Below are positions 1 through 64,000 of a DNA stretch of 64,000 bases, one piece after another. This stretch comes from a virus. Numbering within the stretch: position 1 is the first letter of the stretch; every line of letters begins with the position of its first letter. The position numbers and the translations under genes are program-made. The stretch lies in IMG/VR virus record IMGVR_UViG_3300035698_016988, positions 1-64,000 of that record; one strand, given 5' to 3'. The notes below the pieces were generated by a model. The model had not been told where the DNA came from. It saw only the letters and a program-made list of their open reading frames with translations, and made no database searches.

Positions 1-25
1 CAACTTTTTGTCCAACTTTAAACAT
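1..25 (-). CDS. 5' end of an unknown gene, cut by the window edge
   Basis: Only eight codons (MFKVGQKV) lie inside the window. The start is supported by a GGAG motif eight bases upstream of the ATG at 25-23 and by a promoter at 64-91 pointing at it. Function cannot be judged from this fragment. Confidence 0.5.
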
Positions 26-63
26 TTTGTCGACTCCGTTTGTTTGTGTTTCTCATTATCTAG

Positions 64-91
64 ATAATAACACCAATGTGAAATAAGTCAA
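64..91 (-). promoter_or_regulatory. Extended -10 sigma70-like promoter
   Basis: On the minus strand TTGACT (91-86) and TATTAT (69-64) are 16 bases apart, with TGT directly before the -10. The element is nearly the same as that at 960-987. It overlaps the stop codon of the gene ending at 88 and reads toward the gene starting at 25. Confidence 0.65.
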
Positions 92-291
92 GCACCTTTT
101 TTGTCTCTTAATGCAATTTCTTCTGGCGTCATAAGTTTCGTCCAAGCGGCGTAGGCGGCATTGCGTAGGTTTGCAATTTTTGCTTTTGGCATATTCTGTG
201 GGAATTTTCTTCCCTCAATGGCCCAAGGGAGAATATCATGAACTCGATAACTGTCCAAAATAATACGCGATGCCTGGCGATACGTTACCAT
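88..291 (-). CDS. Small protein of unknown function (67 aa)
   Basis: A 67-residue basic protein with no motif I recognise; the C-terminal half is mostly helical in character (AAYAAWTKLMTPEEIAL). It is the third gene of a minus-strand operon. Its ATG lies within the last codons of the preceding gene (ATGGTAA overlap at 291-285), so translation is probably coupled. It is probably an early gene, because the operon is driven by the promoter at 960-987. Being a real gene is supported by this overlap and position; its function is unknown. Confidence 0.55.
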   Translation of the reverse strand: MVTYRQASRIILDSYRVHDILPWAIEGRKFPQNMPKAKIANLRNAAYAAWTKLMTPEEIALRDKKGA

Positions 292-569
292 GCGTTGCTT
301 GTCATACCAGGAAACATAGTCAATTTTGCGAGCTCGGATTTCAAGTGGAATTTAACTTTCAAAGGGGCATCACCAATTTGCGCATTAATCCACTTGTGTG
401 CGGGCACCAAGTTCCACCTACTGTTAGGTACACACTTGGTCGAAACTAGGTGTTCTACGGTCGCCGTAGAGCCCACAACAATAGTCTCACCGGTGTAGAA
501 ACAAACTGCGGTTTTATCGTCACCGAACACACTTTTTCTCCGACGCTGGCTTGGCCAATCAGACATCAT
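285..569 (-). CDS. Possible HNH-fold small protein (94 aa)
   Basis: The start at 569 is chosen because GGGAGG sits six bases upstream and the ATG overlaps the TGA of the preceding gene (ATGA). The sequence has a CFYTGE segment, then TVEHLV, then NLVPAHKWIN with further basic residues. This order of Cys, His and Asn resembles the beta-beta-alpha metal core of HNH nucleases, but only one clear cysteine is present, so the zinc site would be incomplete. HNH-like is an inference from motif order only. It lies between two unknown genes in an early operon, which gives no further clue. Confidence 0.4.
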   Translation of the reverse strand: MMSDWPSQRRRKSVFGDDKTAVCFYTGETIVVGSTATVEHLVSTKCVPNSRWNLVPAHKWINAQIGDAPLKVKFHLKSELAKLTMFPGMTSNAW

Positions 570-934
570 GCTGCCTCCCGCCAACGAAGGAGTGTTTCAA
601 CCGAGACGCCTAACTCTTCTGCTTGGCGCTCGCACTCGATATCAAATTTTTCGTCCTTGCCATCGAGTAAATCAAGCTCTCGCTGGATATCTGCGTCTGA
701 CATTGTTTTGAAGTAAAAGTGACGGGGACGAACACCGTGAACGGTTTTGAAGTAGTCATAGAGCTCCATCTCCAGGAGATAACGCTCAAACTCTGCCGGA
801 GTGTGAATACCATAACCAGCCCAATGCTCAACGTCATTTGTGAGCATACCGACAACAGTGCCGCCTTGGATCTCAGCTATTTGCTGAAGTTCCCAATTTT
901 GTGCGTCGATATAAACTTTAAGTTCGTTTGCCAT
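566..934 (-). CDS. Unknown early protein (122 aa)
   Basis: First gene of the three-gene minus-strand operon, 26 bases downstream of the -10 at 960-965 and with AGGAG upstream of the ATG. The protein is acidic with a short helix-turn-helix-like C-terminus (EELGVSVETLLRWREA, about residues 104-120), which recalls the first helices of MerR-type or sigma-like DNA binders. That resemblance is weak and the domain would be very small. The middle is rich in Tyr, Phe and Glu. I do not recognise a family. Confidence 0.6.
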   Translation of the reverse strand: MANELKVYIDAQNWELQQIAEIQGGTVVGMLTNDVEHWAGYGIHTPAEFERYLLEMELYDYFKTVHGVRPRHFYFKTMSDADIQRELDLLDGKDEKFDIECERQAEELGVSVETLLRWREAA

Positions 935-959
935 GTTTTATCTCCTGTTTTCTCATTAT

Positions 960-987
960 AAGATAACATCAACATGATATAAGTCAA
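960..987 (-). promoter_or_regulatory. Extended -10 sigma70-like promoter
   Basis: Minus strand TTGACT (987-982), 16-base spacer ending in TGT, then TATCTT (965-960). A further TATAAT lies just downstream. About 40 bases here match the promoter at 64-91 almost base for base, so this is a repeated early-promoter unit. It drives the operon 934 to 88. Confidence 0.7.
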
Positions 988-1001
988 GCACTTTTCTGGA
1001 G

Positions 1002-1009
1002 GATAAATA
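1002..1009 (+). promoter_or_regulatory. Late-promoter-like box GATAAATA
   Basis: Matches the T4 late -10 consensus TATAAATA at seven of eight positions and lies 23 bases before the Nudix ATG, leaving room for a start site and the GGAG ribosome site. Inferred only from similarity and spacing. Confidence 0.45.
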
Positions 1010-1031
1010 AACAAAACAACAGGAGACCCTA

Positions 1032-1463
1032 ATGAGAAAAATAAGAGCGTCCGGAGCAATCTTTCTAGCAATTGACACAGGGAAAGTTATGCTGTGCCTA
1101 CGATCAGATCAAGTAAGCCATGGAAATAAATGGGGATTCATTGGTGGAAAAATAGAAAAGGGTGAAAATGTTCTTCAAGGTTTAGAACGTGAACTCAGAG
1201 AAGAAATTGGATTTGTCCCGAGTTATCTAAAAGTGTATCCGTTCGATCATTTTGTCAGTCACGACCAAAGATTCGAATATAGCAGCATTGTAATTTTCAC
1301 AGCTAAAGAGTTCACGCCTACTTTAAACCATGAGAACTCAGGATATTGTTGGGTGAATCCCGGTCTATGGCCGAAGCCACTGCATCCAGGAGCAAGAGCT
1401 TGCCTAGAAAATAAATTCTTGATTAAAAATTTAGAAGATGTTAGAAAGCAACTTTTAGCTTAG
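1032..1463 (+). CDS. Nudix hydrolase
   Basis: Nudix enzymes cleave nucleoside diphosphates linked to another group, such as ADP-ribose, Ap3A, FAD or oxidised dNTPs. The protein (143 aa) carries a complete Nudix box: G-x5-E-x7-REL-x-EE-x-GF, beginning at GGKIEKGE (about residues 38-60), with the catalytic Glu pair in REEIGF. Size is like T4 NudE. The substrate cannot be deduced. The start has GGAG seven bases upstream and a late-like box at 1002. The 3' end overlaps by nine bases the end of the convergent structural gene at 1455. A role in nucleotide-pool or NAD-derivative cleanup fits the NMNAT-like domain coded at 48236-49768, but that link is inference. Confidence 0.88.
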   Translation: MRKIRASGAIFLAIDTGKVMLCLRSDQVSHGNKWGFIGGKIEKGENVLQGLERELREEIGFVPSYLKVYPFDHFVSHDQRFEYSSIVIFTAKEFTPTLNHENSGYCWVNPGLWPKPLHPGARACLENKFLIKNLEDVRKQLLA

Positions 1464-1718
1464 TGCGACCGCGACTGCGAAAGCTTCCTCAGCCGTTACG
1501 CTTCCGCTAGCGCCTGACGTTGCGGTGATGTTTAACCAAGTCGTTCCGTTGGAGACTTGTAGATTGGTTCCATTCCATCGAATCATACCGGATGCGGCGG
1601 ATGCAACAATACCGGAACCTTGTCCGACTTGAAGCGCTCCGTTAGCGTCACCGATGGTGACAATACCGTCTTCTGATGTTACTGTTTCAGTTGATAGATT
1701 GAAATCAATTCTAGCCAT
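1455..1718 (-). CDS. Small virion-associated protein, unknown (87 aa)
   Basis: Short Ser/Thr/Gly/Ala-rich protein with the beta-strand pattern seen in phage fibre and decoration proteins (GTNLQVSNGTTWLNITA). It has no Cys and few charged residues. AGGGAG precedes the ATG. It follows the 253-aa structural gene by 12 bases on the same strand and ends the late tail operon. Its segment IRWNGTNLQVSNGTTWLNI echoes the GKLEVYNGSVWIEV repeats of the upstream protein, suggesting a shared fold. A fibre, whisker or adhesin-associated role is inference. Confidence 0.6.
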   Translation of the reverse strand: MARIDFNLSTETVTSEDGIVTIGDANGALQVGQGSGIVASAASGMIRWNGTNLQVSNGTTWLNITATSGASGSVTAEEAFAVAVALS

Positions 1719-1730
1719 CGATCACTCCCT

Positions 1731-2492
1731 TTAGCTAACCTTTACGACGTTGTTCACAATCGTCCAGTTAATTGTATTTGCTGCGTTCTGACCAGTAACC
1801 GTAAACTGAACTGAGTTAGCGTTTGCTGCTACTGCGACTGACCAAGGCTGCGTAGAACCTGCGCCTGCCAAAGCAACAGTCGTTGTTGAAGGGGAACCGA
1901 CAATTGCGACGCCTGCTGCGCCTGCTCGTCTTGATCCACCAACAACATTGAACATTGCCGTGTCAGTTCCGGTTGTTGCATCTCTTGCAACAATTTGTGC
2001 ACTAAAGTTCCAAGCAGTGGATTCTTCCATAGTGAACAATGCGGTGTTAGAAGGCGTACCGGATGAAGTAGAGGTTGTTCCAACCAATTTCTCAGTTGCT
2101 GTTGGATCAGGTGGACCAACTTCAATCCAAACTGAACCATTATAAACTTCAAGTTTTCCTGAAACCGTGTTATAATACAAGTCACCAGTTGCTGGGCTTG
2201 CCGGCAAAGTGGTATTGACAAGCTGAACCAATTGCCAAGCAACCGGTGACTCATTAATACAAACTCTTACCTTATTGTCGGAAGTGTTATAATAAATCTG
2301 ACCTAAAACTGGATCAGTCGGTGCCGTCGTGTTAGCGAAATTCTCCATCAAGTGTAGGAAATTTTCGTTTTGAACTTCACCAAAACCTGTGGTTTTTCTA
2401 CCGATAAATTTGACAGAACGACTGGTATCGATTGAATTATCCGCAACCGTTGCTAACAAACTACCATTTCTTCTGTTTACTTCATAAGCCAT
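1731..2492 (-). CDS. Virion structural protein, tail fibre or collar type
   Basis: 253 aa. The N-terminal part (residues 1-60) starts MAYEVNRRNGSLLATV and contains EVQNENFLHLMENFAN. It is followed by two repeats of the form G-x-IYYNTSDNKVRV / G-DLYYNTVSGKLEVYNGSVW (about residues 64-128), a short beta repeat common in phage fibre proteins. The C-terminal half is Ala/Thr/Val rich. AAGGAG precedes the ATG and a CTAAATA late-type box lies at 2513-2519. It belongs to the minus-strand tail gene group. Which particle part it forms cannot be told. Confidence 0.65.
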   Translation of the reverse strand: MAYEVNRRNGSLLATVADNSIDTSRSVKFIGRKTTGFGEVQNENFLHLMENFANTTAPTDPVLGQIYYNTSDNKVRVCINESPVAWQLVQLVNTTLPASPATGDLYYNTVSGKLEVYNGSVWIEVGPPDPTATEKLVGTTSTSSGTPSNTALFTMEESTAWNFSAQIVARDATTGTDTAMFNVVGGSRRAGAAGVAIVGSPSTTTVALAGAGSTQPWSVAVAANANSVQFTVTGQNAANTINWTIVNNVVKVS

Positions 2493-2511
2493 TTAGAACT
2501 CCTTCTTTCTA

Positions 2512-2520
2512 TTATTTAGT
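2512..2520 (-). promoter_or_regulatory. Late-promoter-like box
   Basis: Minus-strand ACTAAATAA, 20 bases upstream of the ATG at 2492. The first positions differ from TATAAATA but the TAAATA core is kept. Confidence 0.4.
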
Positions 2521-2528
2521 CAGAACCG

Positions 2529-3113
2529 TTAAACCAACTGGTTTCGGAGCGAGTAAACAATTTCAATTTCTCTGTTAAGTGATTTCTGGATTGGGTGGAA
2601 AATAACATGCGTAATCAAGTTTCCTGAGTAGTCTTTCAACCCAATTTCATCGAATACAAAATTTCCTTCTGTAGACGACGCAGTATCAAAGTTATCCTGT
2701 CCTGAAGGCTCACCAAAATCTAATGTCGTTGTGATAACGATATCCGAAAACAAGTTACCCGAAACGTGACTAATTTCCATTTTATTATTCTCGGGATCAG
2801 AGTTTGAAATATTCTCATCATCAACTAATTTTGAATAAGTCGAATTATACAAATCCGCTGACTGGCCGATTGTGTTGGATGGAAGATAAGTAATTTCTCC
2901 AATTCCGTTTACAGTTGAGCCACCGTTTCCGTAGAAAATCTTTTCGATCTGACCATTCGACTTGTTTGCTAATGATCTAGCGACCGCAAGCGAATAGTTC
3001 TCAAAATGAATTGCGTTGTTCTTGTCTAAAATGACTTCTTTTGTGTTCTTGTCTCTAATCAAAAGATGACCAGTCACTTTAAGAGTAGCAATTTCGTTTG
3101 GTGCACGTTCCAT
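2529..3113 (-). CDS. Baseplate or tail structural protein, conserved in marine T4-like phages
   Basis: The frame is open to an ATG at 3149, giving 206 aa. I prefer the ATG at 3113 (194 aa) because AAGGA lies ten bases upstream of it, while the upstream ATG has no ribosome site and sits inside a late-type promoter box. The C-terminus has the signature FDEIGLKD...ITHVIFHPIQKSLNR, which I recall from virion structural proteins of cyanophage-type T4 relatives near the baseplate genes; that recollection is not checked. It follows the 1301-aa protein directly and is probably translated from the same late mRNA. Exact location in the particle is unknown. Confidence 0.65.
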   Translation of the reverse strand: MERAPNEIATLKVTGHLLIRDKNTKEVILDKNNAIHFENYSLAVARSLANKSNGQIEKIFYGNGGSTVNGIGEITYLPSNTIGQSADLYNSTYSKLVDDENISNSDPENNKMEISHVSGNLFSDIVITTTLDFGEPSGQDNFDTASSTEGNFVFDEIGLKDYSGNLITHVIFHPIQKSLNREIEIVYSLRNQLV

Positions 3114-3150
3114 ATCTTCTGTGTCCTTTTTGTCAGAATCCTTGTTCATC

Positions 3151-3160
3151 TTATTTATCT
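3151..3160 (-). promoter_or_regulatory. Late-promoter-like box overlapping a gene junction
   Basis: Minus-strand AGATAAATAA spans the stop codon of the 1301-aa gene and ends just before the ATG at 3149. A transcript starting from it would begin at or past that ATG, which favours initiation at 3113. Confidence 0.4.
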
Positions 3161-6100
3161 ATTTCCCGGCGCTTCTTGAAGGAAGCGACTGATTACACTA
3201 TTGCTAGTTTGGATTTCGTCAGGAATGATTAGCTTGCCTTTATTTGGGCGGTTTTGGATACGAATCAAACTTCCAGTTGCTGGTTGTAAGCCAGAAACGA
3301 ATTTAATTTGTCTACCAAATACACTGTAATCAACGTTTCTGGTCTTTAACTCTTGCTTAGACCCAACAATTACCTTTCCTGAAGGATACGAGATACCGAC
3401 CGGAACGCCGATAAATGATCGAGTTAATTCTCCTAAGATATGAGCGCCAGTTTCGCTAGGATCATAATAACCAAATTCAATCTTTTCTTGATCGATCCAA
3501 AGAGCGCCGGTGTCACCTATTCTAGTTCCTTGTGCTTGTAATAGAGTCCCGTTTACAACCAAGATAGTAGATGCTACTGAAGAAGCAATGCCTAATTCAG
3601 TTAGTGCTGTTCCAACTAAGTTTGCAAGAGTAATTGCACCACCAACCAAGTTCACAATTTGTAGACGATCATCTTTATCTCTTGCAATAATGTTTTCAAT
3701 TCCAGCTGCATTGATATCAGCAACAACATTCGCCAACGCTGTCGAAGTAAATTCAACGCTCGTACCGTTAATCACAATACCTTCGCCGGATCCGAATGTA
3801 ACCACCGGAGTCGTTACCGTTCCTGTGGTTTGACCACCGAACAAGTCTTGAAGAGCATATCCAGAACTGTTCTCAATATTCAAAGCACCTCCGCCTGCGT
3901 GGCTGAATGTGATAATATCTGCTGCTACGCTAGCAGTGAGACCTCGATCAAATAATCCCGGTAACGCTTCAACATCAGTTTCAACCGACGCTGCATCCGT
4001 TCCGGTTAATGATAAGAACTCATATGCTCCACCGTTAAGTTGGATTCTAAGAACGTCCCCCGACTTTATCGATCCTGCTGGATTTGCGATATCCGTCGTC
4101 AATGTCGTAGGAGAAGGTAAAGTGAATACGCTTGAATCTTGCACAATGATGGTATCATCACTGATTTCTAGATCAGCTGCTAACTCTGTTGCTTCCCGGA
4201 CCCATACGCTAACTTCTGTTGGATCAGTAATTTCACCTAAGATGTTGTGAACAAAAATACCGGACTGTTGGGTTCTGTAATTGATACGTGATCTTTTTTC
4301 AACTTCTATCTTTTTAGGCATATCCTGTTTCGACGAAGCGTCAACTACTTTCGTTCCTGTAGAGTGGTTGAGACCCATACCGCCGTTTCCGTTTACACCC
4401 GGACGCAAACCGGTCAACAAGTGAGGAGAAACTGAATAATCAATTCCCCAGAATTCTATTAACTCGCCGTCGATATAAATTCTTCCCGGGATACGTTCAG
4501 CTGCCGGTACGGTTACCGGAGAAGGCTGACCCAATACGGCTGCGTCCTTTACCGAAATTGTCTGGTCAATTCCTGAGTCATATTCGCCAACCAATTCGGT
4601 GGTGTGTTTATCAGCGATGCGTTTAAACTCAAAATCTCCTCGTGGAGTTTTAATCATTCGGAACGCTGCTGGTCTCGAGGCTGATCTCTCGGTGGTGTAA
4701 GTAATTTGAATAACCGAGTTTAGATGACTAAGAGTATCATCTAAGAATTGAATTGTTCGGGTGTCTGCAAGTGAATCAACAATGTAAGAATAATCAATAC
4801 CTTCGAACTGAAGAACCCCGTCCATATAAACCCAAATATCACGAATAGTCGTCGGAACATTACCAATATCGTACGCTCGATTTGAATTTCCGTGGTAACA
4901 TTCATTACGCATTCCCATACTCAAATCTTCAGGTAATGTGATAATTCTCAAATCTGTCGGGTTGCTTGCTGTTAATGTATCGTTAGCGACCACTGTATCG
5001 CTTAGAACAAATTCTTCAGATCCAAATCCTAAGATAAAGATTTCGGCATTTAGACTCGGAATAGAGTTGAATATGATATCATTTCCAGAAACCGTATAAT
5101 CGTCACCAATACCCTCAGTTTGCAAAACTTGATTAAGATAGACTGCATAAGTTCCAGCAAAGGCCACCGGAGCTGAACTGGTATAGGTATCTTCACCTGC
5201 TTCAGCCAAATAAACCTTTGTATATGGCGCACGAAGTCTTTTACCGGTTGCTAAATCCCAAGCCTGAATTCCCATATAACCAGGAACAGTGCTTGTGGGT
5301 GGATTATCTAAGGTCGCTGTAATTGCGCTCGTTTCAATTTGTGATTGAACTTCGGTAAAGGTAATATCAGTAAAGACTGTGATAGCAACCGTTGCTCCTG
5401 CCGGAACGACCGGAGTATTGATAGTGACAATACTACCAGAAACAGACGTTGTTGCTACTTCTCCATTTACCGTAGCGAAAACATATCCGGGGTCAGTTAT
5501 AACGACTTCTAAATCAAACGCAGAAAGATTGGTATCATAAGTAATTAATCTTTTCTGGATAGGAGAGCCACCGAAACCGTAATGCATAAATGTCATTTTC
5601 GTTGTATCAACCGGCGGGGTTACCAAGGTAACTCTAGGATTGGTAATATGATCGTCTCTTTCTGACGTATCGTCATAAGTTGGATCATTCCAAGAAACAG
5701 TGTAATCGGTTGTTTCTCTGGTAATCAAACCATCTTCGAATACAAGAATTGCTTCAGACGATTGCGGAAGATAAGATAACTCATAAGTATCTGGAATTTC
5801 CGATTTGTAGAACTCTTCAGTTGACACGTCAGGACCACCACCAGTCGAAAGACTCAAATCTTCCTCAGCCAAATCGTAGCCTAGAGTATCATACGGAGAG
5901 TCATCATATCCGGGATCAGAACCTAGAACCTGCGCCTGGTTGGTGTAAACTCTAATCTCTAAGTTTTCTAAAACCCTAATAGGAGAAAGTTCTTGTGGGT
6001 GATTTCTATCCCAATGTGGTCTTAAGAATCCTTCACCTTCTAGGATGACATCTTCATCTCCTACGGTAGGATCCCAATCTTCGCCAGGGGCGTAAATTTT

Positions 6101-7060
6101 GTCATACAAATATTCGTAATCGATCACTGCGATATAAATTACCACGCCGACCGGAGGCGGAACATCGAATACAACGTTCAATCCTTCTACGGTGTAGGTT
6201 TCAGTGGTTAGTGTTCGAGTGCCGTCTGGTTGATCAAAATAGACCCATACCTTTTTAGTTTCGAACGGAACGTACGGTAACGGGAAAGTAACCGAGGCAG
6301 GTGGTGCCGGAACGGGAACGTCAACCGTTCCCCAATCTAAGGTAGTGGTTGCTGCTGCATTAATGAATCCGTAATCGTCAGTGTCAGTTGCCGCATCGAT
6401 CAACAAACCATAGTCAATAAAATCTAAAGTCGGGGTTGAACTGACTTCATAAAAAGCTTCTCGAACAGGAACGTCGTAACCGAATTTTTCAAAGAATTGT
6501 GAATCATATCCGATCTCGTCAATATTGATAGCGCCACCGGAAACCAAAAGACCTTGGAAATCACAATCCATAAGCTCTTCAATTGATTTCTTTTCCTCAT
6601 CAGTTCCTGGCTCATAGAAAATCGAAATTCTATTAGCAGCTTCTGACAAATTGGCTTGCTGAACATCGAAATTATCATAACCAAGTTCTTCTTCGTCTAA
6701 ATCAAAAGAGAAATCATATTCCTCAGTGTCATATCCAGGCAAATCAGTAACACACGAAACTCTGTCAAAATGAATTGTCGTTTTGGGATTCACAATCTCA
6801 GTGACTTGCAAATTGACATTTTCGAGCGTAGCTGATTGCTTCTCGGTTAGTCCAGAGAAATTGGTGTGATACGGTTTGGTTTCTTTCAGATACTCTAACA
6901 GATTTTCAACCTGATCAGCCGTGTCGATAGGAGTCTGCGCAAGGTTCGCATTAAAGCCTTTAACAAAAAGCAAGCTAGTTTTGAACGCCCAATCAATATC
7001 TTCTTGCTCATCTAGGACATGCCGTAGCATCGCAAAGAAGATTTCATTCTGATGACTCAT
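3155..7060 (-). CDS. Giant baseplate/tail structural protein (1301 aa)
   Basis: The N-terminus (residues 1-120) is helical and charged, beginning MSHQNEIFFAMLRHVLDEQEDIDWAFKT when read in two pieces, with ETKPYHTNF nearby. The rest is acidic and beta-rich, with at least four copies of a module of the form VYxDGxLxxEGIDYxVxG...IxFxxxP (for example VYLNQVLQTEGIGDDYTV, VYMDGVLQFEGIDYSYI and IYIDGELIEFWGIDYSV). Near the C-terminus (about residues 1080-1200) is a module also found in the 2780-aa neighbour. It lies 33 bases downstream of that gene, with GGAG and a GGTAAATA box upstream. In T4 this position after gp6 is taken by gp7, gp8 and gp10, so a baseplate-wedge role is likely; direct homology to any one is not visible. 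Confidence 0.7.
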   Translation of the reverse strand: MSHQNEIFFAMLRHVLDEQEDIDWAFKTSLLFVKGFNANLAQTPIDTADQVENLLEYLKETKPYHTNFSGLTEKQSATLENVNLQVTEIVNPKTTIHFDRVSCVTDLPGYDTEEYDFSFDLDEEELGYDNFDVQQANLSEAANRISIFYEPGTDEEKKSIEELMDCDFQGLLVSGGAINIDEIGYDSQFFEKFGYDVPVREAFYEVSSTPTLDFIDYGLLIDAATDTDDYGFINAAATTTLDWGTVDVPVPAPPASVTFPLPYVPFETKKVWVYFDQPDGTRTLTTETYTVEGLNVVFDVPPPVGVVIYIAVIDYEYLYDKIYAPGEDWDPTVGDEDVILEGEGFLRPHWDRNHPQELSPIRVLENLEIRVYTNQAQVLGSDPGYDDSPYDTLGYDLAEEDLSLSTGGGPDVSTEEFYKSEIPDTYELSYLPQSSEAILVFEDGLITRETTDYTVSWNDPTYDDTSERDDHITNPRVTLVTPPVDTTKMTFMHYGFGGSPIQKRLITYDTNLSAFDLEVVITDPGYVFATVNGEVATTSVSGSIVTINTPVVPAGATVAITVFTDITFTEVQSQIETSAITATLDNPPTSTVPGYMGIQAWDLATGKRLRAPYTKVYLAEAGEDTYTSSAPVAFAGTYAVYLNQVLQTEGIGDDYTVSGNDIIFNSIPSLNAEIFILGFGSEEFVLSDTVVANDTLTASNPTDLRIITLPEDLSMGMRNECYHGNSNRAYDIGNVPTTIRDIWVYMDGVLQFEGIDYSYIVDSLADTRTIQFLDDTLSHLNSVIQITYTTERSASRPAAFRMIKTPRGDFEFKRIADKHTTELVGEYDSGIDQTISVKDAAVLGQPSPVTVPAAERIPGRIYIDGELIEFWGIDYSVSPHLLTGLRPGVNGNGGMGLNHSTGTKVVDASSKQDMPKKIEVEKRSRINYRTQQSGIFVHNILGEITDPTEVSVWVREATELAADLEISDDTIIVQDSSVFTLPSPTTLTTDIANPAGSIKSGDVLRIQLNGGAYEFLSLTGTDAASVETDVEALPGLFDRGLTASVAADIITFSHAGGGALNIENSSGYALQDLFGGQTTGTVTTPVVTFGSGEGIVINGTSVEFTSTALANVVADINAAGIENIIARDKDDRLQIVNLVGGAITLANLVGTALTELGIASSVASTILVVNGTLLQAQGTRIGDTGALWIDQEKIEFGYYDPSETGAHILGELTRSFIGVPVGISYPSGKVIVGSKQELKTRNVDYSVFGRQIKFVSGLQPATGSLIRIQNRPNKGKLIIPDEIQTSNSVISRFLQEAPGNR
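3480..3920 (-). repeat. C-terminal copy of a beta module shared with the 2780-aa protein
   Basis: This part codes GSGEGIVINGTSVEFTS, then a NVVADINAAGIENIIA helix, then IVNLVGGAITLANLVG and TALTELGI. The order (ING-strand, INAA helix, GG-strand, A-x-x-LGI end) matches the modules at 8960-10230. Divergence is high, so this is protein-level, not DNA-level, repetition. Confidence 0.55.
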
Positions 7061-7080
7061 TAAGAAACTCCATTGTTTCT

Positions 7081-7090
7081 GTTATTTACC
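7081..7090 (-). promoter_or_regulatory. Late-promoter-like box GGTAAATAAC
   Basis: Minus strand, 21 bases upstream of the 1301-aa gene ATG, in the intergenic space behind the 2780-aa gene. TAAATA core intact. Confidence 0.45.
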
Positions 7091-7093
7091 ATA

Positions 7094-10000
7094 TCAATCA
7101 TCGAAATAATCTACGAATTTTCCAACTGCGATTTTTCCTTCTGACTCTAAGTCGACATCCGAAAGATCAAACGAATAAAGTAAATCGTTTAGTTGAACAG
7201 TGCCGTCTTCGATTGCAATCGTGTGCCAGAAAACACGGCCTCCAGCAGCTTGATATTGTGACCATATCCAACGACCTTCGCCGTTGTCCAGAACTTGAAC
7301 AATATGACCGTTTGGATGTGCTGCTGCGTGTGCTTCAATTATAGAATCAGGATGAGATGCATCACGTTCTGCTATTGTTGCGAAAATTGTCGTTGGTGGA
7401 GTATCTTGGCTAACACCATCTCCGGAATCAGCGCCGCCTAATGTTTCTAGATCAGGGGTGTACCAATCAACATACGACCAATAATTCTGCATATCGAAAT
7501 CTTCTTTATCGAGCAAGGTAAAGGCAGAACCATCATAAGACCAGTGAGTCCATTTGTTTTTATCTTGTTCATCTTCTTGAACCAAAACAGTCATACCGGA
7601 TTCGAACAACGGATTAGTGGTTAATGCATCGCGATCAATTCGAGTGTTCACGATGAAATCATAGTCAGTTGGTTCTGGATCTTTATCTAAGAAAATAGCA
7701 GACCAACTAGCATCATTGTCCACCACGTTCTCTTCAATTAAGAGACGATTTGAAGCATTGACGAACGTTCTGCGTGCATTTTCTCTATCCACGAACATAG
7801 ACTGCCGGGGTCTAATATTCACTCCGTAACGTCTTGATTCGTTTAGGTTTAAATCCGGAAGACTGAGTCCTGTGGCATCCTCACCTACAAGGCTATATTT
7901 CAGTTTAGTCCAAATTGAAGTTGGAACCAAATCATCAGATGTCTCACGTAGAAGCTTCCATTCTTTGTGGACATTCTGATCATCACTCGGGTCTTTTCTA
8001 AAGTTGACTTGAACAATGACGTCATCGTTAATGACAATGTTCGTTGTATTTCCAACAATAAACGAACTGGTGTAAACACCTTCAACTGCTTGGGTTTCAA
8101 CCGGACTGAAGTAAAGAACTCCTGATGTCTTTGGAGAGTCGATAATGTTTTTCGCATCGAATGCCGAAATCTTTCTAAACGGTTTATTCGGTCGATAACG
8201 AGGATTCAATACCCAGAAATAATAGAACGTCCTGTTATGTTGAGTGGACTTATCAAATTCTACTCTTTCTACCCAAGCAGGGTTATCGCTATTCTTGACT
8301 GTTCCACTTGGAAGATAATCTGAACTTGCATTTGCTGATTGATCCGAAACGTAGGTATCCCAACCAGATGGCGGAACCGGTGAACGAGTCCACTCGTAAA
8401 GGTCAATAGAAGATCCCGGAAGCTTTCTGCCCCAATACTTTCTACGATAAGCCAAATTGCTTTGTTCGTAGTCTAAGTATCTTACTGCATTAATGTCCCA
8501 CCAAACTCTTCCGACTTGTTCAATACCCCAAGCTGATTCAGTGTTCTGAATAACCGAGGTATCATCGCCGGTATTATAAACGGCCGGGTCGATTTCCAGC
8601 ATGTAATAAACTTCTGATGTTGCTTTGCCCGGGATTGCTCTCTTAATAGGATCCCAAACAGACAATTGACTAATAGTCTGATTCGAAATTTTATCAAATA
8701 AGAACACTGATTCGATGATTGCCGTGTCTATTCTATCCTTTTGATATCTTACTTGATCCCATGTTGCGCCATTGTATTCATAAACAGACCAACGAGGATT
8801 GCCGGAATCAGTTAGACCTAGATTCACTTCACTGTCAGGATTGACAAATTGTCTCTCACCGGCTAACCATCCATCAGTCGGTGCGGAAGTTCCTAGATTA
8901 GCAACACTATCACGTCGCATTGTTTTCCAAATATAAAAGTCCGGTCCTGTTCCTACTGCTGTATATGTTGCATCGAATCCAAAGTCAGAAGCTGCGTTTC
9001 CGGAGAATGACAACGCCGTACCATCTAATTTTCTAAATGTCAAGAAACCGTTTGCATTTTCAAATTCAACATTCGGAATGCTTGCGGCATTTATCTGAGA
9101 TACCACGTCTGCATAAGAAACCGTTGCTCTGTATTCACTCTCTAATCCAAGCTGAGTTGCCGCCGTTCCTGTGATAGCAATAATAGTTGAGTTACCGAAC
9201 GAGAACGAGACGCTAGTGTCTGATTCTTCAGTTGCCGGCATTCCCGCTGCAACCATTTCGGCCACAATTTGTGTGAGTGTTCTACTTGCATAGAAAGTTC
9301 TTAGACCGAAGTCAACTGACGGAGTTCCTGTTCCGTCTGCAATTGTGATTGATCCGCCGTTCTTTTTCTCGAGTTGAATTTGTCCTGCTACATCCGTTGC
9401 TTCGATGTCGGTAATATCAAATGCTGTGTTCATTACACCAACATAGTCTGCAGTGGTTTTGCCAGCATAGACTTGATCGAATCCGATAATCTCTACGGCA
9501 TCTTCTGCAGCATCGACGTTGTAAATGTAGATGTCTCCACCCGTTCCGTGAGTAATATCAACTGCCCCACCAACATCCAATGCAGTAAGATCCGGAATCG
9601 CTGCGGTATTGATGTCATTCACGATTGCTGTTGTATCACCCGCGCCAGTAAAGACAACAACGCTTCCGTTAATATTCAAACCGTTTGAAGCATCAACAGT
9701 GACAACCGGAGTGGTGTTTGTTCCAGTCACGTTAGTGTTGAAAGCAAATCCTAATTCTTCAAGAGCATCTTCGGTTGTTCCGATTGATCGCAACGTGATT
9801 GGATTGTCGGCATAGTTCCAAATTCTTAGACGATTACTTGACGAACCACCTTTATCTGCAAAAATTCTATTAATCGCTGCGGTATTGATGTCATTAATAA
9901 TTGCATCCAAGTCACCGGTACCGGTCCATACCACATCGGTACCGTTAATATTGATACCGTTTGTGCCGTCGACTACGACTGTTGGGTTAATCGTGTCGCC

Positions 10001-13000
10001 AACTTGGTTGGTGTGCTCAAAGGTAATAGGATATCCTTCGATTGTCATGGAAGTTGAAGGACCTGCCGAGCGTAAATTCGGATTTGTTGTCAACCCAGTT
10101 ACGATGTTTCCGATGAAAGTAACTGAGTCTCCGTCAACTGTTAGGTCGAGTCCACCAAGATTAAGATTCTCGGGACTTGTTGTCGTGCTAAATTCGTTTA
10201 GATCAGTCGTAGTGAACAAAATGTTGGTTGCATCAATAATCAAGCTGTATCCGTAACTTGTGACAGGTGACTGATCTGCTGCAACTGCTTCAGTAATCCA
10301 AGACATACCGTCAGTTGCCGGAGTATCAATTTGGAAATGATAAGCATCAATAACCGCAGACACCGTTTGTGTTCCGGTATAATCCGGAGCAGTCGATGTC
10401 GTTGTTGGGAAGATGACTTGATCACCTACGCTTAGGGTATGCGGTACAAAAGTTCTAACAGTAACTGGATCGGTTGTTTCAGTTCCAGCTTCAAACAAAT
10501 TAACTTTGCCTTTTCTGGAGAATCGTCTAATGTCCCAATCACCTTTATTGTCTTTAACAACCCAAACATCTTGTCCTTCAGTAATAGCGGAACTTTGATC
10601 TTCGTAAACTGTGGCGAATTCAGTCTCACCTGCAACAAGATAATCCAATTCACCAAGCTGTGCCCAACCACCTGTTGGTAAGTCTTTACCAATAATGTTT
10701 GTGAAGTTTCGCAAATAGAATTTGTTCGAGAAACTATTTGTAGCAGTTCTAATCCAACGCGAATCATTGATAGGAATAGTGATTACTTGATCTAGTCTTG
10801 AATCAACAACCGTTTGATCAGTTGTGAAGGTAACCGTCTGCGGATCAGCTTTGATGTCAGTTTGCAACAAGGCAAATTCTAGTGAAGTTCTAATATCTCT
10901 GGCACCATACTCACCAACCTTGAATGCCCACTCTTCGAAGACCTGGAAGTCTTCTTGTGAGTTACGAATAAACGTAGAACGAAGTAATCTATCAAACGAT
11001 ACTTTCGTTCCTTTCTCTTCTAGAAATCCACGGAAGAAGTTGAACTGTGATCTATCATCTAATAGCATTTGCTGCATGTGATCACGGCGCTGGTATCCTA
11101 CCAAATGCCTTGCATGATTAAATGCTGCAGAAGATGCGCCAATAGAATAAGGATCATAAAACTTTCTGATATTGTCTGCACGAGTATCATAGTTCGGGAT
11201 AACAGTCGTTTCTTGAATAAGATATCCAGGGGCATCAAAGCGACCGTTCCAAAACTTAACTCGGTTTCCAATAGTTCTAAATCTTCTTTGGCGAAGGTTA
11301 ATTGCTGGATCGTAAATTAGATCTCCGAACTTAGTTGAGTTATCAAAAATGAAACCGTGATCATATTCAATAACAGTCAATCTTAAGAACGCCAGCGGTT
11401 CTGTATTGTCATGTCTAATATTCACTTGATTGTCTAGTCTAGAAACATTAAATGATTCTGTTCTCATAGGAATCGCTTCGTAGTCAAGCGCAGTCCAGGA
11501 TCCGTTCGTGTATTGTGTGATTCTATCAACCAAACCAAATTCAGATTGGAAAGCCGCTTCAGATGAATACGGAGACAAGAACAATACGTCGTCTTCTTCC
11601 AATCCACCGTCAGCCCATTTGACAAATTCTTTTGCCATACGGCGCCAGTCGTTAATCTCGTTGGTATCTGATAGGTGCTCGTCGAAAATCCAACCCTCGC
11701 TTTCTAACCACGCACCGTAACCCATAACAATGTTAGTCACGTCTTGAATAGTAGAAATAAGATCATCGTATTCGTAAGTCTTTTCGACTGCATTAAACTT
11801 CGAATACAAGGTAGAAGTCAATTTACCGAAAGTAAAGTTTGATTTGGTTCCGGATTGGTTAGGAGTGAAATAACCCAGGGTAGGATACAATGGATCATAT
11901 CCCCGGATTCGATAATTTGTTCCGTCCCAACGAACAATCAAACCAGAGTAAACCGGTTCTCTTCTTGATGCAGACTTTACCAAAACAGTTTTCACATTTT
12001 CGCTTGGCAACAATCCAAAATTATCAGAGGTAATTCTAAATCCGTCGATGTTTACAAATGATCCGGCACGGTGACCAAGCTGAACAGTCAAGTCATTAAT
12101 CTTGTCACCCAAATCAGTTGTCCTGTTCAACCCTTTGTAAAGCCAGAAATCAGCAACCCATTGCTGTGATCCAATTTCTCTGTTGGTATCAGTATGAATT
12201 GTGTCTTCTGCAGAACTTTTTCGACTTCTTGTATCGTCATAAACAAACTGCGTTTGAACTTGGTTACGGAAATATCTTGAAGTCCCAGCAGTATCCCATG
12301 TTTTTTCTAACCACTCACCAGGTCGGGCAAGGTACGCAGTTGCTGCCTGTGCAAACGGAAATACGTTCGAAATTCGCCAAATCCATTCTACCGGACTAAC
12401 ATCACCGAATTTGAAATTTTCCTCGGCGAATGCAACTGAAGGTGCTTGCGGAATAATTCCCGCAGCGACTGGATCAAGTATTTCACCAGCTGCATCAACC
12501 GGAATAACACTTGAAAGACCGGGACGAGCAAAACGAATATCAATACCCGCACGAGTACCTTGTGCGATTCTTCCAGCTTCTAGGTCTCGCCACATCGTTG
12601 TATTTTCACGAGTATAAGGCGCAGCGCCGTATTCACTTACCCACCATGACGGTTTCTCACCTAAGCCAAGCATTTCCCAAGGATGAGTATGCGGTCTGTC
12701 GGTGTCGAAATAATAACGATAAATTCCTCTCCAATGACCTGGCATTGTTTCACCAAATCTGTCAGGAGTTCTGCTGTAATTATAAGTGAATAGGTCTGAC
12801 TGAACATAGAAAGTATTCGGTTTGTGGTCGACGCCCGTCTGGAAAGCCCAGTTCTCAAACATCGGACGCATAATTTTATTCCACTCTATTCTTGAATAAG
12901 CTGATTCTCTGTACTTTCCTGGAGCAACCTCGAAGTGACTAAATTCAGGGTGGACATTCTTAAAATCAGGTTGGATAGAATCATAAATTCTCTGTTCGAG

Positions 13001-15436
13001 CTGCAACATCACGTCATCAAGATCGCCGCCAATAATCTGTGTCAAAGAACCGTCATGACCTCTTCTCCAACGAACTGATCTGTTGGTAATGGTATCATCA
13101 ACAAACGTCCCGGGAGCATAAACCTGTGCAAATCCTAGGTAAGAAGGAGTAGGTGGAATGTAAAGATCATCGCCGATCATGCCTGAATTCTTGAAAGGGA
13201 AAGTCTCATCTTTACCTGCGTTGATTTGACTGATGATTGCATCAATAAACAAATCATTAGAAGCATAATCCTCAAACAAACCTTGCTGAATCCATTGCTT
13301 GGCGATCGACTCTACTTTAGAATACCAACGATCATATTCTAGTTCAGTGTACCTAATAGCATTCCGAACATTATACTCTTTGTCTTGGTTCAAGAACATA
13401 AGCTTCAACAACGCACCGGAATGTTGAATAATCTCCGTGCCTGCAGAGAGGTTTCTTGCGGTAGAGTTGAAATTATTAATTCCGTAAAGTCGACCATCGA
13501 TTCCTTGCTGGTTCTCGATGATACTGATAAAGTGTTCGAACAATTCGTTATAAGAAATGATCGTAACTTTTTCGTTGTTCGGGTTGGCTTGTAAGTTTGT
13601 TGGAATACGATAGTATCCGTTTCCGTTTAACGGAATTTCTCGGTCTCGGTCAAAAGATCTTGCATCTAAGAAATCGTTGTCTTCTAACGATAAAGTAAGA
13701 CTAAGTTCGATTTCGTCCCCCGAAACCAAATAATCAGTACCTTCGTCAAGTAATCGGCCGTTTAAGAAAACACGAAGAGTTTCGTATTGTCCGAATACTT
13801 CTGGCTCAGGTGTTTGTGAAAGTTGATAAGTTCTAGGAAATTCTACAGTTCCGGTTGAAGTTTCCCGCTGCTTAATGGAGAATGTGTCAGAAACACTTTG
13901 ACGACTAAGCCATCCCGGATTTCTCCAATCTGTTTCGTAGGTGTCAAACGCCGCAGTAGTTGCGTTAACTCGAAAGAATTTCAAACCTTCAATAGCTGAA
14001 CGAGTAACTGAGTCTTCGTCATAAAAGAAGTCTTCGGTCTGAAGGTTTGCTTCATAAATGATTTCACCAAAAGTATTGAAAGCAAGTCGAAGGCCTAATA
14101 CATCGTCTACCGGATTTTCATCTTCCTGTCTGAAACCAAACAAAAAGCTTCCGTCGAAATCTGAACCAGGATAGATACCTTCGTCGTCCAAAGGAATACC
14201 GTCAATATCATAAAGCTCAAACAACGGATACTGGTTAATTGAGTCTTTTGATTGCCCAGTAATCCACGCAGTCCCGTCCCAATATAGTCTTTTTCTTGCG
14301 TTAGAAACGCCTTGGGTAATTCGAAGGACTTCGTCCTCTGATGGGGTTCCGTCGACATTTAATCCGTCAACTTCTTTCACTAGAACATAAACACCAATTT
14401 CGGCTTGCCCGGTAACTCTATAAACGATATTATTTTGTCCTGCTGTTGGTTCTCCAGTAACAAGAATTCTCATTCCGTCGGTTACTAGAACACCATCAAC
14501 TGATACGGTTGTTTCGCCTTGAATAGAAGACAACGGACCGTTGTGGATCAAATTTACTGGGTCTCTTGCTAAACGTCCCATGTCTCTGAGTTGAAGATCT
14601 GCTTCGAACTGAATGATTGGACGGCGAGCCTGAACAGCAATGATGTTAGTCAAGTCGACGTTAGAAATTTGATTTCTATGGAACCAACGGTTACGAACAG
14701 ACCAAGCGTTGTGGTCATTTGCTCCTCTTTCCATAACGATATAATCTTGGTCAGTGCTTCCTGAAACTACACCATCAAACTCTGAGTCGTCAAGTAAACG
14801 GATAGATCTACCAACGTTCACTACCAAGAAATTGACGTTGTTGAATTCTGTGTTATCGTCGTCAAGGAAAAGGACTCGCTGGCCTGACTGTGCCTCTGTG
14901 CCGTCAGGGAAAGTATAATTCACTTGTCCGATCATGTCAAGCACAACGTTCGTATTCTCGGTAACTTCAATAACCGGAGGGCCTTCTTCTAACCAATAAT
15001 AGTTTGAGAAGTTGATGAGCATGTCTGGGTTGATAGGCGGACACCATGACCAGAATTCTGACTCAAATAATCTAGCGTGGTTCTCGGTAAGTGATCCCTG
15101 AACACGCAAGTTATCAACCAAATCTTCGTAGAAACGGAAATAATTGATATTCTCTTCTGCGTCTCTAGAAACAGCGATAGGTTCTAACTGATAGTTCTGT
15201 CGGGAAGGGGTTGCTTCCGGAATATAAAAGTCGTTGGGATTAAATACCGTCGAGCGTCTACCGACGAAACCGCTGATCTCTTCAAGTTCAGATGGTTCAA
15301 AGAAATGGTTAGCAACGCCCTTAAAGAATCTCTTAACATCTTCGTGTCCTTGCAAAAATCCAGGTAATCTTGTTAAGATATCTCTAGCTTCTGGTTTGGT
15401 CTCTTCTCTTTTGATCTTAGGTGAAAAATCTGCCAT
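7094..15436 (-). CDS. Giant baseplate/tail structural protein (2780 aa)
   Basis: By far the largest gene of the window. The N-terminus contains DILTRLPGFLQGHEDVKRFF and, from about residue 95, YFRFYEDLVDNLRVQG, a fairly helical region. The body is a long succession of beta-rich segments with many Trp and Tyr (for example WKxMR, WxxVRYQKDR and VYVSDQS types). Residues about 1735-2160 contain four or five degenerate modules of the INGSVVVFTGAGD...INTAAI...LGF type. The last part (about 2650-2780) has short WSQYQAAGGRVFWHTI strands as in fibre heads. It follows gp6 on the same strand. By position it takes the place of gp7, the largest T4 wedge protein (1032 aa), but the length suggests several T4 proteins are merged or replaced. 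Function in baseplate periphery or host contact is inference. Confidence 0.7.
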   Translation of the reverse strand: MADFSPKIKREETKPEARDILTRLPGFLQGHEDVKRFFKGVANHFFEPSELEEISGFVGRRSTVFNPNDFYIPEATPSRQNYQLEPIAVSRDAEENINYFRFYEDLVDNLRVQGSLTENHARLFESEFWSWCPPINPDMLINFSNYYWLEEGPPVIEVTENTNVVLDMIGQVNYTFPDGTEAQSGQRVLFLDDDNTEFNNVNFLVVNVGRSIRLLDDSEFDGVVSGSTDQDYIVMERGANDHNAWSVRNRWFHRNQISNVDLTNIIAVQARRPIIQFEADLQLRDMGRLARDPVNLIHNGPLSSIQGETTVSVDGVLVTDGMRILVTGEPTAGQNNIVYRVTGQAEIGVYVLVKEVDGLNVDGTPSEDEVLRITQGVSNARKRLYWDGTAWITGQSKDSINQYPLFELYDIDGIPLDDEGIYPGSDFDGSFLFGFRQEDENPVDDVLGLRLAFNTFGEIIYEANLQTEDFFYDEDSVTRSAIEGLKFFRVNATTAAFDTYETDWRNPGWLSRQSVSDTFSIKQRETSTGTVEFPRTYQLSQTPEPEVFGQYETLRVFLNGRLLDEGTDYLVSGDEIELSLTLSLEDNDFLDARSFDRDREIPLNGNGYYRIPTNLQANPNNEKVTIISYNELFEHFISIIENQQGIDGRLYGINNFNSTARNLSAGTEIIQHSGALLKLMFLNQDKEYNVRNAIRYTELEYDRWYSKVESIAKQWIQQGLFEDYASNDLFIDAIISQINAGKDETFPFKNSGMIGDDLYIPPTPSYLGFAQVYAPGTFVDDTITNRSVRWRRGHDGSLTQIIGGDLDDVMLQLEQRIYDSIQPDFKNVHPEFSHFEVAPGKYRESAYSRIEWNKIMRPMFENWAFQTGVDHKPNTFYVQSDLFTYNYSRTPDRFGETMPGHWRGIYRYYFDTDRPHTHPWEMLGLGEKPSWWVSEYGAAPYTRENTTMWRDLEAGRIAQGTRAGIDIRFARPGLSSVIPVDAAGEILDPVAAGIIPQAPSVAFAEENFKFGDVSPVEWIWRISNVFPFAQAATAYLARPGEWLEKTWDTAGTSRYFRNQVQTQFVYDDTRSRKSSAEDTIHTDTNREIGSQQWVADFWLYKGLNRTTDLGDKINDLTVQLGHRAGSFVNIDGFRITSDNFGLLPSENVKTVLVKSASRREPVYSGLIVRWDGTNYRIRGYDPLYPTLGYFTPNQSGTKSNFTFGKLTSTLYSKFNAVEKTYEYDDLISTIQDVTNIVMGYGAWLESEGWIFDEHLSDTNEINDWRRMAKEFVKWADGGLEEDDVLFLSPYSSEAAFQSEFGLVDRITQYTNGSWTALDYEAIPMRTESFNVSRLDNQVNIRHDNTEPLAFLRLTVIEYDHGFIFDNSTKFGDLIYDPAINLRQRRFRTIGNRVKFWNGRFDAPGYLIQETTVIPNYDTRADNIRKFYDPYSIGASSAAFNHARHLVGYQRRDHMQQMLLDDRSQFNFFRGFLEEKGTKVSFDRLLRSTFIRNSQEDFQVFEEWAFKVGEYGARDIRTSLEFALLQTDIKADPQTVTFTTDQTVVDSRLDQVITIPINDSRWIRTATNSFSNKFYLRNFTNIIGKDLPTGGWAQLGELDYLVAGETEFATVYEDQSSAITEGQDVWVVKDNKGDWDIRRFSRKGKVNLFEAGTETTDPVTVRTFVPHTLSVGDQVIFPTTTSTAPDYTGTQTVSAVIDAYHFQIDTPATDGMSWITEAVAADQSPVTSYGYSLIIDATNILFTTTDLNEFSTTTSPENLNLGGLDLTVDGDSVTFIGNIVTGLTTNPNLRSAGPSTSMTIEGYPITFEHTNQVGDTINPTVVVDGTNGININGTDVVWTGTGDLDAIINDINTAAINRIFADKGGSSSNRLRIWNYADNPITLRSIGTTEDALEELGFAFNTNVTGTNTTPVVTVDASNGLNINGSVVVFTGAGDTTAIVNDINTAAIPDLTALDVGGAVDITHGTGGDIYIYNVDAAEDAVEIIGFDQVYAGKTTADYVGVMNTAFDITDIEATDVAGQIQLEKKNGGSITIADGTGTPSVDFGLRTFYASRTLTQIVAEMVAAGMPATEESDTSVSFSFGNSTIIAITGTAATQLGLESEYRATVSYADVVSQINAASIPNVEFENANGFLTFRKLDGTALSFSGNAASDFGFDATYTAVGTGPDFYIWKTMRRDSVANLGTSAPTDGWLAGERQFVNPDSEVNLGLTDSGNPRWSVYEYNGATWDQVRYQKDRIDTAIIESVFLFDKISNQTISQLSVWDPIKRAIPGKATSEVYYMLEIDPAVYNTGDDTSVIQNTESAWGIEQVGRVWWDINAVRYLDYEQSNLAYRRKYWGRKLPGSSIDLYEWTRSPVPPSGWDTYVSDQSANASSDYLPSGTVKNSDNPAWVERVEFDKSTQHNRTFYYFWVLNPRYRPNKPFRKISAFDAKNIIDSPKTSGVLYFSPVETQAVEGVYTSSFIVGNTTNIVINDDVIVQVNFRKDPSDDQNVHKEWKLLRETSDDLVPTSIWTKLKYSLVGEDATGLSLPDLNLNESRRYGVNIRPRQSMFVDRENARRTFVNASNRLLIEENVVDNDASWSAIFLDKDPEPTDYDFIVNTRIDRDALTTNPLFESGMTVLVQEDEQDKNKWTHWSYDGSAFTLLDKEDFDMQNYWSYVDWYTPDLETLGGADSGDGVSQDTPPTTIFATIAERDASHPDSIIEAHAAAHPNGHIVQVLDNGEGRWIWSQYQAAGGRVFWHTIAIEDGTVQLNDLLYSFDLSDVDLESEGKIAVGKFVDYFDD
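8960..10230 (-). repeat. Tandem degenerate protein modules inside the 2780-aa gene
   Basis: Successive segments carry the order ING(S/T)xVVxTGxGD, then a helix (IVNDINTAAIPDL, IINDINTAAINRI, VVSQINAASIPNV), then a G-strand, then an end such as EELGF, EIIGF, TQLGL and SDFGF. Each unit is roughly 80-110 residues. The copies are clear at protein level but diverged at DNA level. Confidence 0.6.
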
Positions 15437-15461
15437 TAGTTACCTTCTATTGAATTCTGTA

Positions 15462-15471
15462 ACTATTTACC
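15462..15471 (-). promoter_or_regulatory. Late-promoter-like box GGTAAATAGT
   Basis: Minus strand, about 26 bases upstream of the ATG of the 2780-aa gene, within the 68-base gap behind gp6. Confidence 0.45.
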
Positions 15472-15504
15472 GTTTTAGAATTATGATTTTCTAGAGTCTT
15501 TACT

Positions 15505-18500
15505 TTACGATCCGATCTTAGAGTTAGTTGCTGTCAAGTTATTCACGATATTGACATCAGTTACCTGCGCAGTTGATAAGAACAATTCATTGTGGTCTGC
15601 TCTAATTTGGAAAAGGTTACCAAACTTTGAACTGTCCTGTACCGGAACAATAACCACCTGCGCAACAACCGTTGGATTCTGTTGGTGAATATAAGCAGCA
15701 AGCTCTGTGAAGTAGAAACTTTCACCAAAGTCCCAGTTATCAACATTAAAGAATTCGTTAATCGCGTCAATTACTGACTGCTTAATTTCGTTGTCAGACA
15801 ATAATGTTCCCGGAACCTTTGTTACGTTGAATGTCGAACGAACACTATCAGTCGAGCCACTACCAAACAAAATTTTGAATTTTGCCGAATGCCAAATAAT
15901 GGTATCCGAAGCTGATTTAAATTGTTCGAGATCACCGAAAGTAATCGAGAGATCGTTGGTTGTAGGTGGCTCAGGGAACGTAGCAATAGTTGATCCGGTT
16001 GTATTTTGCCAAGTAGTAACGTCTTTATAATACTCTTCAGTCAAAACGTAGATGTCCATGATGTTTGACGGAGAAGGATCGATACGTGTTCTTTGATCTG
16101 CGAAATGCTTCCACTGGAAAATCAAACTGTCTCGTCCTTCTCTCCAGTAGTAATCATCAGCTTCTGGATCAATCAAACTTGATCCGGCCCATTCTTTAAA
16201 CGAGTCTTCGTCGATTGAATAGAACACGTCTCCGGTAACTGAATCAGTTGTTACGATGTCAGCTTCTTCTTGAACAATAGTGAAAGTAAAGTCATCCTCA
16301 TCAATCATTGGACGATAATATTCATACCCTTCTGTGCTGATATCTTTTCTCCAAAATACATAGCGGTTATCTGCAACAGTCGGACTCACAACAGGATCAA
16401 CAATTTCTTCATACTGCTTCGGATTATCCGGAACACCATCAGCATCTGTATCTACCAATGCTAACCTTACTCTTCTTGGTTCGACATATCCGTCGGCATA
16501 AGTGATAGGCTCGGATAGGAACCATTTATATTCTTGTCCTAGGATAGCAGTTCCGTCTGCGGTCTCGTTAATTCGAAGTAACTTAATAAAGTCTCGAATA
16601 GCAATACCGGTTTCTAAATCATTTACTCTTCGGTTATTTGTAAAGTAGAATCTAATGTCTTCAAGTGATTCCCAAACGTATTCCAAATATCTAACAGTGA
16701 ATGTCCATTTGTCAGACGAATACTCTGCCAAGATTAACCAAGAAGCATCTGCGTTTGTTTCACCAGTATCACCAGCGGCTGCTTCACTCCAAGGATCATC
16801 AAGGTTGATATTGTTCTCTAGAATTAAGAACCAAGAATCCAATGACTGATTATAACGAAGAGCAAAGGTATTTAGATTATCCATCTCTTCAGTAATTGTT
16901 TCGAGTTCACTGGTTGAGAAAGTTCTTCTAAAACTGGTGTAGAAAATATCAACGTACCAACCATCAGTGACCGATTCGTTCAAAATAACCGGGCCAGAAC
17001 CTGATGCAAGATCAGTAATTCCAGTTCCAGAAACAGATTCAATCTTTGCCCACTTTTCTTCGTATCCAGGATCACCCGGTAAGCCGCTTGCAGTGTTAAC
17101 AAACCTTAGCAACGCTCCTTCTCGGACATAAACCGCATTACCGGTTCCGGTATCTCCAATAATCACAGGAGAATCCGCAGATTCTGAATCAACAAATTTA
17201 CCAGTCGATGAGAACGTCGCACTTGTTGCTTGTTCCCACTTAACTCTAGTCGCCCCAATTACCCAAGAATAAGAATCAAAGTTCTTATAGAAAAAGTTAG
17301 CAAAGTCTGTATCATCAAGTAACGGAACAACCTTTGAGCTTACAATTTCTTCATAAGATTTTGTGGTCGGGAGCAGTTCTTCATCGTTTACCGTGTAGGT
17401 GTTACGATACAAAATTCCATCTTCACTGAATACGTTCGTGTTCTGCGTTGAACCGGTCGGATCATTCAAATCGATATAGCGAGAATGACCTGCGAATGTT
17501 CTGTTAATTGCTTTGGTTTTACGCAACAAGTTTCCAGAAAGCAATGGGAAAATTTGATAATCTTCACCGTTAACCATTCTGTTCTGAGTGTAATACTGCT
17601 GCGGCGCTCTTCTTCTAATCTGTTCAGTAGTTTCTCTTGGTGTGCTGTTGGTTACAGGATACTGCAAAGAGAAACGCACAGTCAAGTTGAATTGTTCGTC
17701 GGTTGTTCCAGTGTTTCGGTTATAAGGAATTGAAATTTGGATATCACGAATGTCTTTAGAATTGATTTGATAAGTCAAACCATTCGAGGTTCTGTGCCAA
17801 ACTCTGAACACACCGAAAGGAACGTCACCGAATCTACCATCTGGCCAGCGGATAGAAACTTGATCTTCGTCTCTGGTCTGTACCTGGAAAATATTTCTTA
17901 CGTTCTTACCTAACGAATTATAATAGATATTTTCAGTGTTGTCAACTTTTGTCCACTTCTGACGAATAGACCCGGTTGTTTCATTAATTTCTTGTGCCCA
18001 AATATCATTTTCGTTGATATTATCAATATTGATTCGAGTTACTCTGTTCTCAATTGGTTGGTCATAATTGTAATCAGAGGTGCTTAATGACCCCTGCTTG
18101 AAATAAACAAAATAACCGGTGTCAGTTGATCCGTTACCGGTACCGTCATTTCGATATAAAAAGTAGAATGGGTTTTCTGGATTAGGTTCTCTTTCAGAAA
18201 ATGTTCCTTCATCAACAAAGTCAGGGTTGACTACTTCAAAGTCTACTCTTGATCCATTCACGTTTGATGTGAACGGATAAACCACGTTTCTAAAATTGAC
18301 CGAGTTAGATTGATAAAGATAAGTAAGAATTGAATTGACTGTTCCTACCTTAACCGGGGTACCGACTGGGTTAGATGTGGACAACGAAGAATTCAGTACT
18401 GCATTCCACTGTTCTAACCAATCCTCATTTGTTTCGTCGTTCCAACGAATTGCAACACCTTGAAGACTGTTTCCGTTTGAATCTCGTACATCTTGGTTGG

Positions 18501-18876
18501 TTTGAATCTCTGTAATTTTTGCTAATCCATTAGCAGGTAAGTTTCTGCTAGGATTATATGCAACCATTTCCGCAAGGCGAAGAATAGAATCACGACGCTC
18601 ACTTGTATCAATAAAGTTATCACGAGTATTCAAATCTGTTTTGTATGCCAGGTTCTGACCGAGGTAAGCGATCAAATCCATGATCATAACAAATTCAGAG
18701 TTTTCAATCCAGTCGTCGAAGTCTTCAGGGAAATTTATTCTTAGGTATTCGACCATCACCTCACGGTAAGTGTCAAAATCCGAAGCCTGGAAGTTAACCG
18801 TATTGAACGCTTCGTAAATCTTTTCCCAGTCACTACCTAAGAGTAGATTTGTCTGACGGATTGGTTGGTTACTCAT
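15505..18876 (-). CDS. 6: Baseplate wedge protein gp6
   Basis: gp6 forms the inner ring of the T4 baseplate, linking wedges around the hub. The N-terminus matches the family strongly: a region with NFPEDFDDWIENSEFVMIMD, then LIAYLGQNLAYKTD and DTSERRDSILRLAEMVAYNP (about residues 50-110), which recalls the baseplate J-like start. At 1123 aa it is far longer than T4 gp6 (660 aa), the extra length lying in the middle and C-terminal beta-rich parts. The C-terminus includes LLSDNEIKQSVIDAINEFFN, typical of the family end. The ATG is two bases after the gp25 stop, with AAGG inside the gp25 end, so the two are translationally coupled. Confidence 0.88.
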   Translation of the reverse strand: MSNQPIRQTNLLLGSDWEKIYEAFNTVNFQASDFDTYREVMVEYLRINFPEDFDDWIENSEFVMIMDLIAYLGQNLAYKTDLNTRDNFIDTSERRDSILRLAEMVAYNPSRNLPANGLAKITEIQTNQDVRDSNGNSLQGVAIRWNDETNEDWLEQWNAVLNSSLSTSNPVGTPVKVGTVNSILTYLYQSNSVNFRNVVYPFTSNVNGSRVDFEVVNPDFVDEGTFSEREPNPENPFYFLYRNDGTGNGSTDTGYFVYFKQGSLSTSDYNYDQPIENRVTRINIDNINENDIWAQEINETTGSIRQKWTKVDNTENIYYNSLGKNVRNIFQVQTRDEDQVSIRWPDGRFGDVPFGVFRVWHRTSNGLTYQINSKDIRDIQISIPYNRNTGTTDEQFNLTVRFSLQYPVTNSTPRETTEQIRRRAPQQYYTQNRMVNGEDYQIFPLLSGNLLRKTKAINRTFAGHSRYIDLNDPTGSTQNTNVFSEDGILYRNTYTVNDEELLPTTKSYEEIVSSKVVPLLDDTDFANFFYKNFDSYSWVIGATRVKWEQATSATFSSTGKFVDSESADSPVIIGDTGTGNAVYVREGALLRFVNTASGLPGDPGYEEKWAKIESVSGTGITDLASGSGPVILNESVTDGWYVDIFYTSFRRTFSTSELETITEEMDNLNTFALRYNQSLDSWFLILENNINLDDPWSEAAAGDTGETNADASWLILAEYSSDKWTFTVRYLEYVWESLEDIRFYFTNNRRVNDLETGIAIRDFIKLLRINETADGTAILGQEYKWFLSEPITYADGYVEPRRVRLALVDTDADGVPDNPKQYEEIVDPVVSPTVADNRYVFWRKDISTEGYEYYRPMIDEDDFTFTIVQEEADIVTTDSVTGDVFYSIDEDSFKEWAGSSLIDPEADDYYWREGRDSLIFQWKHFADQRTRIDPSPSNIMDIYVLTEEYYKDVTTWQNTTGSTIATFPEPPTTNDLSITFGDLEQFKSASDTIIWHSAKFKILFGSGSTDSVRSTFNVTKVPGTLLSDNEIKQSVIDAINEFFNVDNWDFGESFYFTELAAYIHQQNPTVVAQVVIVPVQDSSKFGNLFQIRADHNELFLSTAQVTDVNIVNNLTATNSKIGS

Positions 18877-18878
18877 CC

Positions 18879-19262
18879 TTAAACCTCATTAAAATTTCTT
18901 CTGTCGAATTCTATCTGCATAAGGATAGGAGGGTTTCGACCTAAATAATTGATTAGAACTTCCACATTATATCCGTGCTCTAAAACTTCTACGGTTATTT
19001 CTTGTAAAGACACGCGTTGATCTGAATTAATAATTCTACGAACATCATCTTCGATAATATTCTGAGATCTATCGTTTCTCGTTTCAAACAGCATGTCCGG
19101 AATGACTGAGCCATAATTAGGAGCCCAATCTAGTTCACCTTGTCTTGTATAGAAATGATTAAGCAAGTCTTGTTGAACCAATTCGATATCATACAAGCGT
19201 TCAGATTCTCCGTTACGAGTACTGCATCCTGCGAAGTCCCATGGCTGTTCAAGTTCTGGCAT
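18879..19262 (-). CDS. 25: Baseplate wedge protein gp25
   Basis: 127 aa, the usual size of the GpW/gp25 family, which has a lysozyme-like but non-enzymatic fold and joins the sheath to the wedge. Family features: SERLYDIELVQQDLLNHFYT, then TRQGELDWAPNYGSVIPDML with the conserved G-x(5-7)-P-x-YGS pattern, and DVRRIINSDQRV. GGGAG lies seven bases before the ATG. A late box is at 19279-19291. It heads the gp25-gp6 transcript, an order shared with T4-like phages. Confidence 0.9.
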   Translation of the reverse strand: MPELEQPWDFAGCSTRNGESERLYDIELVQQDLLNHFYTRQGELDWAPNYGSVIPDMLFETRNDRSQNIIEDDVRRIINSDQRVSLQEITVEVLEHGYNVEVLINYLGRNPPILMQIEFDRRNFNEV

Positions 19263-19278
19263 AATCTTCTCCCATTTT

Positions 19279-19291
19279 TATTATTTATTCA
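19279..19291 (-). promoter_or_regulatory. Late-promoter-like box GAATAAATAATAA
   Basis: Minus strand, 17-29 bases upstream of the gp25 ATG, in the 47-base gap after gp5. Confidence 0.5.
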
Positions 19292-19309
19292 TAATCAAAC
19301 GAATATTTC

Positions 19310-20779
19310 TTAGCGTTCAATACGAGTGATAGGGAGCTGGGTAGGGAATTCGTATCCACGACCAACAAACGGTTCATGTGTTGGAACTCTTTGAGAAATT
19401 GTTTCGATCACATTATCTTCAACCACAGTATTTGCTTGTCCGAATATAGGAGTAGAGATTCTTCTCTTGATATTAACGCCCGAGTTAACTACCGGAGCAG
19501 TAGCTGAGTCTGCAGAGTTTGCTGGATCAGCAACAGGACCGTTAAAGAAAATATATCGTCCCGAAGCAACCATATCAGCACCAGATCGCAGGTTTAATCC
19601 ACTTGCTGAGGCTGCGTTCAATACTCCTCCGGAATTAAGATGCAAACCTCCGCCAGACTGTTGAACCATTTCGGCGTTTGTTGCTTGATGCAAGTTACCG
19701 GTAACGGTAACAGTCATAGCACCACCAACAACCAGATCGTAATCACCAGCTGATTCCGTTTTGATATTTCCAGCTGCGGCTTTTAGATTCACATTATTTC
19801 CAGCTTCTAGGTTAATGTCGTTGTCTGCTCTAAAGTTGATATCTTGTTCCGTATGCACGTTGAATGAACCGGTACCATAAAGGTCAATATTGCCGTCATT
19901 GTTTAGTTCAATCCACGATTCACCGTCTCGGGTAATCATGTAAATGTGCCCGTAGGTCTCCGATATCAATAACTGTGCACCGGAACGGGTACGGAATCTA
20001 ATCAATTCATCGTTACGTTCACCGGTTGTTGATGAGTTCCTGTTCGCAGGATTTAAAGCAGGAGCACGATGGTCTTTTCTATTAGCAACAGATTTTCTAT
20101 TTTCTTCAAGTAACCAAGATCTTAACGAATCAGGTAGTTCGTCAGTTTTCCAACCATCGTCAATTACGATTTGATGTCCTCTTGGTGTTAAAATTCCTTG
20201 AGATCTACTTGGCGCTTCTCTTCTGGCAGACGACGTAGTTTGTCCTCGAACATAATCAGCGGCGAGGCCTTGATTCAATAAACCGTTAACCATGGGATCA
20301 TGTGAAGGTCGCGTTCTATCCTCTGCAGTTAATACTCTGTTATATTCTGCTGCTGGTAATTTAGAATCAGAACCAAAAGTTGACTCGGAAGGGATGCCCG
20401 GAACCATATTGTTCATGAATGCTTCCGGAACTGAAGCAAACCAGAACGCATCGTGGTGACCGATAAAACAAATTAAAACTTCGTTGCCAAGGTCAGGTGG
20501 CACAAACCACATTCCGTACGATTTCTTGGTACTCTCGAATGATTTTTGGTCGCCCGGGTTATCCGGCGTGGTTCCCCAGAAAGGAGGGGCGTACCTAACA
20601 GTTACCCATTTTTCATAATCTTCTTCATCGAATTGTGATTGCTTAATCCAAACTCTTAGTCTTCCGTTTCTATCCGGATCTCGGTTGTCTTTAATCTTGG
20701 CAGTATAGATTCTACCAATGTCATAATGCATTTTTTCATCTTTGGCCCGATCACCAATTGATCCTCTTCCATATGACAT
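19310..20779 (-). CDS. 5: Baseplate hub/spike protein, gp5-like without lysozyme domain
   Basis: In T4, gp5 is the cell-puncturing spike: an OB-fold domain, a lysozyme domain and a triple-stranded beta-helix. Here (489 aa) residues about 20-130 form the OB-fold part (GRIYTAKIKDNRDPDRNGR, YGMWFVPPDLGNEVLICFIG). Residues about 230-390 are spike-like with short repeats (ENGNIDLYG, DINFRADNDINLEAGNN, VNLKAAAGNI). Between them is a 90-residue linker with no lysozyme sequence and no E/D/T catalytic pattern that I can see. The missing muralytic activity may be supplied by the PAAR-M15 protein at 45049. The ATG overlaps the stop of the upstream hub gene (TAATG). Confidence 0.82.
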   Translation of the reverse strand: MSYGRGSIGDRAKDEKMHYDIGRIYTAKIKDNRDPDRNGRLRVWIKQSQFDEEDYEKWVTVRYAPPFWGTTPDNPGDQKSFESTKKSYGMWFVPPDLGNEVLICFIGHHDAFWFASVPEAFMNNMVPGIPSESTFGSDSKLPAAEYNRVLTAEDRTRPSHDPMVNGLLNQGLAADYVRGQTTSSARREAPSRSQGILTPRGHQIVIDDGWKTDELPDSLRSWLLEENRKSVANRKDHRAPALNPANRNSSTTGERNDELIRFRTRSGAQLLISETYGHIYMITRDGESWIELNNDGNIDLYGTGSFNVHTEQDINFRADNDINLEAGNNVNLKAAAGNIKTESAGDYDLVVGGAMTVTVTGNLHQATNAEMVQQSGGGLHLNSGGVLNAASASGLNLRSGADMVASGRYIFFNGPVADPANSADSATAPVVNSGVNIKRRISTPIFGQANTVVEDNVIETISQRVPTHEPFVGRGYEFPTQLPITRIER

Positions 20780-22875
20780 TAATTCACCCTTATGTTCATG
20801 TTTCTATAAGCTTTTAACCGTTGAGTAAATTTCCCGTCTTCAAACTTATGAGTAACTTCGGTTACTGAATATACGCCTCGGATAACCGTAGAATTATTTA
20901 TATCGACCAAACCGGTTTCATCGTCAACCCCAGTCGGAGTACGATATTCAAAGTAGAAAGAGTTTTCACCGTCCTCATACTTGGCATTTCTAGTCAGTCT
21001 GGTATTGTCGCCTAATTTAATTTTCGATGCTTCGAGTGCCGTCGGTCCAAGCCAAAAAGGATCACCTTTGATTTCTAATTCGATCGTCAACAACGATCCC
21101 CGTTTATCGTATGCTTGTTCTAGAACGGTGACTCTTTTGTGAACTCCAATATCAGGCTTAGTGGCATTAATCGTATACCGCTCAAACGGCGGATCAGTTC
21201 TTAGTTCATACCTAGGTTTGATTTCAAGTTGAGAGTAAACATCTTCAGTCAAGGTTTCGTTGGTGGATTCAAGTAATACTCTACCTTGCGCAAAGTTCAA
21301 ATCACTTGCACTCCTAGAAGTTGAAGACAAACTCTTTTCTTTTTCAGCAATAGTTTCACTCAGTATCCGATCGTTTTTTGAAATTACAGTTTCAGATCTA
21401 GAAAAGGCATTAGAAGACGCTTTCTTTTCTTCTATAACGTCTCTTGTTTCTCGACGGAGGGCCCACAGTTGAACGATATTCAAATCTTTTAATTCTTGTT
21501 TATCAAGTTCTTTTGTCGAAAGATCGGTAGGTTTTTCTCTTGATCGCCTATCGTCGGACCTAAATGCCAACATTGCGGGACTTAGACTCATAGAAACAGC
21601 CCATAATGTATCCAAAGAAATAGCCGTGTCCAATACTTCAGTGTTCAATCCAGAGAAAATATAATCGTATCTTTTCTGAAGCAACCCTAAATCCTTAATT
21701 TGTTCTAAAGTTTCTCTCGTCCTTTTCTGTTGGGTTTTGTCATCTGGCTTTTCGCCCGGGATAATCCTACTCACAGTAAAAGGACGAATGATATATTCTA
21801 TGTTCTTACCGTATTCTTGTGTTTCGGGTAAGAACAATCCGTAATTAGTTCTGGAAGTAATCTTAGGAATCGTTTGCAACTCGTAGGCTTGTTTTGTTGC
21901 TTTCTCTCCTGAATGCGCGCCTTCAGAAAAATCTTCAAGGTTCGCATACATTGAGTCAATTACTCTAGAGATAGACCAACCTTTTTCAAGTTTAAATTCT
22001 AAATTTCCGTCTCGTTCGGTCGATGCCTCTGATGCATTACCTTTTCTGAATTTTAAGTCTCTGAAATTCTTAAACCCGATTTTTGATCCACTCTCGATAC
22101 GAATATTATAGAACTTGTCTTCGAATTCTTCTAATAACCTAAGATTTTTGATATAACCTTTGAATTTCTCTTCTGTTTTATTGATTTCTCTTTCGAATTT
22201 ATCAATAAACTCTCCGACATTTTCCGCTTCTCTAATTATGATGGTTTCGCGTAAATTGAAGGTGTCTTTGTTATGAGCTACATCTGACATCGGAACCATT
22301 TGAATTTGATACATTGTTCCGTTTAACTCTGATTCTGGAGCAATATCTAAAAGTTTGACATACCAAAGAAACTGATCGTACGAATCAACAGGTTGTCCTG
22401 CTTCGTCGTATCCAGTAAAACCGAGGCTAATAAAAGTCGGAGTTTCTTGAATATTCGGCGAGCCGGCAAGAGCGGCCGCTTCGAGTAACTTATCAAACAA
22501 AGTCATTCCGAACGATTCTTTCAACCCTAGATTGATATTATAAGCGGATACATTTCTTGATTTATAATTCGCCCCAACAAAACTTTCAATTTCAACTGAG
22601 TGAATACTGAACCGAGAACTAACCCCGGACTCTGCTAAAACGATTTGGTTAGGAAGCTGTTTTATATTATAGGTTCTTTGATAGGATCTGAGATCTTCGA
22701 TCGGAACCATGAACCATTTCCAATGATAAGAAACATTATCATATTTAGCATTTAATTCATTTTCTAAAAATTTAAAGTCTTGCAAATTAAAAGCTTTAGA
22801 AACTGATTTTTCACCCTCAATCTTTTTTGGTTTTGCTGGCAAAAATGCTTTTTCTTTGTCTGAACGTAATGTCAT
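20779..22875 (-). CDS. Putative baseplate hub protein (698 aa)
   Basis: The gene lies between gp53 and gp5, the place of hub components. I see no direct match to T4 gp27 (391 aa), but the N-terminal 250 residues have a compact beta-rich character (WFMVPIEDLRSYQRTY, ISLGFTGYDEAGQPVDSYDQ) followed by a long charged helical region (about residues 220-480, many E/K, coiled-coil-like: EFIDKFEREINKTEEKFKGY) and a C-terminal beta region ending VTEVTHKFEDGKFTQRLKAY. That ending resembles hub proteins that contact the spike. It is 5 bases from gp53 and overlaps gp5 by one base. Hub identity rests on context and is moderate. Confidence 0.55.
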   Translation of the reverse strand: MTLRSDKEKAFLPAKPKKIEGEKSVSKAFNLQDFKFLENELNAKYDNVSYHWKWFMVPIEDLRSYQRTYNIKQLPNQIVLAESGVSSRFSIHSVEIESFVGANYKSRNVSAYNINLGLKESFGMTLFDKLLEAAALAGSPNIQETPTFISLGFTGYDEAGQPVDSYDQFLWYVKLLDIAPESELNGTMYQIQMVPMSDVAHNKDTFNLRETIIIREAENVGEFIDKFEREINKTEEKFKGYIKNLRLLEEFEDKFYNIRIESGSKIGFKNFRDLKFRKGNASEASTERDGNLEFKLEKGWSISRVIDSMYANLEDFSEGAHSGEKATKQAYELQTIPKITSRTNYGLFLPETQEYGKNIEYIIRPFTVSRIIPGEKPDDKTQQKRTRETLEQIKDLGLLQKRYDYIFSGLNTEVLDTAISLDTLWAVSMSLSPAMLAFRSDDRRSREKPTDLSTKELDKQELKDLNIVQLWALRRETRDVIEEKKASSNAFSRSETVISKNDRILSETIAEKEKSLSSTSRSASDLNFAQGRVLLESTNETLTEDVYSQLEIKPRYELRTDPPFERYTINATKPDIGVHKRVTVLEQAYDKRGSLLTIELEIKGDPFWLGPTALEASKIKLGDNTRLTRNAKYEDGENSFYFEYRTPTGVDDETGLVDINNSTVIRGVYSVTEVTHKFEDGKFTQRLKAYRNMNIRVN

Positions 22876-22880
22876 TTTGA

Positions 22881-23174
22881 TTATCCGAATAATTCTAAAA
22901 TTCTTTTTCTATCAGGCACGATGATTTTCATTCCAGAGACCAAGTCGAATGTAGGATCAATTATTAAATCGGGATTCATCTGTGCAAATATCCACCAAAG
23001 CTTTGAAGTACCGAATAAATCTTTCGACAGTAAACCTGGTCTCTGGTTATATTTAACACCAATTTCAAGTTCATAATCTGTGTCAGCTGATGGGATTGAA
23101 CGATAAACAAAATGATCAATAAACCTAGGACCTATTGATGTTTCTGCGTAAGGAGAGTATCTATTAAAAGCCAT
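22881..23174 (-). CDS. 53: Baseplate wedge protein gp53
   Basis: Small wedge protein bridging wedge and hub; the family has a LysM-like core. The start is put at the ATG 23174, which overlaps the TAA of the preceding gene (TAATG). A GTG three codons upstream is possible. Recognisable features are YNQRPGLLSKDLFGTSKLWW followed by IFAQMNPD, the classic gp53 core of a Y-x-R-P-D-L-L segment and L(Y/F)GTS-x-LWW, and DLVSGMKIIVPD as the C-terminal strand. At 97 aa it is about half of T4 gp53 (196 aa), keeping just the core. Confidence 0.82.
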   Translation of the reverse strand: MAFNRYSPYAETSIGPRFIDHFVYRSIPSADTDYELEIGVKYNQRPGLLSKDLFGTSKLWWIFAQMNPDLIIDPTFDLVSGMKIIVPDRKRILELFG

Positions 23175-23893
23175 TAGAACCACCCCTTTGTGCTGTTGTT
23201 TCTAAGTAATGCACCGGACTTGAAGTCTTTCAAGTTGAAAGTGTTGGTTTGTCTCTTCGGTGAATTTTGAACTGTCAAGGTAACTGCCAACAACATCTCC
23301 GAAGGAACCCATGTTTCGAATGGTGAATTGGTATTTTCAATACTATTCTCACCGACGTTTCCTTGGTTTCTATCAATATCCAACGGGACCTTTACGTAGT
23401 CTTTCTCAGCCGGGAGGTCAAACGAAAAGTTTGTCACTACAACCGGAAGATCATTGAACATATATTGTCCGTATGCACTGAATAACAAAATCGGAGGAGG
23501 TGTTCCGGGACGTTCGGCATTAATACCAAAGTCCATCTTTGTTACTGAACGAAGAAAGTGCATACCTGCAAGTAGATATTGTGCTTCAGTTGGATTCTGG
23601 GCGGTAAAAGTTCCAGCCACAGTAATCTGTTGCGCACGTGATCTAGAAAAAGCTAAAAATTCTTGGTTAGAATGAACAGGATCATAACTCGAATAGTCAA
23701 CGCTTGTTGCGACGTTAACGGTAGGAGTATAGGGCCATACCAAACCTCCAGTCTTTCGAAGAATAGCCAGAATACTATCGGATCCTTCCTCGCCGTAGAT
23801 ATAATCCTTTACTTTTTCTGAGTCTTTCGGACGTAATCTAACTCGTCTATCCGGCGCAGTCCCTGATTGCGGACTAAGGTCTGGTTCGGGCAT
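23174..23893 (-). CDS. Putative tail-tube cap/baseplate protein (gp48/gp54-like)
   Basis: 239 aa. First gene of the minus-strand hub group, upstream of gp53. Distinct features: GLVWPYTPTVNV, HSNQEFLAFSRSRAQQITV, GTFTAQNPTEAQYLLAGMHF followed by LRSVTKMDFG, then GTPPPILLFSAYGQYMFNDL. The EA-x-YLLA-x-HFLRS-TKM block with P-x-LL-x-x-YG is shared by proteins annotated as baseplate tail-tube cap in cyanophage-like T4 relatives, as far as I recall. Fold resembles tube/hub beta-barrels. The GGAGG and a GGTAAATAC box at 23922 precede it. Assignment to gp48 or gp54 is not certain. Confidence 0.55.
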   Translation of the reverse strand: MPEPDLSPQSGTAPDRRVRLRPKDSEKVKDYIYGEEGSDSILAILRKTGGLVWPYTPTVNVATSVDYSSYDPVHSNQEFLAFSRSRAQQITVAGTFTAQNPTEAQYLLAGMHFLRSVTKMDFGINAERPGTPPPILLFSAYGQYMFNDLPVVVTNFSFDLPAEKDYVKVPLDIDRNQGNVGENSIENTNSPFETWVPSEMLLAVTLTVQNSPKRQTNTFNLKDFKSGALLRNNSTKGWF

Positions 23894-23921
23894 TTTCTAC
23901 CTCCATAAATAAATGTACACC

Positions 23922-23931
23922 AGTATTTACC
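23922..23931 (-). promoter_or_regulatory. Late-promoter-like box TGGTAAATAC
   Basis: Minus strand, about 30 bases upstream of the ATG at 23893; a long leader containing GGAGG follows. It would start the transcript of the hub genes. Confidence 0.45.
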
Positions 23932-24023
23932 ATTTCCGAGAACGAATTTTTCTACACCGTAATCTATTTGGTGTTTTTACTTAAATGACTGTATCTTATA
24001 AAGAAAGTAAACACGGAGTATAA

Positions 24024-24893
24024 ATGGCACAAAAACGCGCCTATCTAAATAATCGAGACCTCTTAAAAGAAATTCATACATCAAAACGATCTTATTGTGC
24101 TTTCACGGACGAAGATTACTTTGACTATGACTTTATCGTTGATGACATTAATCGCATGAGTGATGCTCGTTGTCGTGAAGCAAGAAAAGCCAGAGCAGAA
24201 CGGTTAACCCAAATCGCTGTTCAGAAAATGATTGCAGAAGAAGGCATCTCAGCGAAAGCCGGTAACAAACGAGCCGACGAAGTTAGGGTTCACACTAGGA
24301 ATATTAATCTTGAAGACGTGGTTGTTCGTGAAATGACACATGAACACGTTCCGCAAGAAGAAAACAAGTCAGGCAAATTGGTTTATCCAAAGCTGAAATT
24401 CCCACCATTCAAACATTTTGCTTATATTGACGGCAAGTGGACTGAAGTTCTACGTTCCCATTGGGAAGGTGGATTCGACAACGGTTATTTCAAACAAGAC
24501 CAAGGCAGAGTAACTGACAAACTAGCAAAAATGATTATGATGCTGGTAGAAAGAATCAGTCACAAAGGAAACTACCGAGGGTATTCATTCATTAATGATA
24601 TGAGATCCGAAGCACTTGTTCATCTGTCTGATGTTGCCTTGAAGTTCGACGAATCAAAAGGCGACAACCCATTTGCTTTCTATACCACAATCATTAATCA
24701 CTCGTTCAAAGGATTTTTGAATTTTGAGAAGAAACAACGTACAATCAGAGATGACTTGATGATTGCTGGAGGATATTCTCCTTCGCATACAGCACAAGTC
24801 GAGCATGAAATGTCAATCCGTCTAGCTGATATTGATGAAGAAAACGAAAAAGCTTATCAAGAAAGACAAGATAAGGAGATGCAAAATAGGTGA
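24024..24893 (+). CDS. 55: Late-transcription sigma factor gp55
   Basis: gp55 directs host RNA polymerase to late promoters. The C-terminal half matches the family: GNYRGYSFINDMRSEALVHL (about residues 182-202), then KFDESKGDNPFAFYTTIINH and SFKGFLNFEKKQRTIRDDL, equal to the region-2-like core of T4 gp55 (FNFSGY...FDE-x-K-x-NP-x-AY-x-T). The protein is 289 aa against 185 in T4; the extra ~110 residues are N-terminal, charged and helical (CREARKARAERLTQ). Its presence explains the TAAATA boxes before virion genes here. It is the first gene of the 55-47-46 group and overlaps gp47 by four bases. Confidence 0.85.
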   Translation: MAQKRAYLNNRDLLKEIHTSKRSYCAFTDEDYFDYDFIVDDINRMSDARCREARKARAERLTQIAVQKMIAEEGISAKAGNKRADEVRVHTRNINLEDVVVREMTHEHVPQEENKSGKLVYPKLKFPPFKHFAYIDGKWTEVLRSHWEGGFDNGYFKQDQGRVTDKLAKMIMMLVERISHKGNYRGYSFINDMRSEALVHLSDVALKFDESKGDNPFAFYTTIINHSFKGFLNFEKKQRTIRDDLMIAGGYSPSHTAQVEHEMSIRLADIDEENEKAYQERQDKEMQNR

Positions 24894-25912
24894 CTGAACA
24901 TTTATTTGAAAAAGCCGTAGCATTCACAGATATGCATCTGGGTCTGCGTAATAACTCGAGAGAACACAATAACGATTGTCAAGAATTTACAGAATGGATG
25001 ATTAAGGAAGCAAAAGCAAGAGGAATCAAGACTTGCTTTTTCTTAGGTGATTATCATCATGTTCGTTCTTCACTCAATATTTCAACTCTTTGTTACTCAA
25101 CCTTTCTTTTACGGATGCTATCCGATAATTTCGACGACGTTTATTTTATCGTTGGCAACCACGATATGTTCTACAAAGAAAAAAGAGAAATCAATTCAAT
25201 TGATTATGCCAAGGATATTCCGAATGTTCACTTGATTAATGAACCAGTTTGTATGGGCCAAGTTGGATTAGTTCCTTGGGTCTTAAAGGACGAATGGCAA
25301 AAGATTTGCAACATGGATGCAAAATATCTGTTCGGTCACTTTGAGTTTCCTTCATTCTTGTTGAACAGTAAAGTATTGATGCCCGACCACGGTCAATATC
25401 CAATCGGAGATTTGAAAAAGTTCGACTGGGTTTTCTCTGGTCACTTCCACAAAAGGCAAAGAAGACAGAACGTCCAGTACATGGGTAACTGCTTTCCGCA
25501 TGACTTTAGTGATGTGAACGAAGAAAAAGATCGAGGAATCATGTTTCTAGATTGGGACGGAAAGCCGGAGTTCAAAGCATGGCCGGGCACTCCTAAATAT
25601 CGATACGCAGGTATTGCAGATCTAATTGAACGACCAGATCAATACTTAGGCGATAAAACTTATGTTCGCGCTACACTTGACATAGACATTGATTTTGATG
25701 ACGCATCGTTTGTTCGAGAGACTTTGTCAAGTCTTTACAATCTTCGAGAGTTTACTTTCTTACCAAAGAAAAGAGAACAGGAAATCTTAGAAGTCGGAAA
25801 TGAAGATGTTGACTTTGAATCTGTTGATTCAGTAGTGATCGGACAATTACAAAACGTCGATTCGAATACATTTGATTCGAACCTTTTAATCTCAATTTAT
25901 CAGGCCCTATAA
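24890..25912 (+). CDS. 47: Recombination endonuclease subunit gp47 (Mre11/SbcD-like)
   Basis: Calcineurin-like nuclease that works with gp46 to resect DNA ends for recombination-dependent replication. Metal-binding motifs in order: AFTDMHLG (D14, H16), FFLGDYHH (D54), VGNHDMF (N90, H91, D92), LFGHFEF and FSGHFHKRQ. Length (340 aa) equals T4 gp47 (339). The start is GTG at 24890, overlapping the gp55 stop (GTGA), with AAGGAG about 13 bases upstream. Directly abuts gp46. Confidence 0.93.
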   Translation: MTEHLFEKAVAFTDMHLGLRNNSREHNNDCQEFTEWMIKEAKARGIKTCFFLGDYHHVRSSLNISTLCYSTFLLRMLSDNFDDVYFIVGNHDMFYKEKREINSIDYAKDIPNVHLINEPVCMGQVGLVPWVLKDEWQKICNMDAKYLFGHFEFPSFLLNSKVLMPDHGQYPIGDLKKFDWVFSGHFHKRQRRQNVQYMGNCFPHDFSDVNEEKDRGIMFLDWDGKPEFKAWPGTPKYRYAGIADLIERPDQYLGDKTYVRATLDIDIDFDDASFVRETLSSLYNLREFTFLPKKREQEILEVGNEDVDFESVDSVVIGQLQNVDSNTFDSNLLISIYQAL

Positions 25913-27739
25913 ATGATTCAATTTGAAAAAATTATTCTAAAGAACTTTATGAGTTTCGGTAACGTACCGGAATCTATTCCGCTTGATCGTGATCCGTTGA
26001 CGTTGATCTTAGGAAGAAACCAAGACAAAGGTGAAGACTCAGGTGAAAGAAACGGTGTCGGTAAATCCAGTATCGTTATGGCGCTGCACTTTGCTTTGTT
26101 CGGTATTTCGGTTGGTAACAAAATTAAGAAGCCGAGGCTAATCAATAACATCAACCAAAAGAATCTTGAAGTAACTCTGAAGTTTACAATCGGAACGAAC
26201 TCTTACACGATTAAAAGATTCCGTAAACCAGAGAAGCTAGAGTTTTACGTCGACGATCACTTGGTAAATGACCAGGGCGGTGACGAAGGCCAAGGCGAGA
26301 TGGGAAAGACCCAAGAAGAAATCAATCGTGTAGTCGGCATCACTCCTGATATGTTTAACCAATCAATTTTCTTGTCAGTCATTACTGAGCCGTTCTTGCT
26401 ATTAGGATCCGGCAAGCAACGTGAATTGATCGAAGAACTTCTAGGAATTACTCAATTATCTGAGAAATCAACTACTCTCAAAGAAATGCTAAGAGAAACA
26501 AAGACTCAACTTGATAAAGAAACGTTCAAAATCAAAACAGTCGAAGAGACTAACGCCAGGGTTAGAACCAATCATGAAAAGTCAATTCAAAACTTGATGT
26601 CCAGAGAGACACGTTGGGAGAATGAGCATAGGTTCGAACTCGACGGGATTGAAAAAGAAATCGCTGAATACAGTGAGATCAGTATCAACCAAGAAATTAA
26701 AAATCACGAACTCCTAGCTGAATGGCTAGAAAAGAAAGTGGCACAAGATCAATTATTGTCTGAACTCGAAAGAACTAATATCGAAAAGGGTCGTCATGAT
26801 CGAGCAAAGCAACAAGCTTTCAAGCGTTTAGAAGATTTGGCAATTGATTTAGAATCAGCTGAAGAACAAAAATGCCCTACTTGTGGTCAGGACGTGCATG
26901 ACGATAAACACGATTCTGTCCTTGGCGGCATCGTTGAAAAAGTTGAGTTTTACGAAAAGCAACTCAGAGAAGAAGACGATAACCTGGCACAAATTGAGGA
27001 ACGCTTACAAGAACTAAGCGAACTAGAATTTGACCTAGGTAAAAAACCTGAGGTATTCTATACCGAAGTTAAGGATGCATACAAACACAAAAGTACGCTG
27101 AAATCTTTAAAAGATGGATTGAAATCTGAGAAATCAAAAACCAATCCTTACTCTGAGCAAATTGCTTCCCAACCAGATGCACCGTTGCAGGATATCAATT
27201 ATGAATTAAAGGATGATCTCATTCAACTTAGAGACCACCAAGAATTCCTTTACAAACTCTTAACCAGCAAAGACTCATCAGTTCGAAAACATATTATTAA
27301 CCAGAACATCAGTTACTTGAATGCTCGCTTAGGTATGTATCTCGAGAAACTAGGGTTGCCACATGAGGTTGAATTCTTGAATGACCTCAGCACTGAAATC
27401 ACAATGCTCGGTAATCAATATGACTTCTTGAGTCTATCTGCGGGTGAGCGGGCACGCTTGACTTTGGGACTTATTTTTGCTTTCCGTGATGTTTGGGAAT
27501 CACTAAATCAAACAATGAACATCTTCTTTGTTGACGAATTTCTCGACACGGGGTTAGATACAGCGGGTGTAGAATCCGCGCTTAAGACCTTGAAACAATT
27601 GGGTCGAGAACGCGCAAAGAACATTTTTATCATATCACACCGTGAAGAGTTAATTTCAAGATGTTCAAATGTATTAACGATTGTAAAAGAAGGCGGCTTC
27701 AGTCAACTCGAATGGCAAAGAGACGAGGAAGAAGTATGA
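25913..27739 (+). CDS. 46: Recombination endonuclease subunit gp46 (Rad50/SbcC-like ATPase)
   Basis: ABC-type ATPase partner of gp47. Walker A is NGVGKSS (about residues 47-53) preceded by LILGRNQ. Two coiled-coil stretches flank a zinc hook CPTCGQ (about residue 320). The signature LSAGERARLTLGL (about 508) and Walker B NIFFVDEFLD (about 536) follow, then FIISHREEL as the switch His. At 608 aa it is slightly longer than T4 gp46 (560). The ATG begins one base after the gp47 stop. Its 3' end converges on the small gene at 27748. Confidence 0.95.
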   Translation: MIQFEKIILKNFMSFGNVPESIPLDRDPLTLILGRNQDKGEDSGERNGVGKSSIVMALHFALFGISVGNKIKKPRLINNINQKNLEVTLKFTIGTNSYTIKRFRKPEKLEFYVDDHLVNDQGGDEGQGEMGKTQEEINRVVGITPDMFNQSIFLSVITEPFLLLGSGKQRELIEELLGITQLSEKSTTLKEMLRETKTQLDKETFKIKTVEETNARVRTNHEKSIQNLMSRETRWENEHRFELDGIEKEIAEYSEISINQEIKNHELLAEWLEKKVAQDQLLSELERTNIEKGRHDRAKQQAFKRLEDLAIDLESAEEQKCPTCGQDVHDDKHDSVLGGIVEKVEFYEKQLREEDDNLAQIEERLQELSELEFDLGKKPEVFYTEVKDAYKHKSTLKSLKDGLKSEKSKTNPYSEQIASQPDAPLQDINYELKDDLIQLRDHQEFLYKLLTSKDSSVRKHIINQNISYLNARLGMYLEKLGLPHEVEFLNDLSTEITMLGNQYDFLSLSAGERARLTLGLIFAFRDVWESLNQTMNIFFVDEFLDTGLDTAGVESALKTLKQLGRERAKNIFIISHREELISRCSNVLTIVKEGGFSQLEWQRDEEEV

Positions 27740-27747
27740 CAGAAAAA

Positions 27748-27930
27748 TCAGTCTTCCTGATACCACTTGATCAATTCCGAAACTGCCATTCCGGCAGCAA
27801 CTTCTGTACCTAAACGCATGGCGGCCTTCTCTCGAAGTTCACCTTCTGTGAGCCCATCCACCAGATCGAGTCCGTCTCTGACTGGTTGGGTTACGACGTC
27901 GATCGCCGAGCTTAAAAATTTATCAAACAT
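27748..27930 (-). CDS. Small protein of unknown function (60 aa)
   Basis: Reads toward gp46. The C-terminal half is strikingly helical: GLTEGELREKAAMRLGTEVA followed by AGMAVSELIKWY. I have the impression that short phage proteins with GLTEGELREKAA occur elsewhere but no function is known to me. The ATG at 27930 is preferred; the frame extends to a TTG at 27963, which is the -35 of the promoter found there. With the predicted start site at about 27930, the mRNA would have little or no leader. An AAGGTG twelve bases upstream could serve if transcription starts earlier. Confidence 0.5.
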   Translation of the reverse strand: MFDKFLSSAIDVVTQPVRDGLDLVDGLTEGELREKAAMRLGTEVAAGMAVSELIKWYQED

Positions 27931-27935
27931 ATCTT

Positions 27936-27963
27936 TATTTAACACCTTGTCAAACTTTGTCAA
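27936..27963 (-). promoter_or_regulatory. Extended -10 sigma70-like promoter
   Basis: Minus-strand TTGACA (27963-27958), 16-base spacer ending GGTGT, then TAAATA (27941-27936). Same layout as 64-91 and 960-987. The ATG of the small gene follows five bases after the -10. Confidence 0.55.
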
Positions 27964-28035
27964 GAATATTATTGATCAGATGAATGTACGGTGTTAGGAT
28001 TATAATAAGAAAAACACAAAACTAAAGGAGTTTAA

Positions 28036-28143
28036 ATGATTTTATTCGACGAAGAAGTTAGAGCAGAACTTATTGAATGCGGTTACAATCCCGATGATGA
28101 TGAAGATGTATTGGCCTGGGCGGAAGATTTACTAGAAGGTTAA
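28036..28143 (+). CDS. Small acidic peptide (35 aa)
   Basis: ATG with AAAGGAG six bases upstream. The product is very acidic (CGYNPDDDEDVLAWAEDLLE) with one Cys. No family recognised. Reality is supported by the strong ribosome site and codon use like neighbours; it is shorter than usual annotation limits. Confidence 0.5.
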   Translation: MILFDEEVRAELIECGYNPDDDEDVLAWAEDLLEG

Positions 28144-28146
28144 TGC

Positions 28147-28175
28147 TTGACTCCTGTTCAACTCGGTGTTACTTT
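28147..28175 (+). promoter_or_regulatory. Extended -10 sigma70-like promoter
   Basis: TTGACT (28147-28152), 17-base spacer ending GGTGT, TACTTT (28170-28175). Preceded by TGC as at 64-91 and 960-987. About 28 bases before the ATG at 28204. Confidence 0.5.
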
Positions 28176-28203
28176 AAGTGACACTGAGGAACAGGAGTTT
28201 TCA

Positions 28204-28565
28204 ATGCAAACATATTCCCAAGATCAAATCAACAATTTTCGTGCTTACCTGTCTTATAAGTAAACAGTCCGCACTTCCCTCATCATGTTTTTGCTAAAAT
28301 CAAAATCCCAACCTGCCCGACCATTAAAACTGCAAGTGATGCTATTGCGCTACTTTCCCAAAATGCAGTAGTCGATGCTTTTAATTCTTATCTAACGTAT
28401 ATGAACTTCGGTTCAAAAATTCAAGATCAACTCTTAAATCTGACCGTTAATCAGTTACAAGCAAAACGCTTAATCGCAAAACGGGACGTCGAGCCGATCA
28501 CAATCGAGCAGTTCTTAATTGAACGAGCAAAGCCTTCACCACAAAGCCTTCGCCACAAAGCCTAA
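28204..28565 (+). pseudogene. Short gene apparently frameshifted by one lost base
   Basis: The ATG at 28204 has AGGAG seven bases upstream and its own promoter, but the frame stops after 19 codons (28261-28263). In the -1 frame, reading starts at 28260 and stays open for 101 codons to 28565, ending just before a terminator, with no usable start codon near its beginning. Adding one A to the AA at 28258-28259 joins both into a 120-residue protein. The first frame (NNFRAYLSYK) and the second (DAFNSYLTYM) contain similar short stretches, which favours one origin. Either a real mutation, an assembly error or two separate peptides; no function recognised. Confidence 0.45.
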
Positions 28566-28566
28566 A

Positions 28567-28606
28567 ACAAAAAGCGCGGAATGTTAATTCGTTACGCGCT
28601 TTTTCC
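28567..28606. terminator. Strong bidirectional intrinsic terminator
   Basis: AAAAAGCGCG (28569-28578) pairs perfectly with CGCGCTTTTT (28595-28604) around a 16-base loop. On the plus strand it ends the gene at 28204; on the minus strand it is 15 bases past gp49 with a following TTTTGTTTT run. GC-rich stem plus T runs on both sides. Confidence 0.85.
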
Positions 28607-28621
28607 TTGTCTAAAAATGGA

Positions 28622-29074
28622 TTAAATCTTTTTCTTGTAAAGTTTGACCAATTCTTTTTTGGTCTCTTTTCCAGAAAGTTCTATATTATTATGTTCAAGG
28701 AGGATCGTTATTTGGTCCTCCTTTTTCATATTCTTAAATTTGGTAACTTTTTTATTCTTATGTGCTGGATGTTCGTAATCAGTTTGATTAGATTTGAGAT
28801 AAGATAAATGATCTTCCAGCCATCCAATATAATCAGTTTCTAGGCTCACGTGCCCAGATCGTCTAAAACGATAAAATAAAATTCCTTCCAATAAATTGCA
28901 TCTTCTGCACAAAACCCCACGGACTAAACCCGAATCGTGATTGTGGTCAACGTGGCGGTTCGTATTATCTTCAGTCAATAAATCTTCAGAGCAAATGCCG
29001 CATTTATAATCTTGTGCGACGAGCAACTCATCACGAATTCTTGCGATATCTTTTGATTTAAGAATTGTAACCAA
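28622..29074 (-). CDS. 49: Recombination endonuclease VII gp49
   Basis: gp49 cuts Holliday junctions and branched DNA before packaging. The zinc site and His-Me core are clear: CGICSEDL, HVDHNHDSGLVRGVLCRRCN, then an LLEG segment, RFRRSG and DYIGWLEDHLSYLKS, all aligning with T4 gp49. The frame is open to TTG 29131 (169 aa). I favour the TTG at 29074 (150 aa; T4 157 aa) because GGAG lies five bases upstream and the length before the first Cys then equals T4. The gene stands alone on the minus strand between a terminator and the late box of its divergent neighbour. Confidence 0.9.
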   Translation of the reverse strand: MVTILKSKDIARIRDELLVAQDYKCGICSEDLLTEDNTNRHVDHNHDSGLVRGVLCRRCNLLEGILFYRFRRSGHVSLETDYIGWLEDHLSYLKSNQTDYEHPAHKNKKVTKFKNMKKEDQITILLEHNNIELSGKETKKELVKLYKKKI

Positions 29075-29170
29075 GGGATCTCCATTTGAATTAATGTCAG
29101 GTAATGCCACAAGTGACCCATCTCCCAGCAAACCTATTAAAAGCTGTCCCCGACATTATATTTATCAACT

Positions 29171-29178
29171 TATAAATA
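29171..29178 (+). promoter_or_regulatory. Late promoter, perfect TATAAATA
   Basis: Exact T4 late consensus, 26 bases before the ATG at 29204, with GGAG between. Confidence 0.6.
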
Positions 29179-29203
29179 ATAGAAACAAAACAGGAGACAC
29201 CCA

Positions 29204-30082
29204 ATGAGCGAGATCAGGCTAAAGAATGCCCTTTCACAAATGAAAAACGAAGCTGTTTCGGAACGTAAAAATCATATCCGAAAGCATCGAAATCAACAAG
29301 GTGAGGCATGGTCAGTTGAATGCCAACTGGCTGACCCGCAAGACGCCAGACGAATGAACGGATTCATGCAACATGAATTGGATCTATATAATCAAATCCT
29401 AGAATATTTCAACCCAACTGCAAGAACTGCTCCAGAGATCTTCTCGGCTTTTACCGAAGAGCATATCAATTTGTTTGCATTCTTAGCACAGCACGGTATC
29501 GATATTCGAAGAATACGAAAAAGCAATCTACCAGATGTTATGAAAGAATTCGAAACGATTCTATTCGACGGTTCTATTAGTGAAAGAATGAAAATCCTAA
29601 TGGAATCAGTAGGCGGATCTTATTCGATGCTTGAATCAACCAAGAAAGCAATGGCTCGTGAGCTAATGAAATTCTATGCTGAGGACGCAAGAGTACGTCA
29701 GCAAAGAATGCCAAAAGGCGGTGACCAAGAATTTAAAACCCCACCTAAGTCTTTGGCACAGCAAACCCCAATCAGCAAGCGTCACTTGCAGATGAAAAGA
29801 GACCAAGTCAAAATCAAATTCAACGAAAAAGAAGACCGTTCGGAAATTTCGATCCCTTATTGTTCTTCACCGATTTACGTGAAAGAAGTTGATCTATCAG
29901 ATCGTAATTCTTGGAATATTATGATCGTTCACCAAACACCAAATGTAATGGTCCTACCAGGATCACCTTGGGTTTTAGACTTCAGGGGCATCAAGAACGA
30001 TTACTTGGTTGATTATTTAGACAACCGTAACGATAAGTCAGGAGTATTCTGGCATGCCAAATCAAACAGGAGTGGAAGATAA
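29204..30082 (+). CDS. Unknown late protein (292 aa)
   Basis: No family recognised. The first 190 residues are helical and charged (NALSQMKNEAVSERKNHIRK, ARELMKFYAEDARVRQQRMP); a basic Gln/Pro/Lys linker follows; the last 90 residues look like a small beta domain (EISIPYCSSPIYVKEVDL, NSWNIMIVHQTPNVMVLPGS). There is a single Cys in that domain. A perfect late box and GGAG precede it, so late expression is likely, suggesting a structural, assembly or late-regulatory role. The next small gene starts inside its end. Confidence 0.7.
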   Translation: MSEIRLKNALSQMKNEAVSERKNHIRKHRNQQGEAWSVECQLADPQDARRMNGFMQHELDLYNQILEYFNPTARTAPEIFSAFTEEHINLFAFLAQHGIDIRRIRKSNLPDVMKEFETILFDGSISERMKILMESVGGSYSMLESTKKAMARELMKFYAEDARVRQQRMPKGGDQEFKTPPKSLAQQTPISKRHLQMKRDQVKIKFNEKEDRSEISIPYCSSPIYVKEVDLSDRNSWNIMIVHQTPNVMVLPGSPWVLDFRGIKNDYLVDYLDNRNDKSGVFWHAKSNRSGR

Positions 30083-30203
30083 TGTCACAACTTTTAGAAA
30101 CTTGCTTTTGCTTAGTGCAGGCCTAGTAATGAATCCAAATAACGGAAATATGGTTATTATTTTCTTAACTCGATATTCGGAAGAGCCAACGGACGCCGAA
30201 TAA
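30054..30203 (+). CDS. Small hydrophobic protein (49 aa)
   Basis: ATG at 30054 with AGGAG nine bases upstream, overlapping the end of the preceding gene by 29 bases. One hydrophobic stretch (NLLLLSAGLVM, then NMVIIFL) could be membrane-associated. Ends in PTDAE. The stop lies five bases before the -35 of the RNA promoter, so this gene and the RNA are separate units. Function unknown. Confidence 0.45.
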   Translation: MPNQTGVEDNVTTFRNLLLLSAGLVMNPNNGNMVIIFLTRYSEEPTDAE

Positions 30204-30208
30204 TCTTA

Positions 30209-30237
30209 TTGACGCTCGCAGTTTAGATATATAGTAT
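30209..30237 (+). promoter_or_regulatory. Sigma70-like promoter of the large RNA
   Basis: TTGACG (30209-30214), 17-base spacer, TAGTAT (30232-30237). Start site expected near 30243. No open frame follows, so the product is likely a non-coding RNA. Confidence 0.65.
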
Positions 30238-30242
30238 CAGAT

Positions 30243-30960
30243 AGTTAGAACATAGTGACTCAGATATGGTGGTATACCACCGACGGAAGGGATGCCTAGG
30301 TATCAGGAACGTCGTAAAACCCGCGTCACACGGGACCGCAATGAAAACTTCCAGGAAGAGGCACCATCCGAACTGGGACAGACGGCGGAATATTTACATG
30401 CACTCAATGAATCGGCGAGGTATGTGATAAGGATTAAGATTTTAATCTGAAATAGGTCGCGGATGCTGATGGCATCTTTGAAAATGAAGAACCATATCCA
30501 AAAATTAGAAGGCACAAATTAGGCACAACACTACCATAGGCAAAAAAATCAGGTGAAATGAATACCGCAAGGCACAAATCAGGGCGACGACCCGTAGGCA
30601 CAAGGATTTGGATCATGCTCTGTCTCGAGACACTGACAACATGAACTCCGTTAGAAACTTTGAAGGTATGAAGTAATAACGGACGCCGGTTTTGGCTTAG
30701 CCACAAAACCTAGAGCGATAGGCGGGATTCGGAAACCCCTCGTTTGTATAAACTCTACATACCCTGACCATACGATGTACCATACGGAAATCGTCCTTTT
30801 GCCCTATTTCCAGTTACTTGGAGGCGGGGGCAAAAGGACTGGACTCACCCAACGGAATGTGTCTTGTTCAAGCCTCATCCAATAGACTAATATGACTTGA
30901 AATGGTTTTAATGATGTTTCTAGAAAAAGTTACCAATGAAAACTGTTAGGTTTTCATTAG
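30243..30960 (+). ncRNA. Large structured non-coding RNA candidate (~720 nt; GOLLD/ROOL-like class suspected)
   Basis: From 30204 to 31013 no plausible gene exists, yet the plus strand has its own promoter and a dense set of hairpins: GGTGG/CCACC (30268-30281), CCCG/CGGG (30320-30334), GATTAA/TTAATC (30432-30447), GATGC/GCATC (30462-30476), GGG/CCC (30582-30593), GTCTCGAGAC (30622-30631), GGTTTTG/CAAAACC (30688-30710) and a perfect 12-bp stem GTCCTTTTGCCC/GGGCAAAAGGAC (30793-30804 with 30828-30839). A T-loop-like GGGATTCGGAAACCC follows the GGTTTTG hairpin. AGGCACAA occurs four times (30510, 30521, 30570, 30596). A 9-bp hairpin at 30935-30958 may be the 3' end. Size, phage origin and many stems recall GOLLD and ROOL RNAs; I cannot compare to their consensus here, so the class is a guess, the structured-RNA call is stronger. 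Confidence 0.7.
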
Positions 30961-31013
30961 ATCTTTAGATCTTAGATAATTGTTATATTGTTTCACACTT
31001 GGAATCTTTGCGA

Positions 31014-31240
31014 CTATCGTGAGGCTTTCTTCATTGCTCTATGATATTCTTCGTAGGCATCAACCATTGATTGTCTATCTTCTCTGGTAGAGAGCCACAA
31101 TTCTGTCCAACCAATTCGGCCTTCCATATACATCATTATCTGGCTAATCTCTGACCGGATAGCTTTTGCCTCATCTTCGATTTCAGTGAGGAAACCGGAA
31201 ATTCCCTCATCGTCTAGGAGCAAAAGCTTTAGTCGAAAAA
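31014..31240 (-). CDS. 51: gp51-like frame, probably expressed by -1 frameshift from gp26
   Basis: The -1 frame opens just after a TGA at about 31251 and runs to 31014. It has no ATG and no ribosome site; the first possible start is a TTG at 31223, with nothing like a Shine-Dalgarno. The product segment (about 75 residues) is helical and acidic then basic (ISGFLTEIEDEAKAIRSEIS, ELWLSTREDRQSMVDAYEEY, HRAMKKASR). The position directly behind gp26 is that of gene 51 (hub assembly catalyst) in T4-like phages. The slippery heptamer and stem-loop at 31161-31244 would fuse it to gp26, giving a product of about 353 aa, as in tail-assembly chaperones of other phages. Confidence 0.65.
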
Positions 31241-31244
31241 ATTT
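31161..31244 (-). promoter_or_regulatory. Programmed -1 frameshift signal
   Basis: On the minus strand the heptamer A AAT TTT (31244-31238) is in frame with gp26, three codons before its stop. About nine bases later a 9-bp perfect stem AGCTTTTGC/GCAAAAGCT (31228-31220 with 31169-31161) encloses a loop with a second hairpin (TGAGG/CCTCA). This is the standard layout of bacterial and phage -1 sites, and the -1 frame is open to 31014. Confidence 0.7.
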
Positions 31245-32074
31245 GAGGGATCAAATGTTAAATTTTCTTCGACATATTCATGTTGACAATGAGTACAAAC
31301 ACAATTCTGTGAATTCGGAACGCCGGCTTCATTAAGGCTTTTGATTTTAAATCGGATATTGTCTACTTCTTTTGTATCAAGTTCTTTGACCATAGGTTCA
31401 ATATGTTTTCTTTCTTTAACGAAAATTCCGTCAGGGGTTTGAACTCCCATTACTGAATCACAAACCAACTCGAAGTTCATCTTAACCATTTTGTCAAAAC
31501 TATTTGCAAAAGTTCTAATCTTTTCTTCGTCGGCCATTTCTTCTCGGTCGACTAATTGCATAATTTTTGTTTGTTCGAACTGAGCTAGGTTTGACTTTGT
31601 GCTGGTCTTAAAATCGTGCGGTTTCATTACCAAAGTCAAACCGTTTGATAATTCGATAGAGTTTTCGTCATCTAAGAAAGTCATTGTATCGATAGCCATT
31701 CGAATTGATCGGTCAAATTCGTTTATTTCATTACATTCAGGGCAAGTTGATTTAAAATCAATTGTATCTCCGTAAGACGCAAATCTAATTGCTAGCATCA
31801 AAGCGGTTACATCAGGAACAACCAACATTGAAGGATCTCCTTTAATTCCCGGAACACATGATTTGATAACGTCCAACATTCCTTGACCGTTTAGCAAGGC
31901 GTCTGGGCTTTTTAATGAAAGGTCATCAGATGCGGTCATAGCCTTAATATCGAGTTCATCGTTATTATTCAATTCCAAAAAGTTCGGAGGATAGAATAAT
32001 CCTCTTGAAGGTAAAGGAATTGAAATTTTAGTCTGGCGACCATAACCGGCGAGTGGATTTGCTGTCTGTGACAT
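31229..32074 (-). CDS. 26: Baseplate hub assembly protein gp26-like
   Basis: 281 aa from the ATG at 32074, chosen because GGAG lies six bases upstream (the frame extends to a TTG at 32086). Features: IPLPSRGLFYPPNFLELN near the N-terminus and IKAMTASDDLSLKSPDALLN after it; a zinc-ribbon-like pair CPECNE (about residue 125) and CTHCQH near the C-terminus (about 262), plus VKSCVPGIK-type segment. This is the T4 baseplate family containing gp26. It is expressed from a late box at 32110-32120 facing away from the tape-measure gene. The C-terminal codons hold a frameshift signal. Confidence 0.78.
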   Translation of the reverse strand: MSQTANPLAGYGRQTKISIPLPSRGLFYPPNFLELNNNDELDIKAMTASDDLSLKSPDALLNGQGMLDVIKSCVPGIKGDPSMLVVPDVTALMLAIRFASYGDTIDFKSTCPECNEINEFDRSIRMAIDTMTFLDDENSIELSNGLTLVMKPHDFKTSTKSNLAQFEQTKIMQLVDREEMADEEKIRTFANSFDKMVKMNFELVCDSVMGVQTPDGIFVKERKHIEPMVKELDTKEVDNIRFKIKSLNEAGVPNSQNCVCTHCQHEYVEENLTFDPSNFFD

Positions 32075-32088
32075 CGGGTTCTCCAAAT

Positions 32089-32120
32089 TGGTAAATAAAA
32101 CTACTAGACTTATTTATTCG
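32089..32120. promoter_or_regulatory. Back-to-back late promoters in inverted orientation
   Basis: GGTAAATA on the plus strand (32090-32097) faces the gene at 32128; CGAATAAATA on the minus strand (32120-32111) faces gp26. Predicted start sites nearly coincide at about 32103. The AT-rich boxes form an imperfect palindrome with a 12-base centre. Confidence 0.5.
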
Positions 32121-32127
32121 AGGAATC

Positions 32128-34365
32128 ATGGCTTCTGCAGACGATATTTTAGATGGCTTAGAAATGTATGCTAGCCGTGCGGGCGATTGGTCAACGGAAG
32201 AAACTGCGAAAGATATGCTTGCAGTTATCACCGAGATTGCTAAAAAAGCCGGCGTTTCACAGAAAACCTTAGAAAATACTGCCAAGAAGTTCGAAAAACC
32301 TTCGGCGAATATAAATGAATTCTCCAAACAAAATAAGACTTATCAATCAAAGATTTCGGTTACTGTTCAAGAACTTAATAATTCGTTAGGATTGGGAAAA
32401 ACTAAGTTCGGTTCTATGCTAGGAAATGTAGACAACCTCGGTAATTCAATCAGATCCGGAACTGGATTATTCTCGAAATTGAATCCGGTTATGTTAGGTC
32501 TTACTGGAGTTTTTGTTGCAGTTACCGCAGCAGTTAGTACCTTGGTTGAATATATAATGGACTCCGTGAACGTGTATATGCGTTTGCGTGATGTTGGTAT
32601 TACTTTTGCTGGCGGTCTGGTTGAAATGCGATACGCAGCAGCTAACGCGTCAATGGGATTTGAAGAGTTTAGCAAAACACTAGCAGAAAACTCAAAAGTA
32701 ATTACAGCATTCGGTGGTGATGGCGCTAGACAGTTTAGTATTTTGTCTAAAGCAGCAAGAGACACAGCAACAATGCAAAGAGGGTTGGCATTTACAACCG
32801 AACAAGTGAATGAGTATTTGTTAGATTATTTGGAAGTACAACGCCAGACAGGTCTATTGGATCGACTGTCAGCCGGCGAGACAGCTAGACGCACTTCCGA
32901 TTACTTAGAGTCGTTAGATATGTTCTCACAAGCGTTAGGTAAATCTAGAAGCGAACTTGCTGAGTCTAGTAAAAGTATGACTGAGGGTATTCGGATTCAA
33001 GCAGGTCTTAGAGCTATGCCTAAAGAGATCAGAGATACCGTTATGGATAACTTGAAAAGAGCTGGTCCTGCTTTTGATGCTATTGGTCCTGAATTCGGTG
33101 AAATGGTAAAAGAAATGATAGCAACAGGCGGTCGGCCGGTATCAGAAGCTGCGAAGATGTTTATAGCAGCTTCACCTGAACTCGGTTCACAAGTCATGGC
33201 TCTTGCTGACAGAATGGGTAAAACTAGACTTTCTAACGAAGATTTCCGAGAAGAAATGATAAAACTCAAAAAGAATGTAGGCCCCGTGGCTGACGATATG
33301 TCCCAACTCGTTGCTCAACTCGGTGAGTCCCAACCAGCCTTTGCTAGTTTTATGGGTTCACTATTGAATATAGAACGAATGAAAATAGGAGGGAAAGGGG
33401 AAGTTGATCCGTTGGTTAGATTGATGTTGAAACTTGGTGAAACCATGAAATCTATTACCGGTGCATTTGACTCTATGAAGGCAAGTATCTTCGAAAATCT
33501 AGAAGGACCTCTAGAGCAATTTGCAACATGGATGAATACAAAAGTTCTACCTGGCTTGAAAACATTTTTTGATGAAATTATAGGAATTTTTCAAGGCGAA
33601 GGTGATTTTGGCGACAAACTAGTCAATGCCTTTTCTCATGTTTTTGATAGATTAGCAGAAACTCTCGGTCCTATTCTTTCGGATATGATAACTTTTATGG
33701 TTGATTCTGTTTTAAGAAGTTTGCATATTGAAACCGATGCGATGGAACAACGAAAGAAGTTCAGAGAGAAAGAAAAGGAAATTCAGTCCGGAAAAAGTAT
33801 GTCAGCGGAAGAATTTAAAGCAATGGCAAGAGACTTGATGATTGATGTTAGAGACGGTGATGTTTCCAAAGCTGATGCAAATAAAATGATGCAGAAAGTC
33901 CGTGATGCTCAATCAGAATTATTGAAAAGACAAGGCGACGGTTTTAACCCAGTCGGTAATATGAATGCATATAATGAAAATATTTATGCAAACCCTAACA
34001 CACAGCAAAGTTCTATGCGCCCAGTCGGTAATATGAATGCATATAATGAAAATATTTATGCAAACCCTAACACACAGCAAAGTTCTATGCGCATCGGTCG
34101 CCGCGTCACCCGAACCGGCCCAAGCTTTGCCCACGCCGGTATCAATAATGCAATCCCGAAACAACAGAATACTCAAATGCCTAAGGTAACTCCAACAAAA
34201 CCTGACATTAAAGAAGAAGAGAATGGTTTCGGGTCGACTTTGATCAATAAAATTTCAGAACTAATTGATGTGAGTAATGCAAACTTAACTCAGAATGCGG
34301 CCTTGGCTAGGAAACAAAAAAGAGCTACCGATAAAGCCGGTGAAAAAGTAGAAGGATCGTTCTAG
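32128..34365 (+). CDS. Tape-measure-like tail protein (gp29 role)
   Basis: 745 aa. The N-terminal 110 residues are helical; a strongly hydrophobic segment (MLGLTGVFVAVTAAVSTLVE, about residues 121-140) resembles the membrane-active region of tape-measure proteins; long helical stretches follow to about residue 520, then a charged part, an exact duplicated 24-residue unit (about 608-655), and a helical end. It lies opposite gp26/51 and before the portal. T4 gp29 is 590 aa and sits in the hub gene cluster. No sequence match to gp29 is visible by eye, so this rests on composition and context. A late box at 32090 and a GAGG ribosome site precede it. Confidence 0.55.
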   Translation: MASADDILDGLEMYASRAGDWSTEETAKDMLAVITEIAKKAGVSQKTLENTAKKFEKPSANINEFSKQNKTYQSKISVTVQELNNSLGLGKTKFGSMLGNVDNLGNSIRSGTGLFSKLNPVMLGLTGVFVAVTAAVSTLVEYIMDSVNVYMRLRDVGITFAGGLVEMRYAAANASMGFEEFSKTLAENSKVITAFGGDGARQFSILSKAARDTATMQRGLAFTTEQVNEYLLDYLEVQRQTGLLDRLSAGETARRTSDYLESLDMFSQALGKSRSELAESSKSMTEGIRIQAGLRAMPKEIRDTVMDNLKRAGPAFDAIGPEFGEMVKEMIATGGRPVSEAAKMFIAASPELGSQVMALADRMGKTRLSNEDFREEMIKLKKNVGPVADDMSQLVAQLGESQPAFASFMGSLLNIERMKIGGKGEVDPLVRLMLKLGETMKSITGAFDSMKASIFENLEGPLEQFATWMNTKVLPGLKTFFDEIIGIFQGEGDFGDKLVNAFSHVFDRLAETLGPILSDMITFMVDSVLRSLHIETDAMEQRKKFREKEKEIQSGKSMSAEEFKAMARDLMIDVRDGDVSKADANKMMQKVRDAQSELLKRQGDGFNPVGNMNAYNENIYANPNTQQSSMRPVGNMNAYNENIYANPNTQQSSMRIGRRVTRTGPSFAHAGINNAIPKQQNTQMPKVTPTKPDIKEEENGFGSTLINKISELIDVSNANLTQNAALARKQKRATDKAGEKVEGSF
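33949..34092 (+). repeat. Perfect 72-bp tandem duplication
   Basis: Two identical in-frame 72-base units (33949-34020, 34021-34092) encode 24 residues each (PVGNMNAYNENIYANPNTQQ then SSMR). No differences are seen between copies, so the event is recent or the copies are kept equal. Confidence 0.95.
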
Positions 34366-34381
34366 AAGTAATCGGTACTGA

Positions 34382-34389
34382 CTAAATAA
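34382..34389 (+). promoter_or_regulatory. Late-promoter-like box CTAAATAA
   Basis: 30 bases before the portal ATG, with AAGGAG in between. Confidence 0.4.
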
Positions 34390-34418
34390 GATTATAATAA
34401 ACCCATAAGGAGAAAACC

Positions 34419-36167
34419 ATGGCATCATGGAAACGTCACTATCGTTTAGCTTCAAAAGAAGCTAGAATGAATTTATACCGAAATAAGGATGATGCAGGGT
34501 ATGAACCAACCGGTTCTTCTAAAAATTACCAGTCTTTCCTTCCAGAGGTATATGCAGGTTTTCCAAACAGAATAGACCGTTTCCGTCAATATGATATGAT
34601 GGAAAATGATCCAGAGATTAACGCGGCTATGGATATCTTAACAGATTTCTGTACTCAGAATAATGACGACGACGGCGGCAACCCTTTCCGTATTGAGTTT
34701 GGTAACGATACTCCGGATACGGTTATTGAAACTATTCAATCAATTCTCAAGGGCTGGGTGAAACTTAATAACTTGGACAGAAGAATTTTTGATATTGTTC
34801 GTTCAACTTTGAAGTTTGGTGACTATTTCTTTGTTAGAGACCCGGAAACATTCGAACTATACCCAGCGAACCCGTATAATATCGAAAAGGTTGTGGTTGA
34901 TGAATCCCGAGGAAAAGAAATTGAGCAATACTTCATTAAAAACTTGGAGTTAAACCTTCAAGGGCAAGTAGCAACTGCTGCAGTTGCTACAACCAATAAC
35001 TATGCAATTTCCGGAACAGCAGCTACTACCAACCTAACCGGTAGTCAAGGAACGACAGGTGGCGGCACTAACTCACAAATGGGTGGGTCGGCGTCAAGTA
35101 GATTTGCTAACAATCCACAATCGTTTGCTGTTGGGGCTGAAAACGTCGTCCATGTTTCTATGAACGCAGGCGACGATCCTAACTGGCCATTCGGTACTTC
35201 TGTTCTTGAGGCGATTTACAAAACCTACAAGCAGAAAGAATTGCTAGAAGATGCGATTATCATTTACCGTATTCAACGTGCACCGGAAAGACGAGTATTT
35301 AAAATCGACGTTGGAAACTTACCGCATCACAAAGCTATGGCTTTTGTTGAACGTATGAAAAACGAAATGCACCAGAGAAGAATCCCAACAAGGGACGGAT
35401 CTGGATCTAATAGTTTTTCACTTATGGACACAGCATATAACCCGATGTCGATCCTAGAAGATTTTTATCTTCCAGTTACTGCAGACGGTCGTGGTTCTGA
35501 TATTACCACGTTGCCTGGTGGTGAGTCACTCGGTCAAATTGATGACTTGAGATTCTGGAACAATAAACTAATCAGAGGTTTGAAAATTCCTAGCTCGTAT
35601 CTTCCGTTTGGTCCAGATGACGGAGCGCAGACATTTAATGATGGTAGACTAGGTCAAGTATTTGTTCAGGAAATTAGGTTCGCAAAGTATTGCCAGAGAC
35701 TGCAGAATAACTTTGCTCCAACTTTTGACGCTGAATTTAAAAAGTTCTTAGAATACAAAGGCTACAATATCGACATCACTGATTTTGAAGTTCGTTTCAA
35801 TAAACCGATGAACTTTGCAATCTGGACTAAGATCGAAATGATGAACTCTTCGATTAGTCTTTACACTCAGATGGCTGACCGCCCAGAGATTTCTACTCGT
35901 TTGGCTATGGAAGAATTCTTGCAGTGGGATGATGAAATTATTGCTAGAAACGCTAGAATGTGGAGAGAAGAAAACCCAACAAAACTCAAGGGTGTAGCTT
36001 CACTTGTAGCAGATGATGACATGGCAGACGGAGCACCGGGACTACAATCGGTTGGTGTTGGTTTGCCGGGCGAAGATGAAGACTTCGGAAATGAGGAAGG
36101 TTTAGACAGTCCGTTAGGTGGCGAAGATGAAGACACTGAGGACGATAACGATGAGGAAACGATCTAA
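34419..36167 (+). CDS. 20: Portal protein gp20
   Basis: The dodecameric portal starts head assembly and is the DNA gate. 582 aa (T4 524). Family core: YDMMENDPEINAAMDILTDF (about residues 61-80), GDYFFVRD, and the C-terminal region DDLRFWNNKLIRGLKIPSSY followed by LPFGPDDGA. An Ala/Thr/Gly/Ser-rich insert (about residues 185-230) is unusual. The acidic C-terminus (EDEDTEDDNDEE) is frequent in this family. AAGGAG six bases before ATG. Overlaps the next gene by one base. Confidence 0.93.
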   Translation: MASWKRHYRLASKEARMNLYRNKDDAGYEPTGSSKNYQSFLPEVYAGFPNRIDRFRQYDMMENDPEINAAMDILTDFCTQNNDDDGGNPFRIEFGNDTPDTVIETIQSILKGWVKLNNLDRRIFDIVRSTLKFGDYFFVRDPETFELYPANPYNIEKVVVDESRGKEIEQYFIKNLELNLQGQVATAAVATTNNYAISGTAATTNLTGSQGTTGGGTNSQMGGSASSRFANNPQSFAVGAENVVHVSMNAGDDPNWPFGTSVLEAIYKTYKQKELLEDAIIIYRIQRAPERRVFKIDVGNLPHHKAMAFVERMKNEMHQRRIPTRDGSGSNSFSLMDTAYNPMSILEDFYLPVTADGRGSDITTLPGGESLGQIDDLRFWNNKLIRGLKIPSSYLPFGPDDGAQTFNDGRLGQVFVQEIRFAKYCQRLQNNFAPTFDAEFKKFLEYKGYNIDITDFEVRFNKPMNFAIWTKIEMMNSSISLYTQMADRPEISTRLAMEEFLQWDDEIIARNARMWREENPTKLKGVASLVADDDMADGAPGLQSVGVGLPGEDEDFGNEEGLDSPLGGEDEDTEDDNDEETI

Positions 36168-36373
36168 TGAAGCATAATGAAATCATGGAAGCTGACATGT
36201 ATGAGCCAGGACAGGATAAGTCTATGCGAAAAATGTCGGATACTCGAAAGCCTAAGATCACTCTAAGAAACCTGAATAGACTCAGAAAGATGCGAGAAGT
36301 GAAAAAAGCTGAACAACAAAAGTCCGCATCAACCCTTGAAATTCAATACGCTAGCTCGGGATCAGACGAATAA
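36167..36373 (+). CDS. Small basic protein after the portal, prohead-core position
   Basis: 68 aa. The TAATG overlap with gp20 suggests coupled translation. Basic helix KITLRNLNRLRKMREVKKAE with a short acidic end. Similar short proteins behind gp20 occur in many marine T4-like phages, from memory; in T4 this place is held by gp67, a prohead core protein, which is acidic instead. Role in head assembly is inference. Confidence 0.65.
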   Translation: MKHNEIMEADMYEPGQDKSMRKMSDTRKPKITLRNLNRLRKMREVKKAEQQKSASTLEIQYASSGSDE

Positions 36374-36448
36374 TTAAACTAAGATTTGAAGAAAATTTTC
36401 AAAAGTAGCACTTTTGGTATTCTTTGGTACGTCTTTTAAGACTTTTCT

Positions 36449-36456
36449 CCTAAATA
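36449..36456 (+). promoter_or_regulatory. Late-promoter-like box CTAAATAT region
   Basis: CCTAAATA about 50 bases before the ATG at 36506, in the only sizeable gap of the head operon. The gap also has AAGGAG directly before the gene. Confidence 0.35.
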
Positions 36457-36505
36457 TATTTGAAAAACTGTGGTTTTATCAATCTTACGTAAGGAGAAAA
36501 ATTAA

Positions 36506-37333
<828 letters not shown>

Positions 37334-37975
37334 ATGAATCAGAAGACGCTACTCCAAGAAGTACTCTCACAGCAACAAGCTAGACTGGTCGTTGAATCAG
37401 ATAAGAATGATGCAGGTGAGAAAAAATTCCATATGGAGGGTATCTTTATCCAAGGTAATCAACCTAACCATAACGGTAGGAATTATCCAGAGGGTGAAAT
37501 ACGGTCAGCGGTAGATGACATCCAAGCTAAGATTGATAGCGGTTTTTCGGTTACTGGTGAGTTGGATCATCCTGATTCACTCACCATTAATCTCGACCGG
37601 ATCAGTCATGTAATTGATAAAATGTGGATGAACGGATCAGACGGCATGGGTCGTTTGACTATAATTCCAACACCGTGTGGCGACATTGCCGCAGCTCTTT
37701 TAAAGAGTGGTGTAAAGCTTGGTGTCAGTTCAAGGGGTTCCGGCAACGTGAACGAAGCAACAGGAAGTGTTTCAGAATTTGAAATCATTACTGTTGATAT
37801 TGTTATGCAGCCTTCTGCTCCAGAGGCTTTCCCGACTCCAATTTACGAAAGTATTTTTGGAACTCGAAAAGGCCTGCAGACCCTAGATGTGTTTCAAGCA
37901 AACCGCGATGGAGATCGTATTGCTGAAAAATACGTTGAGTCACAATTGACTGAATTTATTAAATCACTCAAGTAA
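37334..37975 (+). CDS. 21: Prohead core protease gp21
   Basis: Serine protease that degrades scaffold and trims capsid proteins (herpesvirus-assemblin-type fold, S80-like family). 213 aa (T4 212). Catalytic His in GELDHPDS (H79) and Ser in KLGVSSRGSG (S132/S133) with the following strand EFEIITVDIVMQPSAP. The N-terminus NHNGRNYPE is conserved in the family. ATG begins right after the stop of the core protein gene. Confidence 0.93.
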   Translation: MNQKTLLQEVLSQQQARLVVESDKNDAGEKKFHMEGIFIQGNQPNHNGRNYPEGEIRSAVDDIQAKIDSGFSVTGELDHPDSLTINLDRISHVIDKMWMNGSDGMGRLTIIPTPCGDIAAALLKSGVKLGVSSRGSGNVNEATGSVSEFEIITVDIVMQPSAPEAFPTPIYESIFGTRKGLQTLDVFQANRDGDRIAEKYVESQLTEFIKSLK

Positions 37976-37992
37976 GGTAGGAGAACCTAATA

Positions 37993-39108
37993 ATGGCAGA
38001 TCTAAAACAAAAACTTGCAGAGGGTGGACTTCCTAAAGAAGTACAAGATACCATTCTCGAGGCATGGAATGAGCAAAAAGCTGAGATCCGTGCTGAAGCA
38101 ACTGCCGAAATTCGTGAGGAAATCGCTGTCAAGTATGAACATGACCGCGAACAGACCGTAACTGCAATGTCCGAAATGATTAATGACGTCATCGCAGAAG
38201 AAGTTCAAAGTCTAAAGGAAGAGCGTTCAGCTCTTGCTAAGGAGCGTGTCCGGAACAAAGAAAAGCTTTCTAAGTTCATGGAATTCGCAATCCGCAAACT
38301 AGGAACAGAAGTAGTCGAACTTCACGAAGATCGCAAAGCTCTTGAAGAAAATATGAAAAAATTCAAAGAGTTTTATCTACGTCAGGCAGACAGAGAACTT
38401 ACAGAGTTTCGTGGAGAAACCAAATCACTTGCTGAAGCACGTGTTAAGGTACTTTCCGAAGGTCGTAAGAAACTCGAAGAAGCTCAAAAGAAATTTGTCA
38501 CTCGTGCAGCAAGAAGTGCAGCTGAGTGGATCAAAGAATCAACCAAGAAAGAGTTCAACGAATTCCGTAAGGAAATCAATGAAGCTCGTCAGAATAGATT
38601 TGGACAAAGAATGTTTGAATCGATGGCTGAAGAATTCAGAACTTATTTCTACAATGAAGATGCACATTTTCAGGAATTGACTAACGCAATTCAAGAGCGT
38701 GAGCAGAAACTCGAGGAAGCTCAGGCTGCTCTCGAAGACAAGGACTCGTTAATCGCAGAATCTAAGAAAGAAGCTAAGATTGCACGAGACCGTTTAATCC
38801 GAGAGGCAAAGATTAGTTCTTCTCTCGGTCATCTACCGCGCGATAAGCGTAGTGTAATGATGGAATTGCTTGAAGACGTTCAGACCGAAAGGCTTGACGA
38901 ATCTATCAAGAGATATTTGCCAATGGTTCTAAAGGAAGGCAAGAAACCAGTTCGCGAGAAAAAGGTTTTGTCTGAGTCAGAACAGAAGGCAGGCAAGAGA
39001 GTCGTTACAGGAGATCGTGCCGAGAAGGTGATCACTGAGTCAAACGATCGCATTGACGAAGTCGATGGAGAAATTGATCGACTAGTTTATTTGGGAACAC
39101 GTTCCTAA
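37993..39108 (+). CDS. 22: Scaffold protein gp22
   Basis: Major prohead scaffold. 371 aa, almost wholly helical and charged with long heptad stretches (EIREEIAVKYEHDREQTVTA, LEEAQAALEDKDSLIAESKK). Ends with DEIDRLVYLG type segment (DRIDEVDGEIDRLVYLG), resembling the family end. Placed between gp21 and gp23 as in T4. Longer than T4 gp22 (269 aa). GGAG before the start. Confidence 0.88.
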   Translation: MADLKQKLAEGGLPKEVQDTILEAWNEQKAEIRAEATAEIREEIAVKYEHDREQTVTAMSEMINDVIAEEVQSLKEERSALAKERVRNKEKLSKFMEFAIRKLGTEVVELHEDRKALEENMKKFKEFYLRQADRELTEFRGETKSLAEARVKVLSEGRKKLEEAQKKFVTRAARSAAEWIKESTKKEFNEFRKEINEARQNRFGQRMFESMAEEFRTYFYNEDAHFQELTNAIQEREQKLEEAQAALEDKDSLIAESKKEAKIARDRLIREAKISSSLGHLPRDKRSVMMELLEDVQTERLDESIKRYLPMVLKEGKKPVREKKVLSESEQKAGKRVVTGDRAEKVITESNDRIDEVDGEIDRLVYLGTRS

Positions 39109-39128
39109 TCTAAAAGGAGAAAAAGAAA

Positions 39129-40307
39129 ATGAGTATGCTACTTGAAAATAGAAAGTGGGGCGTTGTAAAAGACAAGCTTACCGAAGGCCTAACCGGCAAT
39201 CGTAAAGATGTTCTTGGCGTCGTCCTAGAAAACCAGCGTAAGTGGCTTGTTGAGGCAGCGTCCTCAGGTGCAACCACAGCAGGAAACATCGCAGCGTTGA
39301 ACAAGGTTATTTTGCCTGTTATTCGCCGTGTTATGCCGACTGTTATCGCTAACGAAATTATCGGTGTTCAGCCGATGACTGGCCCAGTTGGTCAGATTCA
39401 CACACTTCGTATCCAGTATGCTGATACGGTTCCAGGAGCAGGAACTGGTGCAGTTGCAGGTGACGAAGCTCTTAGCCCGTTCAACATCGAGAATCATTAC
39501 TCCGGTAATGAGAATCCTGCAAACCCTGGTCCAGCACGTACTGCCCAGCTTGAAGGTCGTATGGGTAACAAGATGAACATTCGTGTCTTGAAAGAAACTG
39601 TTGAAGCAGAAAGCCGTAGACTATCAGCTAACTGGACAATCGAATCCATGCAGGACGCACAGTCCCAGCACGGCATCGACATTGAAGCTGAATTGATGGC
39701 TGTTCTAGCACAGGAAATGACCGCAGAAATTGACCAGGAGATCTTGAACAATCTTCGTACCCTAGCTGGTACCGCAACGGTTACTTTCGATCAGTCAGCT
39801 GTTTCCGGTGTTGCAACATCTGTTGTTGATGAGCACGCAGCACTAGCTGTTCTTATCAACCAGCAGGCAAACCGTATCTCACAGCGTACACGTCGCGGTG
39901 CAGGTAACTGGTGTGTTGTTAACCCACTAGTCATAACAGTTTTTCAGTCCGCTGGCGCATCCGCGTTCGCACGTACAACTGAAGGAACTTTCGAAGCACC
40001 AACAAATACCAAGTTCGTTGGTACTTTGAACGGCGAGATGAGAGTTTATGTTGACACATACGCAGGTGACAACGTCGACGTTCTAGTTGGATACAAAGGA
40101 ACCAGCGAGTCGGATGCAGCAGCATTCTATTGCCCTTATATCCCTCTAATGAGCTCCGGTTCCGTTATGGACCCGAACACAGGCGAGATGATCACAACGT
40201 TCCTAACACGCTACGGCTACTTGGAATTGAAAGATCAGGCATCTTCACTTGGTAACGCAGCTGACTACCTCGGTAAGGTTGCAGTTTCCAACTTGCGCTT
40301 CTACTAA
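39129..40307 (+). CDS. 23: Major capsid protein gp23
   Basis: HK97-fold capsid subunit. 392 aa against 521 in T4; the shorter form lacks room for the T4 insertion domain. Conserved landmarks: LPVIRRVMPTVIANEIIGVQ with PMTGPVGQI following, RYGYLEL near the end and NCVVNP-type segment NWCVVNPLVI. The processing site by gp21 is probably near residues 15-20 or 45-50, not assigned. AAAGGAG before the ATG. Codon use is more GC-rich and uniform than neighbours, as expected for the most abundant protein. Confidence 0.95.
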   Translation: MSMLLENRKWGVVKDKLTEGLTGNRKDVLGVVLENQRKWLVEAASSGATTAGNIAALNKVILPVIRRVMPTVIANEIIGVQPMTGPVGQIHTLRIQYADTVPGAGTGAVAGDEALSPFNIENHYSGNENPANPGPARTAQLEGRMGNKMNIRVLKETVEAESRRLSANWTIESMQDAQSQHGIDIEAELMAVLAQEMTAEIDQEILNNLRTLAGTATVTFDQSAVSGVATSVVDEHAALAVLINQQANRISQRTRRGAGNWCVVNPLVITVFQSAGASAFARTTEGTFEAPTNTKFVGTLNGEMRVYVDTYAGDNVDVLVGYKGTSESDAAAFYCPYIPLMSSGSVMDPNTGEMITTFLTRYGYLELKDQASSLGNAADYLGKVAVSNLRFY

Positions 40308-40341
40308 GCCGAAGGCTTAGAAGACGCTCGTAAAGAGCTAA

Positions 40342-40400
40342 GAAGAATTTATCCCGGGGCTTCGGCCTCGGGATTCTTCATGATTATTATTGATTTTTAG
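40342..40400 (+). terminator. Terminator after the capsid gene
   Basis: GAAGAAT (40342-40348) and ATCCCG (40351-40356) pair with CGGGAT and ATTCTTC (40369-40379) around GGCTTCGGCC, a very stable UUCG-type hairpin. A TGATTTTTAG stretch follows at about 40390-40400 rather than an immediate T run. Confidence 0.75.
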
Positions 40401-40435
40401 ATAAGAATAATAATAAAATAAAATAAAATTGAACA

Positions 40436-41227
40436 ATGAATTTAACAGACAAACAAAAAGACAGATTTCTAAAGATTATAGAAGGTAGCTCAAAGCATAT
40501 AGGTCAGTCACTTCTTCGGGAAAAAAATAAAGACTTGCTTGCTTGGATAGAATCATATGAATTTGATTTTGAAACCATAAATCTAACCGAAAAGGTTTAT
40601 TTGGTAGTTGCTGAATTTGACCCGATTTGTGAGAACGGAAATAAAAGATCTTTCAAGTCTTGGTCTGATGGATACGTTTTAGGTTGTGGCCGACCGAAGC
40701 AATGTGAATGTGTTTTCAAAGCTGTTAACGAAGCCCACCATAGAAAAATTGATAAACTCAAAAACGATTTAGAATATCGAACAGGTATAGGTAAGAAAAT
40801 TACCAAAAAGCTGAATGCTTTTTATGAAAGAACCTCAGACGAAGATCTTAGAATTCGTTATGATTCAATAAAGGCCTCGCTGCAATCACAAGCAGTAAAA
40901 GACAAAAGAGCCAAGACGAAAATTGAAAGAGGTCAACAAATTGACCCAGCTGAACGAACTGAACGTGACGAATATTATCATCAAGTTGGAATCATAACTG
41001 AGCAGAACTTTCGAGACCATTTCTACGAAATTAATCCAGAAGGTTTATCTAGGGGAGAGTATCATCTAGACCATATCTACTCTAAGATCGCCGGTTATCG
41101 TAATGGAATATCGCCCGAAGTAATTGGTCACTGGAAAAATCTTCGAATGATGACAGAGTTAGACAACAAAATCAAGGCCGGGAGATGCGATCAAACCATC
41201 GAAGAATTAATGGAGGCTATTAAATGA
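40436..41227 (+). CDS. HNH endonuclease, probable homing type
   Basis: 263 aa. The C-terminal part has the HNH core: YHLDHIYSKIAGYRNGISPE with GHWKNLRMM and DNKIKAG, giving His-Asn-Asn. Near residues 64-103 there are four Cys (ICENG, LGCGRPKQCEC), likely a zinc-bound treble clef for DNA recognition. The linker is helical and basic. Free-standing HNH or SegD-type enzymes next to capsid genes occur in T4-like phages. There is no recognisable ribosome site before the ATG (TTGAACA), so expression may be low. The gene is more AT-rich than gp23, which suits mobility. Confidence 0.75.
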   Translation: MNLTDKQKDRFLKIIEGSSKHIGQSLLREKNKDLLAWIESYEFDFETINLTEKVYLVVAEFDPICENGNKRSFKSWSDGYVLGCGRPKQCECVFKAVNEAHHRKIDKLKNDLEYRTGIGKKITKKLNAFYERTSDEDLRIRYDSIKASLQSQAVKDKRAKTKIERGQQIDPAERTERDEYYHQVGIITEQNFRDHFYEINPEGLSRGEYHLDHIYSKIAGYRNGISPEVIGHWKNLRMMTELDNKIKAGRCDQTIEELMEAIK

Positions 41228-41333
41228 TCCTCTATTAAATCAAAAATCTACTAGCGGTTACATGACAAACTCCTTTTATATGGATCAAATTTATCTTTCT
41301 CATCTAAGTAGTCTTTATTCTAGACGATTTATT

Positions 41334-41489
41334 TCATTTTGTCAAGAAGTTTTTCGAGAAATTGTTGGTTTCGATTTTGATTTGAAGAGTGTTTAGAAGC
41401 CAGTCACGAGCCTCTTCAGACATCATGCCGAGATCAAACCGACTTAATGTTTGGATCTTAGCGTTCATCAATTTTTCTTGTGTGTTCAT
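41334..41489 (-). CDS. Small protein (51 aa), coupled to the upstream TIM-barrel-like gene
   Basis: The ATG overlaps the TGA of the preceding gene (ATGA at 41489-41486). Product is helical (EKLMNAKIQTLSRFDLGMMS, EEARDWLLNTLQ) with a basic end. No family recognised. Confidence 0.5.
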   Translation of the reverse strand: MNTQEKLMNAKIQTLSRFDLGMMSEEARDWLLNTLQIKIETNNFSKNFLTK

Positions 41490-42460
41490 TTCCACCATTT
41501 CTTCTTCTCCGGACCAGAATTCAGTCGGGTGAACTCGGCATTAATGAGATTTAATTCAAGTTCTCTGGCTTCTTCTTCGTCTTCCGAATAAACATTAGAA
41601 TTAAGAACCTGATCATACCGATCGACCAACGCTTCATAGTTTAGTGATTTCAAGATGTCAATGCTTTCCTGCGCTTCTGGAAATTTGCTTAGGTCTCCTG
41701 GCGCGAACTGTTTTCCGGAACTGATTTTAGCCATGCGGCGTGCAATATCGGCGGGAACAGAGTCGGTTCTTTTTGATATTTTATAACCGTTGCTAACAAA
41801 CTCAGCAGCTTTGAATTTGTGGTTGAAAACTTTCTGACAAATCTTTTCAACTTTGTCCAAATCAAACCAACCGTTTGTTCGTACACCGGATTCCATATCT
41901 AACCAAAAATCAGTTTTATTGGTGTTTGATTTTTCGATCATTATTAGATATTTTTCAATCGTTTCGATCGAGATACCACCAGAGTAACCAACTAGGTTTG
42001 AGCTGTAACTTGGTTCCGGTAGTGATTCTGGAAACTTACCGGTACCGCCGGATGTGTCAAACAATTGAAGAGCATCTTCAGGTTTGGAAAAGGTAAAATT
42101 TCTGACTTGAGTTATCAATTTAATCCGTAGCATCTGAGCAACGCGTACTGCTTTCGAACTCGCTCCTGCACCGTTAATTTGTATTCGGTCGAAACTTAAA
42201 ACATCGTTCAGAAGATTTTCTGATAATTCACCAGTGTCATTAAAATGTCTGGCAGCGCCTCCGCAAAGATGAAGAGATTTCTTTCCTTCAATAGAACCTA
42301 GTTCATTAAAAAATTGATTTGAAGGGTAGCGTGCATCTTTGTTTGAAGTCGAAAGTAAAATGCCCCATTCAATAGGGTATTGGCGAGACAGCTCATTCAT
42401 ACGATTTTTGTCTGTTCTGTCGTCTGCACCTGTGAAGGTGATAAATTTCGGTAAAATCAT
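41486..42460 (-). CDS. TIM-barrel-like protein (TrpF-like), function unknown
   Basis: 324 aa. The start IITFTGADDRTD type segment (PKFITFTGADDRTDKNRM), then YPIEWGILLS, LHLCGGAARHF, FDRIQINGAG and FWLDMESGVR recall the strand ends of phosphoribosylanthranilate isomerase-type barrels (known in a few phages, from memory). The typical catalytic Cys/Asp pair may be C86 (LCGG) and D184 region. The last 90 residues (from about 225) are an extra helical tail. Substrate and role are unknown; a nucleotide-sugar or cofactor use is possible. It shares a minus-strand operon with the 51-aa gene. Confidence 0.5.
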   Translation of the reverse strand: MILPKFITFTGADDRTDKNRMNELSRQYPIEWGILLSTSNKDARYPSNQFFNELGSIEGKKSLHLCGGAARHFNDTGELSENLLNDVLSFDRIQINGAGASSKAVRVAQMLRIKLITQVRNFTFSKPEDALQLFDTSGGTGKFPESLPEPSYSSNLVGYSGGISIETIEKYLIMIEKSNTNKTDFWLDMESGVRTNGWFDLDKVEKICQKVFNHKFKAAEFVSNGYKISKRTDSVPADIARRMAKISSGKQFAPGDLSKFPEAQESIDILKSLNYEALVDRYDQVLNSNVYSEDEEEARELELNLINAEFTRLNSGPEKKKWWK

Positions 42461-42487
42461 GTCATTCCTTGGGTCAGTTTGGTTGTG

Positions 42488-42637
42488 TTAGCTTGAAAGC
42501 AAAACGCCAATGGATATTAAAAGTCCTAGGGTTGAAGATAAAGTACCCACAACCGCAACCTTGTTGATAAGTGAGGCATTTTGCCAACTTATCCTCATTC
42601 GACTTATTAATCCTTTAGCGTTCTTTTCCTTTGCCAT
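42488..42637 (-). CDS. Small single-pass membrane protein (49 aa)
   Basis: The ATG at 42637 is chosen because AAGGAT precedes it and a promoter ends about 20 bases upstream. A basic N-terminal half (KEKNAKGLISRMRISW) is followed by one membrane span (about residues 26-47, VAVVGTLSSTLGLLISIGVL), so N-in topology is likely. No function known. Confidence 0.55.
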   Translation of the reverse strand: MAKEKNAKGLISRMRISWQNASLINKVAVVGTLSSTLGLLISIGVLLSS

Positions 42638-42657
42638 AAAATTATTTATCCTTCGAT

Positions 42658-42685
42658 ACAATAATTGGTATTTTCCTTTTGTCAA
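42658..42685 (-). promoter_or_regulatory. Sigma70-like promoter, minus strand
   Basis: TTGACA (42685-42680), 16-base spacer, TATTGT (42663-42658). Divergent from the promoter at 42694; the two -35 boxes are only eight bases apart. Confidence 0.55.
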
Positions 42686-42693
42686 GGTTTTTC

Positions 42694-42722
42694 TTGACAT
42701 AATGTAGGATATATCGTAAAAT
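42694..42722 (+). promoter_or_regulatory. Sigma70-like promoter giving a leaderless mRNA
   Basis: TTGACA (42694-42699), 17-base spacer, TAAAAT (42717-42722): close to consensus. The ATG of the phosphatase gene starts at 42729, which is the predicted transcription start. Confidence 0.65.
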
Positions 42723-42728
42723 ATAAGT

Positions 42729-43469
42729 ATGGACATTTATTTGGTTAGACATGGTGAGTCAATGGGGAACGTGGACAAAACATTTCACTTCGACACCGCT
42801 GACCATGCGATCCCGCTGTCGCCGAAAGGTAACATGCAGGCTAGAGCCGCTGGAGATTTTCTAGCTGAGGAATTTGTGGTAACTGGTGGGTTCATTCCCA
42901 AGAGACGAATTTGGTGCTCTCCGTATGTTAGGACCCGAGAAACCGCTGCCAACATTATGAAAGGCATTGGGCTTGACTGGTCTAATCAAACTTTGCCGAC
43001 CGCTAGCCATTCACCGGATATTCCGGATTTAAGTTGGAAGCAGTCCGGATTCAGTTATCGTGAACACGTTGCTTTATGTGAACAGCAATTCGGATTGTTT
43101 GATGGTATTGAAGATGAAGACCTTCCCGTAGTCTTACCTAAAGAGGCGGCGCACTATAATCGTTGCGTTGAACAAGAAGGTAAATTCTGGGCTCGAATGC
43201 CTATGGGCGAGAGCCGATTTGATGTAGCCAACCGTGTTAACCAAACATTCGGCACATTCCATCGTGATAAAGACAAACACGAAATTCAAGACATTATTGT
43301 AGTTTGTCACGGAGTCACCCTTCGGGCGTTCATGATGCAATGGCTGCACTTGACACCTGAATGGTTCGACGAAGAGTCTAATCCAGGAAATTGTTGGATT
43401 CGAAAAATTGGCCGTAACTCAGCTGGTCAATACGAAGACCAAGGTTATATTTTCAAACCGGAGGTTTAA
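42729..43469 (+). CDS. Histidine phosphatase (phosphoglycerate-mutase-like)
   Basis: 246 aa. Catalytic RHG in IYLVRHGES (H8), second motif IWCSPYVRTRETA with the conserved Arg, acid residue near PMGESRFDV, and final His in VVCHGVTLRAF. These place it in branch 1 of the histidine phosphatase superfamily, active on small phosphorylated metabolites or phosphoproteins. There is no Shine-Dalgarno; the promoter suggests the mRNA starts at the ATG. Heads a small operon with two following genes joined by one-base overlaps. Confidence 0.88.
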   Translation: MDIYLVRHGESMGNVDKTFHFDTADHAIPLSPKGNMQARAAGDFLAEEFVVTGGFIPKRRIWCSPYVRTRETAANIMKGIGLDWSNQTLPTASHSPDIPDLSWKQSGFSYREHVALCEQQFGLFDGIEDEDLPVVLPKEAAHYNRCVEQEGKFWARMPMGESRFDVANRVNQTFGTFHRDKDKHEIQDIIVVCHGVTLRAFMMQWLHLTPEWFDEESNPGNCWIRKIGRNSAGQYEDQGYIFKPEV

Positions 43470-43732
43470 TGAACAGACACACAAGAAGAAAATTAGGGAA
43501 GAATGCATTTGATAAACTGACCTGGGTTTGCAACGACGTAGCGAAACCGACGGCAAATGCAATAGTAGTCAACCCTGGAGAAGATCCGCGACAAGCATTG
43601 CGAGACCATATGAAGTGGCGTTCGCAGTTTACAATCGGTGATCCAGCTCCGACGAAAGAACTCAGTATTCGTGAACTAAAGAAAGCCGGGGTCGTTGGTC
43701 TTTATACGGATGATGTCAGGAAATTTATCTAA
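43469..43732 (+). CDS. Unknown small protein (87 aa)
   Basis: Starts at the TAATG overlap with the phosphatase, with CGGAGG upstream. Basic N-terminus (MNRHTRRKLG), no known motif; the C-terminal part SIRELKKAGVVGLYTDDVRK is helical. Translation is coupled on both sides. Confidence 0.6.
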   Translation: MNRHTRRKLGKNAFDKLTWVCNDVAKPTANAIVVNPGEDPRQALRDHMKWRSQFTIGDPAPTKELSIRELKKAGVVGLYTDDVRKFI

Positions 43733-43952
43733 TGGCAGATGCAGTATATGAAATCGTATGGATCGAATCCGAATCCGGATGGGGACAGAAAGAATGGACA
43801 CGAACTTATCACGAAACAAAATCTGATGCTGACCGAGCAATGAGCATTGGGAAAAAGAAAAGATAAGGAATCCGTCTGGTCAAACGCCGAGTTGGTATGT
43901 TCAACCGGAAATTCCTAGACTAGTCGAACGACCAAAAACTTATTGGAATTAA
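43732..43952 (+). pseudogene. Small gene with an apparent -1 frameshift (73 aa if joined)
   Basis: The ATG at 43732 overlaps the previous stop (TAATG). The frame ends after 44 codons at 43866 in a run of AAAAAGAAAAG. In the -1 frame the reading NPSGQTPSWYVQPEIPRLVE continues to 43952 and ends just before a terminator, with no start of its own. One extra A in the run at about 43853-43857 restores a 73-residue protein. It may be a true mutation, an assembly error or an A-AAG slippage site used for programmed frameshifting. Function unknown. Confidence 0.55.
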
Positions 43953-43957
43953 AGGAT

Positions 43958-43985
43958 CTAAAGGGTGTAACAGCACCCTTTTTCC
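43958..43985 (+). terminator. Intrinsic terminator
   Basis: AAAGGGTG (43960-43967) pairs with CACCCTTT (43974-43981), followed by TTT, closing the phosphatase operon. Confidence 0.8.
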
Positions 43986-44018
43986 ATGACTAAGTATTCA
44001 CAAGTATTCGTTTTCTTT

Positions 44019-44047
44019 TTGACTTGAAGACTAGGTTTTATTAAACT
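44019..44047 (+). promoter_or_regulatory. Sigma70-like promoter
   Basis: TTGACT (44019-44024), 17-base spacer, TAAACT (44042-44047), 38 bases before the ATG at 44085 with AGGAG between. Confidence 0.55.
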
Positions 44048-44084
44048 AATTGAATAATAAAAACAAGTAAACATAGGAGTTAAG

Positions 44085-45032
44085 ATGACGAATACTGAAA
44101 CCGTTACTTTATCACAAGCAGAAAAGGAACTTGGACTAATAAAAGATAGAGTTCTAACAAATCTTGAACTTGCCGGCGTAAGCATTGAAGAATGGCAGAA
44201 TGCCAAGACAAAAGATAAACTAAGAGTGAAAGTTTATAAAAATATCGAAGAGAAAAGACTTGAACTTTGTCCTTTCAAGTACGATCAGATTAGAGCTATC
44301 CTACCTGAGTTAAATGATTATCCAAACGATAAAGTTCCGTACTCATGGGCTTGGCAAAAGTACGTGGCTGAAAGACACCCGGGGTATAAGAAAGCTTTAG
44401 AGGAACAACAAGCAAAGCAAAAGATTCTTGCTAAAGAAAGAATAAAGCAAACCTATATTGATAATCACGAAGATATGCCAGAAGATATGAAGGAGATCGC
44501 AATTAAATATGCTACCGATACTTCATTCGACGATGGCTGGATGGGTTATTTGTTGAGAAACAAGAAGATTTCTCCAGACTTTAGGGAAGAAATCGTTTGT
44601 GACTTTCTTGGGATTAATAGAGCATCTGTTGAAGTTGGTGGTTTTGACGGAACAACCAAAAATGGACGTGAAGTTGAAATCAAAACTGAACAAGCCAGAA
44701 TAGGTGAGGCCAGAAAGCTTAATGGAGCACATCAGTTCAGTACCCTTTGCATTCCTTCTATGGAAAAGAAAATTCAAGAGAATCCGATTATGGCACACGC
44801 TGGATTTGTCGACGGAAGACTCGCATATTTAGCAACGTGGATGCTAAAAGAGATGGATCATAAAAGACTTTTATCTGAAGGAACTATACATCGAAACTAT
44901 CGAGTAGACGATTGGATGCATTTACCTTTTAGATTACAGTTTGTTGACTATTCATTACTTGAAGGATATACCGCATTGAAACTAATGGCAACCCTACAGT
45001 CAAAAAAAATTCATAAGAATAAGAATAAATAA
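44085..45032 (+). CDS. Possible PD-(D/E)XK nuclease-like protein (315 aa)
   Basis: Residues 1-130 are helical and charged. About residues 170-210 read FLGINRASVEVGGFDGTTKN followed by GREVEIKTEQ, an Asp then E-x-K spacing as in PD-(D/E)XK enzymes such as restriction nucleases. The next 60 residues have HQFSTLCIPSM and FVDGRLAYLATW strands. If correct it may act on host DNA or on rival phages, but no database check was possible and the residues might be coincidental. Own sigma70-like promoter suggests early expression, and the 3' end overlaps the late box of the next gene. Confidence 0.45.
   Translation: MTNTETVTLSQAEKELGLIKDRVLTNLELAGVSIEEWQNAKTKDKLRVKVYKNIEEKRLELCPFKYDQIRAILPELNDYPNDKVPYSWAWQKYVAERHPGYKKALEEQQAKQKILAKERIKQTYIDNHEDMPEDMKEIAIKYATDTSFDDGWMGYLLRNKKISPDFREEIVCDFLGINRASVEVGGFDGTTKNGREVEIKTEQARIGEARKLNGAHQFSTLCIPSMEKKIQENPIMAHAGFVDGRLAYLATWMLKEMDHKRLLSEGTIHRNYRVDDWMHLPFRLQFVDYSLLEGYTALKLMATLQSKKIHKNKNK
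45023..45032 (+). promoter_or_regulatory. Late-promoter-like box GAATAAATAA
   Basis: Covers the stop of the preceding gene; 17-26 bases before the PAAR gene ATG, with GGAGGG following. Confidence 0.5.
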
Positions 45033-45048
45033 ACGATAGGAGGGTTTT

Positions 45049-46017
45049 ATGCCAGGAGTAGCAAGATTAGGAGACGTATGTTCAGGTCATGGGTGTTTCC
45101 CACCTAGGACAAATGACCAAGGATCATCAACTGTTTTTGTCAATAATTTGCCAGCACATAGAATGGGAGATCATTGGGTAACTCATTGTTGTCATCCAGA
45201 ATGTCACGATGGTGCATTAGCCAGCGGTGATCCTACGGTTTTTGTGAATAACATTCCTTTGGGTAGAATGGGTGATCCTATTTCTTGTGGCTCAACAGTT
45301 ATGTCGGCATCTAGCACAGTATTCTCTGAAGGCAATAGTCCGCCTCCGATTGACTCTTATTCGGTCGAGGCTGTTCGAGAGATCATTGCAGTAGCAGGAC
45401 AAATTGCTCCCTTTGATGAACCGGTTTATACTTTGCAAAACGCAGGTGTTGACACAACCTCTTATCCGGCAGACACTGAACCTCCAGCAGCCCCGGCTCC
45501 GCCTACAGATTTAGCAGAACCAGAAAAAGAAATCCCAGCAGAAGTACCTTCTTGTGGAGAATACACTGAAGTTGATTACGATATTCAACTTACTCAGTCT
45601 TTCAAACTTCGTGACTTATCTGTTGGTGCATTGTTCTCGCATTCAATTAAATCACAATGCGGATTTTCGGGTTTAGAAATTATATGTAATCTAAAAGCTC
45701 TTTGTGAAAATGTGCTTGAACCACTGAACAGCGCGTACCCTGGATTTAGAATTAACTCTGGATTTCGTACAGCAACCAGATGCAAAAGCCAACACGAAAA
45801 AGGTCAAGCAGCTGATTTACAATGGCCCGGCCTTAGTAGCCAAGAATATTTGAGAAGAGCAGAATGGATTAGGGATAATCTTCTATTCGATCAAGAAATT
45901 ATGGAACATGGAAATAGTATTTGGATTCATGTCAGTTATGCAGAGGCACAGAGACGACAAGTCTTAACCATGTATAGAAAGAATTACGAGTCAGGTTTGA
46001 CTTTATATTACGCATAG
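45049..46017 (+). CDS. PAAR spike-tip protein with C-terminal M15 peptidase
   Basis: Residues 1-95 form a PAAR domain (MPGVARLGDVCSGHGCFPPR, two VFVNNxPxxRMGD repeats, many Cys/His for a metal at the tip), which sharpens spikes of contractile machines. A Pro-rich linker (about 100-165) leads to an M15-type D-Ala-D-Ala peptidase domain (about 180-322): RINSGFRT, SQHEKGQAAD with H249 and D256, and EHGNSIWIHVSY with H294, the usual Zn ligands with E286 as general base. The domain should cut peptidoglycan peptides during entry. As the gp5 of this phage lacks lysozyme, this enzyme may do that job. Late box and GGAGGG precede it. Confidence 0.85.
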   Translation: MPGVARLGDVCSGHGCFPPRTNDQGSSTVFVNNLPAHRMGDHWVTHCCHPECHDGALASGDPTVFVNNIPLGRMGDPISCGSTVMSASSTVFSEGNSPPPIDSYSVEAVREIIAVAGQIAPFDEPVYTLQNAGVDTTSYPADTEPPAAPAPPTDLAEPEKEIPAEVPSCGEYTEVDYDIQLTQSFKLRDLSVGALFSHSIKSQCGFSGLEIICNLKALCENVLEPLNSAYPGFRINSGFRTATRCKSQHEKGQAADLQWPGLSSQEYLRRAEWIRDNLLFDQEIMEHGNSIWIHVSYAEAQRRQVLTMYRKNYESGLTLYYA

Positions 46018-46025
46018 GAGATAAA

Positions 46026-46796
46026 ATGGTAGCAATTACATTACCAGCAAATATTGCTGACATCTATAACACTTTCACCACACAAGGTCTGAGTGTTCCG
46101 GATGCGGAATTATGCATGGATACGTGCGCGAAGATTCAGTTCGCAAAAACCCAAATTCAAAGTTGGAACAATCCTGATGCCGTATTAAACGATCTATCTG
46201 AATTAACCGGTGCTGGTGTCGACAATGAATTTTTCAATTTTATCGCTGATCAATTAGATTTTGCAGCAACCGAGGTAAGTAATGCAGAAACGCATCTTCG
46301 TGGTATATTCGGCGCCGCACCCGGTACTCCTGGGTCGCTCGGTGCTGCCAATTTGGTGAAAAATATGAGTATTGCAACCGTAGAAAAGGCTAGACAGGAA
46401 ACACTGAATCTGGTTGGGTCTAATCCATGTGATGCAATATCTAATCTATTCAATACAATTAGTGGTGGGTTGAATACATCTCTTAATGCAATTTCTGCTG
46501 CGGTAGATGAAATTCTGCAAAAGATCGGCGAAGGTATAGCAGCTTTGGTTGCATCAATTGCGGCGGTTATTCAACCTGCCTTAGATGCAATCAACGCAGC
46601 AATTGACGAGATTGTTTCTGCCATTGCAAAAGAAATCGATGATTTTGCCAAAGCGTTTGCTGATATCTTCGATTTTTCAATGTCATTGACTTTGCCTTCG
46701 TTGTTTAAGGATCCTTGCCTCCGTGCAGTTCTTGATGTGGTAGCACCGCCGGAATTAAAAGCTGCTTTGAAAATTGCCGACGATTTAACTTCTTGA
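46026..46796 (+). CDS. Helical repeat protein next to the spike tip, unknown
   Basis: 256 aa. The C-terminal 110 residues contain long Ala/Ile-rich amphipathic helices with heptad character (AISAAVDEILQKIGEGIAAL, VIQPALDAINAAIDEIVSAI), similar to membrane-inserting or pore-forming sequences. Four Cys (CMDTC, NPCD, DPCL) are spread over the protein. It starts nine bases after the PAAR-M15 gene with GGAG, so both are made together. It may be an adaptor, a spike-carried protein or a chaperone; I know no family. Confidence 0.6.
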   Translation: MVAITLPANIADIYNTFTTQGLSVPDAELCMDTCAKIQFAKTQIQSWNNPDAVLNDLSELTGAGVDNEFFNFIADQLDFAATEVSNAETHLRGIFGAAPGTPGSLGAANLVKNMSIATVEKARQETLNLVGSNPCDAISNLFNTISGGLNTSLNAISAAVDEILQKIGEGIAALVASIAAVIQPALDAINAAIDEIVSAIAKEIDDFAKAFADIFDFSMSLTLPSLFKDPCLRAVLDVVAPPELKAALKIADDLTS

Positions 46797-46820
46797 CAAA
46801 ACGATTAAAGATGTTATCAT
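46793..46820 (+). promoter_or_regulatory. Extended -10 sigma70-like promoter
   Basis: TTGACA (46793-46798), 16-base spacer ending GATGT, TATCAT (46815-46820). Drives the cassette 46850-50855. Its -35 overlaps the preceding stop codon. Confidence 0.65.
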
Positions 46821-46849
46821 AAAAGATCATCAAAAGGTAAAGGAATATA

Positions 46850-48232
46850 ATGGGCGGAAATTCAAGAGCACTTCAACCAAACGGCGAACTAATCATTCGA
46901 AACGGTAAGCCGATATATGCACAAAAGATTGACTTTGGTAAAAAGTTTGATCGATCAAAATTTCAAACCGACTTCTTTAAAATGATGTCGGTATTGAATG
47001 CTGCCTTTTTGAATGAGTACGGCAAGCAACTCTGGAATTTAAAAACACGCAACCGGTATTTCAACGGTTCTTCTAGTGCATTATTCGATCCAACCATTTC
47101 CAACAAAGAATTTATTGAATATAAGCCTGAAGTTGGTGATGTTGATATGATGGTTGACCACAAAGACCTACCTAAACTTTGGGATTTACTCAAAGCCAAT
47201 GAAGGTAGACTTTTAGGCGACTTTGTTTATCTCGGGAATAACAAGATTGCAAAGAGTGCAATCGTCTCCCAAATTAACGCAGTGCTCGAATATGTCCAAG
47301 GTCCTTACATGGTTTGGTGCCAGGTAGACTTCGAAGGTGCTGACTTTGAAAATCTAATTCCTACAGAATGGGCAAGCTTTAGTCATTCCTCAGATTGGAA
47401 TGACACAAAGTCGGGAATCAAAGGCGTCATTCATAAATTTATGATTCAATCCCTTGCCACTGTTTTTGGTAAAGTAGATCAATCGGTTGAGCTAACACCA
47501 AAGAGCCCGGTTGTTGATGATGAAAAACTCAAAACTCTTACATTTGATTTGGAAGAGGCTACGGATCAGTATGAACAAACCGAAGACCCGAAGCTTAGAA
47601 AGAAAATCGCGGATTTGACAAAAGAAATAAAGCGCTCGACGCCAAAGATAAAGAAAGGCGCTGAAGAACTTGATGTTTCTAGTCTCACATTTTCAGTCTT
47701 GTATGGTCTCAGAAATAAAATGCAACCGCAATATCTACCAAACGGTCACCATTTCCAAGTGAACAGCCGAAAAGCGTTTAAGCAGATTCCTCCGGCTGAG
47801 AGTGGATATGTAAACGATCTTCGTGAAATGTTTATGAGTCTATTCAATCACGAACCTTCCCCTCAAGAGCTCAATAAATTCAAATCGTTTGTTGGATTGA
47901 TTGACTTGATCGCAGCTGAAGAACCCGAAAAACTGATAGAAATTAGAGATGAATTTATCCGTCGCTTGTGGGGATTCACCCCGGCACAGTCAAAAGGATT
48001 GGCTAAACCTAATGATGTCAAAACCCCAGCACAGGCTCTTGATCGAGACGACTGGCAAACTGATTTGAATATTAAAATGGCAGCATTGAACCACTTCTTT
48101 AACGTGTTCAATTTTGTAAAATTGCCTAAGAAAGATATTGACCATATCACTTATCTATATTATGGTAAAAACGGAGAGGCCTATTATGATCTCAGATCTA
48201 AAGGACGTGACCACGATGAACCGACCGGATAA
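46850..48232 (+). CDS. Nucleotidyltransferase-like protein (Pol-beta fold suspected)
   Basis: 460 aa. Near residues 71-100 it has FNGSSSALFD followed by GDVDMMVDHKDL, i.e. a GS helix and D-x-D as in Pol-beta-type nucleotidyltransferases (D97, D99). Residues 205-245 are charged helices, and 270-350 contain FSVLYGLRNKMQPQYLPNGH. AAAGGA before the ATG. It is the first gene of a four-gene cassette, three bases ahead of the ligase gene. The likely chemistry is NMP transfer to a nucleic acid end or a small molecule; the substrate is not known. Confidence 0.65.
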   Translation: MGGNSRALQPNGELIIRNGKPIYAQKIDFGKKFDRSKFQTDFFKMMSVLNAAFLNEYGKQLWNLKTRNRYFNGSSSALFDPTISNKEFIEYKPEVGDVDMMVDHKDLPKLWDLLKANEGRLLGDFVYLGNNKIAKSAIVSQINAVLEYVQGPYMVWCQVDFEGADFENLIPTEWASFSHSSDWNDTKSGIKGVIHKFMIQSLATVFGKVDQSVELTPKSPVVDDEKLKTLTFDLEEATDQYEQTEDPKLRKKIADLTKEIKRSTPKIKKGAEELDVSSLTFSVLYGLRNKMQPQYLPNGHHFQVNSRKAFKQIPPAESGYVNDLREMFMSLFNHEPSPQELNKFKSFVGLIDLIAAEEPEKLIEIRDEFIRRLWGFTPAQSKGLAKPNDVKTPAQALDRDDWQTDLNIKMAALNHFFNVFNFVKLPKKDIDHITYLYYGKNGEAYYDLRSKGRDHDEPTG

Positions 48233-48235
48233 AAT

Positions 48236-49768
48236 ATGAAGATTAATGAAATCAACGGTATGTTGGATATTTCTATTCAACACGCTGACAAAGTAACTCA
48301 AGGCGATCCGGAAAAGATCCAGAAATTCTTGAGCAACCACTATACAGTAACGCAAAAGTTTGACGGTGTGAAGTTAACTCTTTGGCGTAATGCAGAACCG
48401 TTTGATCCCGATTACCGAAAGAACTGGATTGTTGCTTACAAGAATAGAGTCTTGCATCCGGAAGAATTTGAAGGACCGGATCGGAGTGCTATCAAGAATG
48501 ACTCAATCTCAATTAGTCAATACGCTTTGGTTCATGACCATTTAAAAGCGAATCACCAAAACACTCAGTTCATTCCAGAAGAGACTGAATTCTTTGTTGA
48601 GTTCATTATGAACAAACCGACCACAACGCGTGACTATTCAGATTTCCATAGTTTGATCTTGATCGCGTATGCTCCGGCAACGGCTAGTATTGGTGGTGGT
48701 ATGTTCTATACTCAGCCAGAAGGTTTTCATCAAGAAGAGATTCAAGAATACGCAGCAGCATTGGGAATGATGGTCCCGCCGGTGGTCTTCGAAGGCACAT
48801 TAGATAGTGAAGTGAATATACGTAAAGGAATCCAGTCAGAAGAATTACTTCAAGCATTTGAAGACAAAAAGCAATTCTTAAAATTTAATGATCCTGATCA
48901 TGCGTCGGAGACTTACGCTAACATAAAAGCGATGTTCTTGTCGCTTGAATCGCCGTTTGGTGGACCCGAAGAAGGTGTTGTTTTGCTTTCTGATAAGGGG
49001 AAGTTTTTCAAAATTATTCAAGCTGACCAACATGACAAAAATGTTCGCTTTAAAAAGAAACAGCGATGGCGTGGATCAATTGAAGAAGAGAAATTGTATT
49101 GGTCAAGCATCAACAGAATTGCAGACAGTGTCATAAACAAAACAAACCAAGGCGCGCTAGAGCCTACTTTAGGGATGATGTCGAAATTGACTTATTCGTT
49201 CACTGAAGATATGCTACCACAAAACGCCAAGAAGTCTCATCATCAAATTAAAGACGATTTGTTTCTAACCGCCAAGGAAAGAATAATCAGTGAATTACCG
49301 GAAAACAAAACCGCGCTAGTAATAGGCAAGCTTCGTATTTTTACAAATGCTCATAAAATTTTGATAGAAGAAGCAAAACAAAAATGCGACCACGTAACGG
49401 TAGCTTTGGTAACTGGCAAGAATCAACCTTTCTCGTTTAATCTTAGAAAAAGAATGGTCCATGCCGTCTTTCCTGATGTTGATGTAATTGAAGTGTCAAG
49501 CGGTAATCTGTTATCGACCATGAAAAAATCTAAGAAGATCATCAAATATGTAATAGCCGGAAGTGATCGGGTAGAAGGATATCGTGACCAGTTGAAAAAG
49601 CACAACGTAGAAGTAATTGAAGTAGTGCGTGATTTTTCGTCTGCAGACGCTATTTCAGCTTCCACTGTGGTTCGTGCGTTGATGTATCACGAAACAAAAT
49701 TGTTCCGAAATTTAACACCAAAAGAAATTTGGCCCTTTATGAAAGAATTACTAAATGTCCTCTATTGA
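48236..49768 (+). CDS. Ligase (RNA-ligase-like) fused to NMNAT-like nucleotidyltransferase
   Basis: 510 aa, two domains. Residues 1-290 show the ligase superfamily motifs: I (TQKFDGVKL, nucleotide-accepting K41), Ia (YKNR), III (ETEFFVEFIMNK, about 117-127), IV (EEGVVLL, 245-251), V (FFKIIQAD, K259). Residues 355-510 resemble cytidylyl/adenylyltransferases: GKLRIFTNAHKILIEEA in place of the HxGH loop, VIAGSDR, and ISASTVVRAL as the ISSTxxR motif. The first part should seal nucleic acid via AMP transfer; the second could form NAD from NMN and ATP or a related compound. The end overlaps the kinase gene by 14 bases. Confidence 0.8.
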   Translation: MKINEINGMLDISIQHADKVTQGDPEKIQKFLSNHYTVTQKFDGVKLTLWRNAEPFDPDYRKNWIVAYKNRVLHPEEFEGPDRSAIKNDSISISQYALVHDHLKANHQNTQFIPEETEFFVEFIMNKPTTTRDYSDFHSLILIAYAPATASIGGGMFYTQPEGFHQEEIQEYAAALGMMVPPVVFEGTLDSEVNIRKGIQSEELLQAFEDKKQFLKFNDPDHASETYANIKAMFLSLESPFGGPEEGVVLLSDKGKFFKIIQADQHDKNVRFKKKQRWRGSIEEEKLYWSSINRIADSVINKTNQGALEPTLGMMSKLTYSFTEDMLPQNAKKSHHQIKDDLFLTAKERIISELPENKTALVIGKLRIFTNAHKILIEEAKQKCDHVTVALVTGKNQPFSFNLRKRMVHAVFPDVDVIEVSSGNLLSTMKKSKKIIKYVIAGSDRVEGYRDQLKKHNVEVIEVVRDFSSADAISASTVVRALMYHETKLFRNLTPKEIWPFMKELLNVLY

Positions 49769-50306
49769 AATTGACAAAATTATTAAACTCGATGGTCCGG
49801 TATTTGTTCTGGTCGGTGGCGCTATTGGTGCAGGTAAAACCACAGTGGTCAATAAACACTTGAAGAGTTTGGCAGTTCTTGATCCCGATGCTATTCAACT
49901 AAGTCAGATAGCTGGATTCTATATTTTTTATGATCCTAAAAAAGTGGCACAGACTTTAGTTGAGCTTGATGCGAGATGCAAAAGCTTTCTGAAAATTAAG
50001 AAATCGTTTATTAGGATGGGAACCGCGTCACAAGCTTCTGCGGCTTTGAAGAGAGCAGACCAAGCAAAAGAATATGGATTTACCACCGTGTTTCTGCATG
50101 TTGAAGTTCCGGTAGAACAAGCCGTTGCCCAGAACGCTTGGAGAAGAAAACAAGGCGACCGAGCTGTTGAATTTGATAAAGAATATAGGATCACACGAAC
50201 ACATGCAGCATCCCGTAGAACTTTTGAAGCCATTAAAGATAGGTTTGATTATTCATGTCAATTTGAGAATAATCTTGACACGAATATTGCGCCTATTGTA
50301 AATTAA
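49755..50306 (+). CDS. P-loop kinase (zeta-toxin/polynucleotide-kinase-like)
   Basis: 183 aa. Walker A GGAIGAGKTT (residues 21-30), then LDPDAIQ with an Asp typical of kinases that act on a hydroxyl, and Arg-rich AWRRKQGDR and TRTHAASRR lid segments. Closest in outline to zeta-toxin or polynucleotide-kinase type enzymes. Overlaps the ligase gene and is followed after three bases by a phosphoesterase, so a 5'-end kinase role in nucleic acid repair is attractive but unproven. Confidence 0.7.
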   Translation: MSSIEIDKIIKLDGPVFVLVGGAIGAGKTTVVNKHLKSLAVLDPDAIQLSQIAGFYIFYDPKKVAQTLVELDARCKSFLKIKKSFIRMGTASQASAALKRADQAKEYGFTTVFLHVEVPVEQAVAQNAWRRKQGDRAVEFDKEYRITRTHAASRRTFEAIKDRFDYSCQFENNLDTNIAPIVN

Positions 50307-50309
50307 TAG

Positions 50310-50855
50310 ATGACAGATTTTTATACATCAGACAATCACTTTGGTCACTGGACCACCGAAGACCGAAACATAATCAAATACTGCGATAGACCGTTTGATT
50401 CCATAAGTGAAATGGATGTCAAAATGATCGAGAACTGGAATAATGTTGTCGGTCATAAAGATACAGTTTATCATTTGGGTGATTTCACCTTCTACAAAAA
50501 CCGAGACATTATCGATGCCATTATGGATAGCCTCAATGGTAGGAAGATTTTAATCTCCGGCAATCATGATCGTGATTATATCAAAAAACATAAAGAATGG
50601 GCTGAGGTTCATCAATACTTAGAACGGAAAGACCGAGGCAAAGGTACTTGGTTGGTTATGTTCCATTATCCGATTGCAAATTGGAATGGATCATATCACA
50701 AAAGTTGGCACTTGCATGGACATTCGCATGGAAAATACGTTTATCCTTTGAACGAAAACGGAACAAAGAAAACTGCACTAGACGTCGGAGTTGATACTCA
50801 CGACTTCACTCCTTGGTCATTTGATGAAATCAAGGAGTATATGGATAATCTCTAA
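50310..50855 (+). CDS. Calcineurin-like metallophosphoesterase
   Basis: 181 aa. Metal-binding motifs in order: TSDNHFGH (D8, H10), HLGDFTF, ISGNHDRD, MFHYPI and LHGHSHGK. These define a small single-domain metallophosphatase. In phage cassettes such enzymes may remove 2',3'-cyclic or 3' phosphates, or cleave cyclic nucleotides. It is the last gene of the four-gene cassette. No clear Shine-Dalgarno (TAATAG directly upstream), so it probably depends on coupling to the kinase gene. Confidence 0.85.
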   Translation: MTDFYTSDNHFGHWTTEDRNIIKYCDRPFDSISEMDVKMIENWNNVVGHKDTVYHLGDFTFYKNRDIIDAIMDSLNGRKILISGNHDRDYIKKHKEWAEVHQYLERKDRGKGTWLVMFHYPIANWNGSYHKSWHLHGHSHGKYVYPLNENGTKKTALDVGVDTHDFTPWSFDEIKEYMDNL

Positions 50856-50863
50856 TAAATAAA
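50853..50863 (+). promoter_or_regulatory. Late-promoter-like box TAATAAATAAA
   Basis: Spans the phosphoesterase stop; 24-34 bases before the ATG at 50887, with TTGGAG in between. Confidence 0.5.
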
Positions 50864-50886
50864 GAAAACAGGTTATTGGAGAAATT

Positions 50887-52353
50887 ATGCGCGTTAACGA
50901 AGTAATCAACCTAAAAGAAGCACGTCTTCCAAAAGAAATTCCTTTCATGGGCTGGATGTTGCGTCCGGTTCCGAAGAAAACCTCATTTGACGGCGTCGCT
51001 TATGCTCCCGGAAAAGAAAGAATTGTTATCCGTGGTGTCGCTACACTTGAAGAAGTGTACGATCAGCTTAAACAAGCAGTGCGTGAAAAAAGGTCAACAG
51101 ATTCACAATCAAGGAATCCGAACATTCAATTCAGTAATGTGGATGAAACGAATGGTGTTTTCAATCAAGCATTTACAAATTCATTTTTCGGTGACGAAGT
51201 ACCGGCGCTAGGAAAGATAGTTGTCGACGGCGCTACCCATATCGATGTTTATATTGGTAATGATCCAGAAGATTTAGAGCTTTACAAGTCTGATGGTTTT
51301 GTGCAAATATCAGATCGCCTTTGGAATAAGTCGCGTGTTTATCGTATGTCTCTGACCCCTAAGCAGGTCGCTGATAAGGGTCTTGAGTTCAGGGGTATCT
51401 ACACCGTAAACGAGACAAAATCTCCTGATCCGGACCTTAAACGCTTCACTTTGAGCCCTCAACCGATTGACTACCTTGAAGGCAAAGAAAGTAAGAAAAT
51501 ATTCAAAGAGCCTACTTTCAGTATACCGACTTGGTTAAAAGGCAGTAAAACGCTTCAAGAACGCGATGCTAGTATGTCCTACGAGACAGTAGAAGTCAAA
51601 GGTATTGTAGATCGAGTAATTGCTAAAATCAAAAATCAAAAAGGTTCAGCCTGGACGAGAATGGGCAAGCAGTTAAAAGACCTTAGAAATCAAATTGCAG
51701 TTTTGTCTGAGAAAGAAGCAAAATTAACTGACAAAATTAAAGACAGATTTCCAGAAACTTTTGATTCCTCTGATGAAGTATTGACGCGAGTCGTTGAGAC
51801 CGCCCATTTAGTCGCAACTATGACAAAAGCAAGTCAAACAGATAAATCCACTGTTGACTATGCTGCTATCCTTGAAGAAATTCTTAAACTTGATTTGGTA
51901 CCTGAACAGCAGAAAGCGGTTACCGCAATCATTAAGAAACACACCACCACAAAGACTGTTTCTACTCCGTCTAAGCTACGGTTGAAAGTAACCGAATCTG
52001 AATTGATGGCAAACATCAAAAGTTCCTGGAGTAGCTTACTCTCGAAGCTGAAAGTTTGGGGCAAGAGACAAGATCAGAAAATTGCTAGAGTTAAACAAAT
52101 GATGAGTCAAGTCGGTAGTAATCAGAACACGATGATTTCTGAAGAAGAAGTTATGAGTTCATGGATTGATGAACTAACTTATGAGCCTCATCCAGAAGCA
52201 GAAGGTGAAGGAAACGTCGAAATGCTTTTGGGAAACGGTAGAGCATATACCGTCTATAATGTTGCATATGGTGAATACGAAGACTGGTTGTCTTCTCCGT
52301 CGAAAGGTAGGTATTGGCACGCTAATATCAAAGACGTTTACACGGTGAAATAA
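50887..52353 (+). CDS. Unknown late protein with C-terminal KTSC-like domain
   Basis: 488 aa. Residues 1-190 look globular (ARLPKEIPFMGWMLRPVPKK), 190-420 are helical and Lys-rich, and the last 55 (EMLLGNGRAYTVYNVAYGEY, then SPSKGRYWHANIKDVY) match the pattern of KTSC domains (G-x-x-Y-x-Y-x-x-V...S-x-G-x-x-x-N/H-x-I-x-x-x-Y), which lie in small phage and lysyl-tRNA synthetase-linked proteins. Late expression suggests a virion or injected protein. Overlaps the holin-like gene by one base (TAATG). Confidence 0.6.
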   Translation: MRVNEVINLKEARLPKEIPFMGWMLRPVPKKTSFDGVAYAPGKERIVIRGVATLEEVYDQLKQAVREKRSTDSQSRNPNIQFSNVDETNGVFNQAFTNSFFGDEVPALGKIVVDGATHIDVYIGNDPEDLELYKSDGFVQISDRLWNKSRVYRMSLTPKQVADKGLEFRGIYTVNETKSPDPDLKRFTLSPQPIDYLEGKESKKIFKEPTFSIPTWLKGSKTLQERDASMSYETVEVKGIVDRVIAKIKNQKGSAWTRMGKQLKDLRNQIAVLSEKEAKLTDKIKDRFPETFDSSDEVLTRVVETAHLVATMTKASQTDKSTVDYAAILEEILKLDLVPEQQKAVTAIIKKHTTTKTVSTPSKLRLKVTESELMANIKSSWSSLLSKLKVWGKRQDQKIARVKQMMSQVGSNQNTMISEEEVMSSWIDELTYEPHPEAEGEGNVEMLLGNGRAYTVYNVAYGEYEDWLSSPSKGRYWHANIKDVYTVK

Positions 52354-52700
52354 TGACCGAAACTGAAATTTGGTGGAAAGGCGCTTGGCGCCCTGCGGCC
52401 GCAGGAATATACCTATCAATCTGTTTGTTTGATTTTGTAGTCATGCCTATGATTAATTCCAATAATTACGACCCTGCAGAGCTGGTTGACCAAGCGTTAC
52501 GTTTCAATGACCCAACTGTTCAAGTCAAAGCATTAGCAGCAATGGATCAAGGAAGGATGTGGGAACCTTTGACCACTCAAGGGAATGGAATTTTTCACTT
52601 ATCCTTCGGTGCCATCTTAGGCGCAGCAGCCCACGGTAGATCAAAAGAAAAAGTTGCTAGAAGTTCTAAAGACATTGTTATAGGTGAAAATCCTGCTTGA
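52353..52700 (+). CDS. Holin-like membrane protein
   Basis: 115 aa. WRPAAAGIYLSICLFDFVVM (about residues 12-31) forms one membrane segment, and GIFHLSFGAILGAAAHG (about 79-95) a second, ending in charged RSKEKVARSSK. The order W-R-P...C-x-x-DF...P...WEPLTxQGxGxFHLxFGAILG resembles small phage holins that I recall from T4-type and other myoviruses. The protein would form inner-membrane holes for lysis. A start overlap with the preceding gene suggests late expression. Confidence 0.65.
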   Translation: MTETEIWWKGAWRPAAAGIYLSICLFDFVVMPMINSNNYDPAELVDQALRFNDPTVQVKALAAMDQGRMWEPLTTQGNGIFHLSFGAILGAAAHGRSKEKVARSSKDIVIGENPA

Positions 52701-52741
52701 CATTTAAATTATCTGATATTAAACTGATATTGGAGGAAGAA

Positions 52742-53047
52742 ATGCAAAATGTCAAAAATTTAACAGATTATTTACGGAACGCCCCAACAGAAACGAAAAT
52801 CAAAATTGCCAAGGCTTTTTTGTTTTCGCCGGTGATGAAACGTCGAATGCCGTTTACATCAAAACTGTCTGAGGTGGTCGCTTCCTTTTTTCCTCGTTTG
52901 TTAGAAGAGGAATTAACCACAGAAAAGTCGACTTTGCTTGTCAATGCAATAGCATATGACATCGATACCGAATATTATACCGGAAAAGATTTTGAAGATC
53001 TTTTAATTATTTTATTTTCTCACGGTTATCGACCACAATCTTATTAA
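52742..53047 (+). CDS. Unknown small protein (101 aa)
   Basis: The ATG at 52742 has GGAGG five bases upstream; the frame also extends to a TTG at 52697 overlapping the previous stop, but that has no better signal. Helical protein with AFLFSPVMKRRMPFTSKLSE and FEDLLIILFSHGY. Follows the holin-like gene, so a lysis-linked role (for example an antiholin) is possible but unsupported. Confidence 0.55.
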   Translation: MQNVKNLTDYLRNAPTETKIKIAKAFLFSPVMKRRMPFTSKLSEVVASFFPRLLEEELTTEKSTLLVNAIAYDIDTEYYTGKDFEDLLIILFSHGYRPQSY

Positions 53048-53067
53048 TTTTTATACTCTCCTGAAAC

Positions 53068-53075
53068 TATAAATA
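53068..53075 (+). promoter_or_regulatory. Late promoter, perfect TATAAATA
   Basis: About 92 bases before the ATG of the VWA gene. The leader holds a hairpin CTCTGA/TCAGAG (53122-53139). Confidence 0.55.
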
Positions 53076-53166
53076 AAGATGATAGCAATTGTGTTATTGA
53101 AAATCATATGGCAGTTTAAGCCTCTGAACGCAGTCAGAGCAGTTAAAGTCCATAACAGGAGATAAA

Positions 53167-53921
53167 ATGACAGATCACATTAAAGTGAACCATACCGGTT
53201 CTTCAAAATCCAAAAATCCAACCTTAAGACTCATGTTCATGTCGTACTTGATCGCTCAGGATCAATGAATAATTGCCGTAAAGCAACTATTGACGGATTC
53301 AACGAGTATATTGGCTCATTAAAAGCTGACAAAGACAATAAGTATTTTGTCACGTTGACTCAGTTTGATTCGACAAACGCTGGTGTCTTAATTGAAGATA
53401 CCTTTACTGACGTGAAATTATCTGAAGTTGAAGATTTAACTGAAGACACTTTCCAACCAAGAGGCACGACTCCGTTGCACGATGCAATCGGTGAAAGCAT
53501 GCGTCAATCAGCGAATCGCCTGAAAGAAAAGAAAGGCAACAACGCAGTGGTTATGATCGTTATGACTGATGGCGGCGAGAATTCAAGTAAAGAGTTCGAT
53601 GCAAGCATCATTAAGAAAATGATCGACACTGAAGAAGCTAACGGTTGGACTGTAACCTACATGGGTGCAAACCAAAACGCACATCGTGTTGGTGGATCAT
53701 TGGGATTCAAAGCCGGTAAGACTATGAACTACAGCACTGACCAAATGCAAGACACTTTCCGTGGCTTAGCAATTAACACAGCTTCACGCTCCTCGTTGTA
53801 TTCGAAGACCTTAGATTCAATGGAATCTGGTGCAACACCTGAAAATATTTCTATGGCATTTGCATCAGTATCGAGAAGTGCTGACTTCTTTGAAGATGAG
53901 GACGAAGATGCGATGTCCTAA
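53167..53921 (+). pseudogene. VWA-domain protein, apparently frameshifted near its start
   Basis: The ATG at 53167 has AGGAG upstream and codes for MTDHIKVNHTGSSKSKNPTL, then goes out of frame. The VWA domain is in the -1 frame: after one added A at 53226-53227 the sequence reads KTHVHVVLDRSGSMNN, which contains the MIDAS motif D-x-S-x-S. Within the second frame no start codon precedes this motif; the first ATG (53265) would lose the Asp and Ser ligands. The rest keeps TTPLHD and VMTDGGEN as further metal-site parts. About 252 residues if joined. Real mutation or sequence error cannot be told apart. VWA proteins bind partners through a metal. Confidence 0.7.
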
Positions 53922-54696
53922 TAACGCTTCTAGTCTTGAAGTTTTGGTTAACGGGAGACCGGTAACTGAATATCGACATGACGGAAACGTCTTTATTGAA
54001 GGTAGAGACCGTTCGGAATTTTCATTACGTATGAAGTATCTAGGTGGTTACCGTGATATGGGCAAAAGAAAATTGTTTGTACCTTCGGTTGACGGCCTGA
54101 GTATCATCGACGGGAAACCGGCTTCGAATGATTCACGTGGATTCATTTTAGAAACAGATGAAGAAATTGAAGTTCCTGGTTGGATGGTGAATAACGAGAC
54201 AGCAGCAAGCTTTTTCTTTAGTTTGTCAAATAAAGAACCAAGTTATGCTGAACAAATGGGTTATGGCGGACAGAACAACGGTGTAATCGGTGTTCGTGTT
54301 TTCCAGGAAAAGGAACCGGCTAAGAAACCGTTACCTAATCCTTTCCCCGATGTTTTACAGCTGAAGGACTTTCCTTGGGCTGACTCCGGAACTGTTAGAG
54401 AACCGGATTTTAACCCTAGGACAATCTCTTTTGGTGCATCAGCATCAGCGTCAGCATTAAGAGGAATTGCTCCTCAAAGCGCAAAAGAACTTGGCGCTGG
54501 TTGGGGTGAAGAAACTGATTTCAGTACGACAATCACACAGTTCGAGAAAGGTGAGCATTTGACTGATATCGTGATTTTTTATGATACCATTCGAGGTCTC
54601 GAAGCCCTAGGCGTTGATGTCGTGAAAAAGAAAGCAAGGCGTTCCTCAATGGGAGCTAGTCCTTTCCCGGGAGACTATTGTAAGTCTCCAAAATAA
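53908..54696 (+). CDS. Unknown protein (262 aa), follows the VWA gene
   Basis: The ATG at 53908 is chosen because GAGG lies seven bases upstream; it overlaps the VWA end by 14 bases. The N-terminal 110 residues look like a beta-rich domain (ASSLEVLVNGRPVTEYRHDG, WMVNNETAASFFFSLSNKEP). A Pro-rich centre follows and an Ala/Ser stretch (SASASALRG). It ends KKARRSSMGASPFPG. Coupled with the VWA protein, so perhaps its partner. Family unknown. Confidence 0.6.
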   Translation: MRCPNNASSLEVLVNGRPVTEYRHDGNVFIEGRDRSEFSLRMKYLGGYRDMGKRKLFVPSVDGLSIIDGKPASNDSRGFILETDEEIEVPGWMVNNETAASFFFSLSNKEPSYAEQMGYGGQNNGVIGVRVFQEKEPAKKPLPNPFPDVLQLKDFPWADSGTVREPDFNPRTISFGASASASALRGIAPQSAKELGAGWGEETDFSTTITQFEKGEHLTDIVIFYDTIRGLEALGVDVVKKKARRSSMGASPFPGDYCKSPK

Positions 54697-54699
54697 ATC

Positions 54700-54728
54700 T
54701 TGACAAAGTGGTGATACCGTGTTTTATA
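54700..54728 (+). promoter_or_regulatory. Sigma70-like promoter
   Basis: TTGACA (54700-54705); TGT then TTTATA at 17 bases, or TATAAT at 19 bases. Drives the topoisomerase genes. A second, late-type box lies at 54748. Confidence 0.6.
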
Positions 54729-54747
54729 ATAAGCACGGTATCTCCAT

Positions 54748-54757
54748 GATAAATAAC
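54748..54757 (+). promoter_or_regulatory. Late-promoter-like box GATAAATAAC
   Basis: 27-36 bases before the gp39 ATG. If used, topoisomerase would be transcribed both early and late. Confidence 0.4.
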
Positions 54758-54783
54758 TGGAACAAAACAACATTGGGACCCAA

Positions 54784-56670
54784 ATGAATCAAGACGATAT
54801 TAGAAAGTTATCCGACTACCAACACGCCCGTCTAAGAACAGAGACTTATTTCGGTTCAAGATCAAATCACACTCAAAATGTTCTCATGTTTCATGCTGAC
54901 AAACCAGTCATTAAAGAAATAACTTGGGTGCCTGCTTTGTTAACGGCTGTTCGTGAAATTATTGATAACTCGTTAGATGAATTGATCGGCAAGGGATTCG
55001 GCGACAGACTTGATGTCACGTTCGATACCAAAACGATGGAATTCACTGTTCGTGATAACGGTCGCGGCATTCCGATCGCAAAAGACAAAACCGAGAACAT
55101 GCACTTAGCCACGATGGTTTTGAGTGAGGCCCGAGCCGGTAGAAACTTTGACGATACTCAAAGAACTGGTGCCGGTATGAACGGGGTCGGCGCTAGTATT
55201 TGCAATTTCTGTGCTGAATATTTTGAAGTAGAAGTTATCCGGGACGGTAAGAAGTTCGTTCAGAATTTCTCACAAGGTAATGCTGTTGATGATTCGCTAC
55301 AAATTCACAAGGCAAAAATTACCGCGTCGGGTAGCCCAAGAACAGGCACATTTATTAAGTTCAAACCGTCGAAGGAAGTTTTCAAAAACCAAACCCTTCC
55401 GGTGGACTTTATTGAATCTAGATTGTTAGAGATTGCTGCATGTAATCCAAAGGTCAAGATTTATTTTAATGGTAAGAAAATCGACATTAAGCGTGGTGTT
55501 GAGAAAACATTGTTCGGTGGTTTGAAAGGAATTCATATTCCGGTCAAAGACAAAGAAATGGAATTTATGACTGACTTTTATGTTTATCCGAATGTATCCG
55601 ATGGGCGTGAGCATATTCACTCGCTTGTGAATAACGTTCCTACCTTCGATGGCGGTGAACATATTGAAGAGTTCCGTAGGATTTTTGTGCAAGGTATGCT
55701 CAAAGCCTTAGAGAAGCCGGCGAGGAAAAGAAAACTCTCACCAAACAGAACCGATATTTTAGAAAGTCTTCTTTTCTTCTCGGTAACGAAAATGAAAGCA
55801 CCGTACTTTGGTAACCAAGCAAAAACCAAACTAATCAACGAAGAAGTAAAGAAACCTATTCGTGAGCAAGTTGACAACGAAGAGTTGTTCAAGGGAATTG
55901 TCTTGAAGAACAAAGAATGGGTAGAAGAAATTCTTGAGCGTACCGCTGTTCGTACTCAGAAAAGAGATGACGCGGATGTTTCTAGAGAATCTAAAAAGAA
56001 CCTTCGAAACAAGATTCCAAGCCTTATGGATGCGACGAGTAAAATTAGATCTGACTGTATCCTAATGCTAGCAGAAGGTGATTCGGCTATCTCTGGTTTC
56101 AGTAATGTTCGCGATCCTAAAATTCACGGCGGCTTGCCTTTACGTGGTAAGATCATGAATGTGTTCGGAGAGAATCCAAAGAAAGTTATCGGTTCAAAAG
56201 CTTTGGCAGATATTATGAACAGTTTGGGATTGGTAATCGGTCAGAAGTTTGATCGCAGCCAGCTTCGTTACGGTAAGGTTTATATCGCTTGTGATATGGA
56301 TCAAGACGGAGCAAACATTACAGCGTTGTTGGTAAACTTCTTCTACCGATATTGGCCTGAATTGTTTGATCCAGCAAAACCGTTCTTCTTTATTTTCTTG
56401 ACTCCGTATATTATTGTCGAGAAAGGAAAAGAACGTCATTATTGGTACAGCAACGATTACCATGAATTTGAATCAAGTAAATGGAAAGGCGCAACCGTAC
56501 GTCGAGCAAAAGGTCTCGGAACGTTGCGTAAAGAAAATTGGAAGCATGCTATTCAAGACCCTAGACTAATTGCACTTTCGGACGATGGTAAACTTAAAGA
56601 AACTTTAGACTTAATCTTCGACGGTGCTAGGGCCGACGATAGAAAAGAATGGATGGCAAATGTCGATTAA
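54784..56670 (+). CDS. 39: DNA topoisomerase II large subunit gp39 (with gp60 part)
   Basis: ATPase and TOPRIM subunit of the phage type II topoisomerase, needed for replication initiation. GyrB-like motifs: IIDNSLDE (about residue 57-64), VRDNGRGIPI, RTGAGMNGVGAS for ATP, and the TOPRIM motifs LMLAEGDSA (about 424) and IACDMDQDGA (about 505), then KGLGTLR. In T4 the last part is a separate gene (60); here 628 aa are continuous as in most relatives. No strong Shine-Dalgarno is visible (GGGACCC). The stop overlaps the next small gene. Confidence 0.93.
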   Translation: MNQDDIRKLSDYQHARLRTETYFGSRSNHTQNVLMFHADKPVIKEITWVPALLTAVREIIDNSLDELIGKGFGDRLDVTFDTKTMEFTVRDNGRGIPIAKDKTENMHLATMVLSEARAGRNFDDTQRTGAGMNGVGASICNFCAEYFEVEVIRDGKKFVQNFSQGNAVDDSLQIHKAKITASGSPRTGTFIKFKPSKEVFKNQTLPVDFIESRLLEIAACNPKVKIYFNGKKIDIKRGVEKTLFGGLKGIHIPVKDKEMEFMTDFYVYPNVSDGREHIHSLVNNVPTFDGGEHIEEFRRIFVQGMLKALEKPARKRKLSPNRTDILESLLFFSVTKMKAPYFGNQAKTKLINEEVKKPIREQVDNEELFKGIVLKNKEWVEEILERTAVRTQKRDDADVSRESKKNLRNKIPSLMDATSKIRSDCILMLAEGDSAISGFSNVRDPKIHGGLPLRGKIMNVFGENPKKVIGSKALADIMNSLGLVIGQKFDRSQLRYGKVYIACDMDQDGANITALLVNFFYRYWPELFDPAKPFFFIFLTPYIIVEKGKERHYWYSNDYHEFESSKWKGATVRRAKGLGTLRKENWKHAIQDPRLIALSDDGKLKETLDLIFDGARADDRKEWMANVD

Positions 56671-56890
56671 ACCAGAATATAATTTAAACCATATTGATGA
56701 CAGATTAGCGGCTTTAGATAAAGTCAAGAACGCAGTCGAAGAATATATCGAGTATATGTGGTCGGATGAACGGCTTGAAGACAACGATGAAAATTATCAG
56801 AATCATATTTTCGAAACAGCGGTTCTCGCAATAATGGGCCCTGATGCGTTTATTAAAATAACTGAAAGAATGGTAGAATCTGATGACTGA
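56660..56890 (+). CDS. Small acidic protein between topoisomerase genes (76 aa)
   Basis: The ATG at 56660 overlaps the gp39 end by 11 bases and the stop overlaps the gp52 ATG by 8, so all three are coupled. Helical and acidic (ALDKVKNAVEEYIEYMWSDE). Function unknown; a topoisomerase-associated role is possible only by position. Confidence 0.6.
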   Translation: MSIKPEYNLNHIDDRLAALDKVKNAVEEYIEYMWSDERLEDNDENYQNHIFETAVLAIMGPDAFIKITERMVESDD

Positions 56891-58256
56891 AGTATTAATT
56901 CCAATTGAGTCAAGCGAACACATCGACGCATCAAGTAAAGAATACAGCCTCTACGTCTGTGAACAACGGGCTATCCCGAAAGCAAGTGATGGACTGAAAT
57001 CTGCTCAACGTAAAGCGTTGTTTTTGATGATGACCAAAGCTGGTGAAATCAAAACGGTTTCGTTGTCTGGTGAAACAATCTCGAGAGGATTATATGTTCA
57101 CGGTGATACTAGCATGTCGGATACCGTATCTCTTCTAGCTGCGCCGTATTCTAACAATCTGCCATGGCTCGAGGGTATTGGTACGTTTGGAACTAAGGTA
57201 AATCCTAGGGCATTTGCGGCCCCTCGCTATACGTACGTCAAACGATCAAAAGCATCAGAGGAGATTTTATATGCTGACAGAGATATTGTTCCAATGCAGG
57301 AAAATTATGACGGTTCTACATCCGAACCGACTCACTTCCTTCCCATTATTCCTACTGTTCTTCTTAACGGTGTTTCAGGTATCGCTGTTGGGTGGTCAAC
57401 AGAAATACTCCCCCGCGCATTGGATGATCTTATCCGAGCGACCGCGGCTGCAATCGACGGAAAACGATTCAAGTATCTGACACCGAAATACGAGTTCTTG
57501 GATATTGACGTCGAAAAGTTAGAAGATAACTCATGGGAGTTTCGCGGAAAGGTTACCATTCAAGATGCACAAACGGTAATCGTAAACGAGTTGCCGCCTG
57601 ATTTGTCTTTGGAAAAGTTTAAGGATAGGTTAATTGCGCTTGAAGATGACAGTCAAATTCAAACCTATACCGACCACAGTTCTGACAAGATTTGCATCGA
57701 AGTAAAGTTCAAGCGCGGGATGCTAAAAGATAAAGATGATAAATGGGTTGTGAAAACTTTAAAATTGACTTCTCGGAAAAAAGAACGTATCGTAGTAGTT
57801 GACTGGGATAATAAGTCAATTAGACAATTCGATTCTGCCGAACAATTGATTAAAGAGTTTGTTGAAGTCCGTTTCGGGTTTTACATCAAGCGCTTTGATA
57901 AATTCTTAAAAGATGACAGTTATGAACTGAAATATTGGAAAGCCTTAAAGTTATGTTTCGATGATGGATTACCAACACGAATTCTTAAAGCAAAAGATAA
58001 AGCAGCCGTATGTGCAGATATTAAATCTATCACAAAAGCTGCTGGACCTGATGAAACCCAAATTGATCGCATTGCGGGAACGTCGTCTTATAATTGGGCG
58101 AAGGATCGGTATGCTGTGGTACAAGCACGAATTAAGGAACTCGAAGCGAACATCGAGAAATACAAAAAACTTTTGGCAAACCCAGACGATATTAGAGATA
58201 TTTTCAAAGCCGAGGTTTTATCTCTTGGGAAGCAAAAATTCGACGTTGATAGATAA
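56883..58256 (+). CDS. 52: DNA topoisomerase II medium subunit gp52
   Basis: GyrA/ParC-like DNA cleavage subunit. The catalytic Tyr is Y116 in RAFAAPRYTYVK, following LYVHGDTSMSDTVSLLA (about residues 70-86) and LPWLEGIGTFG. The conserved IGVGWSTE-type segment is GIAVGWSTEILPR. C-terminal coiled coil (VVQARIKELEANIEKYKKLL). 457 aa, T4 gp52 442. It forms the enzyme with gp39. The AGAATGG sequence upstream is a weak ribosome site. Confidence 0.93.
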   Translation: MTEVLIPIESSEHIDASSKEYSLYVCEQRAIPKASDGLKSAQRKALFLMMTKAGEIKTVSLSGETISRGLYVHGDTSMSDTVSLLAAPYSNNLPWLEGIGTFGTKVNPRAFAAPRYTYVKRSKASEEILYADRDIVPMQENYDGSTSEPTHFLPIIPTVLLNGVSGIAVGWSTEILPRALDDLIRATAAAIDGKRFKYLTPKYEFLDIDVEKLEDNSWEFRGKVTIQDAQTVIVNELPPDLSLEKFKDRLIALEDDSQIQTYTDHSSDKICIEVKFKRGMLKDKDDKWVVKTLKLTSRKKERIVVVDWDNKSIRQFDSAEQLIKEFVEVRFGFYIKRFDKFLKDDSYELKYWKALKLCFDDGLPTRILKAKDKAAVCADIKSITKAAGPDETQIDRIAGTSSYNWAKDRYAVVQARIKELEANIEKYKKLLANPDDIRDIFKAEVLSLGKQKFDVDR

Positions 58257-58268
58257 ACGAGGAAATAA

Positions 58269-58730
58269 ATGACCAACGGATTCACAATAGGCTACAAAGA
58301 CGGAAACGTGCTTGACGCCGAAGAGACCATTATTGTTCACGGCTGCAATGCCCAAGGAGTTATGGGCTCCGGTGTAGCGAAAGCTATCCGAGCAAAATAT
58401 CCTGGTGCCTATGAGCTTTATCGTCAAGAATACGAAGCGCAAGGTGGATTAGCCTTAGGTACCGTTACTGTTTATGATGCTCCAGACGGAAAAGTAATAA
58501 TCAACGGAGTTACCCAAGAATTCTACGGTAGGGACGGAAAGAAATATGTCGACTATACTGCCGTTCGGGAAGTAATGGAAGCGGCTGATTTTATCGCGCA
58601 CAATTTAGGTTGCGGTATTGCTATGCCTATGATTGGTTCAGGTTTGGGTGGTGGTAGTTGGACAACCATTGAAAACATTATTGAAGTCAATGTAAAGCGC
58701 CCAGTAACCGTTTACCGTTTTAAAGAATGA
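58269..58730 (+). CDS. Macro-domain protein (ADP-ribose related)
   Basis: 153 aa, one macro domain: GNVLDAEETIIVHGCNAQGV and MGSGVAKAIRAKYP form the ADP-ribose binding parts, and CGIAMPMIGSGLGGG the second loop with W following. Such proteins remove ADP-ribose from proteins or nucleic acids, or hydrolyse ADP-ribose 1''-phosphate, which is a product of RNA repair by some ligases. GAGG in the leader of the ATG. With the NMNAT-like and Nudix genes of the window it forms a possible NAD/ADP-ribose set. Confidence 0.88.
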   Translation: MTNGFTIGYKDGNVLDAEETIIVHGCNAQGVMGSGVAKAIRAKYPGAYELYRQEYEAQGGLALGTVTVYDAPDGKVIINGVTQEFYGRDGKKYVDYTAVREVMEAADFIAHNLGCGIAMPMIGSGLGGGSWTTIENIIEVNVKRPVTVYRFKE

Positions 58731-58885
58731 GACAGCAATTTGACGAAGGTTATAGGGATCACAATTTAAAAGTAGGTTTATCTAATAATCCCTATGATCG
58801 AGCGAAGCAACCTGGGCAATATAAAGCCTGGAGAGAAGGCTGGAAGGCCGCCAACTTTGATTCAAAAATGAAAGGAAAATCATGA
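58727..58885 (+). CDS. RMF-like small protein (52 aa)
   Basis: The ATG overlaps the macro-gene stop (ATGA) and its own stop overlaps the next ATG. The pattern EGYRDH...G...NPYD...QYKAWREGWKAANFD resembles ribosome modulation factor (A-x-x-GY-x-A-G...CPY...W-x-x-GW-x-x-A), which dimerises ribosomes in Enterobacteria. Many phages carry such short proteins; action on host ribosomes is inference. Confidence 0.6.
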   Translation: MRQQFDEGYRDHNLKVGLSNNPYDRAKQPGQYKAWREGWKAANFDSKMKGKS

Positions 58886-59178
58886 ATATTTTCGATAACC
58901 GAGTACTAACCGCAGACGAGCAGGATTTGCTCAGAAAAACCGTAGAAGACGGTGTGCATTACGCAGAGGCAATTCGTGCCGAACAGGATTCACTAAAAGA
59001 TATGGTAAAGGATGCAGTTGCAAAACTCAACGACCAGATCGACGATCCTGATCAGAAAATCAAAGGCAGTACCGTCAACAAAATGATTCGTGTCTTACAT
59101 CTTCGTGATATACAAGAAGCAAAAGATAAGATTTCAGAAGTTGAGGACGGTCTGACTGTAATCGGAAAGCAGGTTTAA
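58882..59178 (+). CDS. Small helical protein, possibly DsbA-like (98 aa)
   Basis: Fully helical, charged (EQDSLKDMVKDAVAKLNDQI, STVNKMIRVLHLRDIQEAKD). Length and the pattern of a long helix, then I-x-G-x-x-x-N-x-M, then an acidic end recall T4 DsbA, a late double-strand-binding protein (89 aa). The resemblance is weak. Overlaps the RMF-like gene by four bases and precedes membrane protein genes by one base. Confidence 0.5.
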   Translation: MNIFDNRVLTADEQDLLRKTVEDGVHYAEAIRAEQDSLKDMVKDAVAKLNDQIDDPDQKIKGSTVNKMIRVLHLRDIQEAKDKISEVEDGLTVIGKQV

Positions 59179-59179
59179 A

Positions 59180-59500
59180 ATGAATAACCATCCTTGGACT
59201 TCTGTCGCTTCGCTTGTTATCGCGACGGCAATCGCGGCGATTATTGTCTCGGTCTATCCGTGGGCATTGACTGTGATTTGGGATTGGTTTATTTTTCCCG
59301 AGTTCGGGGTTCAACTTTCTTACTTGGGTGCACTAGGCATCACTGGTGTTTTCATGCTATTAGCAAAGAACAGTCCCTCAGTTTTAGAAATGCGAGTTAA
59401 TAAAACCGGTATAGAATCTGCTAAACTGATGGGTTTTATTATTGCTAAACCGTTTGTAGTTCTTGGTATTTTAGGAATCATTAAGATTGTCGTTTCTTAA
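59180..59500 (+). CDS. Membrane protein (106 aa)
   Basis: Three hydrophobic stretches: VASLVIATAIAAIIVSVYPW (about 8-27), LSYLGALGITGVFMLLA (about 45-61) and GFIIAKPFVVLGILGIIKIV (about 84-103). No signal peptide is apparent. The ATG follows AGCAGG. Overlaps the next membrane gene, so the two may form a pair. Function unknown. Confidence 0.6.
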   Translation: MNNHPWTSVASLVIATAIAAIIVSVYPWALTVIWDWFIFPEFGVQLSYLGALGITGVFMLLAKNSPSVLEMRVNKTGIESAKLMGFIIAKPFVVLGILGIIKIVVS

Positions 59501-59783
59501 AATCCTAACAGATTGCAAAGACTTTTTTGTGAATGACTGGCGGTATAACCGTCAGTTATTCATGATTGAAAACTTAGGGACGTTCTTCGGTTTGATCTCT
59601 GCATTTACTATTGCGGCGTTTACAACCTCAGCTCCCTTTGTTTGGGTCTATATCTTTTTTACTTTGGCATCTATTTTCCTTATAATAGCAGCATATAAAA
59701 GAAACTCGGCGCCAGTTATAATACTGAACGGAGGTTACTTTTTCATCAATATATTGGGTCTCTATAAAGCCCTGGGAGTATAA
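59487..59783 (+). CDS. Membrane protein (98 aa)
   Basis: Begins with TTG at 59487 (AGGA ten bases upstream) or GTG at 59529. After NDWRYNRQLFMIENLGTFFG, three hydrophobic segments follow (ISAFTIAAFTTSAPFVWVYI, FTLASIFLIIAAY, VIILNGGYFFINILGLY). Short membrane proteins with a W-x-YNRxLFM start are found in other phages, from memory. Ends in TAATG overlapping gp43. Confidence 0.6.
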   Translation: MSFLKILTDCKDFFVNDWRYNRQLFMIENLGTFFGLISAFTIAAFTTSAPFVWVYIFFTLASIFLIIAAYKRNSAPVIILNGGYFFINILGLYKALGV

Positions 59784-62113
59784 TGACATATATCGACGCA
59801 CACCACGACCAAGAAAAAGATATTGTTCGCGTAGTTGAGCGAGTAAACGGAAAAAGACAAATTACTGAACTGCCGCCAGTTTATGAATTTTATTATGAAG
59901 ACGAAAACGGATCACATATAGCCACAACAGGCGAACGTTGCAAACTGGTATCATCCAAACGCAACAAAGATTTCAAACGTGAAATCAAATCTATGCATGG
60001 TCGCAAAACATTCGAAGCTGACCAAAACATTATTTTCAAAACTCTGAAGAGACATTACCCTAATCAGACTCCACCAGTCTTGAATGTAGCCTTCTTCGAC
60101 ATCGAGGTCGACTTTGACCTAGAAAAAGGCTACTCAACACCTGAAGACCCGTTCAACGAAGTCACGGCGGTCTCGGTGTATAACGTATGGGAAGACACTC
60201 TTTATACCTTAACCATCAAACCTGAAACTTTATCAACTGAAGAAGCTCTGGCAATTACATCAGAATTTCCGAACACTGTTCTGTGCGAAACAGAAAACGA
60301 AATGTTGATGACGTTCCAAGACATAATTGAAGAAGCTGATGTAATTTCAGGTTGGAACTCAGAAGGGTACGACGTACCTTATATGGTGAACAGAACAATT
60401 CAACAAATGAACAAAGCTTCGACCGCTGGTTGGTGCCTTTGGGGAATGTTACCAGTCAGAACAAAAGTAGAAAAGTTCGGCAAAGAGAATTTGGCTTTTC
60501 GTTTGAAAGGTCGTCTTCATGTTGACTATTTGGATCTATATCAAAAGCATACGCCCAAGACACAAGAGTCTTACAAACTTGACTTCATTGGTTTACAAGA
60601 AGTTAATGAACGTAAAGTTGAATATGATGGAACCTTGTATCAATTATATCGTGAAGACTTCAAGAAGTTTATCGAATATAACAGACAAGACACGATGCTT
60701 CTTCACAAAATCGACAAGAAGCTTCAATACCTTGACTTAGCCAACCAGATCGCAATTCAGAACTGGGTCTTAATTCCGTCTACTATGGGCACAGTTGCTT
60801 GGGTTGACCAGTCAATTATTAACGAAGCGCACGAACGCGGCATGGTTGTTCCAACTAAACTTCGAGAAGAAGAACAGACCAACTCAGCAGCAGGTGCATG
60901 GGTAGCAGAACCGGAACTTGGCCTGCAAGAATGGATCGGCGCAGTTGATATTAACTCACTATATCCTTCATGTATTCGACTATTGAATATGAGTCCAGAA
61001 ACAATCTTTGGTCAGATTAGACTTGACCATACGGATGAATATTTGGAAGACAGAATTGTTCGAGAAAACTTGATCTATTCTGTTAAAGGAGTGAAGAAGA
61101 AAAATTACACTGAAGCCTGGAACGGTTTGTTCGGAACACTTGAATATCAAAAGGTAATAGCAAAAGAAGACGAAGAGATTACCGTTGATTGGGAAGACGG
61201 AACATCCATGACGCTTTTAGCAAGTGAATTGTATGAATTGATTTTCCAAGACGATTCTAATTTGAATATATCAGCAAACGGTACAATCTTTAGAACAGAT
61301 ATTGATGGACTTATCCCGGGACTACTCGCTCGTTGGTATAACGAAAGAAAAGTCATGCAGAAGACTTCTAAGATTTGGAAGTCATTGCAAGATGGAATCA
61401 CTGAGGTCGATAGCCTTTACGAAGCAATGCTCGAAGAAATTTCAGAAGATGATCGTCAAAATCGAGCCGGTGTTTGGTTTGCGGTTGACTTGGATTATGC
61501 TAAGAAGCAGTTTACTTTTTGGAATATGCGACAGCAAATTCGTAAGATTCAGTTGAACAGCCTTTATGGATCGTTGCTACAAAAGGGATCCAAGTTCTAT
61601 GACAAGAGACTAGGACAGTCTGTTACGTTGACAGGTCGTTGCATTACCAAGCATATGACAGCAAAAATCAACGAAACTGTGACTGGACTTTATGATCACA
61701 CTGGTGATGCCATTGTTTATGGTGACACCGACAGCCTGATCGGTTCGACAAAAATCGAATCTGAATTTTACGGAGCGGTTTCTATAGAAGATTATTATAA
61801 AAGAGGCACGGAGTTATTCGGTGGCGAAGACCTTGAAAATATGAAATCGTTAAATAAGTCGTTTGTTGCAACTGTGGATGGTCTAGATAAAGTTAAATCA
61901 TATGATGAAAAAAATAAGAAACCGATATTTAGAAAAGCTTCAGTACATCGCCATAAAGTTTCTAAACCGAAATGGAGATTGGTGACAGAATCTGGAAAGG
62001 AAGTGATTATTACTGATGATCATTCTTTGGTTGTAATGAGAGACGAAAAACTAACTGAAGTTAAACCTTCTCAGGTTGATCCGGAATCTGATCAAGTTGT
62101 TTCTCTCCTGTAG
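59783..62113 (+). CDS. 43: DNA polymerase gp43, N-terminal part with N-intein
   Basis: Family B replicative polymerase. Residues 1-650 are extein: exonuclease motifs FFDIEVDFD (D106, E108), SGWNSEGYDVPYM and YNRQDTML, polymerase motifs DINSLYPS (A), KIQLNSLYGSL (B) and the first half of YGDTDS (C; G647-D650). At S651 the intein starts, running 126 residues to a TAG at 62111. The ATG overlaps the preceding stop, with GGGAG upstream. The rest of the polymerase is coded at 62735-63589, so activity needs trans-splicing with the second protein. N-extein (650) plus C-extein (284) give 934 residues; T4 gp43 has 898. Confidence 0.95.
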   Translation: MTYIDAHHDQEKDIVRVVERVNGKRQITELPPVYEFYYEDENGSHIATTGERCKLVSSKRNKDFKREIKSMHGRKTFEADQNIIFKTLKRHYPNQTPPVLNVAFFDIEVDFDLEKGYSTPEDPFNEVTAVSVYNVWEDTLYTLTIKPETLSTEEALAITSEFPNTVLCETENEMLMTFQDIIEEADVISGWNSEGYDVPYMVNRTIQQMNKASTAGWCLWGMLPVRTKVEKFGKENLAFRLKGRLHVDYLDLYQKHTPKTQESYKLDFIGLQEVNERKVEYDGTLYQLYREDFKKFIEYNRQDTMLLHKIDKKLQYLDLANQIAIQNWVLIPSTMGTVAWVDQSIINEAHERGMVVPTKLREEEQTNSAAGAWVAEPELGLQEWIGAVDINSLYPSCIRLLNMSPETIFGQIRLDHTDEYLEDRIVRENLIYSVKGVKKKNYTEAWNGLFGTLEYQKVIAKEDEEITVDWEDGTSMTLLASELYELIFQDDSNLNISANGTIFRTDIDGLIPGLLARWYNERKVMQKTSKIWKSLQDGITEVDSLYEAMLEEISEDDRQNRAGVWFAVDLDYAKKQFTFWNMRQQIRKIQLNSLYGSLLQKGSKFYDKRLGQSVTLTGRCITKHMTAKINETVTGLYDHTGDAIVYGDTDSLIGSTKIESEFYGAVSIEDYYKRGTELFGGEDLENMKSLNKSFVATVDGLDKVKSYDEKNKKPIFRKASVHRHKVSKPKWRLVTESGKEVIITDDHSLVVMRDEKLTEVKPSQVDPESDQVVSLL
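61733..62110 (+). other. N-terminal half of a split intein in gp43
   Basis: Inserted after YGDTD, the catalytic motif C, so that S651 is residue 1 of the intein (Ser, not the common Cys). Block A is SLIGSTKI, block B is WRLVTESGKEVIITDDHSLV with the T-x-x-H pattern (T, D, D, H). 126 residues, ending with the gene at VVSLL. The typical homing endonuclease between blocks B and F is absent here; instead the gene stops and a separate nuclease gene follows. Confidence 0.88.
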
Positions 62114-62160
62114 ACATTTTAGGTTTTGATTTCTTCTTCAATTTGACCTCTTTGATATAA

Positions 62161-62191
62161 AATATTATACGGAGCCGTCTCCGTAAATATT
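62161..62191 (+). promoter_or_regulatory. Hairpin with embedded late box before the endonuclease gene
   Basis: ACGGAG-CCGT-CTCCGT (62169-62184) with flanking AATATT arms (62161-62166, 62186-62191). The 3' arm contains GTAAATA (62183-62189), like the late boxes of this phage. The hairpin ends eleven bases before the ATG and just ahead of the AGGGAGG site. Possible terminator for the upstream part or a control of endonuclease translation. Confidence 0.5.
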
Positions 62192-62202
62192 AGGGAGGGA
62201 TA

Positions 62203-62556
62203 ATGGACAAAGATATTTATGTTGAATGTTTGGTTCACTTCACGTGCAATACGAATCAAATGTGTTTATGGAATTTAAAAGATAGCCGTCCAAACTTTTT
62301 TGATATTGCTTGCGCTAAAAAGAGGAAGATAATCGAATTTAATGGAGATTATTGGCATGCTAATCCTGAGTTATATGAGGCAAGTGATTTAGTTGGCATG
62401 GGCGAGAAATCTAAAGCTTCGGATGTCTGGCTTAAAGACAATTCAAAAATCGACAACGCAGAGGCTAGGGGTTATGCTGTCTTTGTTGTTTGGGAAAAAG
62501 ATTGGAAAGAAGACCCGGAAGAAGTGTTGAATAAAGTAGAGGAATTTTGGAAATGA
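62203..62556 (+). CDS. Free-standing homing endonuclease (EDxHD/Vsr-like)
   Basis: 117 aa. The core FFDIACAKKRKIIEFNGDYW, followed by HANPELY, matches the Vsr-like PD-(D/E)XK fold with the E-x-x-x-D-x-W-H pattern characteristic of EDxHD homing enzymes; VFVVWEKDWKEDPEEVL is the C-terminal helix region of that family. Such endonucleases lie between the halves of fractured, split-intein genes in phage metagenomes. AGGGAGG seven bases before the ATG. It would cut intein-less gp43 alleles and spread the insertion. Confidence 0.85.
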   Translation: MDKDIYVECLVHFTCNTNQMCLWNLKDSRPNFFDIACAKKRKIIEFNGDYWHANPELYEASDLVGMGEKSKASDVWLKDNSKIDNAEARGYAVFVVWEKDWKEDPEEVLNKVEEFWK

Positions 62557-62596
62557 TTTTTCAAAGTTATAGCTGAAGGAATTGAATGGGAGTGGT

Positions 62597-62734
62597 ATGA
62601 TAGAAAAAATTGAAACAATTGAACAAATCGGTGAGTTTGAAGATGAATGGGTATATGATTTAGAGATTGACGAAGAGGATTCACCGGATGAAATCAAACA
62701 GACGTTCTTTGCGAACGATGTTCTTGTGCATAAC
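62597..62734 (+). other. C-terminal half of the split intein
   Basis: 46 residues. Block F is VYDLEIDEEDSPDEIKQTFF, block G is ANDVLVHN followed by Ser+1. The terminal His-Asn needed for splicing is present. The extra charged start (MIEKIETIEQIGEFEDEW) is consistent with split-intein association with the acidic/basic N-half. Confidence 0.88.
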
Positions 62735-63589
62735 TCTGCGTATTTCTCGACTTGGAAATTCATGCAAGAAAATAACATCGACTTTTCTTGGTCTAAAGAA
62801 GACGTCACTAATTTGTACGATCAAATTGCTGACCAAACAAACCAGTCATTCCCTGGAAAGATGGATGAAATGTTTCACTCAGGACTTGAACGTGGTGGTA
62901 TTATTCAAGCTGGTCGTGAACTTGTTGGTACTCGTGGTTTGTTTGTAGCAAAGAAAAGATATGCAATTATGGTTTACGACAACGAAGGTTATCGTGAAGA
63001 CACAGACGGAAAACCAGGCAAGCTTAAAGTTATGGGACTCGATATCAAACGAGCCGACAGTTCCAAGGCGGTTCAAGACTTCCTAAAGGATTGTGTTGAG
63101 TATGTACTTGATGGTGGCGACGAGGACGGACTCAAAGAAAAGATCAAGAATTTCAGAACCGTATTCAAGAGTCTACCGCCTTGGGAAAAAGGCTCACCAA
63201 AGTCAGCAAACAAAATGTCTGAATATACGGAATTGTTTGAGAAACTAGGCAAGGGAGCGAAACTCCCAGGGCACGTTCGAGCGTCAGTTAATTGGAATAT
63301 GCTGAGCAAAGCAAACAAAGATTTCTACGCAACGAAAATCTCAGACGGTTCGAGAATTGTAGTCTGCAAGCTAAAGCCGAATAATCCTTTGAACATGACA
63401 AGTATCGCATATCCGGTAGGTGAATTAAATCTTCCTAAATGGTTTAAAGACTTGCCATTTGATGATGATGCAATGGAAGCTTCGGGAGTCGAGAAGAAAC
63501 TCAAGAACATCTTCGAAGTATTGCACTGGGAATTACATATCGGAGAAGCAGCGCACTCTGAAGTTTTGAATTCAATGTTCGAATTCTAA
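62597..63589 (+). CDS. 43: DNA polymerase gp43, C-terminal part with C-intein
   Basis: The ATG at 62597 has GGGAG four bases upstream (an earlier TTG at 62582 lacks a good site). Residues 1-46 are the C-intein; S47 begins the extein, which reads SAYFSTWKFM, the direct continuation of YGDTD. The rest (284 aa) is the thumb and palm end: KKRYAIMVYDNEGYREDT, KVMGLDIKRADSSKAVQDFL, and the C-terminus VLHWELHIGEAA ending SMFEF. T4 gp43 ends similarly with a clamp-binding tail. Both parts must be made in comparable amounts. Confidence 0.93.
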   Translation: MIEKIETIEQIGEFEDEWVYDLEIDEEDSPDEIKQTFFANDVLVHNSAYFSTWKFMQENNIDFSWSKEDVTNLYDQIADQTNQSFPGKMDEMFHSGLERGGIIQAGRELVGTRGLFVAKKRYAIMVYDNEGYREDTDGKPGKLKVMGLDIKRADSSKAVQDFLKDCVEYVLDGGDEDGLKEKIKNFRTVFKSLPPWEKGSPKSANKMSEYTELFEKLGKGAKLPGHVRASVNWNMLSKANKDFYATKISDGSRIVVCKLKPNNPLNMTSIAYPVGELNLPKWFKDLPFDDDAMEASGVEKKLKNIFEVLHWELHIGEAAHSEVLNSMFEF

Positions 63590-63592
63590 TTA

Positions 63593-63622
63593 TTGACAGA
63601 CTCGATAGTAATCTGTTATTGT
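63593..63622 (+). promoter_or_regulatory. Extended -10 sigma70-like promoter
   Basis: TTGACA (63593-63598), 18-base spacer ending CTGT, TATTGT (63617-63622). About 31 bases before the ATG at 63653. Confidence 0.55.
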
Positions 63623-63652
63623 ATTAAAAATTAACACAAACAAGGAGACCCA

Positions 63653-64000
63653 ATGAAAAAATATCTACAGGATATTGTAAGATGCACTTCCGGACTTGAG
63701 TTCGGGGTTGTTAAAGTTGAAGGCAACGACAAAGAGACCAAATATCAATCAGTTTCAGACGACAGAACAGTTATTGTTTCGGCAACAGCAAATGAAGTTG
63801 TTGACGATTTTAAAGGTGTGTTCGGACTTTCGAACTTAGCTCTTCTCGGTGGCTTGACTGGTTCAAAGTCATTTAAAGGTGACGATGCAACGGTTACGGT
63901 CAGTAAAATCAATCGCGACGGAAAAGACATTCCAGCAGCTTTCGTATTTGATAATGACTCGGGAATGCACGGCGTTTACCGTTTGATGTCCGAACAAGCT
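63653..64000 (+). CDS. 45: Probable sliding clamp gp45, cut by the window edge
   Basis: 116 codons are visible. GGAGACCC precedes the ATG. Clamp-like features: an initial helix segment, a polar strand (VSDDRTVIVSATANEVVDDF), KGVFGLSNLALLGGL, similar to the DLNGFLGILSL stretch of T4 gp45, and a G-x-D-A-T-V strand afterwards. It follows gp43 directly, as fits a replication gene. The identification rests on this segment, charge pattern and position only. Confidence 0.55.
   Translation, partial: MKKYLQDIVRCTSGLEFGVVKVEGNDKETKYQSVSDDRTVIVSATANEVVDDFKGVFGLSNLALLGGLTGSKSFKGDDATVTVSKINRDGKDIPAAFVFDNDSGMHGVYRLMSEQA

Follow-up and report, generated by a model that had tools for sequence, protein, structure and literature searches.

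Comparison with related phages indicates that a stretch in the genome of an uncultured virus encodes a real, folded non-coding RNA of about 740 nt, conserved in those phages. The stretch lies in the 64-kb window analysed here, which is part of a 74,621-base uncultured virus record and contains T4-like structural genes, and its RNA is most likely a divergent type within a family of large RNAs. Judging by the sequences, T4-like phages in IMG/VR hold these large, mostly undescribed RNAs downstream of, and antisense to, the gene for a gp26-like baseplate hub. Taken as a whole, the explanation that we favour, namely a conserved stand-alone RNA of about 740 nt that has its own promoter, is a divergent member of the hub-slot family and acts in trans, has in our estimate a probability of about 0.6.

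The RNA stretch is bounded by a plus-strand gene that ends at position 30082 and by the minus-strand gene for a 69-amino-acid protein (Table 1). Between the predicted 3' end of the RNA and that of the hub gene, which is encoded on the other strand, there are about 250 nt, and this is the slot that is typical of the class described below.

Table 1. Features of the window, in order of position; the ends of the RNA and the promoter are predicted.
Feature	Position	Strand	Remarks
SbcC-like nuclease subunit gene	25913-27739		
Sigma70-like promoter, TTGACG-17-TAGTAT	30209-30237	+	Hexamer positions and spacing equal in L005
Large structured non-coding RNA	30242-30980	+	About 740 nt; 71-73% identity to L005 4112-4825
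Best conserved 5' domain	30268-30395	+	Up to 92% identity per 50 columns
Hairpin GGATGCTGATGGCATC then TTTGAAAATGAAG	30461-30476	+	Conserved; one compensated pair
Region with four AGGCACAA	30510-30603	+	Exact copies at 30510, 30521, 30570 and 30596
Hairpin GGTTTTGGCTTAGCCACAAAACC	30688-30711	+	From folding and two-sequence consensus
Putative twin loop 1, ACCATACGGAA, core ACGGAA	30779-30789	+	Core common with twin loop 2
Long hairpin, 12-bp perfect stem GTCCTTTTGCCC/GGGCAAAAGGAC	30793-30839	+	Arms 30793-30804 and 30828-30839; kept in L005 and L004
Putative twin loop 2, ACCCAACGGAA, core ACGGAA	30847-30857	+	
3' hairpin AATGAAAAC..GTTTTCATT and palindrome AGATCTTTAGATCT	30935-30972	+	Hairpin 30935-30958, palindrome 30959-30972; likely 3' end
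Gene for 69-aa protein	31014-31223	-	Convergent with the RNA; 47-48% identity in L004 and L005
T4 gp26-like baseplate hub gene	31229-32086	-	PF12322, phrog_150; syntenic marker
gp20-like portal gene	34419-36167		

The portal search of IMG/VR recovered a pair of identical contigs that both run across the RNA (L001 and L002), a diverged homologue (L005) and a third, partial one (L004), whose contig ends inside the RNA; only three window-type sequences, one of them partial, are known. By blastn, 653 bases of the RNA region align with L005 at 73% identity, and about 800 bases do so at 71%, whereas the flanking genes are only 66-68% identical, and Smith-Waterman local alignments of the window with L005 and with L004 each beat 300 of 300 shuffles. 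The first-pass annotation had seen no credible genes between positions 30204 and 31013, and this holds: the ORFs there measure 52-90 amino acids, and none is intact in the 73%-identical L005, where stops occur in the matching frames. Because no frame survives and the changes relative to L005 show no triplet pattern (2 of 17 indels have a length divisible by three, and substitutions occur in each of the three phases without third-position bias), coding is excluded, and a coding or decayed gene was rejected as a candidate.

Several other differences and similarities are seen in these contigs. A recombination endonuclease VII-like gene (PF02945; window 28622-29131, minus strand) is 66% identical in L005. 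Directly upstream of the L005 RNA there is a gene for a Tad2-like protein (PF11195, anti-Thoeris; L005:3772-4080, plus strand), which is absent from that place in the window. The L005 portal gene (L005:8099-10909) is interrupted: about 1 kb, perhaps an intein or a homing element, separates the part that matches residues 1-373 from the part that matches residues 344-568. A 745-aa structural protein of the window contains two copies of the 24-aa repeat PVGNMNAYNENIYANPNTQQSSMR (33990-34180), and L001, otherwise identical to the window, apparently has one copy fewer.

Single-sequence folding is insufficient evidence by itself, with MFE z-scores that are weak and strand-unspecific (-2.84 on the plus and -2.38 on the minus strand), and it is the two-species alignment that is decisive. 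The consensus fold of the window and L005 contains 141 pairs, 30 of which have changed on both sides. Comparative folding with related phages had been proposed as a check on the initial reading of this region, and it came out in favour: the alifold energy of the same two sequences has a z-score of -6.9 relative to column shuffles that keep conservation and gaps, and doubly compensated pairs number 39, against 20.3 +/- 3.3 in the shuffles, the count being higher than the 30 of the consensus fold since settings differ. The z-score of the alignment on the minus strand is nearly equal, so that the strand was assigned from the promoter and from the order in which promoter and 3' hairpins occur. The large structured RNA that had been annotated with a predicted promoter of its own is thus supported by the L005 identity, by compensated pairs and by the aligned promoter.

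Transcription would start at the sigma70-like promoter and end at the tandem 3' hairpins. The promoter-like site had been called good; it is present, and aligned with TTGACA-17-TAGTAT in L005 within upstream DNA that has otherwise diverged between the two phages, but it scores only 9 of 12, and 6 such sites were found where shuffles lead one to expect 2.5. The L005 site is better, at 10 of 12. In the 5' domain, GGACCGCAATGAAAAC and TCCAGGAAGAGGCACC are both identical in L005, and the four copies of AGGCACAA are exact, as had been noted, with L005 having repeats of the AGGCA/AGGCAAATCAGGCA type in their place. The perfect 12-bp stem is likewise just as first described. The 11-base repeat AACGGACGCCG does occur exactly at 30188 and 30678, but its first copy is upstream of the promoter, and the repeat is missing from L005. 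The candidate 3' hairpin has fared better, as it covaries in L005, where it reads ATGGGTCAC..GTGATCCCAT, the stem being retained with changed letters; the palindrome is also found in L005 and L004, and AGATCTnTAGATCT follows the hairpin in the window, L005 and L004 alike.

The slot next to the hub gene was surveyed by a search with an alignment of the hub protein, which gave 80 loci, chosen by similarity to a small alignment and hence providing no estimate of prevalence among all T4-like phages. At many of these loci an ORF-free stretch of 360-1050 nt adjoins the hub gene on its downstream side, and the stretches are mutually related, in groups. We built a covariance model, R1, from a segment of about 150 nt in the 3' domain of ten loci, with the window excluded. 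At E < 0.01 it matches 42 of the 44 loci that were chosen, the other two giving no match; it also finds 72 of the 73 virus loci among the matches listed for one 18-base pattern; the pattern lies inside R1, so that the latter result is partly built in, and most of the matches cover the whole model. The R1 class is present on more than 100 IMG/VR contigs (at least 110). Doubly changed paired cells number 133 in the chosen set, against 43 in shuffled and at most 31 in slid controls, and 188 in the pattern-derived set of matches listed, against 61 and at most 45, respectively. This is a real RNA class with strong covariation. Its place is equally well-defined: among the listed pattern matches, which were not selected by position, the RNA lies 0.4-3.4 kb downstream of the hub gene, on the opposite strand, at 57 of the 58 loci where a hub gene is within reach.

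A broader model, R2, adds L078, L079, L133 and L142 to this class, and a second RNA type (L069, L070, L073, L076, L093, L162 and others) has a very stable consensus fold. Of the hub loci, 54 have 3.3 kb or more of sequence on the downstream side, and one or the other type is found at 46 of these, a count in which a few loci are assigned because they are nearly identical to one that is matched, and L099 has an E-value of only 0.05; several of the remaining hub loci have other ORF-free stretches. Large ORF-free stretches in the slot that neither model matches over the full length are found at L075:6565-7581, L083:3385-4232, L087:6431-7160 and L012:3377-4178, and these are probably more RNA types. 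A DNA search of cultured phages with the RNAs of the window, L005, L012, L134, L093, L111 and L106 gave nothing real; in bacterial genomes the portal search found nothing, and the pattern of the R1 class was found there as the bare 18-base word only, with no support from the model.

One piece of these RNAs is already known. The Rfam family Polynucleobacter-1 (RF01718, 141 nt) matches 18 of the scanned loci (L106, L112, L098, L128, L144, L169, L188, L195, L197, L202, L212, L218, L224, L227, L230, L231, L235 and L239), just 5' of the R1 domain, which indicates, on the evidence of these matches, that it represents the 5' portion of a larger phage RNA, which would continue into the twin-loop domain. 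Rfam therefore covers a fragment, the 5' part of one subgroup, and not the complete phage RNA. In the 2010 paper the sources of Polynucleobacter-1 were Burkholderiales and fresh water or estuary, and the motif was tabulated with a 'y' that we read as possible cis-regulation (PMC2864571). In the window RNA the Polynucleobacter-1 model has no match, either at the gathering score or at E <= 10. The alternative that the first-pass annotation had left room for, an undescribed class, is borne out by this slot, where large RNAs reside and of which Rfam knows just the 141-nt piece.

The R1 class has a peculiar 3' architecture, in which two loops flank a long hairpin (e.g., L134:7392-7544, minus strand). 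Aligned by the model with no requirement of identity, the seven-base cores of the two loops are identical within the RNA in 66 of 67 cases in one set and in 35 of 41 in the other. Between phages, about a dozen versions of the core occur, and shuffling the second loops among RNAs leaves at most 33% of the pairs identical. Within the RNA no cis partner of the loops was found by complementarity or by mutual information; other columns of the full-length alignment have mutual information with the core of at most 0.35, compared to about 1.1, and because the core finder in this test required identity, its information lies solely in how the core compares with the other columns. We propose that the twin loops are two sites for one trans partner, which would differ between phages; such a partner would account for two loops that vary jointly, with no other site of the RNA following suit. 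A similar word flanks the long hairpin in the window type, ACGGAA twice in the window and in L004 and GCGGAA twice in L005, as the rule of the R1 class would lead one to expect, but among the hairpins of the window 16% have a 6-mer common to both flanks, so that this putative signature is weak by itself.

Whether the window RNA belongs with the twin-loop class has to be judged with care. In place, orientation and size it agrees with the class, its long hairpin is similarly positioned, and the twin word agrees weakly. R1 and R2 have no significant match to it, the best score being 6.7 bits (E of 0.02 in a search of 821 nt) at a different element; an nhmmer profile of the L069-type RNAs found nothing in the window; and Smith-Waterman alignments of the window with the other types are not significant given the number of comparisons (at best, 7-8 of 300 shuffles). 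Exact-pattern scans for window-type relatives returned only the window's own contigs and L005, plus L012 and chance matches. The slot RNA of L012 shares GGACCGYAATG and CACTGACAAC with the window, in the same order, an arrangement seen in 0 of 2000 shuffles but chosen post hoc, and the longest word common to L012 and the window alone has p = 0.05; judging by these words, L012 may be a distant window-type relative, or a bridge. With the models and the pairwise alignments negative, membership of the window RNA rests on place and architecture, and we do not file it as a proven member of the class; a divergent type of the hub-slot family is its most likely status.

Large ornate RNAs are rare. GOLLD is an ornate phage RNA of more than 800 nt, in which the 3' part is conserved and the 5' part variable, and its expression goes up during lysis; ROOL, of about 660 nt, is a phage RNA of unknown function that forms an RNA-only cage; both make closed cages and are often found near tRNA islands (PMC12286853). 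In phage ICP1, a non-coding RNA of about 800 nt between gp139 and gp140, also of unknown function, is the most abundant transcript (PMC7567579). The window RNA resembles GOLLD in being large, ornate and phage-borne, and ROOL and the ICP1 RNA in being a phage RNA of similar size. It differs from GOLLD in that sequence and covariance matches are absent and its neighbour is a syntenic baseplate hub gene, not tRNAs; from ROOL, likewise, in covariance and genomic setting; and from the ICP1 RNA in its neighbours. The ICP1 RNA was considered as a member of the class and rejected, as neither R1 nor R2 matches at its locus (L166).

By analogy with the GOLLD and ROOL cages and with the abundant ICP1 RNA, a folded RNA that acts in trans would be the simplest reading of the hub-slot RNAs. 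In the proposed mechanism, the RNA, in whose family the 3' domain has a long hairpin with a copy of one loop on either side, would self-assemble like GOLLD or ROOL, and each of the two identical loops would bind the same partner, which would differ from phage to phage. That it works in trans as a folded scaffold, probably an RNA-only oligomer of the GOLLD and ROOL kind, is a conjecture we would bet against, if not heavily. Somewhat more credible, yet still tentative, is the broader proposal that the slot holds an unrecognised superfamily of ornate RNAs, unlike GOLLD, ROOL and OLE, with duplicated phage-specific loops that evolve in concert and dock one trans partner, the window RNA being a divergent type.

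A folded trans-acting scaffold has one serious competitor, which we consider unlikely, though far from negligible: a regulatory RNA or decoy, in which the twin loops would sequester a host or phage RNA or an RNA-binding protein, either by base-pairing with it or by mimicking one of its binding sites, with no need of an oligomer. Two identical loops per RNA that co-change between phages and have no internal partner are what such a decoy would display, but the RNA is much larger and more ornate than a sponge requires, and the versions of the core are too different for one fixed protein motif, such as the GGA of CsrA. The remaining explanations are improbable. A cis element, i.e., a long leader, a 3' UTR or read-through antisense control of the convergent hub gene, is suggested by the position of the RNA downstream of and antisense to that gene and by the 'y' of Polynucleobacter-1. 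The next downstream gene is, however, on the other strand, which rules out a leader; the gene for the 69-aa protein is preceded by two 3' hairpins; and in relatives the hub can be as near as 0.4 kb or as far away as 3.4 kb. The odds are equally long for a structural or assembly RNA, such as a scaffold for packaging or tail assembly comparable to phi29 pRNA; the fixed place among baseplate and head genes would suit this role, but cultured T4-like phages with related portal genes match none of the seven RNAs searched, and T4-type assembly thus appears to have no general need for them.

Slighter still is the chance of a divergent GOLLD or ROOL missed by the models, even with similar length, phage origin and, in GOLLD, the combination of conserved 3' and variable 5' parts. 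The first-pass annotation had suggested a new member of this kind and a model search to verify it, and that search speaks against the suggestion: with Rfam 15, nothing reaches the gathering score anywhere in the 64-kb window; the GOLLD, ROOL, OLE and HEARO models have no match at E <= 10 in the window RNA or its L005 homologue, nor do GOLLD and ROOL in L134; and there are no tRNA genes in the window, whereas GOLLD and ROOL often adjoin tRNA islands. Identity with GOLLD, ROOL, OLE or HEARO was accordingly rejected for lack of any covariance-model match on the window RNA, L005 and L134. A freshwater-1 match in L005, at 17.7 bits against a cut-off of 72, was treated as chance. A decayed gene or functionless spacer, for which one could cite the missing ORF and the restriction of the RNA to uncultured phages, is already contradicted by compensated pairs and by conservation above that of the neighbour genes, and has hardly any probability left.

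The hub-slot RNAs add a further set to the large ornate RNAs such as GOLLD and ROOL, and in many of the T4-like phages in IMG/VR their place is fixed. The twin-loop core, changing jointly between phages, is a testable handle on what such RNAs bind. If the superfamily reading is true, the hub slot would hold a phage RNA machine unlike GOLLD, ROOL and OLE.
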